From assembly GCF_014930365.1 (NCBI RefSeq), contig NZ_JABXWI010000008.1, positions 248,001 to 312,000 of the forward strand: a DNA stretch of 64,000 bases. The letters run 5' to 3'. Both the position numbers and the translations under genes were made by a program. This document shows, one piece after another, positions 1-64,000 of the stretch (positions within the stretch are counted from its first letter, which is position 1; every line of letters begins with the position of its first letter). This DNA is from Streptomyces caniscabiei (GTDB lineage: Bacteria; Actinomycetota; Actinomycetes; Streptomycetales; Streptomycetaceae). The notes below the pieces were generated by a model that had not been told where the DNA came from, ran no database searches, and saw only the letters and a program-made list of their open reading frames with translations.

Positions 1-352
1 CATGGTGCACCGCCGGGCAGCGGCCGTCCGCGACCGCCTCGGCGATCAGGTCGCGGCAGGCGAGCTGGAAGCCCAGGTCGGGGGAGTGCAGCAGGAGCAT
101 CAGGGCGGCCGTCGAGGCGGGTTCGCCGACCGACTCGGCGGTGGGCCACCCGTGGCGGGCGACGATCGCGCGCAGGGCCTCGCCGTTGCCGCTGTGGCAC
201 GCGGCGATACGCTCCCGGGCCGGTGCGGTGGGCGCGGACCGGGCCTCCCGGGCCAGCCGCCGTTCGTCCTCGGCCCGGCGGATCAGCTCGGCGGCGAGCA
301 CCCGTTCGCGGGGCGACCCGGTGCCGGGTGTGGGTTCCGAGACGGGTTCCAT
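1..352 (-). CDS. DUF6624-like protein, partial (3' end off window)
   Basis: This minus-strand gene starts at ATG 352 and runs off the left edge, so only about 117 N-terminal residues are visible. The segment RHGWPTAESVG followed by an alanine-rich stretch and LLLHSPDLGFQ resembles the conserved core of DUF6624 proteins, in which an HGWP motif and a histidine-containing LxxHxD segment recur. No signal peptide or membrane helix is seen. The gene lies 14 bases after the stop of an ATP-binding kinase-like gene on the same strand, so the two may be co-transcribed. The function of DUF6624 is unknown to me. Confidence 0.6.
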   Translation of the reverse strand, partial: MEPVSEPTPGTGSPRERVLAAELIRRAEDERRLAREARSAPTAPARERIAACHSGNGEALRAIVARHGWPTAESVGEPASTAALMLLLHSPDLGFQLACRDLIAEAVADGRCPAVHH

Positions 353-366
353 GGCCGGGGCGCCCT

Positions 367-753
367 TCACACCGGCTCCCGGACTGCGAGCGAGAACCAC
401 ACCTTCTTGCCCACGTCGCCCGTGTCCGGCGGCTCGGTGCCCCAGTCGTCGGCCAGCGCGGAGACGATGGACAGCCCCCGCCCGGACTCGGCGAACGAGG
501 TCACCGCGCGAGTCCGGGGCGGCACGGGCGAGGGGTCGGCCAGTGTGACGCGCAGTTCGCGTCCGGAGCACTCGAGGACCACGGCGATGGTGTCGGCGGG
601 GTCGGCGCCCGCGTGCCGGACCGCGTTGGCGAAGAGTTCGTCGGTGGCGAGGACCGCGTCGTCGACGATCGCGGACAGTTCCCAACGGGCGAGGTGCGCC
701 GCCACCGTACGGCGCACTCCGGCGGCGCACGACGGGTGCGCGGGTACCGCCAT
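367..753 (-). CDS. ATP-binding protein, RsbW/anti-sigma regulatory kinase type
   Basis: The product is a GHKL/HATPase_c_2 protein of about 128 residues, the size of single-domain Streptomyces anti-sigma kinases. The N-box is visible as TDELFANAVRHAG (about residues 37-50). A G1-like DPSPVPP and the GRGLSIV G2 segment near residue 92 follow. Such proteins bind a sigma factor or phosphorylate an anti-anti-sigma factor, but the partner here is unknown. I chose ATG 753 because the family begins just before the conserved core. ATG 846 in the same frame is possible and would add 31 basic residues. It reads away from a divergent SDR gene. Confidence 0.7.
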   Translation of the reverse strand: MAVPAHPSCAAGVRRTVAAHLARWELSAIVDDAVLATDELFANAVRHAGADPADTIAVVLECSGRELRVTLADPSPVPPRTRAVTSFAESGRGLSIVSALADDWGTEPPDTGDVGKKVWFSLAVREPV

Positions 754-1054
754 CCGGAAGAGGCGGGACCTCTCGACGGAGATCAAGGCAGCCTCACCGC
801 ACCCGGGGGTCGTCCGGCCCCGCCGGACGCGTCGTGGACGCTCCATCCCGGATCGGGCGCCACCGCGGCTGGGATCCGTCGGCGGGACCTGCCGACACTG
901 ACCGCCGTCATCGAGTTCCTCCACATCCTCGAAGGTGGTTCTCCTGGGGGTGCTGTTGTCGAAGACAACAGCACCGGGCACACAAAACGCCAGGTGGTGG
1001 AGGGGTTGTGCAGTTGCGGGCGGGTAGTGGCGCCCGCTGTATAGGTTCCCCACC
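754..1054. promoter_or_regulatory. Divergent intergenic region with a perfect palindrome (949-975)
   Basis: This 301-bp gap separates the minus-strand kinase-like gene from the plus-strand SDR. It contains a perfect inverted repeat at 949-975 with 12-bp arms GGTGCTGTTGTC and GACAACAGCACC around GAA. No T-run follows, so an operator is more likely than a terminator. For the SDR, TATAGG at 1040-1045 could be a -10 element giving an almost leaderless transcript. A GGGTAG at 1022-1027 has GGGT 15 bases upstream, a weak SigB-type alternative. Nothing else is recognisable. Confidence 0.5.
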
Positions 1055-1909
1055 ATGGTGAACGTCGACGAGAGCCCGTCCCGGCGGGAGCGGTACGTCC
1101 CCGCCGGGTGGCCCGGTATGCGGGGCAAGAGGGTGGTGGTCACCGGGGGCACCCGGGGGCTGGGCGAGGGGGTCGTACGGCTCCTGCTCGCCGAGGGGGC
1201 CGAGGTGGCGACCTGTGCGCGCCGGACGGCGGGACTGACGGCATTGGGCGACTCCTTGACGGCGGAGGAACGGGCCAGGCTGTTCACCGACGCGCTCGAC
1301 GTCACCGAGCCCGGACGGCTGGAGGACTTCGTCACTGCTGCGGCGAAACGTTTCGTCCCGTCGGGCCGCACACGCGGTCTCGACGGGCTCGTCGCCTGTG
1401 TCGGCGGTTCCCGGGGCGGCGACGCGTTCGAGCAGGCCGACGGCGCCGACTGGGCGGCCACCTGGGAACTGAACGTCGGGCACGCCACCCGTCTCGTCCG
1501 CGCCGCGCTGCCGCACCTGCGCGCGGCCGGCGGCGGTTCGGTCGTGCTGATCGGTTCGGTCTCCGGCTGGAAGCCGGGCCCGCCGGCCCAGTACGGGGTC
1601 GCGAAGAGCGCCCTGATCCAGCTGGCCGCCTCCCTGGCCCGTGAGCTGGGCCCGGACCGCGTCCGCGTCAACACCGTCTCGCCGGGTTCGATGCTGATCC
1701 CGGGGCGCCGCTGGGACCGGATGCGCCGGGAGGAGCCGCGGGCGTACGAGGCGTTCGTCGGGGCGGAGTTGCCGACCGGCGCGCCCGTCACCCCGCACGA
1801 GGTGGCCCGTACGGTGGTGTTCCTGCTCTCCGACTGGGCGACCGGTGTCTCCGGGGCCCACCTGCCGGTGGACCGGGCCCAGAACGCGCCCTCGCCGCAC
1901 GGCTACTGA
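1055..1909 (+). CDS. SDR family oxidoreductase
   Basis: This is a short-chain dehydrogenase/reductase of 284 residues. The cofactor-binding motif TGGTRGLG lies at residues 30-37, a catalytic serine in IGSVSGW near residue 166, and YGVAK (Tyr and Lys of the catalytic triad) near residue 179. The substrate cannot be deduced. The first 20 residues before the Rossmann fold are longer than usual, and ATG 1118 is an alternative start. The promoter appears very close to the start codon, and a perfect palindrome at 949-975 may be its operator. It is convergent with the following regulator gene. Confidence 0.85.
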   Translation: MVNVDESPSRRERYVPAGWPGMRGKRVVVTGGTRGLGEGVVRLLLAEGAEVATCARRTAGLTALGDSLTAEERARLFTDALDVTEPGRLEDFVTAAAKRFVPSGRTRGLDGLVACVGGSRGGDAFEQADGADWAATWELNVGHATRLVRAALPHLRAAGGGSVVLIGSVSGWKPGPPAQYGVAKSALIQLAASLARELGPDRVRVNTVSPGSMLIPGRRWDRMRREEPRAYEAFVGAELPTGAPVTPHEVARTVVFLLSDWATGVSGAHLPVDRAQNAPSPHGY

Positions 1910-1937
1910 GGCGGGCGTCCGCCGCGGCACGGCCACC

Positions 1938-3350
1938 TCAGGCAGCCGCCCCCAGCACCACACGCGACCGGCGTTCGAAGTCCTGTACGAGGGGCTCGTG
2001 GCGGTGGGACGCCAGTCGGCCCCGGAAGTCGCGGAGGGCCTGGATGGACCGCTCGCTGTGCACACCACTGAGCGCTTCGAGCGCGTCCGAGGCGGTGGCG
2101 ACGGCCTCGTCGAGGCGGTTCTGCTGGAGGTGGGCCGTCGCGAGCACGGAACGGCTGATGGCCTGACGCCGGCGGCGGTCGGCGTGGGCCCGCACCGACG
2201 CGCCGGCCGTGTGCTCGGCCTGCGCGGCGAGGCCCAGGTCACGGAAGCAGAGCGCGGACTCGGCCTGGAGGTAGTGGTGGTCGAGGAACCGCACCCAGGG
2301 CGACTCCTCGGCGGCACCCCGGCTCGCGTCGAGCTGCTTCTCGGCGGCGCGCAGTGCCTCGGCGGTCTCGCGGGGCCGGCCCAGCGCCGCGTGGCCGCGC
2401 GCGGACATGGCGTGCAGCCGCATCAGGCCGAGGGGGCTGCCCGAGTCCTTCGCGGTGGCGACCCCGGCCCGGGCCAGCACCACACCCTCGTCGGGGCGGC
2501 CCAGACTGGTCGCCAGATGGGACAGCCCCGCCAGGATCTGCCCGCCCAGCACATGGTCGCGGCCCTCCGCGCAGAGCCTGAGCCCCTGCGTCATGTACCG
2601 CTGGGCCAGGCCGTACTCCCCGACGTCGTACGAGCTCCAGCCCGCCATGGCGGCCAGCCGGGCGGCGGCGGCGAACAGTTCGCGGCGGTGGTGCGGGGTG
2701 ACACCGCGCTGCTGGAGCAGGGGGATCACCTCGGTGGTGAGGTACTGCACGATGCTCGTGCGGATCCCGCCGCCCCCGTAGTGGTTGTCCATCTCGTCGA
2801 ACATGCGGAGCATCGCGTGGACCTGCTCCACCGGCCCGCCTCCCGAAACGGCCGCGAGCCGGGGCGCGTCACGGCTCTCCACCAGCCAGAGCAGCCAGGC
2901 CCGTTGGGGGTTCGTCAGGGCGCCCGGCACGAACGGCACCGCACCGAGCAGACTGCGCCGCGCGATGTCGGTGGAGCCCAGCTCGGCCAGGGTGTGCAGG
3001 GTCTCGGCCACGTTCTCGACGTACATCAGCGCCCGTCCCGTCACCGGTCGTCCGCGATCGAGCGGAAAACCGAGGTCGGCCGGAGTGAGCGCGCGGCCCA
3101 GCCGTTCGCCGAGGACCGCGGCGATCAACTCCGGTGTGTTTCCGCGTGGTTGCTGGCCCTGGAGCCAGCGGGTGACGGAGGCCTTGTCGTAGTTGGTGTC
3201 CGCCCCCTGACAGCGCCCCAGTTCATTGACCCGCAGGGCGAGGGACGCATACGAGCAGCCCGCCTCCTTCAGGGCTGTGGCCAGCGGCTTGTTGGGCCCG
3301 CCGGCCCCTTTGACCGGGCTCCTCGGTAATCCGTTCGTCACGGCGGCCAT
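1938..3350 (-). CDS. NsdA-like TPR transcriptional regulator
   Basis: The 470-residue product resembles the Streptomyces NsdA/NsdB-type regulators. The N-terminal 80 residues look like a degenerate helix-turn-helix region with the family segment ASVTRWLQGQQPRGNTPELIA. A long alpha-helical region of TPR-like repeats follows (about residues 200-460, for example AARLAAMAGWSSYDVGEYGLAQRYMTQGL and SVLATAHLQQNRLDEAVATASDAL). Family members are known as negative regulators of differentiation and antibiotic production, but assignment to that role here is inference. ATG 3350 is used; GTG 3341 is also possible, and neither has a strong ribosome-binding site. Confidence 0.75.
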   Translation of the reverse strand: MAAVTNGLPRSPVKGAGGPNKPLATALKEAGCSYASLALRVNELGRCQGADTNYDKASVTRWLQGQQPRGNTPELIAAVLGERLGRALTPADLGFPLDRGRPVTGRALMYVENVAETLHTLAELGSTDIARRSLLGAVPFVPGALTNPQRAWLLWLVESRDAPRLAAVSGGGPVEQVHAMLRMFDEMDNHYGGGGIRTSIVQYLTTEVIPLLQQRGVTPHHRRELFAAAARLAAMAGWSSYDVGEYGLAQRYMTQGLRLCAEGRDHVLGGQILAGLSHLATSLGRPDEGVVLARAGVATAKDSGSPLGLMRLHAMSARGHAALGRPRETAEALRAAEKQLDASRGAAEESPWVRFLDHHYLQAESALCFRDLGLAAQAEHTAGASVRAHADRRRRQAISRSVLATAHLQQNRLDEAVATASDALEALSGVHSERSIQALRDFRGRLASHRHEPLVQDFERRSRVVLGAAA

Positions 3351-3599
3351 CCAGGTGTCGCATCGTGTCGGCGCGCGGCTTGACCCCTGCCCGCCGTGGC
3401 GCCAACTCCTGGGCGGGCCGGAGGAGTTCGAAGGACCTTGCGCAGCGTGTGCGGTAGGTCACTCGATCACTATGGTGGCCGAACGGCTCAGCCCGCAACC
3501 TGCGTTCTGATAATTTCAAAATGAACCGCGAGGACCTGTCCGTGTCAACGGATCGCGTGGCACACTGCACGCTGTGAATCCCGCCCCGGGAGGTTGCAC

Positions 3600-4475
3600 G
3601 TGAGTGAGACCCGCGTCGGAGGGAGCGCTCCCGCGGCGCCCACCGTCCTGCGCATGGTCCTCGGCAGACGGCTCCGCCAGCTGCGGGAGCGGGCCGGCGT
3701 CTCCTTCGAGGAAGCCGCCCGCGCCATCGAGGTCACCGCACTGACGGTCCGCCGTATGGAGAAGGCCGAGGTCGGCCTCCGCATCCCCTACGTGAAGGAG
3801 TTGCTGCGCACCTACGGGGTCTTGGGCAACGAGATCGAGGACTTCCTCTCCCTCGCCCGCGAGGCCAACCAGCCCGGCTGGTGGCACAAGTTCCGCGACG
3901 TGCTGCCCGAATGGTTCAGCGCGTACGTGAGCCTGGAGAGCGAAGCCGCCGTCATCCGCCTCTACGAACCCCAGTACGTGCCGGGCCTGTTGCAGACCCA
4001 CGACTACGCGGCCGCCCTCATCCGGGTCGGCTTCCCCAACGCGAGCCCCGAGGAGGTCGAACGGCACGTCGCCCTGCGCCTGAGACGCCAGGACCTGCTG
4101 GTCAAACCCGAGGCGCCCGCCGTCTGGGCCATCCTCGACGAGACCGTGCTGCGCCGGCCGGTGGGCGGCCCGGAGGTCATGCGGCAGCAGATCGACCGGC
4201 TCGTCGAGGCGACGGAACGGCCCAAGGTCAGGATCCAGATCATGCGGTTCGCGGCCGGTCCCCACCCCGGGGCGTACGGCCCCTTCCACTACTTCCGGTT
4301 CGGTTTCTCCGAACTCCCCGACATCGTCTACACCGAGGGTCTCGCGGGCGCCCAGTACGTCGACCAGCCCGTGGACGTCGTGACCTATCTGGAGGTCCTG
4401 GACCGGATGTCCGTGCAGGCGGAACCGGTGGCTCGGACCAGGGACATCCTGGCGGCACTACGCAAGGAGTTGTGA
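3600..4475 (+). CDS. XRE-family regulator with DUF5753 domain
   Basis: The product has an N-terminal Cro/C1 helix-turn-helix (about residues 17-75, with LGRRLRQLRERAGVSFEEAARAIEVTALTVRRMEKAEVGLR) and a C-terminal DUF5753 region containing the diagnostic YEPQYVPGLLQT and YFRF segments. This architecture is that of WhiJ-like Streptomyces regulators that pair with a DUF397 protein. The start is set at GTG 3600 because GGGAGG ends six bases upstream; the TTG at 3594 would abut that site. The gene precedes the DUF397 gene by three bases, and the pair is almost certainly one operon. Confidence 0.88.
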   Translation: MSETRVGGSAPAAPTVLRMVLGRRLRQLRERAGVSFEEAARAIEVTALTVRRMEKAEVGLRIPYVKELLRTYGVLGNEIEDFLSLAREANQPGWWHKFRDVLPEWFSAYVSLESEAAVIRLYEPQYVPGLLQTHDYAAALIRVGFPNASPEEVERHVALRLRRQDLLVKPEAPAVWAILDETVLRRPVGGPEVMRQQIDRLVEATERPKVRIQIMRFAAGPHPGAYGPFHYFRFGFSELPDIVYTEGLAGAQYVDQPVDVVTYLEVLDRMSVQAEPVARTRDILAALRKEL

Positions 4476-4478
4476 CAC

Positions 4479-4730
4479 ATGGCAAGGACACCCGACGGCC
4501 CCGTCCCGAGCGGCATGCCCGCTCCCGAACTCGGCGCGGAGGGCTGGCGCAAGCCCTGGAGCGGCACGAACGGCGGTTCCTGCGTCGAGGCCAAGCGGCT
4601 GCCCGACGGCCGGGTCGCCCTCCGGCAGTCCACCGACCCCGAGGGCCCCGCGCTCGTCTACTCGCGGGAGGAGATGGTGGCGTTCCTGGAGGGGGCGAAG
4701 GCGGGGGAGGCGGACTTTCTGATCGCCTAG
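4479..4730 (+). CDS. DUF397 protein
   Basis: This 83-residue protein has the DUF397 core: a tryptophan-containing start (GWRKPWSGTNGGSCVEAKRL), then GRVALRQSTDPEGPALVYSREEMVAFLEGAKAGE. DUF397 proteins, which include BldB-related small proteins, are encoded next to XRE/DUF5753 regulators and are thought to modulate them, in some pairs as a toxin/antitoxin-like couple. The start is ATG 4479, three bases after the XRE stop, with AAGGAG inside the end of the upstream gene. The tight spacing argues for translational coupling. Confidence 0.88.
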   Translation: MARTPDGPVPSGMPAPELGAEGWRKPWSGTNGGSCVEAKRLPDGRVALRQSTDPEGPALVYSREEMVAFLEGAKAGEADFLIA

Positions 4731-4789
4731 TAGCTCGGGGGTTTGGGTGCGTCGGCGGGTGCGGGTTCGGTGGGGCTTCTCGCGCCCCC

Positions 4790-4839
4790 GCGGCGGAGCC
4801 GCATGTCGACACGGCCCCGCGCCCCTGAAGAGCAGGGGC
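4790..4839 (+). terminator. Double hairpin downstream of XRE/DUF397 pair
   Basis: Two GC-rich hairpins lie 60-110 bases after the DUF397 stop: GCGGC-GGA-GCCGC at 4790-4802 and GCCCCTG-AAGAG-CAGGGGC at 4821-4839. There is no T-tract, as is common in Streptomyces terminators. This 'CGGCGGAGCCGC ... CCCCGCGCCCCT' type of intergenic sequence is, from memory, widespread in Streptomyces genomes. The rest of the 4731-5019 gap shows nothing else clear. Confidence 0.5.
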
Positions 4840-5019
4840 TGCGCCCCGTGCTCTTCGTGCCACCGGCAGCCGTCACCCGGGTCACTACGCCCGCACAACC
4901 GGACAACCCGCACGCGCACTCCCGTCGTCGGTCGGACCCGCCCAGACTGGGGGCACCTCCGGGCCGGGAGCCGGTCCCGGGAGGGCCGACACCCGCCCGC
5001 GTACCCCCGAAGGGAAGGG

Positions 5020-5520
5020 ATGACAGCGTCCCCCATCCCCGCCCTCACCCGGTACCGGACCCTGATCGTCGAGGGACACGAGGGGCACGGCCGGACCCGC
5101 CTGGTCGCCGAGCTGGCTCACCTCGGGTTCGCGGTCCGGCGGCTGCCGTCCGCCCTGCACCACCTGGACCCCGCCCTGCCCTGCCGCGAACTCCTCGCCG
5201 GACCCGGACGCCTGGCCGTCGACGGCAACCTCATCGCGGAACTCGTCCACGGCCCGCTGCGCCGGGGCCGCTCCCGGGTCACCTGGATCCAGGCCCTGGA
5301 CCTCGCCGACGCCGTGGCCGAACGCGACGGAGCGATGCTCCACCTGACCACGTCGGAAGTCACCGAGGCGGCCACCGCCTACGCCCGGGTGTTCCGCACC
5401 CTCGCCCAGCACGTACCCGTGCTGACCCTCGATGTCGGTGAGCCCGGCGGCCCCATCCGTGCGCCCGCTGCTCGCTCGCACCAACTTCGAGATGCAGCAC
5501 GGCAGTTGACGATAGGTTAG
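5020..5520 (+). CDS. P-loop protein resembling a degenerate dTMP-kinase-like enzyme
   Basis: The 166-residue product begins with a Walker A-like segment, LIVEGHEGHGRTRL (about residues 15-28), in which the usual Lys-Thr/Ser is Arg-Thr. A later region, LIAELVHGPLRRGRSRVTW followed by ALDLADAVAERDGAMLHLT, recalls the lid and substrate region of thymidylate-kinase-like P-loop proteins in Streptomyces. Replacing the Walker lysine by arginine suggests weakened or lost ATP hydrolysis. The start is ATG 5020 preceded by GAAGGGAAG. It ends 34 bases before a methyltransferase gene, so co-transcription is possible. I do not know its role. Confidence 0.6.
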   Translation: MTASPIPALTRYRTLIVEGHEGHGRTRLVAELAHLGFAVRRLPSALHHLDPALPCRELLAGPGRLAVDGNLIAELVHGPLRRGRSRVTWIQALDLADAVAERDGAMLHLTTSEVTEAATAYARVFRTLAQHVPVLTLDVGEPGGPIRAPAARSHQLRDAARQLTIG

Positions 5521-5554
5521 CGACGACCACGCGATGTGAGGCAGGAGAGTCCCC

Positions 5555-6364
5555 ATGGCAGAAGGCCACCCCACCCCCGATCAGGAAGCCCTGTCGAAGA
5601 TCGACACCACGGTGCCGCACTCGGCCCGTATCTGGAACTACTGGATGGGCGGCAAGGACAACTACGAGGTCGACCGTGAGGCGGGCGACGCCTACCGCGA
5701 GATCGCCCCCAACATCGAGACGATGGCCCGCGCCTCCCGCGTCTACCTCATCCGCACGGTCACCTTCGTGGCCCGCGAGCGCGGGATCCGCCAGTTCCTC
5801 GACATCGGCACCGGCCTCCCGACCTACGACAACACCCATCAGGTCGCCCAGAAGGTCGCCCCCGAGTCCCGCATCGTCTACGTCGACAACGACCCGCTCG
5901 TCCTGCGGCACGCGCAGGCCCTGCTCACCAGCACCCCCGAAGGGGTCACCGACTACGTCGACGCCGACCTGCACGACCCGGACACCATCCTCGAGGCCGC
6001 CGGCAAGGTCCTCGACTTCGACAAGCCGGTCGCCCTGATGCTGATGGGCATCCTCGGCCACATCCAGGACTACGAGGAGGCCAAGGAGATCGTCCGCCGC
6101 CTCCAGGCCGCCCTGCCGTCCGGCAGCTACTTCGTCCACTACGACAGCACGGACACCGACGCCGAACTCAAGCGCGCCCAGGACGGCTACGACGACACCG
6201 GCGCCGTCCCCTACGTCCTGCGCAGCCCCCGCCAGCTCCACGCCTACTACGAGGGCCTGGAACTGCTGGAGCCGGGCATCGTCTCCTGCCCGCTGTGGCG
6301 CCCCGAACCGGGCACCGCTCCGGAGCCGACGGACGTGTACGGGGGAGTGGCCTACAAGGCGTAG
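5555..6364 (+). CDS. SAM-dependent methyltransferase, DUF574 family
   Basis: The 269-residue product matches the Streptomyces DUF574 (S-adenosyl methyltransferase, PF04672) family. It has the signature start PHSARIWNYWMGGKDNYEVDREAGD, the SAM-binding FLDIGTGLPTYDNTH near residue 90, an acidic VYVDNDPLVLRHAQAL strand, and DADLHDP. The family is abundant in Streptomyces but substrates are mostly unknown. ATG 5555 is preceded by GCAGGAGAG at a good distance. No operon partner follows on the same strand before the MarR gene, which has its own promoter. Confidence 0.9.
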   Translation: MAEGHPTPDQEALSKIDTTVPHSARIWNYWMGGKDNYEVDREAGDAYREIAPNIETMARASRVYLIRTVTFVARERGIRQFLDIGTGLPTYDNTHQVAQKVAPESRIVYVDNDPLVLRHAQALLTSTPEGVTDYVDADLHDPDTILEAAGKVLDFDKPVALMLMGILGHIQDYEEAKEIVRRLQAALPSGSYFVHYDSTDTDAELKRAQDGYDDTGAVPYVLRSPRQLHAYYEGLELLEPGIVSCPLWRPEPGTAPEPTDVYGGVAYKA

Positions 6365-6431
6365 CGGCACCGGTCGGCTCGCGCGGGACGGGCGGCAGGT
6401 CCGGGCGCCGCCGGAGGGCGCGGATACGGCC

Positions 6432-6456
6432 GTGTAGTCCGGGGCGCTTCGGGTAG
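6432..6456 (+). promoter_or_regulatory. SigB-type promoter of marR (GTGT-N15-GGGTAG)
   Basis: GTGT at 6432-6435 and GGGTAG at 6451-6456 are separated by exactly 15 bases. The known Streptomyces SigB consensus is GNNT-N14-16-GGGTAC/T. The expected start of transcription falls about three bases before the ATG at 6466, so the MarR message would be effectively leaderless. The same layout occurs at 13924-13948 (minus) and 20643-20667. Confidence 0.6.
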
Positions 6457-6465
6457 GCCCCCCGC

Positions 6466-6891
6466 ATGACCGGCCCCGCCGACTTCGACCGGCAGGTTCT
6501 CGACGCGGTGGAGAACCTGGTGCCGCTCTGGTTCTCGGCAGTGGAGGAGGTCACCCCGAGACTCTCCCCGAGACAGATACTGGCGCTCCGCGCGGTGCGC
6601 GGCGTACCCGAGCTGAACCTGACCGGTCTGGCGGAGCGGCTCGGGGTCGGTCTGCCCACCGCCAGCCGGCTCTGCGACCGCCTCGAAGCGGCCGAACTGC
6701 TGCAGAGGTGGGCCCGGCTCGACGACCGGCGCGAGGTCCGCCTGGTGGTGACCGAACGCGGACACCGGTACCTCGCGGACGTCACCGAACGCCTGTCGGC
6801 GCGGCTCGGCGACGCCCTGGCGGCCCTGTCACCGGCCGAACGGGCCCGGGTGGAGCAGGTGTTGCGGACCCTGGGGGGAAGCGTCAGTTGA
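6466..6891 (+). CDS. MarR-family transcriptional regulator
   Basis: This 141-residue winged-helix protein has the MarR recognition-helix region GLPTASRLCDRLEAAELLQR followed by the wing DDRREVRLVVTERG. It closely resembles the MarR encoded at 12777-13250, and both share the SRLCDRLEA motif. It overlaps by eight bases, tail to tail, with the SpoIIE phosphatase gene at the end of the stressosome-like operon. There is no room for a ribosome-binding site behind the putative SigB-type promoter, pointing to leaderless translation from ATG 6466. The ligand and targets are unknown. Confidence 0.85.
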   Translation: MTGPADFDRQVLDAVENLVPLWFSAVEEVTPRLSPRQILALRAVRGVPELNLTGLAERLGVGLPTASRLCDRLEAAELLQRWARLDDRREVRLVVTERGHRYLADVTERLSARLGDALAALSPAERARVEQVLRTLGGSVS

Positions 6892-8629
6892 GGTGCGCCG
6901 TGACGCGTCCCGCGGCACTGTGCACATGGCAGAGCAGCAGACAGACGTCGTCCTCGTGCTCCTCGTCCAGCAAAGGGGCGAGCAACTGGTCGGCCGACTC
7001 CTGGAGATCCCCGTCCAGCGTCGTGGACGGGAGCCCGCCGAGCGCCGTGGCCAGTTGTTCGATGCCCGGGTCGATCCCCAGGGCGCGTCTCTCCACCAGC
7101 CCGTCGGTGTAGAGCGCCAGGGTCGAACCGGGCGGCAGCGGCTCGGTGTGGTCGGCGATCTCCTGATGCAGCGGGATGCCGAGCATCGCGCCGGGTTTGG
7201 CGTCCAGGATCCGCACACCCCCGTCGGGCGAGCGCAGCACCGGCGGCGGATGGCCGGCGGCGGCCCAGGTGAGGGTGGGTTCGTGCGGATGGAACCGGGC
7301 GATGACGGCCGTGGCGTACAGGTCGGGCTGCAGATGGTGCAGGAACAGATGGAGATGGGTGAGGAGCTGGCCGGGGGTCTTGCCGTCGACCGCGTACGCG
7401 CGCAGCGCGGTCCGCAGCTGGCTCATCATCACCGCGGCGTGCAGACCGTGTCCGGTGACGTCGCCGATCACGGTGATCAGGCTGCCGTCGGGCTGCCGGA
7501 AGGCGTCGTACCAGTCGCCGCCGATGTTCAGGCCCCGTGTGGCCGGCAGATAGCGCGCGGCCAGCCGCAGCCCCGGCGTGGTGGGCAGCTCGGTGAGCAG
7601 GGCCCGTTGCAGGGTCTCGGCGATGTCGCGGTTGTGCTCGAAACGCCGGGCGTTCTCCAGCGCCACCCCCGCCCGCCGGGCGAGCTCGATCAGCATGAAG
7701 ACGTCGTCGGCGTCCCAGCGCTCGTCGTCGGGCGGCGACAGCGTCAGCACGCCCAGGGGCGCGCCCCGCGTCACCAGGGGCACGCACAGCAGCGGCCGGG
7801 TGGGGTCGAGCGCCGAGGGCGGATGGTCGTCGACCCCGGGCAGCTCACCGGGATGGTCGGCGGCGTACTGCGGCCGCCCGCGGCGAGCCGCGACGACGGC
7901 GGCGGCCGGACGCGGACCGCCACCGGCCACCTCGCCCTCCCCGTCGAACAGCCATACGTCGGCGCTGCGGGCGTACCGGGGCACCAGCAGGGACGGCAGC
8001 AGCCGCACGATCGCGTCCGGGTTGAGCGACGCGGTCAGGGCGGCGCTGGCGTCGGCGAGCAGGGTGAGCCGGCCGCGCGCGTTCTCGGCCTCCTTACGGG
8101 CCTGCTGCTCGGCGGCGAACAGTTCGCGCTGCGCCCGCCCGGCCGCGTCCAGCTCGGCGTGCAGGGCGAGGACGCCCTGGTTGGTCTGGTGCAGTTCCTC
8201 GCGGTGGAAGGCGACCAGCGCCTCCTTCTCGTCGAGCTTCTCCAGCAGCAGCGCCGCGTCCTCGTCCGCTCCGAACAGGGCCTCCGCGAGCGTCGTCGGA
8301 TCACCGGCCACATGCTCGCTGTCCGGCAGCCGTACCTCCTCCGAGCAGGCGACCGTCAGCCGCCACGGCTGCCGGTACTCGCCCGGCCGCCGGTTCGCCG
8401 ACGTCACCTCGACGAGGAACCGGCAGCCACCGGGCCGCGCCGTGACGGCCCGCGCGGTCAGCAGCCACGCGCCGCCCTTGGTCAGACACTGCCGCAGCTG
8501 CGCCGAGAGCACGGACACCAGCCGCGCCCGGTCGGTGGACGACACCCCGTGCGCGGTGGCCAGCCGTGCGGTGGCGATACGCGCCCGGGCGGCGTCGGTG
8601 ACGGAACGGACGGTCCAGGTACGGGTCAT
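6884..8629 (-). CDS. GAF/SpoIIE protein phosphatase (RsbU-like output)
   Basis: The 581-residue protein has four parts. A degenerate RsbT-like N-terminal region (1-115) is followed by a coiled-coil linker with the EELHQTNQGVLALHAELD signature (about 155-175). A GAF domain (about 200-345) precedes a C-terminal SpoIIE/PP2C domain (about 355-575) with intact metal motifs GGDWYDAF, GDVTGHG, LYTDGL and a final acidic EDDV. Such enzymes dephosphorylate anti-anti-sigma factors. It is the last gene of a six-gene operon and overlaps the preceding gene by four bases. The likely substrate is a STAS protein such as that encoded at 13436, but that is inference. Confidence 0.85.
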   Translation of the reverse strand: MTRTWTVRSVTDAARARIATARLATAHGVSSTDRARLVSVLSAQLRQCLTKGGAWLLTARAVTARPGGCRFLVEVTSANRRPGEYRQPWRLTVACSEEVRLPDSEHVAGDPTTLAEALFGADEDAALLLEKLDEKEALVAFHREELHQTNQGVLALHAELDAAGRAQRELFAAEQQARKEAENARGRLTLLADASAALTASLNPDAIVRLLPSLLVPRYARSADVWLFDGEGEVAGGGPRPAAAVVAARRGRPQYAADHPGELPGVDDHPPSALDPTRPLLCVPLVTRGAPLGVLTLSPPDDERWDADDVFMLIELARRAGVALENARRFEHNRDIAETLQRALLTELPTTPGLRLAARYLPATRGLNIGGDWYDAFRQPDGSLITVIGDVTGHGLHAAVMMSQLRTALRAYAVDGKTPGQLLTHLHLFLHHLQPDLYATAVIARFHPHEPTLTWAAAGHPPPVLRSPDGGVRILDAKPGAMLGIPLHQEIADHTEPLPPGSTLALYTDGLVERRALGIDPGIEQLATALGGLPSTTLDGDLQESADQLLAPLLDEEHEDDVCLLLCHVHSAAGRVTAHLN

Positions 8630-9693
8630 GGGAGGCGGTCCGGCGGGGAGGGGCTCAGTACGGCGACGGTGGTGTCGTCGCGGACCGGCCGGGCGGGGCT
8701 GCTCGCGTCGCGCACGATCACGGCGGCGATCACAGCGGGGTCGAGGGAGGGGCTGTGGGCGGCGGGCCCCGGGCTCCAGCGGCTGGGCAGACCGTCGCTG
8801 TGCAGCACGAGCAGACGGTCGTCCCCCCAGTCCGCCTCGTGCTGCGGAAGACGCGCGGCCCGGTGGGCGCCGACTATGCCGGGCCGGGACAGCAACGGCT
8901 GCCAGTCCGCGCCGGTGCGCAGCCTGGCCCCGATGTTGCCGACCCCCGAGAACAGCAACCGGCCGGCGGCGAGGTCGAGTTGGGCGACGGCGACGGCCGC
9001 GCCCCGGGTGTCGCGCAGTGCGCCCTCCAGTCGGCGCAGCAACTGGGCCGGGGGCAGCTCGGGAGCCCGGTACAGCTGCTCCACGGCCGCCGAGGAGGCC
9101 CGGGCCGCCGCCGGGCCGTGGCCCAGCCCGTCCGCCAGCATCAGCGTGATGAGATCGCCCGCCCGTACCCAGGACCAGGCGTCGCCGGAGAACTCCGCGC
9201 CGGCGAAGGGGACGTTGACACCGCCTGCCCGCACGCCCGGGACGGGGGAGGCCGGAGCGGGCCGGCGCACCGGCCGGGAGCCGAGCCGGGCCAGGGCGAT
9301 GGTGCCCCGGCCGACCGTGCTGTGCAGGTCGAAGTCGTCGGCGACCCGGCGGCAGGTGCCGAGGCCCGCGCCGAGCGACGACGTCGTCGAGAAACCGTCG
9401 CGCAGCGCGCCCGCGACGTCGCGCACCCCCGGCCCGTGGTCGATCGCCACGATCTGCACCATCGGGGCCGCACCGTCCGCCCGGTCCGGGTCGGGGCGGG
9501 AGACGACGTCCAGCAGTATCAGCCCGCCGCCGGCGTGCTTGAGCAGATTGGTCGCCAGCTCGGTGGCCACCAGCGCACAGCCCGCGGCACGGCCCGCGTC
9601 CAGCCCGGCCCGCGCCGCGGCCGCCTCGGCGGCCACCCGGGCGTCGCGCACCCGGGTGGAGTCGTGCACCGGCACCTCCCAGACCCGTGGCAT
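8626..9693 (-). CDS. RsbT-like kinase domain fused to RsbX-like phosphatase
   Basis: This 355-residue protein joins an N-terminal GHKL domain to a C-terminal PP2C/SpoIIE domain. The GHKL part has N-box TELATNLLKHAGGG near residue 45, DHGPGV, and the GAGLGTCRRVADDF lid. The PP2C part has LADGLGHGPAAA near residue 188, GVGNIG, LHSDGL and terminal RDDTTV. In Bacillus, RsbX resets the stressosome by dephosphorylating RsbR and RsbS. Here the phosphatase is joined to an RsbT-type module. ATG 9693 overlaps the stop of the rsbT-like gene (TGATG), and its end overlaps the next gene by four bases, so it is tightly coupled within the operon. Confidence 0.85.
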   Translation of the reverse strand: MPRVWEVPVHDSTRVRDARVAAEAAAARAGLDAGRAAGCALVATELATNLLKHAGGGLILLDVVSRPDPDRADGAAPMVQIVAIDHGPGVRDVAGALRDGFSTTSSLGAGLGTCRRVADDFDLHSTVGRGTIALARLGSRPVRRPAPASPVPGVRAGGVNVPFAGAEFSGDAWSWVRAGDLITLMLADGLGHGPAAARASSAAVEQLYRAPELPPAQLLRRLEGALRDTRGAAVAVAQLDLAAGRLLFSGVGNIGARLRTGADWQPLLSRPGIVGAHRAARLPQHEADWGDDRLLVLHSDGLPSRWSPGPAAHSPSLDPAVIAAVIVRDASSPARPVRDDTTVAVLSPSPPDRLP

Positions 9694-10133
9694 CAGCGCT
9701 CCTCGCGGGGGCGCGGGGCGCCCGACAGCCAGGACGTGACCGTCACCGTGGTCCCCGACCCGGCCCGGCTGTCGATCGTGAACTCGTGGACGAGCCGCCG
9801 GGCACCGCCCAGCCCCATCCCCAGCCCCTCGCCGGAGGTGTAGCCGTCGAGGAGGGCCTGGTCGAGGTCGGCGATGCCGGGCCCCTCGTCGCTGAACGTC
9901 AGCCGCAGTCCTCGTGCGCCGCCCCGGTCCACCGGGGCGCACTCCATCTGGCCCCCGCCGCCGTGGACCAGGGTGTTGCGGGCCAGCTCGCTGGCCGCGG
10001 TGACCAGCTTGGTCTGGTCGACCAGACCGAAGCCGAGCTGGGCGGCCGCCTGCCGCACATGCTGACGTACCCACACCAGATCGAGATCCGAGTGGATCGG
10101 CAGGCAGGCGGAGATGCCGCCGGCGGTCTGCAT
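9693..10133 (-). CDS. rsbT: RsbT-like serine/threonine switch kinase
   Basis: The 146-residue product is an RsbT-type GHKL kinase: N-box TAASELARNTLVHGGGG, G1 box FSDEGPGI, and G2/lid SGEGLGMGLGGARRLVHEF. In the known stressosome, RsbT phosphorylates RsbS and RsbR and is then released to activate a phosphatase. It directly follows rsbS and precedes the RsbT/RsbX fusion. ATG 10133 overlaps the rsbS stop as TGATG; the GTG at 10136 is an alternative. AGGAG lies eight bases upstream of the ATG. Gene order R-S-T supports the name. Confidence 0.85.
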   Translation of the reverse strand: MQTAGGISACLPIHSDLDLVWVRQHVRQAAAQLGFGLVDQTKLVTAASELARNTLVHGGGGQMECAPVDRGGARGLRLTFSDEGPGIADLDQALLDGYTSGEGLGMGLGGARRLVHEFTIDSRAGSGTTVTVTSWLSGAPRPREER

Positions 10134-10573
10134 CACGGACTCTCCTGGCGGGCGTGGACGCGGCGGGGGAAGGTCGGGTCCGGTTCGCCGAGGAGGCGCA
10201 GCGCGTCCTCGGTGCTGAGCGCGGTGCGCAGTCCCGGCAGGGTCAGACCGAGCTCCACCAGCGTGATCGCCACGGCCGGACGCATCCCGGCGACGACCGT
10301 CCCGGCGGCGAGCAGGCTCGTCTGGGCGGCGATGTCGCCGAGCACCCGGCCGAGGAAGGAGTCGACCATCTCCACTCCGGAGAGGTCGATCACCACACCC
10401 GTGGCTCCGCTGCGCGCGACCGTGTCGCTGATGTCCTGCTGGAGCTGCTCGGCCGCTCCGTCGTGCAGATCGCCCTGGAGCGACACCAGGAGCACATGGC
10501 CGATCTTGAGCACGGGGACGGGCGCCCCGTACGACGACGGGCCGCCGTGTGCGGCGAAGAGATCGCCGCTCAC
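10133..10573 (-). CDS. rsbS: RsbS-like STAS stressosome protein
   Basis: This 146-residue single STAS-domain protein contains VVIDLSGVEMVDSFLGRVLGDIA, matching the Bacillus RsbS phosphorylation segment (DSF serine, here about Ser72), and GMRPAVAITLVELGLTL, also an RsbS hallmark. RsbS is the scaffold that holds RsbT until phosphorylated. Compared with Bacillus RsbS it carries a short extra N-terminus and a C-terminal tail. GTG 10573 is the start; it overlaps the upstream rsbR stop by four bases, so translation is coupled. Confidence 0.88.
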   Translation of the reverse strand: MSGDLFAAHGGPSSYGAPVPVLKIGHVLLVSLQGDLHDGAAEQLQQDISDTVARSGATGVVIDLSGVEMVDSFLGRVLGDIAAQTSLLAAGTVVAGMRPAVAITLVELGLTLPGLRTALSTEDALRLLGEPDPTFPRRVHARQESP

Positions 10574-11532
10574 CTGTGCCCCGAACCGGCGCCGTCGCGG
10601 GTCACGATGTCCGTGCCCAGCTGCCGGAGCGCGTAGGCCAGGGCGTCCGCGAGGCTCGTGCGGGTCAGCACCGAGCTGAGGTCGATGCCCAGGTGGACGA
10701 TGGTCTGCGCGATCGGTGGCCGGATCCCGGAGACGATGCACTCGGCGCCCATCAGCCGGGCCGCCGCCACGGTCTTCATCAGGTGCTGGGCCACCAGCGA
10801 GTCCACGGTGGGCACCCCGGTGATGTCGAGGATGGCGAACCGGGCGTGCTGTTCGACGATGGAGTCCAGGAGCCGCTCCATCACCACCTGGCTGCGCGCG
10901 CTGTCCAGCGTGCCGATCAGGGGGACGGCGACGATGCCCTCCCACAGCTTGATCACCGGCGTGGCGACCTCCATCAGCTGCAGCCGCTGCCGGTGGATCA
11001 GCTCCTCGCCCTCGTTGAGCGCGGTCTCCAGCACGACCAGGCGCAGGGTGCCCATCAGAACCGTCAGCGTCGTGGTGCACTCGCGCAGATGCACCGCCGG
11101 CGCCGCGGCGAACTCGGCCAGCAGCAGATCGGTCACCGGCGGCCGCAGCGCGTCCACCTCGGCGGAGATCTGGGTGACCGTGGAGCCCGCCCGCGCCCGG
11201 GAGGCGGCCGTCCGCGCCAGCTGCTCCCGGACGACCTGGAAGCCGCCTGCTTCCGCGTCCTCCACGCTGTCCGAGGCGGCCACGGCGGCGAGCGCGTCCA
11301 CCACGGCCCGGCCCGCCTCCACCGCCTCGTCCCGGGAGTGGGTGAAGACGGTGCGGAACAGCGCGGCGTCGGCCCAGCGCTGGGCGATCTGTTCCTGGCG
11401 GTCGCGCAGGAACCGCGCCACCTCCTGCGTCGGTGTCAACTGCCGGTCTGCCGTGTCCTGTTCCGGCACGGATCTCTCCTCACTCGCTGGGGCGCCTCCC
11501 CGCTCCGGGGAACGACTGCTGGGCTGGTTCAT
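10570..11532 (-). CDS. rsbR: RsbR-like stressosome sensor protein
   Basis: The 320-residue product has a variable all-helical N-terminal half (about 1-190) and a C-terminal STAS domain. The linker/STAS start TPVIKLWEGIVAVPLIGTLDS and the RsbR-specific GIRPPIAQTIVHLGIDLSSV are clear. At the position of the Bacillus RsbR phospho-threonine region the sequence is GVPTVDSLVAQH, with serine. RsbR paralogues form the turrets and core of the stressosome and sense input through the N-terminal domain, whose ligand here is unknown. ATG 11532 overlaps the upstream SpoIIE-like gene's stop by four bases. Confidence 0.87.
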   Translation of the reverse strand: MNQPSSRSPERGGAPASEERSVPEQDTADRQLTPTQEVARFLRDRQEQIAQRWADAALFRTVFTHSRDEAVEAGRAVVDALAAVAASDSVEDAEAGGFQVVREQLARTAASRARAGSTVTQISAEVDALRPPVTDLLLAEFAAAPAVHLRECTTTLTVLMGTLRLVVLETALNEGEELIHRQRLQLMEVATPVIKLWEGIVAVPLIGTLDSARSQVVMERLLDSIVEQHARFAILDITGVPTVDSLVAQHLMKTVAAARLMGAECIVSGIRPPIAQTIVHLGIDLSSVLTRTSLADALAYALRQLGTDIVTRDGAGSGHR

Positions 11533-12713
11533 CGGTGCGACCGGTCGGCACCCCCTCGGCCGAACCAGTCGAGACAGACCACGAGCGCGTCGTCGTCCGC
11601 CACGGGGGTGCCGCGGTGACCGGAGAGCTCCCTGAGCACCGCGCCGGGGACATCGGCGGCGGGCAGCAGCCGGGTGGCGTTGACCGCGCGGGCCAGCGCC
11701 CGGTCCCCGTACGCCTCCCCGCCGGGTGTGGCGACGGAGTACACCCCGTCGCTGACGAAGACCAGCCGGTCGCCCGGTTCGAGCCGCAGGCGCTGAGCGG
11801 TGTACTCGGTCTCCTCGAACATGCCCAGCGGAAGCTGTGCCTCCAGTTCGACGGCGCTGACGCTCCCCTCGCGCAGCAGCAGCATCCGGGGCGAGCCCGC
11901 GTCGACGATCTCCAGGTCTCCGGTGACCAGGTCCAGGTCGAGCAGCAGCACCGACAGATGCTGGGCCCCGCCGTACTGGGCGTGCACGGCCTGGTCGGCG
12001 AGGGCGGCCTGCTCGGCGACGGGGACGCCGGCCCGGCGGGCGTTGCGCAGCGCGTTGATCCCCAGCTGGGTCAGCAGGGAGGCCTCGATGCCCTCGCCCA
12101 TGCCGTTGGTGACGTACAGCATCAGGTGGTCGGCGTCGGAGGACCAGTCGAAGTTGTCGCCGAAGATGGCATAGGCGGGCTCCAGTTGGCCGCCGAGCGC
12201 GTACTCGGCCCGGGTGGAGGAGCGGCCCGGCAGCAGCTGCCACTGCATCTCCGCCGCCAGGGTCAGCCGGCTGGAGCGGCGCGCCCGGAGGTACACGTCG
12301 GTGTCCCGCTCCGCGACGATCAGCTCGTGTCCCAGTACCTGGGCGAGCTCGGTCAGTTCGGCGAGGCATTCCTCGGCCTGTGCGGCGGACGGCAGCGTCA
12401 GCCGCAGCACGCCCAGCCGGTCACCGCGCACGGTGACCGGCAGATGGAGCCCCACCCGGTCGTCAGCGCGTTTCTCCACGTACGGCTCCTGCGCCCCGAA
12501 CGCCCGGCCGGCCGGGCCGTCGTGCATGGGCAGGGAGTCCGGCGGGTCCGGACGCGCGGAGGCCGGCCGGAGCACGGTGAGCGAGTAGTCGGCCAGGTAG
12601 AGCTCGACGTCCCGGGCCGACCAGTCGTCGGCCAGTACGTCGCTCAGAGCGTCCACCAGGTGGTGCGGAGCAGCGGAGCGAAGGGCTCGTTCGGCTGCCA
12701 CGAATCTGTTCAC
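11529..12713 (-). CDS. SpoIIE/PP2C-like protein with altered metal site
   Basis: This 394-residue protein starts the stressosome-like operon. A GAF-like N-terminal half is followed by a SpoIIE-type domain from about residue 165. The first motif is FGDNFDW and the later VSDGVYS and DDDALVV motifs are present. The motif normally reading DG(M/V)GxG is TNGMGEG (near residue 203), so one metal-binding aspartate is asparagine. From memory this variant recurs in a Streptomyces subfamily, so the loss may be functional rather than decay. The start is uncertain; GTG 12713 fits best but no clear ribosome-binding site is seen. It is divergent from a marR gene. Confidence 0.75.
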   Translation of the reverse strand: MNRFVAAERALRSAAPHHLVDALSDVLADDWSARDVELYLADYSLTVLRPASARPDPPDSLPMHDGPAGRAFGAQEPYVEKRADDRVGLHLPVTVRGDRLGVLRLTLPSAAQAEECLAELTELAQVLGHELIVAERDTDVYLRARRSSRLTLAAEMQWQLLPGRSSTRAEYALGGQLEPAYAIFGDNFDWSSDADHLMLYVTNGMGEGIEASLLTQLGINALRNARRAGVPVAEQAALADQAVHAQYGGAQHLSVLLLDLDLVTGDLEIVDAGSPRMLLLREGSVSAVELEAQLPLGMFEETEYTAQRLRLEPGDRLVFVSDGVYSVATPGGEAYGDRALARAVNATRLLPAADVPGAVLRELSGHRGTPVADDDALVVCLDWFGRGGADRSHR

Positions 12714-12776
12714 GATGTCGGATACGCCATTCTTGCCAGAGCTGACAGTGTTCGAGATGCCTGGAAGAGTGGTCCC

Positions 12777-13250
12777 GTGACTTCCTCCTCCAACCCGCGG
12801 CCGGACGAGGTGGCGCGTGTGACCTCCGAGGCGGCAGAGCTGCTGGAGGTCGTGTGGGGACGCGCCTCGACGGCACCGGTGTCCGCCTCCCAGCTCCGTG
12901 TGCTGTTCATCCTGGAGCACAACGACGGGATCAACCTGCGGATGCTCGCCGACGCCCTCGGCTCCACACCGCCCTCCACCAGCCGGCTCTGCGACCGGCT
13001 GGAGGCGGTGGGCTTCGTCGAGCGCCACGCCAGCGCGGCCAGCAGGCGCGAGCTGTGTCTGCGGCTGAGCCGGCGCGGGCGGTCGTACCTCGTGGACCTG
13101 CGTGCCCGACGCGAACGCGCCCTGCGGTCCGTGCTGGAGCAGATGCCGGCCGCGAAACGGACCGCGCTGGTGGAAGGGCTGGAGGCGTTCTGCGACGCCG
13201 CGGCGGCGCAGATCCACGGGGGCGACGCCACCGACGTGCGGAGCGCCTGA
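12777..13250 (+). CDS. MarR-family transcriptional regulator, paralogue
   Basis: The 157-residue winged-helix protein carries TPPSTSRLCDRLEAVGFVERHAS followed by a wing and the long C-terminal helix of MarR proteins. It resembles the MarR at 6466-6891 and the two bracket the rsb operon. It is transcribed divergently from that operon with only 63 bases between the starts, so it may control both directions. GTG 12777 is the start; GGAAGAG lies upstream. No ligand can be predicted. Confidence 0.85.
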   Translation: MTSSSNPRPDEVARVTSEAAELLEVVWGRASTAPVSASQLRVLFILEHNDGINLRMLADALGSTPPSTSRLCDRLEAVGFVERHASAASRRELCLRLSRRGRSYLVDLRARRERALRSVLEQMPAAKRTALVEGLEAFCDAAAAQIHGGDATDVRSA

Positions 13251-13334
13251 CCGCCGCCGACCCGGGTCCGGTCCGACAGCCTCATCACAACCCTTTCCAC
13301 GCTCTCGGCCCCCACGTTCACTCTGTTGCCTTCC

Positions 13335-13365
13335 GGCCATAGTTGTCAAACGACAACCATTGGCC
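13335..13365. promoter_or_regulatory. Palindrome GTTGTC-N4-GACAAC with GGCC flanks
   Basis: The core GTTGTC-AAAC-GACAAC at 13342-13357 is perfectly symmetric and is extended by near-symmetric GGCC flanks. It lies between the converging marR and anti-anti-sigma genes. The same half-sites occur with a 3-bp spacer in the palindrome at 949-975. It is too AT-rich in the core to be a normal Streptomyces terminator. The rest of the 13251-13435 gap shows nothing further. Confidence 0.45.
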
Positions 13366-13435
13366 ATGGGTATGTGCCGCCGCGCCGGCGGATGATGCCA
13401 AGCGGCAGTGCCCGTCGGTGCGTTGGAGGTGACGG

Positions 13436-13840
13436 CTATTCCTGCGTGGGCGGTTCGTCCGGAAGCGGGGCGACCTGCCCGGAGTCCACGGCGGCCAGCG
13501 CCTCGTCCACGCTGTCCACCGTGGTCACGGTGAGGCTCACGCCGGTGAGGTCGAGTATCCGTCGTACGGCCGGAGCCGGGGCGATCACATACACACCGCC
13601 CGGAATCTTCCGGACCTCCTGATAGGTCCGCAGGATGATGTTCATGCCGGACGAGTCCATGAAGGGAACGGCCGACACGTCCAGCAGGAAATGCCGTCGG
13701 CCGTGCCGCAGTTGGTTCGCCAGATGATGCTGCAGCTCGGTCGCCGTGTCGATGTCCAGTTCCCCTTCGATCGTGAGCAGCACGGCGTCGGCCCGGGGCA
13801 GATCGACCTTGATCGACAGGGGGTTGTGGGCAACGGACAC
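13436..13840 (-). CDS. STAS-domain anti-anti-sigma factor (RsbV-like)
   Basis: The 134-residue product is a single STAS domain with LTIEGELDIDTATELQHHL and the phosphorylation segment VPFMDSSGMNIILRTY. RsbV/SpoIIAA-type proteins bind and sequester an anti-sigma kinase when their DSSG serine is unphosphorylated. GTG 13840 is chosen because GGAGG lies seven bases upstream; the in-frame ATG at 13852 has no such site. It lies downstream of a sigma-factor gene on the same strand and also has its own SigB-type promoter at 13924-13948. SpoIIE-type phosphatases encoded nearby are plausible activators. Confidence 0.88.
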   Translation of the reverse strand: MSVAHNPLSIKVDLPRADAVLLTIEGELDIDTATELQHHLANQLRHGRRHFLLDVSAVPFMDSSGMNIILRTYQEVRKIPGGVYVIAPAPAVRRILDLTGVSLTVTTVDSVDEALAAVDSGQVAPLPDEPPTQE

Positions 13841-13923
13841 GAGAGCCTCCATGGGGGGTGCCGACCGGGGCGGGTGCCCCGGTTCACGAGTTCGACGCAT
13901 CGCCCGGCGACGCGCCCGTGCGC

Positions 13924-13948
13924 ATACCCGCGAATCGCGCGGGCACAC
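13924..13948 (-). promoter_or_regulatory. SigB-type promoter of the anti-anti-sigma gene
   Basis: On the minus strand GTGT (13948-13945) and GGGTAT (13929-13924) are 15 bases apart, matching GNNT-N14-16-GGGTAC/T. The site lies between the sigma gene stop (13958) and the STAS start (13840), leaving an untranslated leader of roughly 77 bases. It has the same layout as the promoters at 6432-6456 and 20643-20667. Confidence 0.6.
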
Positions 13949-13957
13949 GGGCCCCGA

Positions 13958-14833
13958 TCAGGCGACTCCGGGTTCCAGCAGGCCCGCCCGCAGCCGCTTG
14001 ATGATGCGGCTGATCAGCCGTGACACATGCATCTGGGACACCCCGAGCTGCTCGGCGATCTGCGACTGGGTCTGTTCCTCCACGAACCGCAGATGCAGGA
14101 TCCGCCGCTCACGGTCGTCGAGTTCGGCGATCAGCGGCGCCAGCGAGTGGAAGTCCTCCACGAGTTGCATCGCGTGGTCCTCCTCGCCGATGAGGTCGCC
14201 GAGCACGGTGTCGCCGTCCTCGCCGCTGTCGGAGGTGAGCGCCGCGTCGAGCGAGGAGGTGTTGTAGCCGTTGGACGCCTTGCGCGCCTCGATGACCTCC
14301 TCCTCGGACAGCGACATCAGTTCCGACAGCTCACGTGTCGTCGGCATCCGGCCCAGCCGGGACTGCAACTCGTCCGTCGCCCGGGCCAGCTCCACCCGCG
14401 CCTCCTGCAACCGCCGCGGCACATGCACCGCCCAGCTGGTGTCCCGGAAGAACCGCTTGATCTCGCCGACGATGTACGGCACGGCGAACGTGGTGAACTC
14501 CACCTCCCGGGACAGCTCGAACCGGTCGATGGCCTTGATCAGCCCGATGGTCCCCACCTGGACGATGTCCTCCAGGGAGTCCTCGCGCCCGCGGAAGCGG
14601 GAGGCGGCGTACCGCACCAGCGAGAGATTCATCTCGATGAGCGTGTTGCGTACGTACTGATAGGTGTGGGTGCCCTCGTCCAACATGGCCAGCCGGTCGA
14701 AGAACTGCCGGGACATCTCCCGGGCATCCTTGGGCCTCACCTGTGACGGGTCCTCGATCAGGGGCAGGTCCACCCCGTCCGTCATGACCCTCCCCCGTGC
14801 CGTGGCCGTTGTACCTGCCGTCACGGCTGCCAT
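13958..14833 (-). CDS. SigB/SigF/SigG-family RNA polymerase sigma factor
   Basis: This 291-residue sigma factor has region 2 (LVRYAASRFRGREDSLEDIVQVGTIGLIKAIDRFE and TTFAVPYIVGEIKRFFRDTSW), region 3 (ELARATDELQSRLGRMPTTRELSELMSL) and region 4 (SQIAEQLGVSQMHVSRLISR). The family controls general stress and late development in Streptomyces. The start at ATG 14833 follows GGGGTGGA; an upstream ATG at 14869 would add 12 residues. It is immediately upstream of a STAS gene, and divergent from a second sigma-factor gene. Confidence 0.9.
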   Translation of the reverse strand: MAAVTAGTTATARGRVMTDGVDLPLIEDPSQVRPKDAREMSRQFFDRLAMLDEGTHTYQYVRNTLIEMNLSLVRYAASRFRGREDSLEDIVQVGTIGLIKAIDRFELSREVEFTTFAVPYIVGEIKRFFRDTSWAVHVPRRLQEARVELARATDELQSRLGRMPTTRELSELMSLSEEEVIEARKASNGYNTSSLDAALTSDSGEDGDTVLGDLIGEEDHAMQLVEDFHSLAPLIAELDDRERRILHLRFVEEQTQSQIAEQLGVSQMHVSRLISRIIKRLRAGLLEPGVA

Positions 14834-15166
14834 GCTGTCCACCCCTCTCGCCCGAAGCCTTGTTGCCATCCCACGCTTGCCCCGCGAACGCGAAGTCAGT
14901 CCCCCTGATTCGGGAAAGGGACCGTGTCGCTCCCCACTCTGGCCGGAAGTCGTCGCCGTCCCGGGTGACGCGGATCACGGAGCTGGCGATCCGTCACGGG
15001 GAATGCGCGCACGGTTGTTTGCCTCCCGGGTCGCGGGGCAATCGGAGTTCCACGCCTCCGTGCAGGAGGCACCTAGGCGGAAGCGGTGTTCCGCGCAAGG
15101 GCCCCGGTCGCCCGCCACCGTTTCCCGCCACAAGTCCCTGAAAGCGTCGTTCAGGAGCGATTTCCC
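14834..15166. other. Divergent intergenic region between two sigma-factor genes
   Basis: The 333-bp gap must hold promoters for both sigma genes. I find no good GTGT-N15-GGGTA match on either strand and no convincing -35/-10 pair. The only clear signal is the AGGAG ribosome-binding site at 15152-15156 for the downstream sigma gene. No open reading frame with plausible start and content is seen. Confidence 0.4.
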
Positions 15167-16006
15167 ATGCTGGTCAATGTGTCCGCAAACGGTTCAGGCA
15201 CCTCCGTCCGTCCCGGTACCCCCGACAGGAGGACGCACGACGACGCCCCCGACACCGCCACCGACTTCGCCCGCCTCGCGGCGATGGACGCGGGACCCGA
15301 ACGCGACCACGTCCGCGACGAACTCGTCCGGGCCTGGCTGCCCATGGCGCACCGCATCGCCGGCCGCTTCCGCAACCGCGGCGAGTCGCTGGAGGATCTG
15401 CGCCAGGTCGCCGCGATGGGCCTGGTCAAGGCGGTGGACCGCTACGAGCCCGAACGGGGGGCGTTCGAGAGCTACGCCGTGCCCACCATCACCGGAGAGA
15501 TCAAGAGGCACTTCCGCGACCGGATGTGGACGCTGCGCGTACCCCGGCGGGTGCAGGACCTCCGCAACAAGGTGCGTGTGGCGCGGCGCGAACTCAGCCA
15601 GACCTCCGGAGGCGCCACCGAGCCCTCCGTCGCCGACATCGCCGCCCTCGCGGGCCTCACGGAAGAAGAGGTCCACGCCGGGATGGAGGCGCTCGACAGC
15701 TTCAGCGCGCTCTCCCTGGACGCCGAGATGGCCTCGGGCGACGACGGCTACAGCCTCGCCGACACCCTCGGCGCCCCCGACGCGGCCTACGACACCGTCG
15801 TGGACCGCGAGTCGGTCAAGGAAGGGCTGCGGCGTCTGCCCGAACGCGAGCGGGCCATCCTCTACATGCGCTTCTTCGAGGACATGACCCAGAACCGCAT
15901 CGCCGACCGCCTCGGCATCTCCCAGATGCATGTCTCCCGCCTCATCAGCCGCAGCTGCGCGCGCGTCCGCGAAGAGGCCCTCGGCCGCACCACCCCCTCC
16001 GTCTGA
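15167..16006 (+). CDS. SigB-family RNA polymerase sigma factor
   Basis: The 279-residue product is a second stress-type sigma factor with region 2 (HRIAGRFRNRGESLEDLRQVAAMGLVKAVDRYE), region 3 and a region 4 helix-turn-helix (QNRIADRLGISQMHVSRLISR). It shares the family with the minus-strand sigma factor but differs clearly in sequence, so it is a paralogue rather than a recent copy. ATG 15167 is preceded by AGGAG at ten bases. It heads a likely operon with DUF5133 (16030) and an RsbW-like kinase (16375), which may be its anti-sigma factor. Confidence 0.9.
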   Translation: MLVNVSANGSGTSVRPGTPDRRTHDDAPDTATDFARLAAMDAGPERDHVRDELVRAWLPMAHRIAGRFRNRGESLEDLRQVAAMGLVKAVDRYEPERGAFESYAVPTITGEIKRHFRDRMWTLRVPRRVQDLRNKVRVARRELSQTSGGATEPSVADIAALAGLTEEEVHAGMEALDSFSALSLDAEMASGDDGYSLADTLGAPDAAYDTVVDRESVKEGLRRLPERERAILYMRFFEDMTQNRIADRLGISQMHVSRLISRSCARVREEALGRTTPSV

Positions 16007-16029
16007 CCACCCCCCCAGGAGCGAAACAG

Positions 16030-16335
16030 ATGCTGATGCCCCACCCCGCGACCCTGCGCCGGCTCGTCGAGGAGTACGAGTCGGTCGTCGCCCACGAGGG
16101 CGAGCGAGGCGACCCGCAGAGCGCTCGCCGCGCGCAGGACCTGGCGTACACGCTGTGTGTGTCCACGGGCACCCGCGACGTCCGCCGGGCCCTGGACGCG
16201 GCCCGCGCCCAGCTCGCCGCCGCGCAGGCGACCGCGACCGCCGAGCTGTGCGGGAACGGGAGGACGACACTCCCGGGAGATCTCGGCGGCCATGGTCCGG
16301 GCGGGAGCGGGTATGCGGCGCTTCATGAACACTGA
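16030..16335 (+). CDS. DUF5133 protein
   Basis: This 101-residue protein matches the small Streptomyces DUF5133 family. It has the opening MLMPHPATLRRLVEEYESV, a central region AQDLAYTLCVSTGTRDVRRALDAARAQL, and a predicted all-helical fold. The function is unknown to me. AGGAG lies nine bases before ATG 16030. It sits 23 bases after the sigma gene and 39 bases before the ATP-binding protein gene on the same strand, consistent with one operon and a role in the same stress pathway. Confidence 0.75.
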   Translation: MLMPHPATLRRLVEEYESVVAHEGERGDPQSARRAQDLAYTLCVSTGTRDVRRALDAARAQLAAAQATATAELCGNGRTTLPGDLGGHGPGGSGYAALHEH

Positions 16336-16374
16336 CGAACCCAGCTGTCCCGAGCCGTCGACCCAGAATCTGAC

Positions 16375-16842
16375 ATGACATCGATGGAACGCCAGCCGCT
16401 CGTGCACCACGACACCGCTCCCGCGGACGGGCCCGCCGCCCGGCCGCCGGGACCGCCGGTCGCCATCACCAACGCCGCGGCGGCCCGCCGTCACGTGCGG
16501 GCGTTCGTGGGGGAGCGGTGGCGTTCTCCGGCCGGGCCCCCGACCGAGCAGTCGATGATCGATCTCATTCTCGTCGTCTCCGAACTGGTCACCAACGCGG
16601 TCCGGCACGGGGGCGGCCTCGCCGGGTTCGACGTCGCCCTCACTCCCGAGGGCGTGCGCCTCGCCGTGCGCGACCACAGCGCCGCCGTGCCCGTGGGACT
16701 CCACGGGCCCGGAGCGCTGCCCCGCGCCCACGAGGGCAACGGCTACGGATGGCCGCTGATCAACCGGCTCTCCAGCAAGGTCGACGTCGTGCGCCGCGCG
16801 TCCGGCGGCAAGACCATCAGCGTCTTGGTGCCGCTGGCCTGA
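16375..16842 (+). CDS. ATP-binding protein, RsbW-like anti-sigma kinase
   Basis: The 155-residue product is a GHKL protein with N-box ILVVSELVTNAVRHGGG, an atypical G1 region VRDHSAAVP and G2 GNGYGWPLINRLSSKVDVV. This is the common Streptomyces HATPase_c_2 family, some of which act as anti-sigma kinases. The first 30 residues are proline/alanine-rich. Position after a sigma-factor gene suggests it restrains that sigma factor, but this is inference. ATG 16375 overlaps no neighbour; an alternative start is ATG 16384. Confidence 0.82.
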   Translation: MTSMERQPLVHHDTAPADGPAARPPGPPVAITNAAAARRHVRAFVGERWRSPAGPPTEQSMIDLILVVSELVTNAVRHGGGLAGFDVALTPEGVRLAVRDHSAAVPVGLHGPGALPRAHEGNGYGWPLINRLSSKVDVVRRASGGKTISVLVPLA

Positions 16843-16894
16843 GGCCCCACCGGGGCCTCCGCCGGAGCGCGCGCCCGAGTTCTCCCGAGCGTTC

Positions 16895-17329
16895 TCACCA
16901 GGGCAGGAAGACGTGGACGTCCTTGCCGTGGTCGTGCACCACCACGCTCACCTCTTCGCACAGCGTCTGGATCAGATACCAGCCGATACCGCCGCCGCCC
17001 TTGCTGGGATGGAAGGGGCGCGGCGCGGGCGACGTCGTGCTCGTGTCCCCCAGCGTCACATGCACCCCGTCCAGGGTGCGGCGCATCGTCAGCTCGAACC
17101 GTCCGGGGGCGTACTGCACCGCGTTGGCGGCCAGTTCCGTGACCACCAGCAGGATGTCGTCCCAGTGCTCGACAGCGGCCGGCGGCGAGGTGCGGGAGAG
17201 GACGCCCAGGAACCCCTCCGCGGCCGTACGCGCCCCCGTCACGTCGCCGAGTTCTCCGTCGAAGGCGGCGTGGCTGTCGTAAATCTCCTCGGCAGGCAGT
17301 TTGTCGTCCCTACGTGGCTCTGTTGACAT
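16895..17329 (-). CDS. ATP-binding protein, RsbW-like anti-sigma kinase
   Basis: A 144-residue GHKL protein with N-box ILLVVTELAANAVQYAPG, a poorly conserved G1 region (LGDTSTTSP) and G2 GGGGIGWYLIQTLCEEV. The N-terminal 30 residues precede the fold. It is convergent with the kinase at 16375 (53 bases between ends), and lies downstream of the PAS/GAF/SpoIIE phosphatase on the same strand with a 164-base gap. A kinase and a phosphatase in one transcription direction would fit a second partner-switching unit. Confidence 0.8.
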   Translation of the reverse strand: MSTEPRRDDKLPAEEIYDSHAAFDGELGDVTGARTAAEGFLGVLSRTSPPAAVEHWDDILLVVTELAANAVQYAPGRFELTMRRTLDGVHVTLGDTSTTSPAPRPFHPSKGGGGIGWYLIQTLCEEVSVVVHDHGKDVHVFLPW

Positions 17330-17493
17330 CTCGTCGTCCCCGGCTCGGCTGCTTGAGGCGGACGCGATGGCGCGTTCCCCTCCGACGCTCGTGTTTCCCG
17401 TGCGGAGAGCCGCTACGCGTGCGAAAGCGTAGGGAAGTGTGGGGCCTTGGGAAAGACGGTGACCTTCCCGGCCTCTTGGGCCGCGCCGGCGCT

Positions 17494-19221
17494 CTACCGT
17501 TCACCCGCCTCACCGTCCTCGGCGGGCGTGCGGAAGACCAGCAGGGCGACGTCGTCGTCGTTGTCGACGGGACGGGCCCGCTCCAGCAGCAGGTCGCAGA
17601 ACACGTGCAGGGGCCGGTGGGCGAGGGCCGCCGCGTGCTGGCGCAGCCGGGCCAGACCCCGGTCGAGGGTGTGCCCCGGGGACTCGATCAGACCGTCCGT
17701 GTACAGCACCAGCGTCGACTGCGGCGGCAGCGGGGTGAGCGTGTCCGTACGGGCCCGGATCAGCCCCGTGCCGAGCAGGTGGTCGTGCTCCTCGTCCAGG
17801 AAGCGGGACCTGCCGTCGTGGGTGATCAGCAGCGGCGGCGGATGCCCCGCGTTGGTCCACCGCAGGGCCCAGGTGTCCTCGCCGCGCTCGACCCGGCCGA
17901 AGATCAGCGTCGCCATGGACGCCTCGGTCACGTTCACCACGGCCCGGTCCAGCCGCTCCGCGATCGCGCTCGGCGGCTCCTCCAGCGCCCAGGCGTAGGC
18001 CCGGAGCATGTTGCGGACCTGCGCCATCCCGGCCGCGGCGTCGATGTTGTGTCCGACGACGTCGCCGATGGCCACCGCCGTGGCCCCGTCGGCGAGCGTG
18101 AACGCGTCGTACCAGTCGCCGCCGACCTGCGAGGACTTCGACGCCGACTCGTAGCGCGCGGCCATCCGCAGCCCCGGCACCTCCGGCATCTGGGGCAGCA
18201 GGTGGCGCTGCATGGTCTCCGCGATGTGCCGCTGCCGCTGGTACAGGCGCGCGTTCTCCAGCGCCAGCCCGGCCCGGCGGGCGATGTCGTCCAGCAGGGA
18301 CAGCTCGGCCTCGGTGAAGGCCCCCGGACGCTCGCTCAGGCCCAGCGTGAGGGCGCCGAGCACAGCGCGCGGCCCCCGGATGGGCGCGATGGCCGCCGAG
18401 CGCAGCCCCGCCTCCTTGAACAGCCTCTGCTGGGCGACCGTGATCCCCGAGTCCGCCGGCCCCTGGTAGGTCTCCGGCCCGGCCAGGGTCGAGGCCGCCC
18501 CGCGCAGCGCCCGGGACAGCGGCATCAGCGACTCCTCGTGCACCGGCGGGAGCGGACCCTCCAACTCCTCGCGCCGCACCACCACGCCGTCGCGGTGGGT
18601 CGCCACCGTGGTCCGCCAGACGTCGTCGCTCTCGGTGATCAGGTCCACGATCGCCCAGTCCGCGAGCCGTGGCACCACCAGCCGCACCAGCCGGGCGACC
18701 GCCTCCTCGGCGTCCAGGGTGGAGCTCAGCCGGGTCGTCGTCTCGGCGAGCAGCGCCAGCCGGTCCAACTGCGACAGCGCCGGCGTCCCGCTGTCCGGGA
18801 CGGCCACGGTCTCAGGGGCGCACTCGTGGAAGAGCACCACCGCGCCGGTCGCCGTCCCGTCGAGCCGGCACGGGGTGACCAGCCAGCTCACCGGCAGCAG
18901 TGTGCCGTCGCCGCGCAGGAACCACTCCCGGTCCCCGCCGCCCGTGCGGCCGCTGAGGAACACGCTCATCATCGCGCACGCCGCCCGTGGCACGGAGTGC
19001 CCGAGCTGGTCCCGGTGCAGCAGCTCGTGGGCGTCCTGCCCGAGGAGTCCGTCCGCCGGGCGGCCGAGCAGCTCGGCGGCCCGGGGATTCACCGCGACGA
19101 CCAGGCCGTTGTCGTCCACCACGTACATACCGGCGTGCACGAGATCGGGCAGCCCGTCCGGAAGACGCACCGCCCGGCCAGGCGACCGCCGTTCGGTGTG
19201 ATCCGGACTCCACGCGCTCAT
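17494..19221 (-). CDS. PAS/GAF/SpoIIE protein phosphatase
   Basis: The 575-residue protein has an N-terminal PAS domain (about residues 25-135, YVVDDNGLVVAVNPRAAELLG), a GAF domain (about 175-330), and a SpoIIE/PP2C domain (about 345-570) with GGDWYDAF, GDVVGHN, LYTDGL and NDDDVALLV. It should dephosphorylate a STAS anti-anti-sigma factor in response to a PAS or GAF ligand. ATG 19221 follows GGAGGA; the frame is open further upstream but content there is poor. A weak SigB-like GCGT-N15-GGGTAA lies at about 19302-19326 on the same strand. Confidence 0.87.
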   Translation of the reverse strand: MSAWSPDHTERRSPGRAVRLPDGLPDLVHAGMYVVDDNGLVVAVNPRAAELLGRPADGLLGQDAHELLHRDQLGHSVPRAACAMMSVFLSGRTGGGDREWFLRGDGTLLPVSWLVTPCRLDGTATGAVVLFHECAPETVAVPDSGTPALSQLDRLALLAETTTRLSSTLDAEEAVARLVRLVVPRLADWAIVDLITESDDVWRTTVATHRDGVVVRREELEGPLPPVHEESLMPLSRALRGAASTLAGPETYQGPADSGITVAQQRLFKEAGLRSAAIAPIRGPRAVLGALTLGLSERPGAFTEAELSLLDDIARRAGLALENARLYQRQRHIAETMQRHLLPQMPEVPGLRMAARYESASKSSQVGGDWYDAFTLADGATAVAIGDVVGHNIDAAAGMAQVRNMLRAYAWALEEPPSAIAERLDRAVVNVTEASMATLIFGRVERGEDTWALRWTNAGHPPPLLITHDGRSRFLDEEHDHLLGTGLIRARTDTLTPLPPQSTLVLYTDGLIESPGHTLDRGLARLRQHAAALAHRPLHVFCDLLLERARPVDNDDDVALLVFRTPAEDGEAGER

Positions 19222-19464
19222 GTTCGGGTTCCTCCGGCTCCGGTGGCGGACAGGACGGTCGTCGATGTCGACGGACCGCTCCGCCGCGTGTGCTGCACGC
19301 ATTACCCCGTCCCCGACGACCTACGCGCACGATGTCCCCGACCGCAGGTGGGAGCGGGTGCCCGTGCCCCGGGCGCCGTCCGCGCGCGATGCACGGACGG
19401 CGACGCCCCGGACACGCTTCGCCCGCGGCGCGCCCGGGCGTCGCGGGCGGGACGGCCTCCGGGG

Positions 19465-20553
19465 TCAGGCCTGGGTGTGCCGTACGCAGGCCGCGACGAC
19501 CTCGCGCAGGCTACCCGTCCGGGCCATCACCTCGCGCTGCACCCGGGCCCCGTTGCCGCGCCCCGTCAGCTCGGCGACGGCGCCCCGGACGAGGTCGGCG
19601 TCCCCGTGGTCGACCAGGGCGTCCTCGACGTGGTGCAGCAGCGAGCGGATCACGTCGATCGCGGGCCGGGGGCGCATCGTGACGGGGTCCAGCAGGTTCT
19701 CCGACATGCCGGAGCGGGCGGCCCGCCAGGTGGCCAGCCGGAGCAGCCCCGCACTGTGGCCGAGCGGCTCCACACCGGCCCGCCACTCGCGGGCCGCGGT
19801 CTCCACGAGGCCCCGGGCGAGGGCCGCGACGAGGACCGCGGTGTCGGGGTGCAGACAGACGTCCGCGACCCGGATCTCCACGGTCGGATACCGCTGGGAC
19901 AGCCGCGCGTCGAAGTAGATCATGCCCTCGTCGCGGACGACCCCCGTGGCGATCAGGTCCCTGACGCTTCGGTGGTACCGCTCCGCCGACCCGAAGACGT
20001 CCGTCGGCCCGGCCATCGGCCACATGTCCCACACCTGGCTGCGATAGCTGGCGTACCGGCTGTCCTGGCCCTGCCAGAAGGGGGAGTTCGCGCTCAGCGC
20101 CGTCAGCACGGAGAGCCACGGCCGCATCCGGTCCAGGACGGCCACGCCCTCGTCGTCGGACTCGACGGACACATGGACATGGCAGCCGCAGACCAGCTGC
20201 ACCTGCGTGTGCAGGCCGAACTCCCGCGCCATCCACCGGTACCGGCTGTTCACGGTGATCGTCGGACTCACCGGCAGCGGTGACGTCGCCAGCGCCACGA
20301 CCGCGCTGCCGAGCCCCTCGGCGTGCCGGGCCGCGTCCTTGCGGCAGCGGACGATCTCGGCCCCCAGATCGGTCATCGAGGACTGCGGGTGCGTGGCGAA
20401 CTCCACCTGCTCGTCGTGCAGCTCCTTCTCGAACACGTCCTGGTCCGTGCCCTCCAGCGCGGCCCGCGCGAGCACCGCCGCGGCCCGCGCCTGCGGCTCT
20501 CCGGTCTCCGGATCGACCAGGAGGAGTTCCTCTTCCACTCCGACGGTACGCAC
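19465..20553 (-). CDS. Glutamate-cysteine ligase family (YbdK-type carboxylate-amine ligase)
   Basis: The 362-residue product matches the GCS2 family of bacterial carboxylate-amine ligases. It has the start TVGVEEELLLVD, the segment VEFATHPQ, the metal/ATP-site region GCHVHVSVESDDEGV, NSPFWQGQDSRYASYR, and VEIRVADVCLHPD. Family members can have weak glutamate-cysteine ligase activity, but mycothiol rather than glutathione is the main thiol in actinomycetes, so the true product is uncertain. GTG 20553 is the only suitable start. It is divergent from a small gene with a SigB-type promoter, suggesting a link to oxidative stress. Confidence 0.85.
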   Translation of the reverse strand: MRTVGVEEELLLVDPETGEPQARAAAVLARAALEGTDQDVFEKELHDEQVEFATHPQSSMTDLGAEIVRCRKDAARHAEGLGSAVVALATSPLPVSPTITVNSRYRWMAREFGLHTQVQLVCGCHVHVSVESDDEGVAVLDRMRPWLSVLTALSANSPFWQGQDSRYASYRSQVWDMWPMAGPTDVFGSAERYHRSVRDLIATGVVRDEGMIYFDARLSQRYPTVEIRVADVCLHPDTAVLVAALARGLVETAAREWRAGVEPLGHSAGLLRLATWRAARSGMSENLLDPVTMRPRPAIDVIRSLLHHVEDALVDHGDADLVRGAVAELTGRGNGARVQREVMARTGSLREVVAACVRHTQA

Positions 20554-20582
20554 GTCATCGGGCCCTTCTGCCTAGGTGGTGA

Positions 20583-22694
<2,112 letters not shown>

Positions 22695-22706
22695 CAGGAT
22701 GCCGCG

Positions 22707-23330
22707 ATGACCCCACCTCCCACGGTCCGCCCGTACCGGCCCGAGGACCTCGACGCCGTCCACGACATCTGCGTCCGAACCGCCCACAACGGCGGCGACA
22801 GCCGTCCCCACTACAGGGACCCCGACGTCTTCCCGGCGACCTTCGCCACCCCGTACACCGAGCTGGAACCGGAGCTGGCCTTCGTGCTGGACGACGGCCG
22901 AGGGCGGGCGGTCGGCTACATCCTCGGCACCGCGGACACCCCCGCGTTCGTCGAGGCCTTCCGTACGCGATGGCTGCCCCGGGTCAGCGAGCGCTTCCCG
23001 CCGCCGGCCGGTCCGACGACCACGCCCGACGCGGAGATCGTCCGGCTGCTGCACCACCCCGAGCGTATGGTCCTGCCCGAACTCGGTGCCTATCCCGCCC
23101 ACTTGCACATCGACCTGCTCCCCGACCGACAGGGCCGGGGCCACGGCCGGGACCTCATGCGCACCTTTCTGCACGCCCTGCGCACCCGGGGGGTCCCGGC
23201 CGTCCACCTCTCCATGCTCACCGCCAACACACCGGCCCGCGCCTTCTACGACCGCCTGGGCTTCCACGAGATCGAGGTACCGGATCCCGGCCCGGTGACC
23301 TACCTCGGCCTTACGACAGCGGATCGGTGA
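22707..23330 (+). CDS. GNAT-family N-acetyltransferase
   Basis: This 207-residue protein shows the GNAT acetyl-CoA site LLPDRQGRGHGRDLMRTFLHAL (Q/RxxGxG/A type, about residues 138-158) and the C-terminal FYDRLGFHEIEV strand. The large insert between the first and second halves, and PYTELEPELAFVLDD, resemble the acetyltransferase-like proteins related to bacterial O-GlcNAcase acetyltransferase domains. It begins 12 bases after rox and so is probably in the same rifamycin-controlled transcript. Whether it modifies an antibiotic is unknown. It is convergent, three bases apart, with the synthase gene. Confidence 0.82.
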   Translation: MTPPPTVRPYRPEDLDAVHDICVRTAHNGGDSRPHYRDPDVFPATFATPYTELEPELAFVLDDGRGRAVGYILGTADTPAFVEAFRTRWLPRVSERFPPPAGPTTTPDAEIVRLLHHPERMVLPELGAYPAHLHIDLLPDRQGRGHGRDLMRTFLHALRTRGVPAVHLSMLTANTPARAFYDRLGFHEIEVPDPGPVTYLGLTTADR

Positions 23331-23333
23331 GGG

Positions 23334-24284
23334 TCATCCTCCGGTGTTCACCGGGCGCGCGACCGCTGTGCGGCTGCTGTCCCTCCCGCGTCTCCGTCGG
23401 CGACCGCGCAGCAGCACGCGCAGGGTGCCCGGCACCGGCGGGGACGCGGAACCGCGCAACAGACGGGCGCCACGGGCGTACGCCGCGTCCGCGGTCAGCA
23501 GCTCGATCCCGACGACCGAGTCCAGGAGCACCCCGCCGGGACCCTCCCCGAGGACGGGCAGGTCGCGGGCGGCTCGCAGGCAGACGCGGGCCGCCTCGAC
23601 CTGGTCCTCCACCAACTCCCGTACGCCCGCCGACTCCCGGCCCGCCGCGAGGTCCTCGACCGTCACCGAGAAGCGCGCCAGCGTCTCGGCCGGGATGCCC
23701 AGTCGGCCTTCCGGCAGGTCCTCGGCCAGGTCGTTGACGAAGTCCAGCCGCTGACTGCCCTCCATCAGCGTCCGGCACGCCGCCCGGAACCCTCCGTCGT
23801 CGGACTCCGGGCCCAGCAGCGAGGCGACCAGCATGAACGCGGGCAGCGAATAGGCGTCCACATAGGCCTGGTAGTCGGCCTCGGTGGCGAAGCCGGTGAA
23901 CTCCAGATCGGTGGTGGCGGTGGACAGATACTCCTCGACCGCCGCCCGCAGCCGCGGGTACGCCTGCGCGGTGTGCAGCAGCGTCCGGATCAGCGGGTCG
24001 TCGCTCGTGCCGGAGTCCAGTCCCTCGCGCACCCGCCGCTCCCACGACGCCCACGCCGCGATCCGCTGCGGCTTCGGGCCGGTGTCCAGCAGGTCGTCCC
24101 CGTGGTGCATCACCGCCGTCGCCGCCACGGCATGGGGCAACAACCGCCGTGGCAGCAGCAGCCGGGCCGCGAGGTACGAGGTGCGCCGGGCACGCGCCAC
24201 CAGGTCCCGCTGTTCGCCGTAGTCCGACCGCAACCCCGGCTCCCGGATGCCCGCCGCGTCCAGACTCCGTCTCCACACGCTCAT
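23334..24284 (-). CDS. Squalene/phytoene synthase family protein
   Basis: The 316-residue product has both aspartate-rich motifs of the trans-isoprenyl head-to-head synthases: HHGDDLLDT (about residue 63) and DFVNDLAEDLPEGRLGIP (about residue 180). It also has SYLAARLL near the start and YVDAYSLPAF mid-protein. Family members condense two prenyl diphosphates to squalene or phytoene. No desaturase, geranylgeranyl diphosphate synthase or hopene cyclase lies next to it, so the product is unresolved. ATG 24284 is the first start fitting the family. The C-terminal 25 residues are basic and atypical. Confidence 0.82.
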   Translation of the reverse strand: MSVWRRSLDAAGIREPGLRSDYGEQRDLVARARRTSYLAARLLLPRRLLPHAVAATAVMHHGDDLLDTGPKPQRIAAWASWERRVREGLDSGTSDDPLIRTLLHTAQAYPRLRAAVEEYLSTATTDLEFTGFATEADYQAYVDAYSLPAFMLVASLLGPESDDGGFRAACRTLMEGSQRLDFVNDLAEDLPEGRLGIPAETLARFSVTVEDLAAGRESAGVRELVEDQVEAARVCLRAARDLPVLGEGPGGVLLDSVVGIELLTADAAYARGARLLRGSASPPVPGTLRVLLRGRRRRRGRDSSRTAVARPVNTGG

Positions 24285-24330
24285 GTGCCGATGGTAGAGG
24301 CGTTCTGAACCGACGGGGGACATGACGAGG

Positions 24331-24360
24331 GAGCCGCCCGACATCGATGTCGGGCGGCTC
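24331..24360 (-). terminator. Perfect palindrome terminator after GH5 gene
   Basis: A 30-bp perfect palindrome with 15-bp arms (left arm GAGCCGCCCGACATC) lies 24 bases downstream of the GH5 stop on the minus strand. It is GC-rich at the stem base and has no T-run, typical of Streptomyces hairpin terminators. It also insulates the synthase gene at 23334-24284. Confidence 0.75.
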
Positions 24361-24383
24361 CGCAGCCTGTCGTGCGTGGTGCC

Positions 24384-25427
24384 CTACTTCTGCTTCCACG
24401 CCCAGTGCAGCCGGTCGAGGCCGCTCTGGTTGTTGACCTTCAGGCTCAGGCGGGTGCCCGTGCCCTGGAGGGTGGTGAGGGAGTAGGTGTCACCGTTGCG
24501 CAGACCCGGCCAGTAGACCGAGCCGAGGCCCAGCTCCCGGATGACGTCGGTCGCGGCCTGGATGTAGGCGACCTCGTTGGAGCCGTTGACCGGGCCGTTG
24601 TAGTCCAGGCCGGTCGTCATGGAGGCGCCGAACTCGTCGAGGATCGTGCGCGAGGCACAGGTGCCGATGCGCTCCTTGAAGTCGGCCTTCCACTGGTCGA
24701 CGCTGGTCCAGTCGGTGTGCCAGAAGCCGTAGTTGTGCAGGGCGATCCGGGTGCCGTCGAGCCGCTTGTCGGCGCAGACCGGCTTGACGTCCTCGCTGTA
24801 CTTGTAGCCGCCGATGAGGACCCGGTCGCGGGGTACGGAGCGGTGCTTGCCCAGCCAGCGGGCGGCCACGTCGCGCCATTCCTGCGAGGTGTAGCCGAAC
24901 GGCTCGTTCATCGGCTCGAAGTACACCTTGCCGTTGCGGCCGTACGCGGAGGTGATGCGCGCCCACATCCGGTCCCAGGAGGCCTGGTCGTCGATCTTGC
25001 CGTCCTTGGCGTTGTCGGCCTCCCAGTAGCCCAGGATGACCTTGAAGCCCTTGGCGGTGGCGGCGTCGATCGCGGCCCGGTACGACTTCCAGAACGGGCC
25101 GTTCACGGAGGTGGGGTTCACCGGCAGGCGGACCGTGTTCGCGCCCAGCTTGGCGAACCCGCCGACGATCGCCCGGGACTTGGCGTACGTCGTGGCGTAG
25201 TCGTCGGTGGTGGACAGTCCCGAGGGCACGACCGCGTCGTCGGCGTAGTTGTCGCGCGGGTCGGCCCAGTTGACTCCGCGGAACTCACTGACCGGCGGCG
25301 GTGAGGCGTGGCGGGCGGCGGCTGCGGAAGCGGCGGACGCGGGGGAGGCGAGGACTCCGCCGAATGCCGTGACGCCGGCCAGCGATGCCGCGAGGCAGGC
25401 TGTCCCGCGATGGTTCTTTCGTGGCAC
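24384..25427 (-). CDS. Secreted GH5-like glycoside hydrolase
   Basis: The 347-residue product has a signal peptide (basic RKNHRG, hydrophobic core, then ASPASA; cleavage near residue 35) and a GH5-type catalytic domain. The acid/base glutamate is in FEPMNEPFGY (about residue 173) and the nucleophile in ILDEFGAS (about residue 264). The segment LGANTVRLPVNP near the start of the barrel also fits. Substrate specificity is unclear. GTG 25427 follows AAAGGGA at five bases. No GAAACTTTC operator is present upstream, so it seems outside the LacI regulon inferred for the other two GH5 genes. The upstream 25520-25562 is unusually AT-rich and probably carries the promoter. Confidence 0.82.
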   Translation of the reverse strand: MPRKNHRGTACLAASLAGVTAFGGVLASPASAASAAAARHASPPPVSEFRGVNWADPRDNYADDAVVPSGLSTTDDYATTYAKSRAIVGGFAKLGANTVRLPVNPTSVNGPFWKSYRAAIDAATAKGFKVILGYWEADNAKDGKIDDQASWDRMWARITSAYGRNGKVYFEPMNEPFGYTSQEWRDVAARWLGKHRSVPRDRVLIGGYKYSEDVKPVCADKRLDGTRIALHNYGFWHTDWTSVDQWKADFKERIGTCASRTILDEFGASMTTGLDYNGPVNGSNEVAYIQAATDVIRELGLGSVYWPGLRNGDTYSLTTLQGTGTRLSLKVNNQSGLDRLHWAWKQK

Positions 25428-25562
25428 CAGATCCCTTTCTGGACAGTTGCGTCCGCGAAACCCGGCTGTGCAGGTCGGCGGCTCTGTGGCTCCCGCAACG
25501 TAGAAGAGATCTCGAACATAGGTCAACACATCTGCACACCAAATTTCATCAAGAACACAGAA

Positions 25563-26807
25563 TCACTGGCTGCCGAAGGCCAGTTGGGAGCCCGTGAGCC
25601 GGACCCGGATGCCGTCCTCCTCCACGCGGACGTCACGCAGCCGCACGGTTCCGCGCTCGGGTTCCGGCAGTTCGAAGGAGAGGGAGAGCCGGTCGGCGAG
25701 CACCGGCCGGGTGAGCCGGGACAGGGCGTCGAGGAGGTCGGCGTCGAGGCCCAGATCGCGCAGGACGGCGGGGTTGTCCAGGGCCAGGTCGATGAGGTTG
25801 AGGCCCCTGGCCTGGCGCGCGAAGCTCGGGGATCCGGTCAGTTCGGCGAGTTTCCCCTCGTCGGCGAGGGCCTCGCGGGCGGTGGCGTCCGACATGCCGA
25901 GCCGCCGGACGATCGCCGGCACCGACAGCAGCGCCTTCGCCCTGCGGGTCTCCCGGGCGAGGTCGGCGGAGGCCTTCGGCGTCAGATGCAGGCCGTCCGA
26001 GGCACGCGTGCCGGGGCGGTACGTGGCCAGGTCCCCGATGTCCAGGCGCATGCCGCCGATCTCCGTGGCGATGCCCCGCTCACCCTGCCGCCGGATCGTG
26101 GCCTCGGCGCGCAGCCGCAGATCCCGCCCGGCGACCGGCAGGGTGCCACGAGCCCGGACCCGGTCACGGCCCTCGCCGGTGAACGTCACCTGGGACGCGC
26201 CGAGTTCGCGGTTGAGATCGGCGAACGACAGCAGCACGTCACCGTCGAGTCGCGGCACCCGCGCGCCGCGCACGGACGTCAGTCCCTCGGCGTCCAGCCG
26301 TACGTCATGGGCCGTCGCCGACACCTTCGCCAGCGACACCCGGTCGGCCGCCACGTCCGGCACCGTCAGCCGCACCGAGTCCAGCCGCCGGTCGGCGAGT
26401 TGGGTGAGGAAGGGGAAGCCGCCGATCTCCACCTCGGGCGCCGCGGCCAGGTCCAGCCGGTCCTCCAGGGCGTCCGCGGCCCTGTGTTCCGCGTACAGCA
26501 CCGCCCACCGGTCCGCGAGGCCGGCGAACGCGGCGAGAACCACCAGTCCCACGACCGCCTTCACCGCCAGCGGAAGCCCGGCGAACCGTCCCCTGCGCCG
26601 CCGCCCGCCCCGCCGGTGCACCGGCGGAGTCCACTCCGGCTCCTCCTCGTCGCCGCGTCCGAGGGTGTCCTCGCCGAAGAACTCCTCCAGGGAGGTCACT
26701 TCGAGAGGCCCGTCGTCGAGGGTGCCGAGCTCCTCGTAGGGGTCGCGCGGGGCGTCGGGGCGATCGTCGGAGAACTGATGCGGATCTGTGCGGTGGGGGG
26801 AGCGCAT
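25563..26807 (-). CDS. DUF2993 domain membrane-anchored protein
   Basis: The 414-residue protein has an acidic/proline-rich cytoplasmic N-terminus (1-70), a basic RRGGRRRRGR stop-transfer-like stretch, one membrane helix (about 80-100, AVKAVVGLVVLAAFAGLA), and an extracytoplasmic DUF2993 region. Typical segments are VEIGGFPFLTQLADRRLDSVRLTV, GDLATYRP and VRRLGMSDATA. DUF2993 proteins are LmeA-like lipid-binding envelope proteins in actinobacteria; in mycobacteria LmeA affects lipomannan maturation. The role here is inferred only from the family. It diverges from the P450 gene. Confidence 0.85.
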   Translation of the reverse strand: MRSPHRTDPHQFSDDRPDAPRDPYEELGTLDDGPLEVTSLEEFFGEDTLGRGDEEEPEWTPPVHRRGGRRRRGRFAGLPLAVKAVVGLVVLAAFAGLADRWAVLYAEHRAADALEDRLDLAAAPEVEIGGFPFLTQLADRRLDSVRLTVPDVAADRVSLAKVSATAHDVRLDAEGLTSVRGARVPRLDGDVLLSFADLNRELGASQVTFTGEGRDRVRARGTLPVAGRDLRLRAEATIRRQGERGIATEIGGMRLDIGDLATYRPGTRASDGLHLTPKASADLARETRRAKALLSVPAIVRRLGMSDATAREALADEGKLAELTGSPSFARQARGLNLIDLALDNPAVLRDLGLDADLLDALSRLTRPVLADRLSLSFELPEPERGTVRLRDVRVEEDGIRVRLTGSQLAFGSQ

Positions 26808-26986
26808 CGCCTCATCCGAACATGTCCACCACCCCCGCCCGCAACCTGAACCCCGGGTATGCGATGTAGTTCACGATCGCGACGGGTCGCGCGAGAGGCC
26901 CGCCTGGGCGGCCGCGGCCACCGACCGACTGTCACCGATGGTGCGCGTTCCCGTACAGTCCGTGCTGTGCCCTTCGGGGGATCGAT

Positions 26987-27018
26987 GGATCAGTGCATCA
27001 GGGCATCAGTGGATCAGG
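26987..27018 (+). repeat. Four tandem 8-bp repeats before the P450 gene
   Basis: Four head-to-tail octamers, GGATCAGT, GCATCAGG, GCATCAGT and GGATCAGG, occupy the last part of the leader immediately before the ribosome-binding site of the P450 gene. They vary only at two positions. A slippage origin is likely; an effect on initiation or regulator binding is possible. Confidence 0.75.
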
Positions 27019-27028
27019 GGGAAGACAG

Positions 27029-28273
27029 ATGGACACCGAAGCCGGTCCTGCGCTGATCGATCTGCTGACGCAGGCCCGTGAACGGCTCGGCGGGGTCGCG
27101 GCGTTCCGCCTCGGACCGAAGCCCACCGTCCTCGTCACCGACCCGCAGGCGGTCCGCGAGGTCCTCGTCGTGCGGCCGGAGCGCTACGTCAAACGCTCGC
27201 ACCGCGCCCGCGTGCTGATCGGCGACGGTCTCCTGGCCGCCGACGGCGCGGCATGGAAGCGGCAACGCCGTATGTTGCAGTCCCAGTTCACCGGCACCGG
27301 GATGCGCCGCTACGAACAGCGGATCACCGCCGCCGCCCGCACCACCGCGGCCCGCTGGGACGCGTACGCCCGCACCGGTGAGACCTTCGACCTCGGCCAG
27401 GAGATGCGCCGCTTCGCCCTGGACACCATCTGGCGCTCCCTCACCGGCCACGCCCTCGACGACGAGACCGAGCGCGAACTGGCGGCCGTGGAGGCCGTGG
27501 GGGCCGCCCTGCCGGCCCTGCCCGCCGACGCCGACGAGGCCCGGGACGCCATCGCCGCCGAACTCGCCCGCATCGACGCGGTCGCCCGGCGCGCCATCGA
27601 CGACGCGCGCGGCGGTGCGGCGGGTCCTCACGGTCCGGGACTGCTGCACGTGCTGACCGAGGCCTCCGTCGAGCACCCCGAGTACACCGACCGGCTGATC
27701 CGCGACGAGTTCGTCACCCTGCTGGCGGCCGGACACGAGACCACCGCCACCACCCTGACCTGGCTCCACCTGCTCCTCGACCGGCACCCGGAAGCCCGCG
27801 CACAGGCGCTCGCCGACGGCGACGAGGGCTCCGCGCAGCGCCGGCAGGCCGTCCAGGCCCTCGTCCACGAGACGCTCCGCTTCTACCCGTCCGCCTGGAT
27901 CCTGGCCCGGCACGCCGCCGAGGACGACGTCCTCGGCGGTCACACCGTCGAGGCGGGCTCCGACCTCCTGGTCTGCCCCTACCTCACCCATCGCGATCCC
28001 GACCTGTGGCCCGACCCCGAACGCTTCGACCCCCGGCGCTTCACCTCCCCGGGCGGCCGCCCGACCCACCCGGGCGCCTACTTCCCCTTCGGCATCGGCC
28101 CCCGCGCCTGTCTCGGCCTCCAGTTCGCGCTGCGTGAGTCGACCGTCCTTCTCGAACACCTGCTGCCGGCCCACCTCCCGGTCTTCCACGCGGACCCCCC
28201 GAAGGCCGTCCACGGCATCACCGTCCGCCCCGACGGCCCCACACCCGTGAGCCTGAAACCGCCCAGGGACTGA
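27029..28273 (+). CDS. Cytochrome P450
   Basis: The 414-residue product has all P450 landmarks. The I-helix oxygen motif AGHETTATT is near residue 235, the K-helix ETLR near 285, and the heme loop FPFGIGPRACLG near 354 with the cysteine ligand. The N-terminus lacks a membrane anchor, so it is soluble. The fold and spacing resemble CYP102/CYP4-like fatty-acid type or carotenoid hydroxylase-like enzymes more than typical CYP105, but I cannot name a substrate. ATG 27029 follows AGGGGGAAG. No ferredoxin gene is adjacent. It is convergent with the VanX-like gene. Confidence 0.9.
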   Translation: MDTEAGPALIDLLTQARERLGGVAAFRLGPKPTVLVTDPQAVREVLVVRPERYVKRSHRARVLIGDGLLAADGAAWKRQRRMLQSQFTGTGMRRYEQRITAAARTTAARWDAYARTGETFDLGQEMRRFALDTIWRSLTGHALDDETERELAAVEAVGAALPALPADADEARDAIAAELARIDAVARRAIDDARGGAAGPHGPGLLHVLTEASVEHPEYTDRLIRDEFVTLLAAGHETTATTLTWLHLLLDRHPEARAQALADGDEGSAQRRQAVQALVHETLRFYPSAWILARHAAEDDVLGGHTVEAGSDLLVCPYLTHRDPDLWPDPERFDPRRFTSPGGRPTHPGAYFPFGIGPRACLGLQFALRESTVLLEHLLPAHLPVFHADPPKAVHGITVRPDGPTPVSLKPPRD

Positions 28274-28316
28274 GGAGACGCGCACCGGCCCGCCCCGGCG
28301 GCCTGCCCGCTCCGGC

Positions 28317-28892
28317 TCAGGCGCCGGCCGGGCCGTAGCGGGCCGCCGGCGCGCCGGTGTTCAGGGCCCAGTACCGGTCGCCGTAGGACCAGTGCCACCA
28401 CTGTGCGGGGTGGTTGGTGAGACCGGCCGTGCTCAGGGCGGCGGACAGGGTACGGCGGTTGCGGCGGGCGGCGGCGGTGATGTTCACGGCGGCCGTGCGG
28501 CAGGCGCCGTCGCTCTCCTCGGGGCTCGCGTGCACCGCGGTGCCCAGGTCGAGTTCGTCACCCGCGGCCGAGCACAGGGTCACATCGACGGCGGCGCCCG
28601 TGACATGCGGGCCCAACTCGGCCGCGCACCGGTCGCCGTACCGCTGTTGCGGGGCGAGCGGGCGATAGCCCTCCGTGACCAGCAGGCACAGTCCCTCGGG
28701 CAGTAGCCGTGCGGCGCGGGCCAGCCGCCACGCGACCCCCTCGCGCAGCAGGGCATAGGACGCCGCCGGATCGGCGAGCCGGGCGTCGACCTGGAGGAAG
28801 GACAACTCCCGCATGTCCACCAGGGGTTCATGGGACTCGTGCACCGGGACACCGGCCACGCGGGGGTCGTTCATGAGAATGATCTCCGACAT
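28317..28892 (-). CDS. VanX-like D-Ala-D-Ala dipeptidase (M15), catalytic Glu replaced
   Basis: The 191-residue protein has the M15D fold: TEGYRPLAPQQR (Arg of the substrate site), the zinc ligands in GPHVTGAAVDVTL (His and Asp), and QWWHWSYGDRYWAL with the third zinc ligand His. In VanX the residue before WxH is the catalytic base glutamate (ExxH); here it is glutamine, read clearly as CAG. Loss of this base abolishes VanX activity in known mutants, so this copy may be inactive or altered in use. The start is ATG 28892 with AGGA nine bases upstream. There are no vanH or vanA genes nearby. Confidence 0.8.
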   Translation of the reverse strand: MSEIILMNDPRVAGVPVHESHEPLVDMRELSFLQVDARLADPAASYALLREGVAWRLARAARLLPEGLCLLVTEGYRPLAPQQRYGDRCAAELGPHVTGAAVDVTLCSAAGDELDLGTAVHASPEESDGACRTAAVNITAAARRNRRTLSAALSTAGLTNHPAQWWHWSYGDRYWALNTGAPAARYGPAGA

Positions 28893-28928
28893 CTCGGTCC
28901 TGTGGGAGGTGGCGCGGCGCATCGAGAC

Positions 28929-28964
28929 GCCCCCGGGGCCGGTCCGACGACCGGTCCCGGGGGC
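28929..28964 (-). terminator. Strong hairpin terminator after CHAP gene
   Basis: Two 16-base arms, GCCCCCGGGGCCGGTC and GACCGGTCCCGGGGGC, pair with one G-T position around a CGAC loop. It lies 38 bases after the stop of the CHAP gene and upstream of the VanX-like gene, both on the minus strand, so it separates their transcripts. Confidence 0.8.
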
Positions 28965-29002
28965 TCCCCCGTGGGTGCTTGGCTCTCGTGGCCCGACGCC
29001 GG

Positions 29003-29701
29003 TTACTTCTTGGGCGTCACGTAGCCGACGACGTCACCGGCCTTGGTGTTGTACCGGGTGCGCTGGTAGACGCCCTCGGTTCCGCCTTTGCCGTTCTTGG
29101 TGGTGTTCCCCTCGATGGTCGTCAGCGCCTTGGTCTTGGGGTTGTAGCCGATGACGATGCCGATGTGGTCGACGTCCCAGCCGTTGTTCCCGAGGCTCGG
29201 CGTGCCGCCGTCCCAGTCGTAGAGCACCGCGTCGCCGACCTTCGGGACGTAGGAGCCGCGGGCGTGCCAGGTGCCGATGGACTTGCGGGCCCGGTAGAAG
29301 GAACCGGCGAAGGCGTCGGTGCCCTTCTGCCGGGCGCCGGAGTTCTTCCAGACGTAGCGGACGAAGTCGGCGCACCAGTTGTTGGTGCGCCACTGCAGCC
29401 CGCCGACCTTCTTGCACCTGCCGACCGACCCGCTCTTCGGCGCGGTGGCGACAGCGCTGTAGTAGTTGCAGTTGCCGGACATCTCGCGGTTGCGCGGCGA
29501 CAGCTTCACCTGCTGCTGGGCCTTGGCCTTGATGGTCGTCTGGAGCGAGGCCGCCGCGGCGGCGGAGGACGACCGCGGTGACGCCGTCGCGGCCGAGGCC
29601 GCCTCCGCGGTGAGCGCTCCGCCCGCGAGGGCCGAGATCAGCAATAGAGCGGCGGCGCGCCGTGCGGGCCTGGTGGTGCCGAACGTGGTGTTGCTGGACA
29701 T
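29003..29701 (-). CDS. Secreted CHAP-domain peptidoglycan amidase-like protein
   Basis: The 232-residue product has a signal peptide (RPARRAAALLLISALAGGALTAEAASA, cleavage near residue 35) and a C-terminal CHAP domain (about 95-228). The nucleophilic cysteine is in NNWCADFVRYVWK and the histidine in VDHIGIVIGY, followed by IEGNTT. CHAP enzymes cleave peptidoglycan cross-links or act as amidases outside the cell. ATG 29701 follows GGAAAGGAC. Between residues 60 and 90 is a linker with KAKAQQQVKLSPRNREMSGN. A terminator follows the gene, so it is probably monocistronic. Confidence 0.88.
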   Translation of the reverse strand: MSSNTTFGTTRPARRAAALLLISALAGGALTAEAASAATASPRSSSAAAAASLQTTIKAKAQQQVKLSPRNREMSGNCNYYSAVATAPKSGSVGRCKKVGGLQWRTNNWCADFVRYVWKNSGARQKGTDAFAGSFYRARKSIGTWHARGSYVPKVGDAVLYDWDGGTPSLGNNGWDVDHIGIVIGYNPKTKALTTIEGNTTKNGKGGTEGVYQRTRYNTKAGDVVGYVTPKK

Positions 29702-29850
29702 CGGAAGTCCTTTCCCCGTGGTTTCCCCGTTGGCGCCGGGGGAGTCCGGGTGGCTCCCGTTCCCCTCCGACACCGAGAAGCTTCGCGGGGCCCTCTACAA
29801 CTTCCCTTCAGGTCTTCTTGACGTCCTCGTGGGCCCATTTGAAGGCCCTT

Positions 29851-32800
29851 CTAGCTCTCCCGCGCGCCTCGCGCCTCCCGCGCCTCGTGCACCTCGTACG
29901 CGGTGAACACCTCCACGGCCTCCTCCCGCAGGGCGTCGGCCCCCTTCTCGTCGCCGAGGCGGTCCCGCAGCTCCGCGAGGGAACGCAGGGTACGGGCCCG
30001 GGGCAGCGGAAGCCGGAGGATGTCCCAGAGCGCGACGGACTCGGTGAGATGGGCCTCCGCCTCGGTCAACAGGCCCTCGGCCAAGGCACATTCACCGAGG
30101 GTGCGGCGGACGAGCGCCTCACCCCACCGGTCGCCGTACGCCCGGCACACGTCGAGCAGCCCGGCCAGGTCCGCCGCCGCCTCCCGGGTGCGCCCGAGCC
30201 GCAGACGCGCCTTCGCACGCGCCTGCGCGGCGTACGCGCTCATCAGCCGGTCGCCGAACCGCTGGAGGATCGCCAGGGCCCGGCCGGAGAGCTCCTCGGC
30301 CGCCTCGTACTCGCCGAGCGCGCGGTGCAGCAGCCCGTACGTCCGCAGCGCGAGCGCCTCGCCGCGCCGGCTGCCGAGACGGCGGTAGGCCGCCAGGGAC
30401 TCGTCGACGAGGGCACGGGCGGCCGTGTACTCGCCGAGTTCGAGGTGGACCGACCCGGCGAGACGGCAGGCCAGACCGAGCCCGGCGGTGTCGTCGAGCC
30501 GTCTGAAGTCGTCGATGGCGCGGCTGAGTTCGCGTGCGGAGTCCCGCAGTCGGCCCTGTTCGCGGTAGGTGCCGCCCAGCCCTGCGAGGGCCGCCGCGTG
30601 CCCCCGGGTGTCGCCGAGCTCGGCGCACAACCGGACGGCCTGCCGGTAGTGGTCCACGGACTCGGTGAAGTCGTCCTGCTCGTAACGGAGTTGGCCGAGC
30701 CCGATGAGCAGCAGGGCCTCCCCGGCGCGGTCCTCCGCGCGACGTACGGCGGCCAGCGCGGCCTCATGGGTGCGCGACCAGGAGTCGAAGCGGTTGTTGA
30801 CGATGTAGGCGGACGAGCAGAGGGTCACCGCGGCCTCGCGGGCGAGGGCGTGCAGGTCCATGGCGGCGGCCCGCTCGACGGCGGCTGCGATCGCCCCGGC
30901 CTCCGACGCGAACCACGCGGCCGGGTCGGCCAGCACCTGCTCGGCGGCCCGTTCGCCGACCGGCCACAGCGTGCTCGGGTCCTGGAGCACCACCTCCCCG
31001 GAGGGACCCGCGGCCGTCGCCCGTGCGGTGAGCCACAGCCAGGCGCCCAGCGCACGCCCGAGAGCGTCGGCCCGCTCGCTGCGCGGCTCCTCCGCCTCGG
31101 CCCGCTCGGCCGCGTACACCCGCACCAGGTCGTGCAGCCCGAAACGCGACTGCCCGGCCCGGTCGACACCCGTGAAGTGCAGCAACTGCGCGTCGATGAG
31201 CCGGTCCACGACGTTCTCGGCGTCCTCGGCGTCCGGCAGGTCCAGCAGCGCGGCCACCGTCCAGGCGGCCACGTCGGGCGCGCCGAGCAGACCGAGTCGG
31301 CGCAGGGCGGTACGGCCGAGGGGATCGAGCGCGTCATAGCTGAGCCCGAGGCCGGTGCGCACCTCCAGGTCGCCGACGGTGAGTTCGTCGAGGCGGCGGC
31401 GCTCGTCGGCGAGCCGGTCGGCGAGCATACGAGGCGTCCAGTGGCGGCGGGTGGCGAGGCGGGCCCCGGCGATGCGCAGGGCCAGGGGCAGTCCGCCGCA
31501 GAGGGCGACGATCCGGCGTGCCGCGTCGGGATCGCTGCGGACGTTATCGATCCCGGCGATCCTGGCGAGCAGCTCGCAGCCCAACTCGTCGTCCAGCACG
31601 TCGAGTCCGGTACGGGCCGCGCCGTCGAGGCCCGCCAGCCGGGCGCGGGAGGTGATCAGCACACCACAGCTCGCACTGCCGGGCAGCAGGGGGCGCACCT
31701 GCGCCTCGCTGCCCGCGTCGTCGAGGACCAGCAGCACCCGCCGGCGGGCGAGCAGACTGCGGAACAGGTCCCCACGTTCGGCCGGGCCCTCGGGCGGCTC
31801 CGTGCCCAGCGCGCGCAGCAGCCGGGCCAGCACCTCGGCGGGCGGCACCGGATCGCTGAAGCCGTGCAGCTCGGCGTAGAGCTGGCCGTCGGGATAGTCG
31901 GCGGCGACCCGGTGCGCGACCTGGACGGCGAACGCGGACTTCCCGACGCCACCGGGCCCGGAGACGACCGCGACCGGCATCGCCTCCCGTGGCCCGGTCA
32001 ACAGGGCCGACACGTCGTCGAGTTGCCCCTCCCGGCCGGTGAAGTCACCGATGGCGGGCGGCAGGAGGGCGGCACGCACGAGAGGACCGGACCGGGCCGG
32101 AGCCGGCCCGACGGGGAAGCCGGCCTCACCGACGGGCCCCTCGGAAGCGGAGCGGGTCCGCGAGCCGTCCGCGCGAAGAGCGGGATCGGGACGGTGGGCG
32201 CCGTCGGTGCCCTGGGCCGACCCGGGGCGGTCGAGGGAAGCCCTTCCGTCGCGATCGGCGGACTCGGTGGGTCGTGCGGAGTCCCGGCCGCCCGCCGAAC
32301 GCGGCCGGCCTGTGGGTTCCTCCCCGTCGGGGCGAGCCAGGTGGGGCGATTCGTCCGTCCGGTGGGGCCGGCCCTGCGCCGGGGCGGCGGGCGGCATCAG
32401 TCCCGGGTCGGACCGCAGGATCGCCTCGTGCAACCGGCGTAACCCCGGGCCCGGGTCGATGCCCAGTTCGTCGGCGAGCACGGCGCGTCCCTCCGCGTAC
32501 GCGGCGAGCGCGTCGGCCTGCCGGCCCAGCCGGTAGAGCGTGAGCATCAGATGCCCGCGCAGTCGTTCGCGCGTGGGGTGTGTGCCGACCAGCGCCGTCA
32601 GCTCGGCGATCAGGTGCTGTTCGCGGCCGGGGGAGGCGAGGTCGGCGGATATCCGGTCCTCCAGGGCGGCCTGCCGCGCCTCCTCCAACCGCTCGGCCTC
32701 GACCCGTAACGCTCGCCCCACTCCGCCGAGCGCCGACCCACGCCACAACTCCAGTGCCTGGCCCAGGAGTTCGGAGGCGCCCGGATGATCGCCGGTGGCC

Positions 32801-33147
32801 GCCCGGTCGCGTCCCGCCGCCGTGAGCCGCTCGAAGTCCCGCAGGTCGAGCCGGTCCCGGTCACCGTCCACCCGCAGCAGATAGCCGGGCGGGCGGGTCT
32901 CGATCCCCTCGGCTGCGGCCGGCAGCGCGCGCCGCAGTCCGGAGACGTACGTCTGGACGAGGGCGCGTGCGGAGTCCGGCGGCTCGTCGCCCCAGACCGT
33001 GTCGATCAGTGCTCCGGCGGAGACCACCCGCCCCGGCCGCAGCAGCAACGCGGCCAGCAGCGCGCGGGGTTTCGGCCCGCCGAGCGGGATGCGGCGGCCG
33101 CCGGTCCAGACCTCGACCGGGCCGAGCAGTCGGTACTCAAGGCTCAC
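29851..33147 (-). CDS. AfsR/SARP-type regulator with NB-ARC and TPR domains
   Basis: The 1098-residue protein has an OmpR-type winged helix (1-95, starting LEYRLLGPVEVW), a BTAD domain (about 100-245, ending LADELGIDPGPGLRRLHEAIL) and a low-complexity Arg/Pro/Ser linker (about 250-350). An NB-ARC ATPase (Walker A SGPGGVGKSAFAVQVAHRV near 400, LLVLDDAG) and C-terminal TPRs (from about 780) follow. This is the large SARP architecture of AfsR, which activates secondary metabolism or morphological genes in response to phosphorylation or ATP. GTG 33147 is chosen as it precedes the DNA-binding domain directly. No biosynthetic cluster lies next to it, so its target is unknown. Confidence 0.92.
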   Translation of the reverse strand: MSLEYRLLGPVEVWTGGRRIPLGGPKPRALLAALLLRPGRVVSAGALIDTVWGDEPPDSARALVQTYVSGLRRALPAAAEGIETRPPGYLLRVDGDRDRLDLRDFERLTAAGRDRAATGDHPGASELLGQALELWRGSALGGVGRALRVEAERLEEARQAALEDRISADLASPGREQHLIAELTALVGTHPTRERLRGHLMLTLYRLGRQADALAAYAEGRAVLADELGIDPGPGLRRLHEAILRSDPGLMPPAAPAQGRPHRTDESPHLARPDGEEPTGRPRSAGGRDSARPTESADRDGRASLDRPGSAQGTDGAHRPDPALRADGSRTRSASEGPVGEAGFPVGPAPARSGPLVRAALLPPAIGDFTGREGQLDDVSALLTGPREAMPVAVVSGPGGVGKSAFAVQVAHRVAADYPDGQLYAELHGFSDPVPPAEVLARLLRALGTEPPEGPAERGDLFRSLLARRRVLLVLDDAGSEAQVRPLLPGSASCGVLITSRARLAGLDGAARTGLDVLDDELGCELLARIAGIDNVRSDPDAARRIVALCGGLPLALRIAGARLATRRHWTPRMLADRLADERRRLDELTVGDLEVRTGLGLSYDALDPLGRTALRRLGLLGAPDVAAWTVAALLDLPDAEDAENVVDRLIDAQLLHFTGVDRAGQSRFGLHDLVRVYAAERAEAEEPRSERADALGRALGAWLWLTARATAAGPSGEVVLQDPSTLWPVGERAAEQVLADPAAWFASEAGAIAAAVERAAAMDLHALAREAAVTLCSSAYIVNNRFDSWSRTHEAALAAVRRAEDRAGEALLLIGLGQLRYEQDDFTESVDHYRQAVRLCAELGDTRGHAAALAGLGGTYREQGRLRDSARELSRAIDDFRRLDDTAGLGLACRLAGSVHLELGEYTAARALVDESLAAYRRLGSRRGEALALRTYGLLHRALGEYEAAEELSGRALAILQRFGDRLMSAYAAQARAKARLRLGRTREAAADLAGLLDVCRAYGDRWGEALVRRTLGECALAEGLLTEAEAHLTESVALWDILRLPLPRARTLRSLAELRDRLGDEKGADALREEAVEVFTAYEVHEAREARGARES

Positions 33148-33412
33148 GTCGCCCCCGTTTCCGCAGCATTGCGCGTGCATGCCAAGTGTCGGCAGGCTCG
33201 GCATCGTACGCATCCGGTATGTGGCGGGTCACGGACGACATGCGAGCCTCTTCCAGACCTGTTGCCATTCCGTCGCCTCCCCGCGGGCTCGTCCGACACC
33301 TCGGCAAGGGCCCTGATGCGCGAATTCGGCACGGACTCGCCTCCGGTTCCGGCCCGTGGCCCCGGTGGACGGCGTAGCGTGCGGCGGGCCGACGCCTGAC
33401 GAGGAGCCGCTC

Positions 33413-35011
33413 GTGACCACCCCTGAAGCGACGACACCGCACCCCCGCAACTCGGGCCTGCGGGTCGACCTCAACCCGGCCGCCGCCGTCGCGCGCAACG
33501 CCCGCGACCAGGGCGCCTCCGTCGTCATCCGCTATCCCGGCGGTGACCTCACCTACGCCGAACTCGACGACCGGGCCGCCCGCCTGGCCACCGTCCTGGC
33601 CCGCGGCGGGGTCGGCGACGGGGACCGGGTCGCCCATTTCGGCCCCAACAGCAGTTCCTTCCTGGTCGTCCTGCTGGCCGCCCACCGGCTGGGGGCCGTC
33701 TTCGTCCCGGTCAACTTCCGTCTGGAGGCGGCCGAGTTGGAGGCCGTCCTCGTGCGCAGCGGCGCCACCGCCCTCGTCTGCGAGGAGGGTCACCGGGCCG
33801 GCGTCGACGAGATCCGTGACCGGACCGCTCTCACCCGGTTCCTCCTGGTGGACGACGACCCCGAGGCGCCGACCGGGGGCGCGGCGGGCTGGGAGCCCTG
33901 GGCGCCCCTCCTCGCGGACGCCCCGCCCACGGCCTCCGTGGTCGCGAAGACCGCCGACGACCCGGCGATCCTGATGTTCACCTCGGGCACCACCGGAACG
34001 CCCAAGGGCGTCCTCCTGACCCACGGGAACGTCTGGTGGAACGGGGTGAACGTGGATCTCCGGCTCGACACCCGCCGCGGCGACGTCACCTATGCAGCGG
34101 CCCCGCTGTTCCACATCGGCACCCTGAACAGCTTCGTGCTCCGGACCCTGGTGCGCGGGGGCACGGTGGTCGTCAGCCGGGGGTTCGACCCGGGCCGGTG
34201 CCTCGACGACCTGGTCACCCACCGGGTCAACTCCATGTTCGGGGTCCCCCAGATGTTCGCCGCCATGGCGAGAGAACCCGGGATGTTCGACCGGGACCTG
34301 AGCCGACTGCGGTCCATCGTGGTCGCGGGCGCGCCGGTGCCGCCCTCGCTCATCGAGCTCTACGCCCGGCACGGCGTCCTGCTCCAGCAGGCCTGGGGCC
34401 TGACCGAGACCGCGCCGTTCGCCACGCATCTGCCGGTGGAGCGCACCCTGGAGAAGATCGGCTCAGCGGGCATCGCCATGCCGTTCACCGAGGTCCGGGT
34501 CGTCGACGTGGTCACCAACGCCCCGTTGGGCCCGGGGGAACCGGGCGAGGTCGTCGTACGCGGCCCCAACGTCACCGCCGGCTACTGGAACGACCCCGGC
34601 GCCACCCGCGCCGCCTTCGACGACGAGGGCTGGTTCCACTCGGGCGATGTCGGCCATCTGGACGAGGACGGCTGTCTCCACATCGTCGACCGGCTCAAGG
34701 ACATGATCATCAGCGGCGGCGAGAACGTCTACCCCGCCGAGGTCGAGCGGGTCCTCGCCGCCATGCCGGGTGTCGTGGACGTCGCCGTCGTCGGCATCCC
34801 CGACGAGGAGTGGGGCGAGACCGTGCAGGCCGTCATGAGCCTGGACGGCACGTCGGAGATCACCCTGGAGGCCGTCCACGCCTACGCCGCGGGCCGGCTG
34901 GCCCGGTACAAGCTGCCCACGCGCCTGACCGTCGTACCGGCCGTCCCGAGGAACGCCTCCGGAAAGCTGGACAAGGCCGGCGTCCGCCGCCTGGTGAAGG
35001 AGGCGGACTGA
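33413..35011 (+). CDS. Acyl-CoA synthetase / AMP-dependent ligase
   Basis: The 532-residue enzyme has the adenylation motifs LMFTSGTTGTPKGVLLTH (residues about 186-203), QAWGLTETAP, GWFHSGDVGHLDEDG (about 405), DRLKDMIISGGENVYPAEVE, and the catalytic lysine in NASGKLDKAG near the C-terminus. It forms an acyl-AMP and then the CoA thioester of a fatty or aromatic carboxylic acid. There is no carrier-protein domain. GTG 33413 follows GAGGAG at six bases. It is divergent from the SARP gene and convergent with a GH5 gene. Possible targets are medium/long-chain fatty acids. Confidence 0.9.
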   Translation: MTTPEATTPHPRNSGLRVDLNPAAAVARNARDQGASVVIRYPGGDLTYAELDDRAARLATVLARGGVGDGDRVAHFGPNSSSFLVVLLAAHRLGAVFVPVNFRLEAAELEAVLVRSGATALVCEEGHRAGVDEIRDRTALTRFLLVDDDPEAPTGGAAGWEPWAPLLADAPPTASVVAKTADDPAILMFTSGTTGTPKGVLLTHGNVWWNGVNVDLRLDTRRGDVTYAAAPLFHIGTLNSFVLRTLVRGGTVVVSRGFDPGRCLDDLVTHRVNSMFGVPQMFAAMAREPGMFDRDLSRLRSIVVAGAPVPPSLIELYARHGVLLQQAWGLTETAPFATHLPVERTLEKIGSAGIAMPFTEVRVVDVVTNAPLGPGEPGEVVVRGPNVTAGYWNDPGATRAAFDDEGWFHSGDVGHLDEDGCLHIVDRLKDMIISGGENVYPAEVERVLAAMPGVVDVAVVGIPDEEWGETVQAVMSLDGTSEITLEAVHAYAAGRLARYKLPTRLTVVPAVPRNASGKLDKAGVRRLVKEAD

Positions 35012-35051
35012 GGACCCGACGTGCGTCGTCCGGTCGTCCTTCTCACGCCGA

Positions 35052-35130
35052 CACGACGGGAGCCGCCGGGGCCGGTGCGCGGCGCCCGGTGCGCGGCGGG
35101 CGCGGGGACCGGTGCGCGGCTCCCGTCGTG
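35052..35130. terminator. Long-arm inverted repeat between converging genes
   Basis: Exact 13-bp arms, CACGACGGGAGCC at 35052-35064 and GGCTCCCGTCGTG at 35118-35130, enclose a GC-rich loop of 53 bases with three copies of GGTGCGCGGC. It lies between converging ligase and GH5 genes and is probably a bidirectional terminator. Confidence 0.6.
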
Positions 35131-35144
35131 GTGCCGGTCGACGG

Positions 35145-36200
35145 TCAGAAGTCGTCCGGTGTCCTGACGCGCTCGCGGATCCAGACGCCCGCGGGCTTGA
35201 GGGAGGACGTGCCGGACCACGGGCCGTCGCCGGCGCAGGTGCCCTGCTTGAAGACGGCACCGCTGCGGTGGTCGTCGGAGAAGTTCCAGTTGACCCAGCT
35301 GATCTTCTTGGCGGCCAGGAGATCGAGGTAGCGCTGCGACATGGCGAAGTCGTTCGCGCCCTCACCCGCGTAGTTCTGGGTGCCGAACTCGGTGACGAAG
35401 ACGGGTATCCGGTCGGCCGCGCGGGAGAGGGTCCGCAGGTACTCGTCCCGGTGCGAGTACGCGTAGAAGTGGAACGTGTACATGATGTTGGCCGCCCTCA
35501 CCGGGTCGGCGACGATCTCGGACTCGTCCGCCCCGTCCGACACGCCGAGCGAGGACCAGGCGCGGGTGCCGACCAGGATCGGGGTGTCCGGGTCCTTGGC
35601 CCGGATGACGGGGATGAGCTGCTCGGCGTAGCTCTTCACGCGGGACCAGCTCACGCCGCTCGGCTCGTTCGCGATCTCGTACAGCAGGTTGTTCTTGTCG
35701 CGGTGGCGCTGGGCGATCTCGGAGAAGAAGGTCTTGGCACGGGCGAGGTTGTGGTGCGGGTCGCCCGGGTCGAGCATGTGCCAGTCGACGATGGCGTACA
35801 TGCCACGGGCGGTGGCCTGCTCGATGGCCGAGTGGACCAGGTCGGTGAAGCGGCGCGGATCGGTCTCGTAGCCGTCCTCCTGGATGTACATGGAGATGCG
35901 CAGGACGTCCGCTCGCCAGTCGGTGGCGAGGGCGTCGAGCGAGCCGCCGGTGACGCACCGGCTGTACCACTGGAGCCCGTGCGTGCTCATCCCACGGAGC
36001 TGGATCGTTCTTCCTCGCTGGGTGCAGAGCTTGGTGCCGCACACCTTGAGCTGTCCGTTGGCGGCGACAGGGGTCGTGGCGGACGGGGCCGCGGGAGGGG
36101 TGGGGGGCGTGGTGGGGGCGGACTGTGCGGTCGCGGGGGTGAGGACGAGGCCGAGGAGCAGCAGCGCGGCGACGAGCAGAACGGATCGTGCCGGTCTCAT
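35145..36200 (-). CDS. Secreted GH5 cellulase-like enzyme
   Basis: The 351-residue product has a signal peptide (RPARSVLLVAALLLLGLVLTPATAQS), a short Pro/Thr linker (about 28-45), and a GH5 catalytic domain. The acid/base is in YEIANEPSGV (about residue 178), the nucleophile in VFVTEFGTQ (about 271), and IVDWHMLDPGDP and WVNWNFSDD are also typical of GH5_2-like endoglucanases. It likely cleaves beta-1,4-glucans outside the cell. A palindrome TAGGAAA-C-TTTCCTA lies 21-35 bases upstream of ATG 36200, the same motif as near the LacI gene at 50 kb, so it is probably repressed by that regulator. Confidence 0.88.
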   Translation of the reverse strand: MRPARSVLLVAALLLLGLVLTPATAQSAPTTPPTPPAAPSATTPVAANGQLKVCGTKLCTQRGRTIQLRGMSTHGLQWYSRCVTGGSLDALATDWRADVLRISMYIQEDGYETDPRRFTDLVHSAIEQATARGMYAIVDWHMLDPGDPHHNLARAKTFFSEIAQRHRDKNNLLYEIANEPSGVSWSRVKSYAEQLIPVIRAKDPDTPILVGTRAWSSLGVSDGADESEIVADPVRAANIMYTFHFYAYSHRDEYLRTLSRAADRIPVFVTEFGTQNYAGEGANDFAMSQRYLDLLAAKKISWVNWNFSDDHRSGAVFKQGTCAGDGPWSGTSSLKPAGVWIRERVRTPDDF

Positions 36201-36220
36201 GGGGGACTCCTGCCAACTGG

Positions 36221-36235
36221 TAGGAAACTTTCCTA
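36221..36235 (-). promoter_or_regulatory. LacI/BxlR-type operator GAAACTTTC before GH5
   Basis: TAGGAAACTTTCCTA is a perfect 15-bp palindrome around a central C, containing GAAACTTTC at 36224-36232. It lies just upstream of the ribosome-binding region of the GH5 gene. The core matches three other sites at 49997, 51212 and 51233, and resembles, from memory, CGAAACTTTCG-type operators of Streptomyces xylan regulators. Confidence 0.7.
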
Positions 36236-36297
36236 ACAGAAAGGGAATTAGCAGTTGGTCCGGACCTTTGCAAGAGGTGCGACAGCCCGCCGCCCCG

Positions 36298-37200
36298 TCA
36301 GCCCTCGGGTGCGTCCAGGCCGTTCACCAGGCCGCGCAGGACGGGGCCGTACTGCGGGTGGGCGAGGGCGAAGGCCATCTGGGCGACCAGGTAGTCGGCC
36401 GGGTTGCCGGTGTCGTACCAGCGGCCCTTGATGACCTGCCCGTACACCGCGCGGGTCGCGGCGTAGGCGTTGATGGCGTCGGTCAGATAGACCTCGCCCG
36501 TCCGGTGCTCGTACCAGCGGCGGGTCTGCTCGCGCAGCTCGTCGATGATGCCGGGGGTGACGACATAGCCGCCGATGGCCGCGTACGCCGAGGGCGCGGC
36601 CGCGGGCTCGGGCTTCTCCACCAGGCCGGTGATGCGCAGCTGGCCGTCGCCGAGGTCCTCCTTGACGATGGGCACGCCGTAGCGCTGGGACTCGGTGGGG
36701 TCCATCGGGAGGAGGGCCAGCACCGGGCAGCCGGTCTGTTCGTAGGCGCGGATCAGCTGCTGGGCGCGGGGGACCTCGGCCACGAAGACGTCGTCGGGCC
36801 AGAGCACCAGCACCGGCTCGTCGCCGAAGGCGCGGGCGGCGTTCAGCACCGGGGTGCCGTTGCCGTACGGGCCGTACTGGTCGAGATAGGTGATGTGGCC
36901 CTGCCGGGCCAGCTCCGCGACCTCCTCGACCGCGTCCGCGTAGGCCGTCTTGCCGTCCTCGCGGAGCTGCTCGACCAGGGCGGGGTTGGGCCGGAAGTGG
37001 TCCTGGATGAGGCTCTTCCCGCCGGAGACGACGATGGTGATGTCGGTGATGCCCGAGTCCACCAGCTCCCGCACGGTGTGCTCGACGACCGGCTTGTCGC
37101 CGACCGGCAGCATCTCCTTCGGAATCGCCTTGGTGAGGGGCAGCAGACGGGAACCGAGGCCGGCGGCGGGGATGACAGCCCTGCGAATCGTCGGGGACAT
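36298..37200 (-). CDS. galU: UTP-glucose-1-phosphate uridylyltransferase (GalU)
   Basis: The 300-residue enzyme has the nucleotidyltransferase signature AVIPAAGLGSRLLPLTKAIPKEMLPVGDKP at residues 8-37, plus YLDQYGPYGNGTPVL, VLWPDDVF, and EVYLTDAINA with GRWYDTGNPADYL near the end. It makes UDP-glucose from UTP and glucose-1-phosphate, feeding cell wall, trehalose and glycan synthesis. ATG 37200 is the first start that fits the family. Divergent from a GNAT gene. Streptomyces usually has another GalU in the core genome, so this may be an accessory copy. Confidence 0.92.
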   Translation of the reverse strand: MSPTIRRAVIPAAGLGSRLLPLTKAIPKEMLPVGDKPVVEHTVRELVDSGITDITIVVSGGKSLIQDHFRPNPALVEQLREDGKTAYADAVEEVAELARQGHITYLDQYGPYGNGTPVLNAARAFGDEPVLVLWPDDVFVAEVPRAQQLIRAYEQTGCPVLALLPMDPTESQRYGVPIVKEDLGDGQLRITGLVEKPEPAAAPSAYAAIGGYVVTPGIIDELREQTRRWYEHRTGEVYLTDAINAYAATRAVYGQVIKGRWYDTGNPADYLVAQMAFALAHPQYGPVLRGLVNGLDAPEG

Positions 37201-37372
37201 CTCGTCTCTCTTGGTCGAGCGGCACACCGGACCGGTTGGCACGGCGACCCGGGCCCACACCGTCGAGCGGCCCGTCGAAAGCCTACCCAGCCGGGCGCGC
37301 ACCCGTGCGCCGGGCCGGTGCCCACGGCCGGCCCGCCGCTCCGCCCGCCGACCTCGGTGATCGTTTATTCGA

Positions 37373-37400
37373 TTGCCGACGGTCCGTTCGGGCGTATAGG
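37373..37400 (+). promoter_or_regulatory. HrdB-type promoter of the GNAT gene
   Basis: TTGCCG at 37373-37378 and TATAGG at 37395-37400 are 16 bases apart. The expected transcription start is within a few bases of ATG 37409, so the message would be leaderless. Confidence 0.55.
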
Positions 37401-37408
37401 AAACTCGC

Positions 37409-37954
37409 ATGCTGAGAGGTGCCAAGGTCGGGCTGAGGGCCCGGCACGAGGAAGACATTCCGATTCTGCGGGCCGAGCTCTACAACGACGTGGTCAACGC
37501 CTCGCGGGCCGAGGGCGGGCCGTGGCGTCCGATGGGCCCGGCCTCGAAGGACGCGCGGCTCCTGGTGGACGACACGGCGCAGGACCGCGTCCCGTTCTCC
37601 GTGGTGGAGTCGGAGGGCGGGACGCTGGTCGGTACCGCAGCGCTCTGGGGCATCGACACCCACAACCGGATCGCGCACATCGGGCTGGGGCTGCTGCCCG
37701 CCTCCCGCGGCAAGGGCTACGGCACGGACGTCGTCGCGGTGCTGTGCCACTACGGCTTCGTCGTGCGCGGCCTGCACCGGCTGCAGATCGAGACGCTGGC
37801 GGACAACGCCGCGATGCTGGGCGCCGCCGAGCGCAACGGCTTCGTCCGCGAGGGTGTGCTGCGCGCCAATGCCTGGGTGATGGGCGAGTACCTGGACGAG
37901 GTGGTGCTGGGACTCCTCGCCCAGGAGTGGAAGCCGGACACGAAGGGCCGGTGA
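37409..37954 (+). CDS. GNAT-family N-acetyltransferase (RimJ/RimL-like)
   Basis: The 181-residue protein follows the RimJ-type GNAT pattern: LRGAKVGLRARHEEDIP at the start, ALWGIDTHNRIAHIGLGLLPASRGKGYGTDVVAVLCHYGF with the acetyl-CoA loop at about residues 93-103, then LQIETLADNAAMLGAAERNGFVREGVLR. It may acetylate an N-terminal amine of a protein or a small molecule. No ribosome-binding site is seen; the upstream promoter suggests leaderless translation. It is convergent with the globin gene. Confidence 0.85.
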   Translation: MLRGAKVGLRARHEEDIPILRAELYNDVVNASRAEGGPWRPMGPASKDARLLVDDTAQDRVPFSVVESEGGTLVGTAALWGIDTHNRIAHIGLGLLPASRGKGYGTDVVAVLCHYGFVVRGLHRLQIETLADNAAMLGAAERNGFVREGVLRANAWVMGEYLDEVVLGLLAQEWKPDTKGR

Positions 37955-37971
37955 CCGCCCCGGGCGCGGGC

Positions 37972-38463
37972 TCAGCCGGCCCGGCCCGGCCGATGCGCCC
38001 CGGCCGGCGGCTCGATGGTGACGAGGACGGGCCCGGGGGCCGGGCGCGATGGGCCGTCGCCCGCGGTGTTGTGCAGCAGGGCCCGCGCCACGGCCTGCGC
38101 CTTGGCGATCGCGCGCTCGGACACCGGTCCCGCGTGCCGTCGCCGTACCACCGCCGACCACAGCTCCAGCCAGCGGTCGAAGTGCTCGGCGCGCAGCGGG
38201 CTCTCGGCGTGCAGGGCGCGGTGCGCGCGGAGGGCGTTGCGGCGGTAGACGCCCGGCGAGAGCAGGGCGCTCTCCCAGAAGTCGGCCATCACGGGCAGAT
38301 GGGCGGCCAGGTCGACACGTGCCACCTCCGTGAAGAACCGGCCGATGAGGGGGTCGCCGAGGACCTCGTCGTAGAACGCGCCGACCAGCCGCTCCACGTC
38401 CCCGCGGCCGCGGATGTCAGGGAGGTCTCGCGTCCGGCTCACGAGGTCTCGCGTCCCGCTCAC
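37972..38463 (-). CDS. Truncated hemoglobin, group III-like
   Basis: The 163-residue product matches truncated hemoglobins of group III: VERLVGAFYDEVLGDPLIGRFFTEVARVDLAAHLPVMADFWESALL, then ALRAHRALHAESPLRAEHFDRWLELW with the proximal histidine in EHFDRW. The last 30 residues are a Pro-rich tail. Such globins handle NO or O2 chemistry. GTG 38463 overlaps the stop of the flavohemoprotein gene by four bases, so both are translated together and should be under NsrR control. Confidence 0.85.
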   Translation of the reverse strand: MSGTRDLVSRTRDLPDIRGRGDVERLVGAFYDEVLGDPLIGRFFTEVARVDLAAHLPVMADFWESALLSPGVYRRNALRAHRALHAESPLRAEHFDRWLELWSAVVRRRHAGPVSERAIAKAQAVARALLHNTAGDGPSRPAPGPVLVTIEPPAGAHRPGRAG

Positions 38464-39665
38464 CTGACGAGCCAGAGGTCGGGGCCGAACACCTCGTAGT
38501 GGACGGCGGCCGGACGCAGCCCCTTGGCCAGCAACTCGCCCCGCACCGCGCGCATGAAGGGCAGCGGCCCGCAGAGGTAGGCGGCGGTGTCGGGGCCGGG
38601 GGTGAGGTGGTCCAGCGCGGCGAGTCCGGTGAAGACGTTGGTGCCGGGGGAGCGATGGGCGTCGTGCTCGTACCACAGGTGCAGTTCGGCATGGGGCAGC
38701 CGGCTGACGAGGTCCGCCTGCTCGTCGCGGTGCACATGGTCGAGCGGGGAGCGGTCGGCGTGCACGACGGTGACGGGGCGCGTGGAGGAGGTGAGGGCGA
38801 GATGGTCGAGCATCGACAGCATCGGGGTGATGCCGATGCCGGCGGAGGCGAGCAGCAGCGGGGTGTCGCCCTCCGGCAGCACGAGGTCACCGGCGGGCAG
38901 TGAGACGTCCAGGACGTCGCCCACCTCGGCATGGGCGTGCAGCCAGGACGAGACCTCGCCGTCGGGCACGGTCCCGTCGGCGGACCTCTCGCGCTTGACC
39001 GTGATGCGCCAGGTCTTGTGGTCGGGCGCCGTGGACAGGCTGTACTGGCGGATCTGCCGGGCCCCGTCGGGAAGTTCCACACGGACACTGACGTACTGGC
39101 CGGGGCCGAACGCGGGCGTCGGGCGTCCGTCCGGCCTGCGCAGGATCAGGGCCACCGCGTCGGCGGACTCCTGGCGGCGCTCGGCGATCTCCAAGGGCCG
39201 CCACACCTCACCGTCCGCCACGCCGGCCTCGGTGTACAGGCGGGCCTCCAGGGCGATCAGGGCGTTGGCCATCAGCCAGTAGACCTCGTCCCACGCGGCA
39301 CCGACCTCGGGGGTGACCGCGTCACCGAGAACCTCGCCGACCGCCGCGAGCAGGTGGCGTCCCACCAGCGGGTACTGGTCCGCGGTGACACCGAGGGAGA
39401 CGTGCTTGTGGGCGATGCGCGCGAGGACGGCGTCCGGGCGCTCGTCGGGCCGCTCGACCAGGAGGGTGGCGAAGGCCGCCACCGCGCCGGCCAGGGCCTC
39501 GCGCTGGGCGCCCGACGCCTGGTGGGAGCGGTTGAACAGATGCCGCAGCAGCTCCGGACGTTCCTCGAACAGCCGCCGGTAGAACACGTCCGTGATCGTG
39601 GTCAGCGAGGCTCCCACCACGGGAAGCGTCGCGCGTACGACGGGGGCCGACTGCGCGGAAAGCAT
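38460..39665 (-). CDS. hmp: Flavohemoglobin / nitric oxide dioxygenase
   Basis: The 401-residue protein has an N-terminal globin domain (1-140, TLPVVGASLTTITDVFYRRLF and the proximal-histidine region RIAHKHVSLGVTADQYPLVG). An FAD-binding reductase domain (about 150-260, FGPGQYVSVRVEL and RQYSLST) and an NAD-binding domain (LLASAGIGITPMLSML and YLCGPLPFM) follow. It oxidises NO to nitrate with O2 and NAD(P)H in the cytosol. ATG 39665 is preferred to GTG 39674 because AGGAG then sits eight bases upstream. It forms an operon with the truncated globin, and an NsrR-like site lies at 39712-39734. Confidence 0.9.
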   Translation of the reverse strand: MLSAQSAPVVRATLPVVGASLTTITDVFYRRLFEERPELLRHLFNRSHQASGAQREALAGAVAAFATLLVERPDERPDAVLARIAHKHVSLGVTADQYPLVGRHLLAAVGEVLGDAVTPEVGAAWDEVYWLMANALIALEARLYTEAGVADGEVWRPLEIAERRQESADAVALILRRPDGRPTPAFGPGQYVSVRVELPDGARQIRQYSLSTAPDHKTWRITVKRERSADGTVPDGEVSSWLHAHAEVGDVLDVSLPAGDLVLPEGDTPLLLASAGIGITPMLSMLDHLALTSSTRPVTVVHADRSPLDHVHRDEQADLVSRLPHAELHLWYEHDAHRSPGTNVFTGLAALDHLTPGPDTAAYLCGPLPFMRAVRGELLAKGLRPAAVHYEVFGPDLWLVR

Positions 39666-39711
39666 CAGACACACTCCTGTGCGATGGATGTCGTCGACGG
39701 TGGATCCGTCG

Positions 39712-39734
39712 AATTGGTATGCGAGATTCGTATT
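39712..39734 (-). promoter_or_regulatory. NsrR-like operator before hmp
   Basis: AATTGGTATGC-G-AGATTCGTATT follows an 11-1-11 layout. The right half-site AGATTCGYATT is identical, apart from C/T, to that at 40251-40261 before the nsrR gene. Its position 47-69 bases before ATG 39665 fits repression of hmp. Confidence 0.62.
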
Positions 39735-39782
39735 TTTGGTCGTGGAGACCGGTGGCGGTCGCCGTCCGGCACCGCGTACCGG

Positions 39783-40223
39783 TCAGCCCGGGGGAGCGCC
39801 GAGGGCCAACAGGACCGGTCCCGTCGGTGACGCCACCAGATCGGCCACGGTCACGCCGTTCAGCGAGGAGTAGAAGGCGTCCTGTGCCTGTCGCAGTGCT
39901 CGTCGCAGTCGGCAGGCGCCCGCGAGGGGGCACGGGGTGTCGCCCTCGCACACCACGGCTTCCCGGTCGCCCTCCAACGTCCTGACCAGATCGCCCACTT
40001 GAGTGCTGCGCCCCGCGTCGGTGAGCGTCAGCCCGCCGTTGCGGCCGCGCCGCGCCTCGATCACCCCCAGGTGCTGCAACTGTGCGATGGCCTTCGCCAT
40101 GTGCGTGTAGGGGACGGTCATGGAGTCGGCGATCTGTCGCGTCGTCAGCAACTCCTCGCCGTCCACGACGGCCAGGCGCATCACTGCCCGAAGTGCGAGA
40201 TCCGTGTATCTGGTCAGCCTCAC
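39783..40223 (-). CDS. nsrR: NsrR-type Rrf2 nitric-oxide-sensing repressor
   Basis: The 146-residue protein is an Rrf2-family regulator with the opening MRLTRYTDLALRAVMRLAV and an N-terminal winged helix (about 1-60). The three iron-sulfur cysteines are in VVCEGDTPCPLAGACRL, near residues 93, 99 and 105. NsrR carries a [4Fe-4S] cluster that reacts with NO, releasing repression of hmp genes. Length and cysteine spacing agree with Streptomyces NsrR. GTG 40223 is the start. A putative own operator lies at 40239-40261, and one before hmp at 39712-39734, so negative autoregulation is expected. Confidence 0.9.
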   Translation of the reverse strand: MRLTRYTDLALRAVMRLAVVDGEELLTTRQIADSMTVPYTHMAKAIAQLQHLGVIEARRGRNGGLTLTDAGRSTQVGDLVRTLEGDREAVVCEGDTPCPLAGACRLRRALRQAQDAFYSSLNGVTVADLVASPTGPVLLALGAPPG

Positions 40224-40238
40224 GGCAGTAGCCTAGCA

Positions 40239-40261
40239 ATGTTGCATCTGAGATTCGCATT
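40239..40261 (-). promoter_or_regulatory. NsrR-like operator before nsrR
   Basis: ATGTTGCATCT-G-AGATTCGCATT has an 11-1-11 layout with the symmetric core GCATCT-G-AGAT. It lies 16-38 bases before the nsrR start. It resembles the site I recall from the S. coelicolor nsrR promoter (GCATCTGAGAT core). Confidence 0.68.
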
Positions 40262-40302
40262 TAGGGGAGCGTCGATCGAGTGGCGTACGTCTCGTCGGCC
40301 GA

Positions 40303-41304
40303 CTACGCCTCCAGGCGGCTCAGTTCCCCCATGGCCTCGCGCTCGACGCGCGCGAGATCTCCGAGCATCGTGCCCGCCCGCCGCAGACACTCCTCCTCGC
40401 CCGACGTACCGGCCCGCTCGATCAGCGCCGCCACCTCCGTCCAGAGGCCGGCCGCCTCGGCGTACAGCGCGTGACCCGCGCGCAGCCGGTCGCTGTCGAG
40501 CAGTTCGGCGCACTCGGCGAGGAAGTCGCGGTACAGATTGCGGAAGAGGGCGCCGCCGGTGCCGGCCTTCTCCATCAGGAGCGCGGCCTGCGGCAGATCC
40601 CGTCGCGGATCGTCGGTGCGCCGGAGCCACGTCGGTACGAGCTTGCCGGCCTTCTCGATGCCCCGGTGCCCCAGATTGGCGATGGGCGGGCGGAGGAAGG
40701 CGTCGGCGCAGGCGGTGACGGCCGCGACGATCCGGTCCGCCGGGGCGGGTACGCCGCCCGGGGGCGCGGTGAGGGTGAACGAGCGGTGCCGGGCGCTCAT
40801 CGGGCCCCGCGCGGCCCGGGCCTCGGCGAGGCTCGTCAGGCTGGTGGACACCGCTCCGCCCTGCTGGTCGGTGTCCACCAGGTGGGCGTCGCGGTCGTCG
40901 TAGCCGTACAGGGCGACCACATGGCCGCCGAAGCGCACCTTCGAGGAGAAGTACTCCAGGTGGTAGCTGTCGAGTTGGAGTCCGACCGGATGGCCGGCGT
41001 CGAGGGGAGCCCGCGCGTTTTCCCACGCCCTGCGGGGCGAGGCGGTCTCCTTGACCACCAGCTCCAGATCGAGGCGGGCGGCCAGGTTCCTGGTGAGTTC
41101 GAACGGCTTGACCCGCCCGCCTAGGAACGGGAAGTCCATGTTCCTGCTGTCCCAGTAGATGAAGGACAGCCCGGAGCCGAGGCCGAAGAGCATGGGCTCG
41201 GACAGATCGAGCCCTTGGTGGCGCAGCAGCACCCCCAGGGTCGTCGTCTCGCAGTGGTGCGTACCGCGAGCGTCGATGCCTTCCACTGTCGTCATACGGG
41301 CCAT
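40303..41304 (-). CDS. BtrH N-terminal-like / DUF4872 protein
   Basis: The 333-residue product resembles proteins with a BtrH N-terminal domain and DUF4872 C-terminal part. The start GTHHCETTTLGVLLRHQGLDLSEPMLFGLGSGLSFIYWD has the conserved cysteine, and FGGHVVALYGYDDRDAHLVDTD recalls the papain-like C39/BtrH histidine-aspartate region. In butirosin synthesis BtrH transfers an acyl group from a carrier protein; here no carrier protein or biosynthetic gene is adjacent, so the role is unknown. The second half is helical. ATG 41295 is an alternative start. It is followed by no co-directional partner. Confidence 0.7.
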   Translation of the reverse strand: MARMTTVEGIDARGTHHCETTTLGVLLRHQGLDLSEPMLFGLGSGLSFIYWDSRNMDFPFLGGRVKPFELTRNLAARLDLELVVKETASPRRAWENARAPLDAGHPVGLQLDSYHLEYFSSKVRFGGHVVALYGYDDRDAHLVDTDQQGGAVSTSLTSLAEARAARGPMSARHRSFTLTAPPGGVPAPADRIVAAVTACADAFLRPPIANLGHRGIEKAGKLVPTWLRRTDDPRRDLPQAALLMEKAGTGGALFRNLYRDFLAECAELLDSDRLRAGHALYAEAAGLWTEVAALIERAGTSGEEECLRRAGTMLGDLARVEREAMGELSRLEA

Positions 41305-41313
41305 CCAACCCGT

Positions 41314-42306
41314 TCACTGACGGGTACGTCCTGACAACCGCTCCACCTCGGAAGCGGCGTCGCGGGCCGCCTGCTCGGCCCGGGAGACGGCCTCGGCGGC
41401 CTCCGCGCACTGTTTCTCCGCCGCACGCTGCTGCCGCTCCGCCCGCCGGAGGTCCTCGCGCGCCTGCCGCACCCGCCGGTCGGCGGCCCGAGCCGCCTCG
41501 CGCGCCCGCCCGAGGCGCTCTCGCCTCTCCCGCGCCAGCCGCTTCTCCTTCTCCTTCGCGAGCCGTTCCTGCTTCTCCTTCGCGAGCCGCTGCTGTTTCT
41601 CCTTCGCCAGTCGGTCCCGCTTCTCCTCGGCGAGGCGCTCCTGCTTCCGGCGGCGCTGTTCGGCGACCTCGTCCTGTGCGCGCTTGCGCGTCGCGGGAGC
41701 TGACTCGGGCGCCGCTCCGACTGACTCCCGGGGGTGATCCGGCCGCACGGCCGTGAGGCCGGGAAAATCCGCCGGTGGCGTGAGGGCGCTCTGCAGGCGG
41801 CCGGTGGCCCATCGGTCGGCCGCGTCCTGGTCGGCGAGCACGGCCCGCAGGGTCGACTCGACCTCGCGCAGCACCGGGTCCGACAGCCGATGCCCGGCCC
41901 CGACGGCCAGTTCGGCGGTCTGCCGGGACATCGCGGCGACGACGCTTCTGCGCTGCTCGGACAGCTCCTTGATCCCGTCGGCGTCCAGACTCCCGTACGC
42001 CTCGCGCAGGGCGCGCCCGAGGTCCAGGAACGCCCGGCTCTCCTCCGGCCGGGACCGCAGCAGCAGGTTCGCGGCCCAGGCCGCGAGCGAGGGGCGGCGG
42101 GCGGCACGGATCCGCCGGGCGTCCGCCGCGCGTCCGGCCGCCTTCGCCTCGCTGGCCAGGCCCTCGCGGCGCGAGACGAACGCGGGCGGCGGGGTGACAT
42201 ACAGCTCGTCCAGCGCCGCTTCCACGACCTCACCGGAATCGCCGGTCTCGCCGGCCTTGCCGGTGCCGCCGTCCCCGTCTCGTCCGCTGTCCCGCCGCAT
42301 GATCAT
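41314..42306 (-). CDS. Hypothetical coiled-coil protein with KEKxxRLA repeats
   Basis: The 330-residue protein has a folded-looking N-terminal half (1-180, including LYVTPPPAFVSRREGLASEAKAAG and SLAAWAANLLLRSRPEESRAFLDLGRALREAY). A long charged coiled coil (about 205-325) follows, with near-identical octapeptide steps such as RLAKEKQQ and RLAKEKQE. It resembles Streptomyces proteins of unknown function that act perhaps as structural or TolA-like helical proteins. There is no signal peptide. The start is uncertain (ATG 42306 or 42300). It ends nine bases before the BtrH-like gene's start on the same strand, so the two are probably one operon. Confidence 0.72.
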   Translation of the reverse strand: MIMRRDSGRDGDGGTGKAGETGDSGEVVEAALDELYVTPPPAFVSRREGLASEAKAAGRAADARRIRAARRPSLAAWAANLLLRSRPEESRAFLDLGRALREAYGSLDADGIKELSEQRRSVVAAMSRQTAELAVGAGHRLSDPVLREVESTLRAVLADQDAADRWATGRLQSALTPPADFPGLTAVRPDHPRESVGAAPESAPATRKRAQDEVAEQRRRKQERLAEEKRDRLAKEKQQRLAKEKQERLAKEKEKRLARERRERLGRAREAARAADRRVRQAREDLRRAERQQRAAEKQCAEAAEAVSRAEQAARDAASEVERLSGRTRQ

Positions 42307-42377
42307 CAGGTTCGCCCGGGCCGGGCCGCGGCGCACCTCGGGCCGTGCGGGCACCTCGGGCGCGTAAGCGGATCGGA

Positions 42378-43079
42378 TCAGACTGGCTGGGGGCTGCCCG
42401 TACCGCGCCGTGAGGTGTCTTCGCCCCCGGCGTCCGTGCCTTGTCGCAGGCGGCGGGCCTCCAGGAAGAGGCGGTTGGTCCGGTCGGACAGGACGCCGCC
42501 GAGGAGCAGCTCGGGGGTGTAGAAGGAGCGGGCGGCGGCGGCCACCTGCCGTGCGGTCAGATCGATCTGGATGACGTCGGTGCGGCGGATCTCGTCGATC
42601 GAGCTCGCCCAGACCACACGCCGCACATCCGCCCACGCCAGCGCGCTCATGCACATCGAGCAGGGCTCACCCGTCGTGTAGAGGGTGGTCCCGGCCCAGC
42701 CCTGGTTGCCGTGCCGCCGTACGTAGTCGTTCATGGCGACGACCTCGCCGTGCAGCAGCGGGCTGTCCGCCCCTTCGTTGACCCCGCTCCCCAGGACCTC
42801 ACCGGTACGGCTGCCGACGATCACGGCGCCGAACGGCCACTCGGGGTTCCGCCGCGCCTGCTCGATGGCCAGGCTCATGAACCGCTCGTGCTCGGTGCGG
42901 GCGATGAGGTCGACTGGACCGACCGGATCGACCGGGTTGATAGGAACGGCCGGGTTGACCGGATCGGTCGGCCGGGCGTGGCTCTCCTGGAGCGCAGGCC
43001 GGGGGAGGGCGAGAGGCGCCGCCGCTCCCGTCACCACGGCTCCCCACCTGCCGAGAAACTGCCGCCTGCCCGCATCCAT
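42378..43079 (-). CDS. Tat-exported nucleoside deaminase-like protein
   Basis: The 233-residue product carries a twin-arginine-type signal (RRQFLGRWGAVVTGAAAPLALP, residues 5-26) and a Pro-Val/Asn-Pro linker (DPVNPAVPINPVDPVGPVDL). The C-terminal cytidine/guanine deaminase domain has zinc motif HGEVVA (about residue 111) and GEPCSMCMSAL (about 140). Family enzymes deaminate guanine, cytosine or tRNA adenosine in the cytosol; an exported form is unusual. The catalytic histidine, glutamate and both cysteines are present, so the enzyme should be active. ATG 43079 is the start, supported by the Tat signal. Confidence 0.78.
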   Translation of the reverse strand: MDAGRRQFLGRWGAVVTGAAAPLALPRPALQESHARPTDPVNPAVPINPVDPVGPVDLIARTEHERFMSLAIEQARRNPEWPFGAVIVGSRTGEVLGSGVNEGADSPLLHGEVVAMNDYVRRHGNQGWAGTTLYTTGEPCSMCMSALAWADVRRVVWASSIDEIRRTDVIQIDLTARQVAAAARSFYTPELLLGGVLSDRTNRLFLEARRLRQGTDAGGEDTSRRGTGSPQPV

Positions 43080-43148
43080 AGATCTCTCCTCGCATCGCCG
43101 TCGACGACTCCGGAGAGTATCGGTCTGAGTTCCCTGAGTAGCCGACCG

Positions 43149-44015
43149 TCAGGACCTCGCGTCGGAGTGGCCGCCGGGGCCGAGGAGGCCTGTGGGTCGC
43201 AACGGGTGCTCGGATTCGAGGCGGGGGAGGGCGCGGCGGGTCGCGCGCAGGACGAGGGGTGGGATCGCGGCCCGGGCCAGCTGGGTCAGGCGGATCCAGC
43301 GCGGGATGTAGACGGCGGTGCGGCGCCGCTCGACGGCGTGGGCCAGACGGGCGGCGACGGTGTCGACGGGCTGCACGTGCCGGGCGGGCGGCGGCATGTG
43401 GGTGCGCAGCTCCCGTACGGCCGTGTACCGGTCGGCGTCGCGGATCAGTTCGGTGTCGGTCCAGCCGAGATAGGCGATGCCGACAGCCACACCATGGTGT
43501 GCCGTCTCGGCGCGCAGGGTGTGGGCGAACGCCTCGACCCCGGACTTGGACGCGCAGTACGCGCTCATCATGGGCGCGGCGCCGATGGAGGCCAGGGAGG
43601 CGATCTGCAGGTGGTACCCGGCGGTCCTCGTCAGGTCCGGCAGGAAGGTCCGGGCCGTCTGGGCGCTGCCGATCAGGTTGACGTCGATGATCCGCCGCCA
43701 GGCGGCGGGGTCCGACGCGGCGAAGGGGCCGCCCTCGGCGACGCCCGCGTTGGCCACGACGACCGAGGGTGGGCCGAGGCGCCCACGGATGGTCGCGGCG
43801 GCCTCGTCGAGAGCCTCACTGTCGGTGATGTCGACGCGGAGGGCAAGCGCCGGGCCGGGGAGGGCGGCGGCGGTCGCCTCCACAGCCGGTCCGTCGTGGT
43901 CGAGCAGGGCCAGGCGGGCGCCCCGGCGGGCGAGTCGGTGGGCCAGCGCCGCTCCGATGCCGCGTGCCGCTCCGGTCACGACGACGGTCCGGTCCACGAG
44001 TGGGCTGTCATCCAC
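43149..44015 (-). CDS. SDR family oxidoreductase
   Basis: The 288-residue enzyme has the cofactor motif TGAARGIG (residues about 13-20), VVANAGVAEGGPF, the catalytic serine in IASLASIG and YCASK (Tyr/Lys). It has an extended C-terminal region (about 225-288) like SDRs of the lipid/carotenoid-modifying type. It follows the FAD oxidoreductase gene on the same strand after 96 bases, which contain a 17-bp tandem repeat. A joint role with that oxidoreductase is likely but the substrate is unknown. ATG 44015 follows AGGAGGGA. Confidence 0.87.
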   Translation of the reverse strand: MDDSPLVDRTVVVTGAARGIGAALAHRLARRGARLALLDHDGPAVEATAAALPGPALALRVDITDSEALDEAAATIRGRLGPPSVVVANAGVAEGGPFAASDPAAWRRIIDVNLIGSAQTARTFLPDLTRTAGYHLQIASLASIGAAPMMSAYCASKSGVEAFAHTLRAETAHHGVAVGIAYLGWTDTELIRDADRYTAVRELRTHMPPPARHVQPVDTVAARLAHAVERRRTAVYIPRWIRLTQLARAAIPPLVLRATRRALPRLESEHPLRPTGLLGPGGHSDARS

Positions 44016-44040
44016 AGCGGATCCCTCCTTCCTCTTCCTG

Positions 44041-44108
44041 TCCCTCGTACGGGTCTGTTCCTCGTACGGACCTGCTCCTCATGCGGGGCCGTCCCTCGTC
44101 CGGGTCCG
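44041..44108. repeat. 17-bp tandem repeat, four copies, before SDR gene
   Basis: Four head-to-tail 17-bp units begin at 44041, 44058, 44075 and 44092 and share TCCTCGTACGGG-like sequence. Read on the minus strand each unit contains a GAGG[AG]A that resembles a ribosome-binding site. A fifth, more diverged unit may precede the first. It fills most of the leader between the oxidoreductase and SDR genes. Confidence 0.7.
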
Positions 44109-44111
44109 GCG

Positions 44112-45743
44112 TCACCGGCGGAGGCCGGGCTTCCGGCCCGTGCGGTCCCGGTGGGCGAGGGCGCGCTGGGCGCGGGTCAGGCCGGGCAGCCGGTGCCTGC
44201 GCAGTGCGGCGCGGGCGGCGTTGGCGCCGGGCGCGCCATGGACCCCGCCGCCGGGGTGGGCGGAGGCGGAGGCGAGGTAGAGCCCGTCCACGGGTGTCTC
44301 GGGGCGGCCGGTGCCGGGGGTGGGGCGGAAGACCAGCTGCTGGTGCAGGGCGGCGGTGCCGCCGTTGAGGGCGCCGCCGTACAGGTTGCGGTCGAGGGAC
44401 TGGAGGGTGGGCGGGGCCAGCACCCGCCGGGCGCGGATGCGGGAGCGGAAACCGGGCGCGAACCGCTCGACCTGGCGTTCGACGCGATCGGCCATCAGTT
44501 CCTGCTCGGTACGGTTCCACGTGCCCGTCAGGCCCTCGTCGCCCGCGTCGGACTTGATGACGTGCGGCACGTGCGTGTACGCCCAGGCGGCCTGGGTGCC
44601 CGGGGCCGAGCGGGAGGGGTCCGCGGTCGTCATCTGCCCGAACAGGGCGAAGGGGCGGTCGGGTACCTGGCCCATGGCGATCTGGGCGGCACAGCGGGTC
44701 AGTTCGTCGACCCCGTCGGCCAGATGGACGGTTCCGGCGCTCGCCGCCGCCTCGGCCCGCCAGGGCACGGGCCCGTCGCAGGCCCAGTCGACCTTGAAAG
44801 TGGCGAAGTCCCACTGGAAGCGCCTGAGGTCGGCCAGCACCTGGGAGGGAAGGTGTTCGGGGCCGACGAGTTCGCCGTAGAGGGCCGGTGCGGACACGTC
44901 CGCGAGGACGGCGTGGCGGGCGGTCACCGTCTCGCCGTCGGCGGTGAGCACTCCGGCGGCCCGCCCGTCGCGCACCAGGACCCGGCGGACGCGCTGCCCG
45001 CAACGGACCGCGCCGCCGCGCGCCCGCAGCCGGCCGACGAGGGCCGCCGTCAGGGCGCCGGCGCCGCCGGCCGGCACGGGGAAGCCGTACGTCTGCCCGA
45101 GCATGCACAGCAGCCAGCCGTAGCCGCCGCTGCCGGCGGCCTCCGGTGCGAGGTCGGCGTGCTGGGCGTTCCCGGCCAGCAGGAGTTTGCCGCCCTCGCC
45201 CCGGAACTCCTCGTCCCCCATCCGGCGCACCGGTGCCACCAGGGTGCGGGCCATCCGCAGGCCTCCGGCCGCCCTCAGCCGGACGGCGAGGCGGGCCGTG
45301 GCGCGCAGCGGCGGGAAGGGGGTGAAGAGCGCGTCCACGATGTCGGGGCCGAGGTGTTCCCAGGTCGCGTGCAGGCGCCTCCAGGCGTCCCCGTCGCCCG
45401 GGTGGAAGGTGTCGAGCGAGTCGGCGGTGACGTCGATGTCGCGGGAGAGCACCGCGCACCTGTCGTCGCCGAGGGGGTGGGCGAGGACGTGCGGGGCGTG
45501 GCTCCAGCGCAGGCCGTGCTCGTGGAGACGCAGACCGGCGAGGACCGGTGACGCGGCGGCCAGGGGATAGAAGGAGCTGAAGAGGTCGTTGACGAAGTCG
45601 GGATCGACCTCCCGGTCGTGGCGCACCGCGCCGCCGGGCTCGGGCTGTTCCTCCAGGACCTCGACGCTCCACCCGGCGTCGGCCAGCAGATTGGCGGCCA
45701 CCAGCCCGTTGGGGCCCGCGCCGACGACGACGGCGTCAGCCAT
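44112..45743 (-). CDS. FAD-dependent phytoene-desaturase-like oxidoreductase
   Basis: The 543-residue protein has an N-terminal FAD dinucleotide motif VVVGAGPNGLVAANLLADAGWSVEVLEEQPEPGG (residues 4-37) and a C-terminal DGLYLASASAHPGGGVHGAPGANAA, both typical of the CrtI/NAD(P)-like family. It also has LAGNAQHADLAPEAAGSGGYGW and VLADVSAPALY. These flavoproteins act on carotenoids or other hydrophobic substrates, but the true substrate is unknown. The start ATG 45743 overlaps the SRPBCC gene by eight bases, so the operon SRPBCC-oxidoreductase-SDR is translationally coupled. Confidence 0.88.
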   Translation of the reverse strand: MADAVVVGAGPNGLVAANLLADAGWSVEVLEEQPEPGGAVRHDREVDPDFVNDLFSSFYPLAAASPVLAGLRLHEHGLRWSHAPHVLAHPLGDDRCAVLSRDIDVTADSLDTFHPGDGDAWRRLHATWEHLGPDIVDALFTPFPPLRATARLAVRLRAAGGLRMARTLVAPVRRMGDEEFRGEGGKLLLAGNAQHADLAPEAAGSGGYGWLLCMLGQTYGFPVPAGGAGALTAALVGRLRARGGAVRCGQRVRRVLVRDGRAAGVLTADGETVTARHAVLADVSAPALYGELVGPEHLPSQVLADLRRFQWDFATFKVDWACDGPVPWRAEAAASAGTVHLADGVDELTRCAAQIAMGQVPDRPFALFGQMTTADPSRSAPGTQAAWAYTHVPHVIKSDAGDEGLTGTWNRTEQELMADRVERQVERFAPGFRSRIRARRVLAPPTLQSLDRNLYGGALNGGTAALHQQLVFRPTPGTGRPETPVDGLYLASASAHPGGGVHGAPGANAARAALRRHRLPGLTRAQRALAHRDRTGRKPGLRR

Positions 45744-46272
45744 GGCCGTCGGCGCCGCCGTGCGCCGCGGCCCCGTGCGGCTGTCGCGGGCTCGCGGAGC
45801 GCCCTGCCCCGGCCGCCGCCCGGGGCTCCCGCTCGGGCGTGCCCTCGGCCTCGCAGAGCCGGGCGAGCCGGGCGAGCATCGTGCGGTGCCGCAGTTGGAT
45901 CACCGCCTCCACACCCACGTTGTGCAGTTTTCCGCCCACTCCCTGCAACGGGTGCTCGTCCGCGATCACCAGGCAGTACGGCCCCCAGGGGCGCAGCTGG
46001 ACGGAGATCCGCGCGGTCCCCAGCACCCCGGCCCGGGCCTCCAGGCCCAGCTCGACGCCCTCCTCGCAGTACCGGACGACCGTCTCGTTGCCCAGTCGCA
46101 CGGGGCCCACCCGGATCTCGTAGGCGATCGCCGAACCGACCTGCGGCCACTGTCCCCGTACCGGCTCGGAGGCCGAGGTCCCGACGACCCACTCCGCGTA
46201 CCGGCTGCCGTCCGCGAGGACGTCCCACACGGTCCGCGGGCTCACCTTGATCAGACGATGCCGTACCGCCAT
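45736..46272 (-). CDS. SRPBCC family (polyketide cyclase/dehydrase-like) protein
   Basis: The 178-residue product has an N-terminal START-like fold (1-145): HRLIKVSPRTVWDVLADGSRYAEWVVGTSASEP, then VRLGNETVVRYCEEGVELGLEARAG and a terminal helix VIQLRHRTMLARLARLCE. The last 35 residues are an Ala/Gly/His-rich tail. Such domains bind hydrophobic ligands. It is the first gene of an operon with an FAD oxidoreductase and an SDR. GGAGGTG precedes ATG 46272, and just upstream is a very stable inverted repeat (46286-46326). Confidence 0.82.
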   Translation of the reverse strand: MAVRHRLIKVSPRTVWDVLADGSRYAEWVVGTSASEPVRGQWPQVGSAIAYEIRVGPVRLGNETVVRYCEEGVELGLEARAGVLGTARISVQLRPWGPYCLVIADEHPLQGVGGKLHNVGVEAVIQLRHRTMLARLARLCEAEGTPEREPRAAAGAGRSASPRQPHGAAAHGGADGHG

Positions 46273-46285
46273 GCCGCACCTCCAG

Positions 46286-46326
46286 GCCGTCCGGGCACTC
46301 GGTCGACGGCCGAGTGCCCGGACGGC
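46286..46326. promoter_or_regulatory. 17-bp-arm inverted repeat in divergent promoter region
   Basis: Perfect 17-bp arms, GCCGTCCGGGCACTCGG at 46286-46302 and its complement at 46310-46326, surround TCGACGG. It ends 14 bases before the SRPBCC start codon. As an RNA hairpin it would sit directly before the ribosome-binding site of that gene. It could also be an operator for the divergent SRPBCC and amidohydrolase genes. Confidence 0.7.
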
Positions 46327-46425
46327 GCCGAACCACACCAGGCACCCGCGCCGGCGCGACGCAGTCGCGGCGGGAGGGGAGCTTCCGGGCGCGGGGGTGG
46401 ACCGGGCGCGTCGCCGGAGCCGATC

Positions 46426-47328
46426 ATGGCCCCCATGAGTGACATGCCCGTCGGGGAGGAAGCCGCCGAGATCCGCCGGTTCTGGGAGGCGCTCTCCCTG
46501 CCCGGACTCGTCGACGTCCACACGCACTTCATGCCCGAGCGGGTCCTGCGCAAGGTGTGGGAGTACTTCGACGGGCTCGGACCGCTGACCGGCGGGATGG
46601 AGTGGCCGATCACCTACCGGCACGAGGAGGCCCGACGGGCCGCCCTGCTCAGGGAGTTCGGTGTACGGGCCTTCACCGCGATGCTGTACCCGCACAAGCC
46701 GGGCATGGCCCGGTGGCTGAACGGCTGGGCGGCCGACTTCGCCGGCCGCACCCCCGACTGTCTGCACACCGCGACCCTGTATCCGGAGCCGGGCGTCGAG
46801 GCGTACGTCCGGGACGCCGTCGAGGCGGGAGCGCGCGTCTTCAAGGCCCACGTGCAGGTGGGGGCGTACGACCCCGCCGACGAACTCCTCGATCCGGCCT
46901 GGGGGCTGCTCGCCGAGGCCGGGGTCCCCGTGGTGATCCACTGTGGTTCCGGGCCCGCCCCCGGCAAGCACACCGGCCCCGAGCCGATCGCCCGGGTGCT
47001 GGCCCGGCACCCCCGGCTGCGGCTGGTCGTCGCCCACATGGGGATGCCCGAGTACGAGGACTTCTTCGGTCTGGCCGAGCGGCACGGGGAGGTGCGGCTG
47101 GACACCACGATGGCGTTCACCGACTTCAGCGAGGGGTTCATGCCGTTCCCCCGCCGGGCCCTGCCCCGGCTGGCGGCCCTCGGCGACCGGGTCCTCCTCG
47201 GCTCCGACTTCCCCAACCTGCCCTATCCGTACGTGCACCAGCTCCACGCGCTGGAGCGCCTGGGCCTCGGTGACGAGTGGCTGCGGGCGGTGTGCCACGA
47301 CAACGCGGCGGAGCTGTTCGCGCTGTAG
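46426..47328 (+). CDS. Amidohydrolase family protein
   Basis: The 300-residue protein is an amidohydrolase-2-type TIM-barrel enzyme. Metal ligands are in DVHTHFMPE (about residue 27), FKAHVQVG, VIHCGSG, VVAHMG and LLGSDFPNLPYPY (Asp near the end). Families of this type decarboxylate or hydrolyse aromatic and other small acids. ATG 46426 follows GGAG at seven bases; an ATG at 46435 also exists. It is divergent from the SRPBCC operon and 64 bases before an ArsR gene with its own promoter. Confidence 0.86.
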   Translation: MAPMSDMPVGEEAAEIRRFWEALSLPGLVDVHTHFMPERVLRKVWEYFDGLGPLTGGMEWPITYRHEEARRAALLREFGVRAFTAMLYPHKPGMARWLNGWAADFAGRTPDCLHTATLYPEPGVEAYVRDAVEAGARVFKAHVQVGAYDPADELLDPAWGLLAEAGVPVVIHCGSGPAPGKHTGPEPIARVLARHPRLRLVVAHMGMPEYEDFFGLAERHGEVRLDTTMAFTDFSEGFMPFPRRALPRLAALGDRVLLGSDFPNLPYPYVHQLHALERLGLGDEWLRAVCHDNAAELFAL

Positions 47329-47356
47329 ACCCGGCGGGAGGGGCCTCGGCCGGCGC

Positions 47357-47386
47357 TTGATAGGCAAGTGGTTACTTGCCTATGCT
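47357..47386 (+). promoter_or_regulatory. Promoter with ArsR operator in the spacer
   Basis: TTGATA at 47357-47362 and TATGCT at 47381-47386 form a -35/-10 pair with an 18-base spacer. The perfect palindrome ATAGGCAAGT-GGTT-ACTTGCCTAT (47360-47383) fills the spacer and touches both elements, so bound repressor would exclude polymerase. Transcription would begin near GTG 47393, giving a leaderless message. Confidence 0.72.
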
Positions 47387-47392
47387 GGGGGT

Positions 47393-47698
47393 GTGGCCGA
47401 CGACCTGTTCAAAGCCCTGGCCGACCCCACGCGCCGCGTCATCCTCGACGAGCTCACCGAGAAGTCCGGGCAGACACTGTTCGAGATCTGTTCCCGCCTG
47501 AGCATGAAGCATCAGCTCGGGATCTCGCGTCAGGCGGTCTCCCAGCACCTGGCCGTGCTGGAGTCCGCGGGACTCGTCGAGACCCGACGGGAGGGCCGCT
47601 ACAAATTCCATGACATCGACACGACCCCACTGCGGCGGATAACCGAGCGGTGGCCCGTGACCGACACCTCCGGACAGCGCCAGGAGAACACCCCATGA
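47393..47698 (+). CDS. ArsR-family transcriptional repressor
   Basis: The 101-residue winged-helix protein matches ArsR regulators, with DLFKALADPTRRVILDELTEKSGQTLFEICSRL, the recognition helix LGISRQAVSQHLAVLESAGLVETRREGRYKFHDI. It has no cysteine metal-site cluster, so it probably senses something other than metals, or works constitutively. GTG 47393 is the start. It overlaps the following VOC gene by four bases (ATGA). Its own operator is very likely the palindrome at 47360-47383. Confidence 0.88.
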   Translation: MADDLFKALADPTRRVILDELTEKSGQTLFEICSRLSMKHQLGISRQAVSQHLAVLESAGLVETRREGRYKFHDIDTTPLRRITERWPVTDTSGQRQENTP

Positions 47699-48087
47699 AG
47701 ATCCATCTGACCAGCGTCTTCGTCGACGACCAGGCCAGGGCCGAGCAGTTCTACACCGGGATCCTGGGCTTCGTGAAGAAGCACGACGTCCCGGTGGGCG
47801 AGAAGGACCGCTGGCTGACCGTGGTCTCGCCCGACGAGCCCGACGGCACCGAACTCCTCCTGGAGCCCGCCGGTCATCCGGCCGCCAGGACCTACCGGGA
47901 CGCTCTCGTCGAGGACGGCATCCCCCTCGCCCAGTTCGCCGTCGACGACGTGCGCGCGGAGTACGAGCGGCTGCGCGGACTCGGTGTGCGCTTCGTCCAG
48001 GAGCCCGTGGAGATGGGCCCCGTCACCACCGCCGTCTTCGACGACACCTGCGGCAACCTGATCCAGATCGCGACGCAGCCGAAGTAG
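47695..48087 (+). CDS. VOC/glyoxalase-fold protein
   Basis: The 130-residue protein follows the vicinal-oxygen-chelate pattern: IHLTSVFVDDQARAEQFYTGILGFVKKHDVPVGEKDRWLTVV and the later half FAVDDVRAEYERLRGLGVRFVQEPVEMGPVTTAVFDDTCGNLIQI. Histidine/glutamate metal ligands of the typical pattern are only partly evident. The pair ArsR-VOC is common in Streptomyces and may respond to a toxic small molecule. It is translationally coupled to the arsR gene (ATGA). Confidence 0.87.
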   Translation: MKIHLTSVFVDDQARAEQFYTGILGFVKKHDVPVGEKDRWLTVVSPDEPDGTELLLEPAGHPAARTYRDALVEDGIPLAQFAVDDVRAEYERLRGLGVRFVQEPVEMGPVTTAVFDDTCGNLIQIATQPK

Positions 48088-48198
48088 AGCGTCCGCCGCT
48101 GGTCATCGACCTGGGCGGGGCGGGCGACGCCTTGGTGGGAGGGTGCCGGTGCGGCATGCTCCACTGCGTCGACCGCCCCGCCAGTCCGACGGCCGGCC

Positions 48199-49917
48199 TC
48201 AGGCGGGTGATCCGGTGACGGTGCCGCCCGACTTGGTGACGTGGTACGTCGCCTTCGCACCGCTCCAGAAGTGGAAGGTGAGCGTCACCCGGGAGTTCTC
48301 CCGCAGGGAGGTGAAGAACTCGGCCGTCAGCTTGATGGCGTCGTCGGTGTAGGCCGAGAACGCGGTGTCCCACTGCTGGTACGAGGTCCAGTTCGCCGGG
48401 CCCGCGTTGCTCCCGTCGTCGTACCGGGCCTCCATGGTGGCGAGCCGGTCGCCCCGGAACCGGGTCGGGACGGACAGACCGGTGGTGCTGCCGGAGGCGG
48501 CCGAGAGCTCCGGGCTGTCGGCGGTGATCACATCGATCCGCCAGGGCACGCCCCGGGAGAACCGCGCCTCCAGCGTCGCGTTGACCCCGTACGCACGGTC
48601 GCCGGCCAGCTGGGTCAGCGCGGTGGCCGTCAGGGTGAGCCGGTCGCCGGAGAGCGTGTAGTCCCGGCCCTGGACGAGGTTGCGGGAGCCGTGGCGCAGC
48701 CCCTGGAAGTCGGTGCCGTTCGGGTTGAGGGTGAGCTCCTCGGCGGTGATGGCACTCGACCGCGGCAGGAACACCTCGTCGCTGGAGGCGGTCCCGGAAC
48801 GGGTGGTCCAGCTCGACTTGATCTGCCCGAACAGCTCCGCGTCGCGCCACTGGAGGGTGTTGCGGTTCAGGAACTGACCTGCGTCCCACAGCATGGTGGT
48901 GAAACTCTTGCGGCGGGCGTAGTCGCCCAGGAACTCGAAGTACTTGCGCTGCTCTCCCCGTTGGATGATGCCGGGACGGTTGTGGTCGTAGGCCAGCAGG
49001 GCGTACTCGCCGATGACGACGGGGATGCCGCGCGCGGTGAACGCGGCGTGCACACGGTCGAAGGTGGCGGTGAGGTCCTGCTCCGAGGTGGCGTCGAACC
49101 GGGTGTACCCGGCGATGTTCACACTGAACGGCCACCAGCCGTAGAAGTGGACCGTCGTGGCCACCATGGGGTCGCGCAGCGCCGCCAGTTCGGCGGCCAG
49201 CGCGTCGAGGCGGCCCTGGTCGGCGTTGGTGTACAGGGTGGGCAGCACGAGCAGCCGGTTCGCGTTGCCGCCGCCGGAGTCGCGGACGATGCGGTGGAAG
49301 ACCCTGTTCAGCTCGGCCAGCAGCCGGTAGTTCTCGTCGTCGCCGGAGGTGTTCGAGAACGTGGGCTCGTTGATGCTCTCCAGTGCCAGCCGGGGCGACC
49401 TGTCGCGGAACTCCGCCGCTATCTGCGTCCAGGTGGCGCGGTAGCGGGCGAGGACGGCGTCATGGTCGCCGGAGAGGGTGTTGACCCACATCCAGGAGTC
49501 GTGGTGCATGTTCAGCAGCACGTACAGGTTCTCGTCCAGCGCCAGGTCGACGACCTGGCGCACCTTCGCCATCCAGGCCGCGTCGATCCTGTAGTCGGGG
49601 GCGCCGCCCTGGTGGATGCCCCAGGTGACGGGCAGGCGGATGCTCTTGAAGCCCTGCGACCTGACCTTCTGGAAGAGGGCCCGGGTCACCGGGGGGTTGC
49701 CCCAGGACGTCTCGTCGGGGATGGCGTCGTAGGTGTTGCCCAGATTCCATCCCGGCTGCATGGCCGCCACCGCGCTGCGGGCGGCGGGGGAACTGGCCGG
49801 GGGGACGGGCGGATCGGCGGCCCGTGCGTTGGCGGGCATCAGCGGGAGCAGGACGAGCGCCAGGAGCAGCGCCGTCAGTGCGCTTGCGAGTCGTCCGCCT
49901 GCGAGTCTTCTCGTCAT
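48199..49917 (-). CDS. Secreted GH5 endoglucanase with X2 and CBM46-like domains
   Basis: The 572-residue protein has a signal peptide (LTALLLALVLLPLMPANARAA), a GH5_4-like catalytic domain (about 45-365) and a C-terminal tail. In the catalytic domain the acid/base is in LESINEPTFSN (about residue 184) and the nucleophile in VVIGEYALL (about 302). The tail is an X2-like Ig module (about 375-455) and a CBM46-like module (about 470-572). GH5_4-X2-CBM46 enzymes act on beta-1,4/1,3-glucans and xyloglucan in Bacillus. ATG 49917 follows AAAGG. The palindrome at 49997-50005 implies control by the divergent LacI gene. Confidence 0.88.
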   Translation of the reverse strand: MTRRLAGGRLASALTALLLALVLLPLMPANARAADPPVPPASSPAARSAVAAMQPGWNLGNTYDAIPDETSWGNPPVTRALFQKVRSQGFKSIRLPVTWGIHQGGAPDYRIDAAWMAKVRQVVDLALDENLYVLLNMHHDSWMWVNTLSGDHDAVLARYRATWTQIAAEFRDRSPRLALESINEPTFSNTSGDDENYRLLAELNRVFHRIVRDSGGGNANRLLVLPTLYTNADQGRLDALAAELAALRDPMVATTVHFYGWWPFSVNIAGYTRFDATSEQDLTATFDRVHAAFTARGIPVVIGEYALLAYDHNRPGIIQRGEQRKYFEFLGDYARRKSFTTMLWDAGQFLNRNTLQWRDAELFGQIKSSWTTRSGTASSDEVFLPRSSAITAEELTLNPNGTDFQGLRHGSRNLVQGRDYTLSGDRLTLTATALTQLAGDRAYGVNATLEARFSRGVPWRIDVITADSPELSAASGSTTGLSVPTRFRGDRLATMEARYDDGSNAGPANWTSYQQWDTAFSAYTDDAIKLTAEFFTSLRENSRVTLTFHFWSGAKATYHVTKSGGTVTGSPA

Positions 49918-49996
49918 CACGTGCACCTTTTGAAGTGGGGGTGTGCGACGCGTGGGACCGGCCCGGGGGCCGGGAGATGCGAACTCGGGAGAGAAA

Positions 49997-50005
49997 GAAA
50001 GTTTC
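49997..50005. promoter_or_regulatory. LacI-type operator between GH5 and lacI
   Basis: GAAAGTTTC (GAAACTTTC on the other strand) at 49997-50005 is flanked by wider symmetry, GAGAGAAA and TTTCTCTC. It lies 80 bases before the GH5 start and 72 bases before the lacI start, so it may regulate both directions. Confidence 0.65.
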
Positions 50006-50076
50006 TCTCTCAGCGGCGGAGAAATTAACATGGGGACGCGTCGGAGACCACAGTCGCGGCGACACGAGATGCCAGA

Positions 50077-51180
50077 ATGAACCGGGGACAACCAGCAGAC
50101 GGGCAGGCGATCTTGGCGGAGCACACGGCCGACGGGCCGCCGGACGGCGACGACGGACAGGGCGACACGTCCCGGCCGGTCACGATCGCGTTCATCGCCG
50201 AGTCGGCGGGGGTGTCGGTCCCCACCGTCTCCAAGGTGATCAACGGCAGGTCGGGCGTCTCCCCGGACACCCGCGCCCGCGTCGAGGAACTGGTCGACCG
50301 GTACGGCTACCGCAAGCCGACCGGCGCCCAGCGCAACAACGTCGTGGAGCTGGTGTTCCGCGAGCTGGAGCACCTGTGGGCGGCCGAGATCATCCGGGGT
50401 GTCGAGCGGGTCGCCCGCCGCCATCGCGTGGGCGTCATGGTCTCCGAGTTCGGCCTGCACGACTCGGACCCGCTCACCTGGGACGACACCGTCTCCCGGC
50501 GGCCGAACTGCGTCCTGTCCGTGGCCCAGCTGTCCGAGGCCGAGCGGGCGCAACTCACCGCCAAGGGCATCCCGTTCGTCGTCTTCGACCCGGCCACGGA
50601 ACTGCCCGACGACGTCCCGTTCGTCGGCGCCACCAACTGGTCCGGCGGCCGGGCCGCGACCCGTCACCTCACCGAACTCGGCCACCGCCGCATCGCGATG
50701 ATCGCCGGACCGCGGGACCAGCTGTACTGCTGCGCCCGCCTGGACGGCTACCGCTCCGCGATGGAGGCCGCCGGCCTGCCGGTCGACCCGGAACTCGTCG
50801 TGCACGCCCCCCTCACCGGTGAGGACGGACAGCGCGCGGCGCGTTCCCTGCTGGCCCTGCCCGACCGTCCGACGGCGATCTTCACCACCAACGACCTCCA
50901 GGCGCTCGGCGTCTACCAGGCGGCACGCGAGGCGGGACTGCGGATCCCCGACGACCTGAGCGTCGTCGGATTCGACGACCTGCCGGTCGTGGCCTGGGTC
51001 GACCCGCCCCTGACCACCGTGCACCAGCCCCTGACCGAGATGGCCGTGGCCGCGACCGAACTGGCGCTCACGCTCGGCCGGGGCGAGCGGGCCCCCCAGG
51101 CCGGGCTGGAGATCGCGACGACCCTGACGGTCCGGGCCAGCACCGCTCCGCCCCCGGAGGCCGACCGGAGAGGCCATTGA
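50077..51180 (+). CDS. LacI-family regulator of polysaccharide genes
   Basis: The 367-residue protein has a LacI helix-turn-helix (about residues 36-85, ITIA-like segment TIAFIAESAGVSVPTVSKVINGRSGVSPDTRARVEELV) and a periplasmic-binding-like domain with FVVFDPATEL, GATNWSGGRAATRHL and FTTNDLQALGVYQAAR. The N-terminal 30 residues are an acidic/glycine-rich extension. It lies between a secreted GH5 gene and a GH43 gene; the same palindrome occurs before both. It resembles the xylan/cellulose regulators of Streptomyces (BxlR/XlnR type), though the inducer is unknown. Confidence 0.88.
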   Translation: MNRGQPADGQAILAEHTADGPPDGDDGQGDTSRPVTIAFIAESAGVSVPTVSKVINGRSGVSPDTRARVEELVDRYGYRKPTGAQRNNVVELVFRELEHLWAAEIIRGVERVARRHRVGVMVSEFGLHDSDPLTWDDTVSRRPNCVLSVAQLSEAERAQLTAKGIPFVVFDPATELPDDVPFVGATNWSGGRAATRHLTELGHRRIAMIAGPRDQLYCCARLDGYRSAMEAAGLPVDPELVVHAPLTGEDGQRAARSLLALPDRPTAIFTTNDLQALGVYQAAREAGLRIPDDLSVVGFDDLPVVAWVDPPLTTVHQPLTEMAVAATELALTLGRGERAPQAGLEIATTLTVRASTAPPPEADRRGH

Positions 51181-51211
51181 CCGTCCGGACGACCCTCACT
51201 AGCCTGCTCAA

Positions 51212-51241
51212 GAAACTTTCCACAGCAGCAGAGAAACTTTC
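51212..51241 (+). promoter_or_regulatory. Double LacI-type operator before GH43
   Basis: GAAACTTTC occurs at 51212-51220 and again at 51233-51241, with centres 21 bases apart, two helical turns. Both are directly upstream of the GH43 ribosome-binding site. This arrangement suits cooperative binding by a LacI dimer pair. Confidence 0.7.
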
Positions 51242-51265
51242 GTAACTGCGAAAGGACCCCTGAGG

Positions 51266-52783
51266 GTGACCAGCGTGTCCGAGACGGACCCCACCGTCAG
51301 CAATCCGGTGATCCCCGGCTTCTACCCCGATCCCTCCGTCTGCCGGGCGGGCGACGACTACTACCTCGCCTGCTCCAGCTTCGAGTACTTCCCGGGCGTC
51401 CCCCTCTTCCACAGCCGGGACCTGGTGCACTGGACCCAGATCGGCAACGCCCTCGACCGCCCGAGCCAACTGCGGCTCCCGCTGGACACGGCCTCCTCGG
51501 GCGGGATCTACGCACCCACCCTGCGCCACCACGACGGCCGCTTCTGGCTGATCGTCACCAACGTCAGCGGCGACGGCAACCTGCTGTTCACCGCCACCGA
51601 CCCGGCCGGGCCCTGGTCCGACCCGATCCGGCTGACCGGCGTGCACGGCATCGACCCCGACATCGCCTGGGACGTCGACGGCACCTGCTGGTGCACCACC
51701 GCCGGAGTGGGACAGATCGGCCTCGACCCCCACACCGGGGAGACGTCCGGCACCCGCCGGCAGCTGTGGTCCGGGGCACCCGGCGCCAAGGCCCCCGAGG
51801 CACCGCACCTCTACCACATCGGCGACCACTGGTACCTGCTCATCGCCGAGGGCGGCACCGAACGGGGCCACGGCGTCTCGATCGCCCGGGGCAGCAGTCC
51901 CACGGGCCCGTTCGAGCCCTGCCCGGACAACCCGATCCTCAGCCACCGCGGCACCGACCACCCCATCCAGAACACCGGCCACGCCGACCTCGTGCAGGGA
52001 CCCGACGGCTCGTGGTGGATGGTCCTGCTCGGCGTACGGCCCGGCGGCGGCACCCCCGGCTGGCACGTGCTCGGCCGCGAGACCTACCTGGTGCCGGTCG
52101 AGTGGGTCGACGGCTGGCCCGTCGTCGGTGAACTGTCGACCGCCATGCCCGCACCGCCCTGGCCTCTCAGCCCGCCCGCCGCCGCACCGGAGCGCCGGGA
52201 CGACTTCGACGCCGCCGAACTGGCGCCGCAGTGGATCTCGCTGCGCCGGCGGCTCCCGGAGGACTGCACCACCAAGGAACGGCCCGGTTCACTGACCCTG
52301 CGGGCCCGCGGCGAATCGCTCGACGACGCCGACGTGACGTTCGTGGGACGACGCCAGCAGCACCCGTCGTGCCGGGTGCGAACCCTGGTGGACGCGACGG
52401 AGGAGCAGGGGAGCGGCGGCCTCGCCGTACGCCTCGACGAACTGCACCACTACTCGGTCGAGACGAGCGCCGGACAGGTGCGGGTCCGCGCCCGCATCGG
52501 CCCGTTGAACACGGTCGTGGCATCCCGGCCCGTACCCCCCGGGCCCGTGGTGCTCCGCGCCGAGACGGCCCCCACGCCGATGACCGACGCACGGACCGGC
52601 CCCGACCACGTCTCGCTCGGCTTCGAGGAACCGGACGGCACCTACGTCGAACTGGCCTCGCTGGACGGCCGGTACCTGTCCACGGAGGTCGCCGGGGGCT
52701 TCACCGGCCGGGTGTTCGGCATGTTCGCCACCGCGGCCTCCGCGCACTTCGACTGGTTCGACTACGAGCCGCTGGAGAGCTGA
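51266..52783 (+). CDS. GH43 beta-xylosidase/arabinofuranosidase-like enzyme
   Basis: The 505-residue enzyme has a five-bladed GH43 catalytic domain (about 10-300) with catalytic base in FYPDPSVCR, modulating Asp in GIDPDIAWD, and general acid in APEAPHLY. A C-terminal concanavalin-like domain (about 315-505, ending DYEPLES) follows. There is no signal peptide, so it hydrolyses imported oligosaccharides in the cytosol. GTG 51266 is used; GTG 51275 in the same frame is possible. Its end overlaps by 22 bases the end of the converging ABC ATPase gene. Two GAAACTTTC operators precede it. Confidence 0.9.
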   Translation: MTSVSETDPTVSNPVIPGFYPDPSVCRAGDDYYLACSSFEYFPGVPLFHSRDLVHWTQIGNALDRPSQLRLPLDTASSGGIYAPTLRHHDGRFWLIVTNVSGDGNLLFTATDPAGPWSDPIRLTGVHGIDPDIAWDVDGTCWCTTAGVGQIGLDPHTGETSGTRRQLWSGAPGAKAPEAPHLYHIGDHWYLLIAEGGTERGHGVSIARGSSPTGPFEPCPDNPILSHRGTDHPIQNTGHADLVQGPDGSWWMVLLGVRPGGGTPGWHVLGRETYLVPVEWVDGWPVVGELSTAMPAPPWPLSPPAAAPERRDDFDAAELAPQWISLRRRLPEDCTTKERPGSLTLRARGESLDDADVTFVGRRQQHPSCRVRTLVDATEEQGSGGLAVRLDELHHYSVETSAGQVRVRARIGPLNTVVASRPVPPGPVVLRAETAPTPMTDARTGPDHVSLGFEEPDGTYVELASLDGRYLSTEVAGGFTGRVFGMFATAASAHFDWFDYEPLES

Positions 52784-53601
52784 AGCGACCGCTGCTCCCG
52801 GCGCTGCCGCTGCAGGTCCGGGTCGGGCACGGGTGCGGCCGCCACCAGACGGCGGGTGTACTCGTGCCGGGGCCGGTCGCACACATCGACGCTGTTTCCC
52901 TCCTCCACGATGCGTCCGTGCTGCAGGACCAGGGTGCGGTCCGCGAACTCCTTGACGACGGCCAGGTCGTGCGTGATGAACAGATACGCGCAGCCGAGCG
53001 TGGACTGGAGCTCCGCGAGCAGGCTCAGCGCCGACGCCTGGGTGGTGACGTCGAGGGCGCTGGTCGGTTCGTCGCAGATGATCAGCTTCGGCTTGCGGGC
53101 GACCGCCCGGGCGATGGCGATGCGCTGACGCTGACCGCCGCTGAACTGCGCCGGGTACCGGTCCGCCGCGTCCTCCGGCAGCCCCACCCTGCGCAGCAGC
53201 TCCGCGATGTCGTCGCGGACCTCCCCGGGGGACCGGGAGGAGCCGGCGAGCAGCGGCTCGGCCAGCGTCCGGCCCACCGGCAGCGCCGGGTTGAGCGACC
53301 CGTACGGGTTCTGGAAGATCGCCTGGAGGTCGGGGGCGAGCAGCCGCCGGGCCCGGCCGGTGAGGCGGGTGATGTCCTGCCCGTCGAGCAGGACGCGTCC
53401 GCCGCTGACCGGGGTGAGCCCCAGCACCGCTCGGCCGATGGTGGTCTTCCCCGAGCCGGACTCGCCCACGAGGGCCACCGTCTCGGCACGGCCGACCTCG
53501 AACGACACCTCCTCGATGACGGTGGTCGGGGGCTTGCGGAAGCCGCGGCCCGGGTAGCGCACCGCGAGGCCGTCGATCTGGAGTACGGGATGTCCGGTCA
53601 C
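52762..53601 (-). CDS. ABC transporter ATP-binding protein (Dpp/Opp F-type)
   Basis: The 279-residue ATPase has Walker [10 protein letters not shown] (about residue 47), Q-loop FQNPYGSLNP, signature FSGGQRQRIAIARA and Walker B IICDEPTSALD, with the switch histidine in FITHDLAVV. It belongs to the oligopeptide (PepT) family importer ATPases. GTG 53601 overlaps the preceding fused gene by four bases. It energises the permease encoded upstream. The last 25 residues are Arg/Gln-rich. It converges on the GH43 gene. Confidence 0.9.
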   Translation of the reverse strand: MTGHPVLQIDGLAVRYPGRGFRKPPTTVIEEVSFEVGRAETVALVGESGSGKTTIGRAVLGLTPVSGGRVLLDGQDITRLTGRARRLLAPDLQAIFQNPYGSLNPALPVGRTLAEPLLAGSSRSPGEVRDDIAELLRRVGLPEDAADRYPAQFSGGQRQRIAIARAVARKPKLIICDEPTSALDVTTQASALSLLAELQSTLGCAYLFITHDLAVVKEFADRTLVLQHGRIVEEGNSVDVCDRPRHEYTRRLVAAAPVPDPDLQRQRREQRSLQLSSGS

Positions 53602-55361
53602 GCGATCCTGCCCTCGGTCCGAGCGATGCTGGGAGTGCTCTCGATGAGCTTCTTCGTGTACGGGTGCCGGGGCCGGTAGAAGATGTCCTCGACCGAGCCC
53701 TCCTCCACTATCCGGCCCTGCTCCATCACGATCGCGCGGTCGCAGCTGTCGGCCACCACGCCCAGGTCGTGGGTGATCAGGATGATCGCCATGCCGTGCT
53801 CGTCGCGCAGCGACCGCAGCAGGTCCAGGATGCCCGCCTGCACGGTCACGTCCAGTGCCGTGGTGGGTTCGTCGGCGATCAGCACCTTGGGCGACCCGGC
53901 CAGCGCCATCGCGATGACGACGCGCTGGAGCATGCCGCCGGAGAGTTCGTGCGGGTACCGGCGCGCGACATCGTCCGGGTCGCGCAGCTGGACGCTGGTC
54001 AGCAGCTCACGGATCCGCTGCCGTACGGCGTCCTTGCCGCCAGGGTCGTCGCTGGTGCGTCGGATCACCTCGGCGAGCTGGGAGCCGATGGTGAAGAACG
54101 GGTCCAGCGCCACCATGGGCTCCTGCGACACCAGGGCGATCTCGCGGCCCCTCAGGCGCTGCAGCTCCCGGTCCGGGAGACCGCTGACGCGGGTGCCGGC
54201 CAGCCAGGCCGCGCCGCTCGTCACCGCTCCATTGGGCGGGAGCAGTCCGAGCAGGGACAGGCCCGTCACGGTCTTGCCGCTGCCGGACTCGCCCACGAGG
54301 CCGAAGATCTCGCCGGGGCGGACGCCGAAGTCGATGGAGTCGACGACGGTGCGGGGCCCCTGGGCGGTGCCGAAGGCGATGGAGTAGTCGCGCACGGCGA
54401 GGATCGTCCCGGCCGGCTGCGAGGCGTCCGACGGTTCGGCGGACTTGTCGGGGGCCGCCACGGGGACGGGGCGCCGCGCCCGGCCGCCGGTCGCCTGCCG
54501 CCGGTCCTGTTCGATGTCGCGCAGGCCGTCGCCGACGAGCCCGAAGGACAGCGACATCAGGCCGATCACTCCGCCGGAGACGAAGAGCAGATAGGGGTCC
54601 TGCTGCATGATCTGCGCGGCCTCGCCCACCATGCCGCCCCAGCTCGGGGCGGGCGCGGGGGTGGCGAGGCCCAGGAAGCCGAGGCCGGTCTGGATGGCGA
54701 GGGCGTTGCCGGAGAAGAGGAAGACCGGGACCAGCAACTGCCCGGTCAGCCGCGGGAGGATGTGGCGGGACATGATCCTCGTCGGGCCGAGCCCGGACAC
54801 CCGGGCGGCGTCCACGAACAGTTCCTCGCGCAGCGCCAGACAGGTGCTGCGGATGATCCGGGCGAGGCCCGCGGACGCGAAGAAGCCGAGCGTGACCATG
54901 GCGGCCACATTGCTCTGGAAGAAGATCGCGAGCACGGCGAGGGTGATGATGACCGCCGGGACCGAGAGCATGACGTCCAGCACGGCGACGATGATCCGGT
55001 CGGTCCAGCCGCGCAGATAGCCGGCCAGCACGCCCAGGGACAGGCCCACGAAGGCGTACACCAGGACGGCCGCGGCCACGCCGACCAGGGTGGGCCGGCC
55101 GCCGTGGAGCAGCCGGCTCAGCACGTCGCGGCCGAGTACGTCGGTGCCCAGCGGATGGTTCGCCGACGGACCGGAGAGCGTGTGGAGCAGGTCCTGCGCC
55201 AGCGGCGGATGCGGCGCCAGGAGCGGGGCGAGGATCACGGCGACGGTGATCCCGACGACCACGACCAGCGCCGCGGCGGCGACGGGGCGGCGCCCTATCC
55301 CGGCGAAGGGGTTGTTCCTCGCCCGTGATCGCGCCCTCGGGGGCGCCTCGACAGTGGTCAT
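53598..55361 (-). CDS. Fused ABC permease and ATPase (DppC-DppD type)
   Basis: The 587-residue protein joins a DppC-like permease (1-290; six membrane helices, [33 protein letters not shown] and the EAA-loop [24 protein letters not shown]) to a DppD-like ATPase (about 320-587). The ATPase has Walker A GESGSGKT near 358, signature [16 protein letters not shown] and Walker [13 protein letters not shown] 30-residue charged linker joins the halves. The reading frame is open throughout, so it is a true fusion. ATG 55361 overlaps the preceding permease gene by four bases. Confidence 0.9.
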
Positions 55362-56299
55362 TCCGACCGTACCTTCGGGTTGAGGAGGCTGTAGAGGATG
55401 TCCACGAGAAGGTTCACCACGATGACCATGACCGTGAACGTGATGGTGAGGCCCTGGACGACCGGGAGATCGTGCTGGTTGGTCGCGTCCACGACGGTGG
55501 TGCCCAGGCCGGGCAGGGTGAAGACGTTCTCGACGAGGATCGTGCCCGGGATGAAGGTGATCATCATCAGGCCGATCGTGGTCACCACCGGCAGTCCGCA
55601 GCCCCGCAGGGCGTGCTTCCAGATGATCGACGTCGGCCGGACGCCGGAGGCCCGCAGCGTTCTGATGTGGTCGAGGCCGAGGGTGGTCAGCATCGCGTCC
55701 CGGGTGACCTTGGAGATGAACGCGACCCCGCCGATGGCCAGCGAGATCACGGGCAGCACCAGACCGAGCGCCCACTGTCCCGGTGACTCGGCGAACGGGG
55801 TGTACCCGGTCGCCGGGAAGACGGCGAACTTGACGGCGAACACGGCGACCAGGACCAGGGCGATCCAGAAGTTGGGCACCGCGCTGCCCAGCAGCGACAC
55901 GACGTCGAACACCCGGCGGCTGACCCGGCCGCGTGTCGCGCTGTACACACCGAGCGTCACGCCGACGGCGGTCGCGACGACGGTCCCCCCGATCACCAGC
56001 GCCAGGGTGACCGGCAGGCGTTGCCCGATCAGCCCCAGCACCGATTCACCGGAGAACAGTGAACTGCCGAGGTCGCCGCGCACGGCGTCACGGAGGTAGA
56101 GCCAGTACTGCACGACGACCGGCTGGTCGAGATGCATGGCCGCCCTCAGCGCGTCGTACTGCTCCTGCGTCGCGTTGATGCCGAGGACCGTCCGTGCCGG
56201 GTCACCCGGCACGAACGACTCCAGGAGGAAGGTGATCGCCGAGACGATCACCAGCAGCGGCACGGACAGCGCCAGTCTGCGGAGAATGATGGGAAACAT
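55358..56299 (-). CDS. ABC transporter permease (DppB-type)
   Basis: The 313-residue protein has the DppB/OppB layout: a membrane helix at the start (RRLALSVPLLVIVSAITFLLESFVPGDPAR), the YWLYLRDAVRGDLGSSLFSGESV segment, and the EAA loop DHIRTLRASGVRPTSIIWKHALR. A final helix ends FTVMVIVVNLLVDILYSLLNPKVR. It forms the transmembrane channel with the fused DppC-like protein. It is nine bases from the solute-binding gene, same strand. Confidence 0.92.
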   Translation of the reverse strand: MFPIILRRLALSVPLLVIVSAITFLLESFVPGDPARTVLGINATQEQYDALRAAMHLDQPVVVQYWLYLRDAVRGDLGSSLFSGESVLGLIGQRLPVTLALVIGGTVVATAVGVTLGVYSATRGRVSRRVFDVVSLLGSAVPNFWIALVLVAVFAVKFAVFPATGYTPFAESPGQWALGLVLPVISLAIGGVAFISKVTRDAMLTTLGLDHIRTLRASGVRPTSIIWKHALRGCGLPVVTTIGLMMITFIPGTILVENVFTLPGLGTTVVDATNQHDLPVVQGLTITFTVMVIVVNLLVDILYSLLNPKVRSE

Positions 56300-56308
56300 C
56301 TGTCCTCG

Positions 56309-57868
56309 TCAGCCGGTGGTCCACAGGGTGTTGGAGGTCAGCTGTGCGCCGCCCTCCGGGAACTTCACCCCGCGAAGCTTGCTGTTGTACATGGCGATCG
56401 TGTCGGTACCGGAGATCGGCAGGGCGAGCGCCTTGCGCACGATCACATCGGTGAGGTCCATGGACGCCTGCGCGCTGGACTTCGGGGTCGCCGTGGCGAG
56501 CCGCTCGAAGGCGGCGTCGACGTCGGGGTCGGCCACGCCGAAGACGTTCATGATGCCTCCCTTGCTGAAGGGCGGCTGCTGGGCGTAGAAGTTGGCCTCG
56601 CCGCCGGTGCCGGGCGAGAGCACGGTGGCCGCGTACTTCTTCGTCAGCAGATCGTTGATCCAGCCACCGAAGTTCGTGGCGGCGCGCAGCTTCAACGTGA
56701 CGCCCACCTTGGCGAGTTGGTCCTGCACGGCCTGGACCATCTTGGTCGTCGAGGGGTCGAAGGACCCGTAGTTCACCGGGATGGTCAGGCCCTTGGCGTA
56801 GCCCGCCTCCTTCAGCAGCTTCTTGGCCTTGGCGGGGTCGTAGGAGTACATGTCCGCGGCGGCCGTGCTGTAGCCGTCGTAGCCGGGCATCTGCGGCTGC
56901 GCCACCGGGGTCCCGTAGTCCCCGTAGACCGCCTTCGTGATCGCGGCGCGGTCGACGGCGAAGTTCAGCGCCTGCCGGACCCGCTCGTCGCCGAGTCCCT
57001 TGACGACGGTTCCTTCGCGGTCGAGGAGGAACAGGCCCGCCCAGGTGGTGGGCTTCTGGAGCGTGGTGATCGCCTTGTCGCCCTTGACGGTCGGCGCCAC
57101 GTCCGGGGTGCCGTACATGAGGTCGATCTGCCCGGACTTCAGGGCCTGCACCTGGGAGTTGACGTTGGGCATGACCCGGACGGTGATCTTCTTGAAGTGG
57201 ATCGCGTCCTGGTCGTAGAAGTTCTTGTTCGGCACGTAGACGTAGTGGTCGCCGGAGACCGACTGCTTCGCGTCGTAGACGTAGGGTCCGGCGCCGAAGG
57301 TCGTGGAGGCCAGCTTCTTCGGTGCCTTGAGGCCGGCCGGGCTGATGATCGCGCCGCCCATGTACGAGGACGTGAACAGGGTGCCCATGTCGGGGTTGGG
57401 CGTGGGGCTGGTGACCACGACGGTCGAGTCGTCCGGGGTGGAGAACGTCAGCGGACGGAACCAGGAGACGGAGGGGCCGCTGCCCTTCTGGAAGTACTTG
57501 AACGAGTTGACGACGTCGGCGGCGGTGACGGGCGTGCCGTCGGCGAACTTCACGCCCTTGCGCAGGCGCAGCTCGAACTTGGTGTTCTTCTTGCCGACGT
57601 AGCCCCACTTGTCCGCCAGGCCGGCCCCGAGGTTGCCGTCGGGCTTGCGGGTCAGCAGCGTCGCGTAGGCGGGGTCCATGTAGTTCAGGAAGGGCCCGAC
57701 GGCGACCGCTGAGGGATCCAGGCTGTTGGGCGCGGAGGACAGGGCGATGGTCAGGTCGACCGGGCCGGAGCTGTCGCTGCCGCTGCTGCTCTGTCCTCCG
57801 CCGCAGGCGGCGAGGGTGAGCGTGGCCACCACGCAGATCGAGGCCTGGAGTGCGGTTCTTCTCTTCAT
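56309..57868 (-). CDS. ABC solute-binding lipoprotein (SBP_5 family)
   Basis: The 519-residue protein has a lipoprotein signal (MKRRTALQASICVVATLTLAAC, lipobox cysteine near residue 22), then a Gly/Ser tether and an SBP_5 fold with FELRLRKGVKFADGTPVTAADVVNSFKY, VRQALNFAVDRAAI and YDPAKAKKLLKEAGYAKG. SBP_5 proteins usually bind peptides, nickel or opines, but some bind plant oligosaccharides. Its location between LacI genes, GH43 and GH78 suggests a sugar oligomer ligand here. It heads the ABC operon; ATG 57868 follows AAAGGAGA-like GAAAGG. Confidence 0.9.
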   Translation of the reverse strand: MKRRTALQASICVVATLTLAACGGGQSSSGSDSSGPVDLTIALSSAPNSLDPSAVAVGPFLNYMDPAYATLLTRKPDGNLGAGLADKWGYVGKKNTKFELRLRKGVKFADGTPVTAADVVNSFKYFQKGSGPSVSWFRPLTFSTPDDSTVVVTSPTPNPDMGTLFTSSYMGGAIISPAGLKAPKKLASTTFGAGPYVYDAKQSVSGDHYVYVPNKNFYDQDAIHFKKITVRVMPNVNSQVQALKSGQIDLMYGTPDVAPTVKGDKAITTLQKPTTWAGLFLLDREGTVVKGLGDERVRQALNFAVDRAAITKAVYGDYGTPVAQPQMPGYDGYSTAAADMYSYDPAKAKKLLKEAGYAKGLTIPVNYGSFDPSTTKMVQAVQDQLAKVGVTLKLRAATNFGGWINDLLTKKYAATVLSPGTGGEANFYAQQPPFSKGGIMNVFGVADPDVDAAFERLATATPKSSAQASMDLTDVIVRKALALPISGTDTIAMYNSKLRGVKFPEGGAQLTSNTLWTTG

Positions 57869-58247
57869 CGAGGGTCTCCGAAAGGAAAAGCGGGCCGGAT
57901 TGGGGAGGTTGCGAGGGAGGGGGTACCGAGGCGGCCGGCCTGGTGGGCGGATCCGTCTGTGCTCGGTGGGAGGCCGGCGGGAGGGGCTGCCGGTCGGGGA
58001 GGGCGATGCCGAGTCGGCGGACGAAACCCCTCGCGACGTACCCGGAGGGTCACTCCGTCTCGTGGGCGTCGCGGGGCGTCTGCTTCAATGTCGGCGATCG
58101 GATGAGTCGGTAGGGCGTCCCATCGCGAAACCTCGCATCATCGCTACTTGGAGTAGCTTTAACGTGTCGCTAACACGTTAAAGTGGGTGCCCGTAAACTA
58201 ACTGTGTCTCCTGCGTCGCGCAAGAGGTTCGTGGAAGGTGGTCGTCG
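57869..58247. promoter_or_regulatory. Divergent region with LacI operator (58157-58183)
   Basis: This 379-bp gap holds a perfect palindrome CTTTAACGTGT-N5-ACACGTTAAAG (58157-58183), with 11-bp arms, next to a shorter one GCTACT-TGG-AGTAGC (58143-58157). It lies 65 bases before the lacI gene and is its likely operator; it could also control the SBP_5 operon, though that start is 289 bases away. No open reading frame in the gap looks real and I see no second regulatory element. Low-complexity GC-rich sequence fills 57900-58080. Confidence 0.72.
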
Positions 58248-59249
58248 ATGGCACCGCGAGGCGCGAGAGTGACGAGTGCGGATGTGGCCCGCGAGGCCGG
58301 TGTGTCGCGGGCGACGGTGAGCTTCGTCCTCAACAACACCGCACACCAGAAGATCACCGATGCGACCCGGCAGCGCGTCCTGGACGCGGCCCGCAAGCTG
58401 GGCTACGCCCCCTCCGCCGCGGCCCGGACCCTGCGCTACGGACGCTCCGACGTGGTGCTCGGCCTGCTGCCCGACTGGCCGCTCGGCTATGCCACCGGCC
58501 TGCTGGTCCAGGAGCTGACGCTCGCGTTCGCAAAGCGCGATCTCACGTTCGTCGTCCATTCCAGCATCCGCGGCGCTCGTCCGCTGGGTGAGATCTGGAA
58601 GGCTCTCACCCCGGCCGCGGTCCTGGCATTCTCCCCGTTCTCCGAGGCCGACCATTCCGCGATGCGGACCGCGGGCACCGAGGTGATCGCCGCGCTGTAC
58701 GAGGACACGGGGCTCGGCGAGGAGGAGGGCATCACGAGTGCGAACGCCATCGGTGCCATCCAGGCCCGGCATCTGGCCGCCTCCCACCGACGTCTGGGGT
58801 ACGCGTATCCCGACGACGAGCGGGTCGACGTCTTCGCCAGACCGCGCCTGGACGGTGTCCGCAAGGTCTGCGCCGAGCTGGGACTGCCCGCCCCCGAGGT
58901 CAGGGTCGTCCCGCTGACCCCGGGCGCCGCCGCCGAGGCGGTACGGTCCTGGCTCGCCGCCGATGAGCCGGTCACCGGCATCTGCGCCTTCAACGACGAC
59001 GTGGCCGTGAGCGTGCTGTCCGGTCTGCGGCAGCTCGGCCTCGAAGCGCCCCGGGACATGGCGGTGGTCGGCGTCGACAACACGCCTGCCGCCGCGGTGT
59101 CCTGGCCGCCGCTGACCACGGTCGTCCAGGACCTGCCGGGGATCGCCGAGCTGTACGCGGACTCGGTACGGGCGGCGCTCGACGGCACACCGGTCACCGG
59201 GATGCACATGGAGCCGAGCATCAGGCTGGAGATCCGCGGGTCGGCCTGA
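58248..59249 (+). CDS. LacI-family transcriptional regulator
   Basis: The 333-residue protein has a LacI helix-turn-helix at residues 8-55 (VTSADVAREAGVSRATVSFVLNNTAHQKITDATRQRVLDAARKLGYAPSAAARTLR) and a periplasmic-binding fold lacking some usual sugar contacts. ATG 58248 follows GGAAGGTGG. It is divergent from an ABC importer operon and its operator is likely the palindrome at 58157-58183. It differs clearly from the LacI at 50077, so two regulators share the region. Ligand unknown. Confidence 0.9.
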   Translation: MAPRGARVTSADVAREAGVSRATVSFVLNNTAHQKITDATRQRVLDAARKLGYAPSAAARTLRYGRSDVVLGLLPDWPLGYATGLLVQELTLAFAKRDLTFVVHSSIRGARPLGEIWKALTPAAVLAFSPFSEADHSAMRTAGTEVIAALYEDTGLGEEEGITSANAIGAIQARHLAASHRRLGYAYPDDERVDVFARPRLDGVRKVCAELGLPAPEVRVVPLTPGAAAEAVRSWLAADEPVTGICAFNDDVAVSVLSGLRQLGLEAPRDMAVVGVDNTPAAAVSWPPLTTVVQDLPGIAELYADSVRAALDGTPVTGMHMEPSIRLEIRGSA

Positions 59250-59497
59250 GGGGCCGGCCGGTCGCGGGGAGGCGAGGACGGGGAGGCGGGCGCGAGGCGG
59301 CCGGTTCCGTCCGGGGGCGGGGGCGGACGGGGGCCGGTCGCGAGGTGGCTGCTGCGAGAGGCCGTTGCGAGGAACCCGGGGACGAGAGGCCGGGAGCCGG
59401 CGGGAGCCGGGAGCGGCGAGAGCGCCCCGAGCCGGCCGCGTCGCCCCCGCCACGCCGCCTCGGCGTACCGGTCAGCGTGCTCCAGGTGTGCCCCTTT

Positions 59498-59866
59498 ACC
59501 GCTCCCGAAGGACGCCAGGTCACCCCTCCTCGGGCGTGCCCCGGCACCGCTCCCGAAGGGCTCTCCGTCCCCTTCCCCGGGCCGGGCTGGCCACCGCTCC
59601 CGAAGGGCGCTCGCCCCTCCCGGGTGGGGCCGCCCACCGCTTCCGAAAGGCGCCCGGTCACCCTTCCCCGGGCCGGGCTGGCCACCGCTCCCGAAGGGCG
59701 CTCGCCCCTCCCGGGTGGGGCCGCCCACCGCTTCCGAAAGGCGCCCGGTCACCCTTCCCCGGGCCGGGCTGGCCACCGCTCCCGAAGGGCGCTCGCCCCT
59801 CCCGGGTGGGGCCGCCCACCGCTTCCGAAAGGCGCCCGGTCACCTCTCCCCGGGCCGGTCCGGGCC
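59498..59866. repeat. Nested tandem repeat array, 91-bp period
   Basis: Eight alternating half-units begin ACCGCTCCCGAAGGGCGC or ACCGCTTCCGAAAGGCGC, with starts at about 59498, 59546, 59593, 59636, 59684, 59727, 59775 and 59818. From 59593 the pattern is 43 + 48 bp, a 91-bp unit repeated with near identity. Since 91 is not a multiple of three, reading frames shift each turn and the long frames here are chance. Each half-unit carries a small hairpin (GCTCCC-GAA-GGGCGC). The rest of the 59250-59939 gap shows nothing else but the ribosome-binding site near 59930. Confidence 0.85.
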
Positions 59867-59939
59867 GCTCAGGGCCCGGCTCACCCCCCCCCACAGGCTC
59901 ACCCACAGGCCCACCCCGACATCACCGAAAGAGGTCACC

Positions 59940-60860
59940 ATGCCCCTGGACCCCTATCTCGCGGAGCGACTGCACCTCATCGCCGGCCTCGCGTTCACTG
60001 ATCTCGCCGACCCGGACGCGCAGGCGCGGTTCGGCGCGTTCCACCGGGATCCGGCGGAGTGGACCCAGCCCGAGGTCGTCGTCGAGGACCGTGAGATACC
60101 CGGACCGCACGGCCCCGTGCCGGTGCGGACCTACACGCCCGCCGAACCCGCCTCCAGGGCCGTCCTGTGGGCGCACGGCGGCGGTTTCCTCGGCGGCGAC
60201 CTCGACATGCCCGAGGCGCACGTCGTCGCGGCCGAACTGGCGGCGCGGACCGGGGCCGTGGTCGCCTCCGTCGACTACCGGCTGGCGACGGGCGGTGTCC
60301 TTCACCCCGTCCCGCCGGACGACGTCCACGCCGCGTGGCGGTGGCTGCGGACCGAACACGCCGCCGACGCCGAGCGGGTGGCCCTCGGCGGGGCGAGCGC
60401 GGGCGCGGCGCTGGCGCTGTCGGCCGCGCTGCGGGACCGCGACGCGTCGCTGCGTCCGGCCGATCTGCTGCTGCTCGCCTACCCGTTCACGCACTTCCCC
60501 GTCCCGGCCCTGGACAGCGCCACGGCAGCCGAGATGGCGGACTTCCCGCCGACGATGCGATTCACCACGGCGGACATCGAGTTCATGGTGGAGAACTACG
60601 TCGGCCGGCTCACCGACCTGCCGCGCGAGGCGCTGCCGGGCGCCGCCCCGCTGCACGACCTCCCGCCCGTCCGCGTCATGATCTCCGAGTACGACGACCT
60701 GCGGCCCTCGGCCGAGCTGCTGGCACGGCAGTTGACCGCGTCCGACGTCGACGTCACGACCTACCTGGCCGCCGGCATGCCGCACGGCCACCTCAACCGG
60801 ACCCCGGCACTCGCCGAGGTCGACCGGTCGCTGGACTTCTTCGCCGACGCCCTGCGCTGA
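59940..60860 (+). CDS. Alpha/beta hydrolase, HSL-type esterase
   Basis: The 306-residue enzyme has the hormone-sensitive-lipase oxyanion motif HGGGF (about residue 79), the nucleophile in GGASAGAAL (about 155), an acid in SEYDDLRPSAE and histidine in GMPHGHLN. It has no signal peptide, so it is cytosolic. Such enzymes act on acetylated sugars or small esters. ATG 59940 follows GAAAGAGG. It may deacetylate oligosaccharides imported by the ABC system. It converges on the GH78 gene. Confidence 0.88.
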   Translation: MPLDPYLAERLHLIAGLAFTDLADPDAQARFGAFHRDPAEWTQPEVVVEDREIPGPHGPVPVRTYTPAEPASRAVLWAHGGGFLGGDLDMPEAHVVAAELAARTGAVVASVDYRLATGGVLHPVPPDDVHAAWRWLRTEHAADAERVALGGASAGAALALSAALRDRDASLRPADLLLLAYPFTHFPVPALDSATAAEMADFPPTMRFTTADIEFMVENYVGRLTDLPREALPGAAPLHDLPPVRVMISEYDDLRPSAELLARQLTASDVDVTTYLAAGMPHGHLNRTPALAEVDRSLDFFADALR

Positions 60861-60869
60861 GACAGGGAA

Positions 60870-60935
60870 GAGCGGCCCGCCGCGTGTCAGGGAGCAGCGG
60901 GCCGCTCGTGTGCGGGCCCGGTCGTGGGACCGGGC
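60870..60935. terminator. Two hairpins between esterase and GH78
   Basis: GAGCGGCCCGC at 60870-60880 pairs with GCGGGCCGCTC at 60897-60907, and GCCCGGTC-GTGG-GACCGGGC follows at 60916-60935. They lie between the ends of converging genes and can serve both directions. Confidence 0.75.
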
Positions 60936-60945
60936 GTGCAGGAGC

Positions 60946-63618
60946 CTAGGCCGACGGGCTCCCGGGGTGCGTGGCTCGATGGGCCGAGGCCGGACGCAGG
61001 GACAACAGATGGCTGCCGGAGGCGAGTTCGCCGACGGGCTCGGCGGGCCGCCAGCCGTCGGGGGCGCTGAACCGTCCGGTGGTGCCGGGCGGCAGCACGG
61101 CCCGCACCGTGAGGGTGTCGTCGCCGATCGACCAGGCGACGGACGCGGTGCCGTACGGGGTGACGACCGAGGCCTCGGCGGAGGTGATCGTGGCTCCCGG
61201 GCGGGGCGCGAACTCCATCGTGCGGTAGCCGGGGGAGACGGGCCGCAGCCCCGCCACCGACCGGTGGAGCCAGCCGGCGACGGCGCCGTAGGCGTAGTGG
61301 TTGAACGACAGCATCGTGCCGGCCTTCTCGACGTCGACGGTGCCGTCGGGACGGATCGCGTCCCACCGCTCCCACATGGTCGTGGCGCCGCGGTCGACCT
61401 GGTGGAGCCAGCCCGGACACTCGGGGTTGAGCAGCAGCTCGTACGCCTCGGCCACATGACCGGAGTCGCCGAGGGCGGGCAGCACGAACGGCGTGCCCAG
61501 GAACCCGGTGGCGATCCGGCCGCCGCCCGCGCGCACCAGGGCGGCCAGCTCCTTGGCGACGTCGGCGCGCTCACCGGCGGGCGCGATGTCGAAGCAGAGG
61601 GCGAGCGCGCAGCCCGTCTGGGTGGTGCGGGCGTGGTCCCCCCACTTGAGCCAGGCGGCCTCGGCGGTACGCCGGTGCAGGTCCGCGTAGCGTTCGACGT
61701 CGTCCGGGCGGTCCAGGACGCGGGCCGCGTCGGCGAGCAGCCGGGCGCTGTGCGCGACGAACGCGGTGGCGACGTACCCGGAGTCGGTGGTGGCACGCGC
61801 CGGGTCCTCCGGAGGCGCGGAGGGGTCGAGCCAGTCACCGAGTTGCGCGTTGCCGCTCCAGGTCCCGTCCTCGTCGAGGTGGGCGACGGTGAACTCGACC
61901 CAGGCGCGCATCGCCGGGTAGTGACGCGCCAGCATGCCTGGCCGGCCGTACGCCTCGAAGAGCGCGGTCGGCACGACGGTGGCGGCGTCGCCCCAGCCGG
62001 CGGCGGCTCCGGCGAACGGCAGCTCGGCGGGCGGGAGTTCACCGAGCGGTACGTCGGGGACCACCAGCGGGACCGCGCCGTCCGGCCGCTGCTGGATGCG
62101 GAGGTCGGTCAGCCAGCTGTCGAGGAAGGAGGCGCTGTCGTAGGTGGCGCAGGCGGTCGGGGCGAAGGCCATGATGTCGCCGGTCCAGCCGAGCCGTTCG
62201 TCCCGCTGCGGGCAGTCGGTGGGCACGGCGAGGAAGTTGCCGCGCTGGGAGCGTACGACGTTGCCGTACAGGGTGTTCACCCGGTCGTCGGAGCACCGGA
62301 ACTCGCCGATGCGCCGCAGGTCGCTGGCGACGACCTCGGCCTCGACCGCCTCGACCGTCACCCCCGGGGAGGCGACGATCTCGGCGTACCGGAAGCCGTG
62401 GAAGGTGAACTCCGGGGTCAGCTCGGCGCTGCCGCCGGCCAGCGTGTACTGGTCGGTGGCGCGGGCGCCGCGCAGGATGCTCGTCAGCAGGCGGCCGTCG
62501 GCGTCGAGGACCTCGGCGTGGCGCACGGTCACGGTGGCGCCGCGGGGGCCGTCGACGCGCAGCCGCAGCCAGCCCGTGAGGTTCTCGCCCGCGTCGACGG
62601 CGAGGGTGCCGTCGGGCAGGGTCCGCAGCTCGGGCCGGAGGAGCTGGACGACGCGCACGGGCGGATGGGCCCGCTGGGCCAGCCCGTTCGGCAGGGGCAG
62701 GACGGCGACCGGTTCCCAGTCGGTGTCGACGAAGCCCGGCAGACGCCAGCCGTCGGGTTCGTGGCGCAGGTCGCGTTCGCAGCCGTCGTACAGGTCCGCC
62801 GCGAGCAGGTCGCCGTAACCGCCCCTCCAGTGGCGGTCGGTGGTGACCATGAGCCTGGTCCCGTCGGCCAGGTCCACTTCGAGCTGGGCGAGCAGCGCCG
62901 TCGTGTCGCCGTAGACGTCGCGGTTCTTGTGCCAGGTGAGGTGGCCGCGGAACCAGCCGTCGCCGACGGCGGCCGACAGCGCGTTCGCGCCGGCGCGGAG
63001 CAGGGCGGTGACGTCGTAGGTGGCGTAGAGCAGCCGGTCGGGGTAGCTGGTCCAGCCCGGTTCCAGGAGGTCCTCGGAGACGGCCTGGCCGTTGACGGCG
63101 GTGCGGTGCACGCCGAGCGAGGTGACGTACAGCCGTGCGGAGACCGGCTCCGCCGGGAGGTGGAACTCCCGGCGGAGCAACGGCACGGGGCCGGGGGAGG
63201 TACGGCCCCGGTCATCGGGCAGGTGGACGGGGCGGGCGGCCCAGTCCACGTCGTCCAGCAGCGCGCCCTCCACCCGGGCGGTGTCGCTCCACCGCGTCCA
63301 CCCGAGGTCGGTGCGGACCCGGACGCGCCAGTACCGGACCTCGCGACTGGCCAGCGGCTGTGCGGGCCAAGGGAGGTCGGTGACCGTGTCGGCCACCACC
63401 TCCCCACTGGACGTGGCGTGATCGAAGGACGGGCCGGTCGACACCTCGATCTCGTAGGCGTGTTGCAGGATGCCCGGCCGTTCGCCGGAGAGCGACCAGG
63501 ACAGGCGTGGCATGGCGTACGCGGTCGCGACGAGACCGGAGTCGTCCGCCGTGCGCAGGTCGGTCACCGAGGTCGCGGTGTCCGTCGCGGGGGGTGGCGT
63601 GGGACCGGACGTGTTCAT
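60946..63618 (-). CDS. GH78 alpha-L-rhamnosidase
   Basis: The 890-residue enzyme follows the Bac_rhamnosid layout: a beta-rich N-terminus (VRYWRVRVRTDLGWTRWSDTARVEGALLD), a CBM67-like region (WFRGHLTWHKNRDVYGDTTALL), and the (alpha/alpha)6 catalytic domain. In that domain the key segment is DCPQRDERLGWTGD (catalytic acid, about residue 470) and GWGDAATVVPTALFEAYG. It releases rhamnose from plant glycosides or pectin side chains. There is no signal peptide, so it probably works on imported oligosaccharides. ATG 63618 overlaps the preceding hydrolase gene by four bases. Confidence 0.92.
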   Translation of the reverse strand: MNTSGPTPPPATDTATSVTDLRTADDSGLVATAYAMPRLSWSLSGERPGILQHAYEIEVSTGPSFDHATSSGEVVADTVTDLPWPAQPLASREVRYWRVRVRTDLGWTRWSDTARVEGALLDDVDWAARPVHLPDDRGRTSPGPVPLLRREFHLPAEPVSARLYVTSLGVHRTAVNGQAVSEDLLEPGWTSYPDRLLYATYDVTALLRAGANALSAAVGDGWFRGHLTWHKNRDVYGDTTALLAQLEVDLADGTRLMVTTDRHWRGGYGDLLAADLYDGCERDLRHEPDGWRLPGFVDTDWEPVAVLPLPNGLAQRAHPPVRVVQLLRPELRTLPDGTLAVDAGENLTGWLRLRVDGPRGATVTVRHAEVLDADGRLLTSILRGARATDQYTLAGGSAELTPEFTFHGFRYAEIVASPGVTVEAVEAEVVASDLRRIGEFRCSDDRVNTLYGNVVRSQRGNFLAVPTDCPQRDERLGWTGDIMAFAPTACATYDSASFLDSWLTDLRIQQRPDGAVPLVVPDVPLGELPPAELPFAGAAAGWGDAATVVPTALFEAYGRPGMLARHYPAMRAWVEFTVAHLDEDGTWSGNAQLGDWLDPSAPPEDPARATTDSGYVATAFVAHSARLLADAARVLDRPDDVERYADLHRRTAEAAWLKWGDHARTTQTGCALALCFDIAPAGERADVAKELAALVRAGGGRIATGFLGTPFVLPALGDSGHVAEAYELLLNPECPGWLHQVDRGATTMWERWDAIRPDGTVDVEKAGTMLSFNHYAYGAVAGWLHRSVAGLRPVSPGYRTMEFAPRPGATITSAEASVVTPYGTASVAWSIGDDTLTVRAVLPPGTTGRFSAPDGWRPAEPVGELASGSHLLSLRPASAHRATHPGSPSA

Positions 63619-64000
63619 CGCAGGAGGTGCCTCTGGAAGAAGCGCAGCGTGGACCCGTGCAGTGCGGTGCGGTGGGGGATGCTTCCCCAGTCGTGTTCCG
63701 CGCCTTCGACGATCTCCAGTTCGGCGTTCTGCCCGTAGTGGTCCAGGTAGCGGCGCGCGTACTCCACGGGTGCGATGTCGTCCTTGTCGCCGTGCAGGAT
63801 GTGGACCGGCCCGGTGTACGTGCTCGACCGTCCGTAGACGTCGAGGCCGGCGATGTCCGCGACCAGCGCGGCGCTCATCCTGTGGCCGCCTGCGTCGACG
63901 TAGCCCTTCTCCGCTATCTCGGGGGCGAGTTCGCGGCCCTTGAGGTATCCGCTGCCGATCTCGAACGGGGCGACCGCGGCCGGGGACCACAGGCACAGCG
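63615..64000 (-). CDS. Alpha/beta hydrolase, partial (5' end off window)
   Basis: Only the C-terminal 128 residues are visible. VHILHGDKDDIAPVEYARRYLDHYGQNAELEIVEGAEHDWG contains the acid (in HGDKDDI) and the histidine (EHDWG) of a serine alpha/beta hydrolase. It resembles prolyl-oligopeptidase or feruloyl-esterase-like hydrolases. The stop at 63615 overlaps the GH78 start by four bases (ATGA), so the two form an operon. The nucleophile lies outside the window. A role in removing ester decorations before GH78 acts is possible. Confidence 0.8.
   Translation of the reverse strand, partial: LCLWSPAAVAPFEIGSGYLKGRELAPEIAEKGYVDAGGHRMSAALVADIAGLDVYGRSSTYTGPVHILHGDKDDIAPVEYARRYLDHYGQNAELEIVEGAEHDWGSIPHRTALHGSTLRFFQRHLLR

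Follow-up and report, generated by a model that had tools for sequence, protein, structure and literature searches.

A six-gene operon in the soil actinomycete Streptomyces caniscabiei appears to encode a stressosome whose output phosphatase begins with a shortened relative of the switch kinase RsbT. What is new here is this output, with an RsbT-like domain in place of RsbU_N; the RsbRST stressosome itself is already known. We propose that the domain is an alternative output adaptor of the stressosome, and we lean slightly towards a reading in which it plugs the output enzyme in, instead of RsbU_N, and has freed RsbT as its partner. The stretch of DNA analysed, hereafter the window, comprises 64,000 nucleotides of contig NZ_JABXWI010000008.1.

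A stressosome module in a conserved operon

The operon consists of six minus-strand genes, A to F, running from 12713 to 6884 and adjoining by 1- or 4-base overlaps (ORF list and Pfam). The overlaps are 4 bases for A/B (ATGA), B/C (GTGA), C/D and E/F, and 1 base for D/E; that of C/D becomes 1 base instead of 4 if gene D starts at the ATG at 10133. All six ORFs lie where the initial annotation had placed them. A B. subtilis-type sigB operon (RSTUVW-sigB-X) was not matched, in that rsbU, rsbV, rsbW, sigB and rsbX do not follow rsbRST in one operon, and GTTT-N13-17-GGGTA, which we take to be the SigB-type promoter consensus, has no match within the window. The arrangement is not a chance one, because 86 of the 150 genomes searched from the genus, this one included, have an RsbS match, and the B-C-D-E order is kept in 40 loci fetched with long flanks and chosen for having RsbS. 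Since the operon is so common in the genus, and partly published for S. coelicolor (the SCO7324 operon), the stressosome is not new in itself, and the initial annotation needs correcting in that the operon is nothing unusual within the genus.

Judged from the genes alone, B, C and D are an RsbRST (stressosome) module in the Bacillus order, as initially annotated: best PDB matches, phosphosite positions, kinase motifs and tree all lead to this assignment, and Pfam agrees. Gene B (10570..11532) is RsbR, an RsbRD_N sensor domain followed by STAS, with stressosome RsbR chains as its best PDB matches and the only RsbRD_N domain that a profile search found in the genome. It has Ser245 and Thr277 at two aligned Ser/Thr positions that we take to be the phosphosites. 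The first is Ser or Thr in 30/30 extracted RsbR and the second is Thr in 26, Ser in 2 and Ile in 1 (29 shown), RsbR having been extractable from 29 of the 40 loci for the motif comparison. Gene C (10133..10573) is RsbS, a single STAS domain by Pfam, best matched by the RsbS chains 6jhk (E 1e-27) and 6qcm (E 5e-27), with Ser72 in a conserved VDSF motif of which D71 and S72 are invariant in 18/18 aligned sequences. Gene D (9693..10136; Pfam HATPase_c) is the GHKL switch kinase RsbT, with N-box, G1 and G2 motifs all intact and a place in the RsbT group of the tree at support 98/100.

Gene E (8626..9693; Pfam HATPase_c_2 and SpoIIE) joins an ATPase domain, related to RsbT by hhalign and the tree, to an RsbX-like PP2C domain, which bears out the fusion first noted there. 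Motifs of both halves are intact (two E extractions, L054 and L055, are wrong at the start in the motif comparison), and the PP2C half is a predicted phosphatase of the RsbX feedback type. The locus thereby holds an RsbR with sensor, STAS domain and two Ser/Thr sites, an RsbS with its phospho-Ser, an RsbT with its motifs and an RsbX-type PP2C.

Gene A (11529..12713; Pfam SpoIIE) is a GAF and SpoIIE/PP2C-like protein, with GAF at residues 1-140 and PP2C at 161-384 by structure model and fold comparison; some of the PP2C domain is poorly modelled (mean pLDDT 70). The metal-binding Asp of its DGMG motif is replaced by Asn203 (NGMG), and Asn stands at this position in 13 of 17 aligned homologues. 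By a match read by eye, this is the column of SpoIIE D628, the Asp of the DG motif that binds metal M2 (PMC5468089). Lacking that Asp, gene A is probably not an active phosphatase, and we regard it as probably a non-catalytic relative, a pseudophosphatase or regulator. Of the two additional SpoIIE-type genes initially counted, then, F has a SpoIIE-type PP2C domain and A is probably inactive.

Upstream of the operon lie the parts of a partner-switching pathway. A MarR regulator (12777..13250, plus strand; Pfam) is divergent from gene A and paired with it, as it is in relatives. Next comes an RsbV-like anti-sigma antagonist, the predicted likely substrate of F (13436..13948 as listed, minus strand, with a true start that may be further in; Pfam STAS, TIGR00377 above cut-off), followed by two SigB/F/G-family sigma factors at 13958..14869 (minus strand, TIGR02980 297 bits) and 15086..16006 (plus strand, 276 bits), both above the NCBIfam cut-off, which 7 such factors pass in the genome. 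The sigma factors and the RsbV-like protein are as initially annotated. Two of three claimed RsbW-like kinases stand, at 16375..16842 (plus strand) and 16895..17329 (minus strand, near the operon in several relatives too), both by Pfam HATPase_c_2 and the tree; the third is a 13-bit trace at 442-747. The claim that RsbV lies outside the operon depends on lineage: here the divergent marR and gene A stand between rsbV and rsbR, whereas 10 of 23 close loci have rsbV immediately in front of rsbR, in the order V-R-S-T-E-F.

The output phosphatase begins with an RsbT relative

Gene F (6884..8629; Pfam GAF and SpoIIE) has the catalytic SpoIIE-type PP2C domain of an RsbU-like output by domain, motifs and fold comparison. 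RsbU_N (PF08673), through which B. subtilis RsbU recruits RsbT, is absent from F and from the whole genome in a search that detected the B. subtilis positive control. The initial annotation was therefore right that the operon has no RsbU as such, except that F most likely fills the RsbU role through a different, RsbT-related N-terminal domain. By structure model and profile comparisons, F residues 1-100 (8330..8629) are a degenerate RsbT-like domain, which we call pRsbT, without the N-box Asn and without G1 and G2. It is followed at residues 111-200 (8030..8299) by one long predicted helix, a coiled coil with the EELHQTNQGVLALHAEL motif. On this evidence the first 100 or so residues of F are a shortened, motif-less RsbT relative and not a kinase.

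Residues 1-115 of F alone match no Pfam family. The model gives residues 1-95 the order strand-helix-helix-strand-strand-strand, with block pLDDT of 68-88, and the helix at 111-200 a pLDDT of about 90 over most of its length; the stretch 8030-8266 has one match in the genome at E <= 0.01. Because a fold comparison of the whole F model returned matches to the C-terminal half only (residues 298-581), the N-terminal fold is supported by a single model together with the profiles.

The kinship to RsbT holds for F-type N-termini as a set, above shuffled controls. Against the RsbT profile, class-1 N-termini (22 rows, the window's F included) score 33.5, with 18.2 as the best of 200 shuffled decoys, and class-2 N-termini (14 rows) score 51.2, with 19.2 as the best of 200. 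Profiles of STAS, MarR, PP2C and RsbW, the last of two rows only, reach at most 1.2% probability, so that RsbW is a weaker candidate relative than RsbT. The ATPase domain of E is also weaker, its profile reaching 14% with class 1, 6% with class 2 and 34% with both combined. Output N-termini from other phyla score 52.7 against RsbT (best of 100 decoys 17.4), 38.1 against the Streptomyces output set (decoys at most 9.5) and 0.2% against RsbU_N. Class 1 alone is weak against this set (15%); its kinship to the other phyla runs through class 2 and RsbT.

The same picture comes from HMM searches of 5564 ORFs. An HMM built from non-Streptomyces output N-termini matches 46 output N-termini and 41 RsbT, plus a single ATPase of another kind and one ORF without a label; one built from Streptomyces outputs matches 41 output N-termini and 43 RsbT, with one additional output fragment and three ATPases of other kinds; and an all-output HMM gives the window's own RsbT 41.5 bits. 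A regular-expression search found none of the three ATPase motifs in 75 of 82 output N-termini, and all three in 62 of 67 RsbT. With its own clade removed from the HMM, the window's F has E = 0.054, not significant as a single sequence. In this leave-out test 29 of the 82 outputs remain above 0.01, namely 12/15 from Vibrio/Aeromonas (at 3/15 the weakest multi-member clade), 10/24 of Streptomyces class 1, 5/17 of class 2, 1/4 from Zetaproteobacteria, and L109. Two unrelated or misread ORFs (L110, L113) were excluded from the other-phyla and leave-out comparisons.

Exchange of RsbU_N across stressosome loci

Among loci with the RsbX fusion, 54 of 60 have the RsbT-like domain at the start of the protein that follows RsbX, as do 39 of 41 non-actinobacterial loci in our sample, and RsbU_N is found in none of these 60 or 41. 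In other Actinomycetota, without the fusion, RsbU_N is present in 13 of 16 outputs and the RsbT-like domain in none. The effector behind related N-termini varies, being a PP2C phosphatase, a histidine kinase or a GGDEF diguanylate cyclase. At the level of sequence, RsbU_N has been exchanged for the RsbT-like domain, with a swap of effector behind it.

The tally covers 129 loci, and its output counts omit 11 in which no RsbX was recognised and 1 that had no gene downstream; the 54 are 48 in the tally plus 6 Streptomyces loci counted by hand, where the automatic pick was in the wrong frame and the outputs were read separately (L048, L052, L053, L056, L165, L169). Because its adaptor and RsbU_N HMMs had many of these proteins in their training sets, the tally is descriptive only; the tests proper are the profile, HMM and leave-out comparisons above and the RsbU_N scan below. 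Genomes G009, G026 and G124 contribute two loci each, same-genus loci are not independent, and the other-phyla sample, drawn with one RsbR query, is no census. In fusion-free Actinomycetota, a separate scan of ten outputs, selected by eye among the 16 read, found RsbU_N in all ten, nine of them scoring over the curated cut-off and L151 slightly under it; outside the scan were L136, L137 and L144, with RsbU_N in the tally, and L141, L143 and L152, with neither domain. RsbU_N is absent from 16 class-2 outputs at E 0.01 and is not among 25 of the 36 families listed for 33 outputs. A strict ETN coil motif, a regular expression from Streptomyces, has no match in 48 loci of other phyla; the coil motif is thus not general, and only the RsbT-like domain is.

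Proposed mechanism and alternatives

In the mechanism that we slightly favour, RsbR and RsbS would form a scaffold holding RsbT, and stress sensed by RsbRD_N would lead RsbT to phosphorylate RsbS Ser72 and RsbR. Freed RsbT, or an RsbT-family kinase, could then engage F at its degenerate RsbT-like domain and the coiled coil next to it, stiffening the coil and switching on the PP2C domain. F might in turn dephosphorylate the neighbouring RsbV, which would release at least one SigB-family sigma factor from an RsbW-type kinase, while the RsbX half of E would reset RsbS and RsbR. We infer every binding, phosphorylation and activation step, as well as the choice of RsbT, and not RsbS or RsbR, as the adaptor's partner.

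Kinship to RsbT would fit either docking partner, RsbS/RsbR or RsbT. The RsbT-like domain might be a decoy, holding F directly on the STAS domains of RsbS and RsbR until RsbT phosphorylates their sites, whereupon F is freed or its coil re-set; RsbT would then be a gatekeeper kinase and not the signal carrier. In favour of this, RsbT itself sits on RsbS/RsbR within the complex, the dead domain retains the strand and helices of the N-terminus without the ATP site, and Heinz et al. saw no binding between VvRsbT and VvD1 (PMC9237108). However, their two-hybrid assay likewise failed to detect RsbT pairing with either RsbS or RsbR alone and was thus blind to RsbT-RsbS too (PMC9237108), and free RsbT does bind RsbU, the output studied in most detail (PMC12143880). 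We consider a decoy unlikely, while taking it seriously.

It is more improbable still that this is an ordinary Streptomyces stressosome operon of the known kind, in which RsbT acts on a phosphatase from another locus, with F and A as unrelated PP2C passengers and the N-terminus of F as no more than a generic dimerisation domain. A SCO7324-type operon and the RsbV SCO7325 are indeed already published (PMC7244524, PMC8346170), and S. coelicolor alone has 44 RsbU/RsbP-type PP2C homologues (PMC8346170). But the genome is without any RsbU_N, F overlaps E by 4 bases and directly follows E in 23/23 class-1 loci, and F-type N-termini are RsbT-like, with such domains recurring after RsbX in other phyla. 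We give very little credence to a locus with no stressosome at all, where R, S and T are a small partner-switching set and fusion E the real switch: E does combine an RsbT-related ATPase and a PP2C, both intact, in a single polypeptide, and RsbX fusion and ETN coil occur together in our locus sample, yet RsbR and RsbS match stressosome subunits better than any other PDB STAS protein.

Returning to the adaptor, we find it tempting to speculate, tentatively and as something that we would not yet bet on, that pRsbT is a general output adaptor of stressosomes without RsbU_N in Actinomycetota, Proteobacteria, Bacteroidetes, Cyanobacteria, Nitrospirota/Nitrospinaceae and Firmicutes. RsbT-family kinases would bind this dead copy of themselves and its coil, and so switch the enzyme fused to it, whether phosphatase, histidine kinase or diguanylate cyclase; in loci of the Streptomyces type, the RsbX-fused RsbT-related ATPase would have co-evolved with the ETN coil and act on it directly. 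The similar RsbT-like part that caps the final protein of comparable clusters in several further phyla may supply the connection that is missing between sensor and output. A shared, recognisable adaptor would make outputs nameable in genomes, and the stressosome-output link outside Bacillales a question testable by binding and phosphatase assays. If true, a signalling kinase has been copied, killed and reused as a docking part, which fits the exchangeable-toolkit idea of Baral et al. 2025 (PMC12143880). No published account of an RsbT-like output adaptor was found in the open-access literature, chiefly its titles and abstract openings.

Comparison with known systems

Among the closest described systems is that of S. 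coelicolor, where a five-gene operon headed by SCO7324 is RsbR/RsbS-related (PMC7244524) and the RsbV SCO7325 helps activate SigB (PMC8346170). Together they fit the V-R-S-T-E-F order of the 10 relatives; the window differs in having marR and gene A between rsbV and rsbR. A gene-by-gene match of the window's operon to SCO numbers is presumed.

With the RsbRSTX modules of B. subtilis, L. monocytogenes and V. vulnificus the window shares RsbR, RsbS, RsbT, an RsbX-type phosphatase, phosphosite positions and kinase motifs, and with V. vulnificus also the R-S-T-X gene order (PMC9237108). Unlike theirs, its RsbX is fused to an RsbT-related ATPase, and its output has a degenerate RsbT-like domain and no RsbU_N. 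The RsbU_N-output modules of other Actinomycetota (L130, L132-L137, L140, L142, L144, L148, L150, L151, L153) likewise run RST-X and then an output protein, but their RsbX is unfused and their RsbU_N sits on PP2C, histidine-kinase, HD or other partners.

In Vibrio, the D1-type hybrid histidine kinases after rsbRSTX have an N-terminal domain in the same profile family as that of F, with a hybrid histidine kinase as effector; V. vulnificus itself is absent from the records fetched for this comparison. For V. brasiliensis the partner of RsbT was called unknown (PMC4976288), and Heinz et al. 2022 describe most downstream proteins as lacking RsbU_N and the route of RsbT signalling to them as not demonstrated (PMC9237108). 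B. subtilis RsbU resembles F, both being the PP2C output of an RST module with N-terminal adaptor, helical linker and PP2C. RsbT binds the N-terminal domain and linker of RsbU and stiffens the linker (PMC12143880), whereas F has an RsbT-like domain in place of RsbU_N, an extra GAF and a longer coil.

Results

The operon and its stressosome module

The six minus-strand reading frames (12713-6884) overlap their neighbours by 1 or 4 bases and lie in a window with a G+C content of 69.5-74.4% per 4-kb block, in a genome of 10.9 Mb. Reading frames and Pfam domains bear out the initial annotation of six overlapping genes and their products on all main points: gene A (11529-12713, minus strand) carries SpoIIE, B (RsbR) RsbRD_N and STAS, C (RsbS) STAS, D (RsbT) HATPase_c, E HATPase_c_2 and SpoIIE, and F GAF and SpoIIE. 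Of the claimed neighbours, the RsbV-like protein, both sigma factors (SigB/F/G family) and two of the RsbW-like ATPases are indeed close by; the third RsbW-like kinase comes down to a 13-bit trace. A PAS-GAF-PP2C protein (17494-19302, minus strand), which adjoins the RsbW-like genes and has an 87%-identical relative at the same place in locus L040, is a further phosphatase of this neighbourhood.

Comparison of B, C and D with stressosome proteins upholds their assignment. The best PDB chains for RsbS are those of stressosome RsbS (6jhk, E = 1.3e-27; 6qcm, 4.9e-27; SpoIIAA, 3e-4), the STAS part of RsbR matches stressosome RsbR chains in a PDB search (7o0i, E = 8e-30; 9o4r, 4e-29), and D, which has the N-box, G1 and G2 boxes, falls inside one 35-sequence RsbT group apart from RsbW-like proteins (support 98/100), in a tree with a long-branch warning for the RsbW rows, where this group spans Actinomycetota, Proteobacteria and one Nitrospirota MAG. 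All 18 aligned RsbS sequences keep Asp71 and Ser72 of the VDSF motif. B. subtilis work points to two phosphosite positions in RsbR: the first holds Ser or Thr in 30/30 extracted sequences, and the second, in the 29 listed, Thr (26), Ser (2) or Ile (1). In the same tree, E's ATPase half sits on the RsbT side of the split from RsbW (100/98) but as one or two lineages of its own, so the label 'RsbT/RsbX fusion' is fair if taken to mean RsbT-related.

The order R-S-T-E is kept in 40 long loci of the genus. Three second copies (L161, L162, L163), from genomes that hold another RST operon besides (G026, G124, G009), have R-S-T-E followed by an opposite-strand marR, with no F recognised after E.

The output carries a degenerate relative of RsbT

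F is the natural output of the module, because the genes E and F overlap by 4 bases and F stands directly after E in 23/23 of the closer, class-1 loci (L040-L062). All 24 F sequences, the window's among them, retain the Asp residues of the four PP2C motifs. In B. subtilis, according to PMC12143880, RsbT works on RsbU via RsbU_N and a linker; RsbU_N has no match across the window's genome, with a positive B. subtilis control.

Residues 1-115 of F have no Pfam match. The structure model of F (mean pLDDT 84, pTM 0.55) has a strand (2-7), two helices (10-26, 31-51) and three strands (55-64, 68-77, 89-95), followed by a single helix (111-200), here called the ETN coil. A GHKL ATPase such as SpoIIAB would be expected to begin with elements in this order, and the resemblance gains support from profile comparison, which links these N-termini to RsbT: class 1 (22 rows) scores 33.5 and the more distant class 2 (14 rows from L063-L079) 51.2, against 18.2 and 19.2 for the best of 200 column-shuffled decoys and 17.8 and 10.8 for reversed profiles. 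Probabilities against STAS, MarR, PP2C and RsbW profiles are at most 1.2%, and the combined Streptomyces profile gives 96% for RsbT versus 34% for the E ATPase. By regular expression, N-box, G1 and G2 are all absent in 75/82 output N-termini and all present in 62/67 RsbT. Given this kinship and the loss of the ATPase motifs, the domain is, on sequence grounds, a dead relative of RsbT.

A proposed shared adaptor with exchangeable effectors

The effector behind this N-terminus is exchangeable. Among 16 class-2 proteins after E, 9 have SpoIIE, 6 a histidine-kinase ATPase domain and 1 (L066) is unrelated; histidine kinases with the RsbT-like N-terminus and coil occur in L063, L064, L068, L069 and L157, as well as in L134, L138 and L139, which represent two further families of the class. 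The outputs of L070 and L074 are HisKA_3-type PAS histidine kinases without the RsbT-like domain; the coil is retained in L074, with a similar stretch in L070, and both are possible intermediates. In Actinomycetota with unfused RsbX, RsbU_N was found in 10/10 outputs scanned (16 read), 9 above the curated cut-off, with PP2C, histidine-kinase, HD or GAF-protein effectors. One such locus, L148, has three RsbR-type STAS matches before RsbS and RsbT and an HD-domain output with RsbU_N.

Outside the actinomycetes, 48 loci from one RsbR query gave 43 readable downstream reading frames. With 2 unrelated or misread frames set aside, the remaining 41 outputs begin with an N-terminal stretch of ~110 residues that looks broadly alike. 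Their effectors are hybrid histidine kinases in Vibrio, Iodobacter, Acetobacterium and others, PP2C in cyanobacteria and Bacteroidetes, and GGDEF in Zetaproteobacteria. Compared with RsbT, the profile of these N-termini (31 non-redundant) scores 52.7, where the highest of 100 decoys reached 17.4; with the combined Streptomyces set it scores 38.1, decoys reaching no more than 9.5. Its match to class 1 by itself has a probability of only 15%, and that to RsbU_N 0.2%. When each of 16 clades was omitted in turn (search space 5564 ORFs), HMMs recovered 53/82 outputs at E < 0.01, from 15/16 clades. Missed were L109 and 10/24 class-1, 5/17 class-2, 1/4 zetaproteobacterial and 12/15 Vibrio/Aeromonas outputs, 29 in all; the window's F (0.054) is one of them. 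Four of the class-2 rows (L066, L070, L073 and L074) lack the adaptor or have it cut. The non-Streptomyces output HMM matched 46 output N-termini, 41 RsbT, 1 other ATPase and 1 unlabelled ORF, apparently a shortened output.

We tallied 129 loci, with output counts dropping 11 without recognised RsbX and 1 without a downstream gene, and 6 Streptomyces outputs counted by hand. With fused RsbX (60 loci), 54 outputs have the RsbT-like domain and ETN coil, none RsbU_N, and 6 neither adaptor (one of these the coil alone). With unfused RsbX, 13 of 16 loci from other Actinomycetota have RsbU_N, none the RsbT-like domain and 3 neither; of 41 from other phyla, 39 have the RsbT-like domain, none RsbU_N and 2 neither. 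Within this sample the two adaptors are mutually exclusive.

Gene A and its marR neighbour

The divergent pair of marR (12777-13250, plus strand) and gene A is found not only ahead of rsbR but also away from the rsbR operon, and so looks like a separate cassette set between rsbV and the module. Among the 23 class-1 loci, rsbV is directly upstream of rsbR in 10, the pair stands between them, as in the window, in 9, the pair occurs without a detected rsbV in 3, and 1 has neither; relatives outside the operon are found in L073 (opposite strand), L075 (a second copy), L078 and L079. A second MarR gene (6466-6891, plus strand) is convergent to F with an 8-base overlap, and a relative stands after F in most A-containing class-1 loci. 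The model of A comprises GAF (1-140) and PP2C (161-384) domains. Among 17 aligned homologues, the Asp of its DG motif is Asn in 13, Asp in another 3 and Gly in the last; of the 13 homologues that come from beside rsbR, 10 have Asn. The SpoIIE counterpart, D628, is a predicted metal M2 ligand (PMC5468089). Judging by its sequence, gene A probably lacks phosphatase activity.

Discussion

The sequence comparisons establish kinship between domains, and every interaction described here is inferred. By analogy with RsbT-RsbU, the RsbT-like domain and coil may form a docking site that would give the stressosome control of F; F would then dephosphorylate RsbV, and a SigB-family sigma factor would thereby be freed from its RsbW-type kinase. 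RsbT would, by the same analogy, be the likeliest docking partner, with RsbS/RsbR as a serious rival. Heinz et al. did not detect VvRsbT-VvD1 binding, a missing signal tempered by the fact that the assay was likewise blind to RsbT with RsbS or RsbR singly. The ETN coil is found solely with fused RsbX in our sample, and a 79-residue coil stretch of F has a single match in the window's genome, which hints at a link between the ATPase half of E and the coil, although common descent could also produce this pattern.

In searches of a library of open-access papers, we found no report in print of a degenerate RsbT-like domain on outputs without RsbU_N. The stressosome operon as such is not new. RsbS matches occur in 86/150 same-genus genomes, our own included (E <= 1e-10), and in 39/396 genomes and 18/245 genera of the phylum sample (E <= 1e-14). 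A five-gene S. coelicolor operon headed by SCO7324 has been described as RsbR/RsbS-related (PMC7244524), the RsbV SCO7325 is named as a SigB regulator (PMC8346170, PMC9739823, PMC11472566), and RST modules are also on record in mycobacteria (PMC8115616). The window's operon thus varies an established type.
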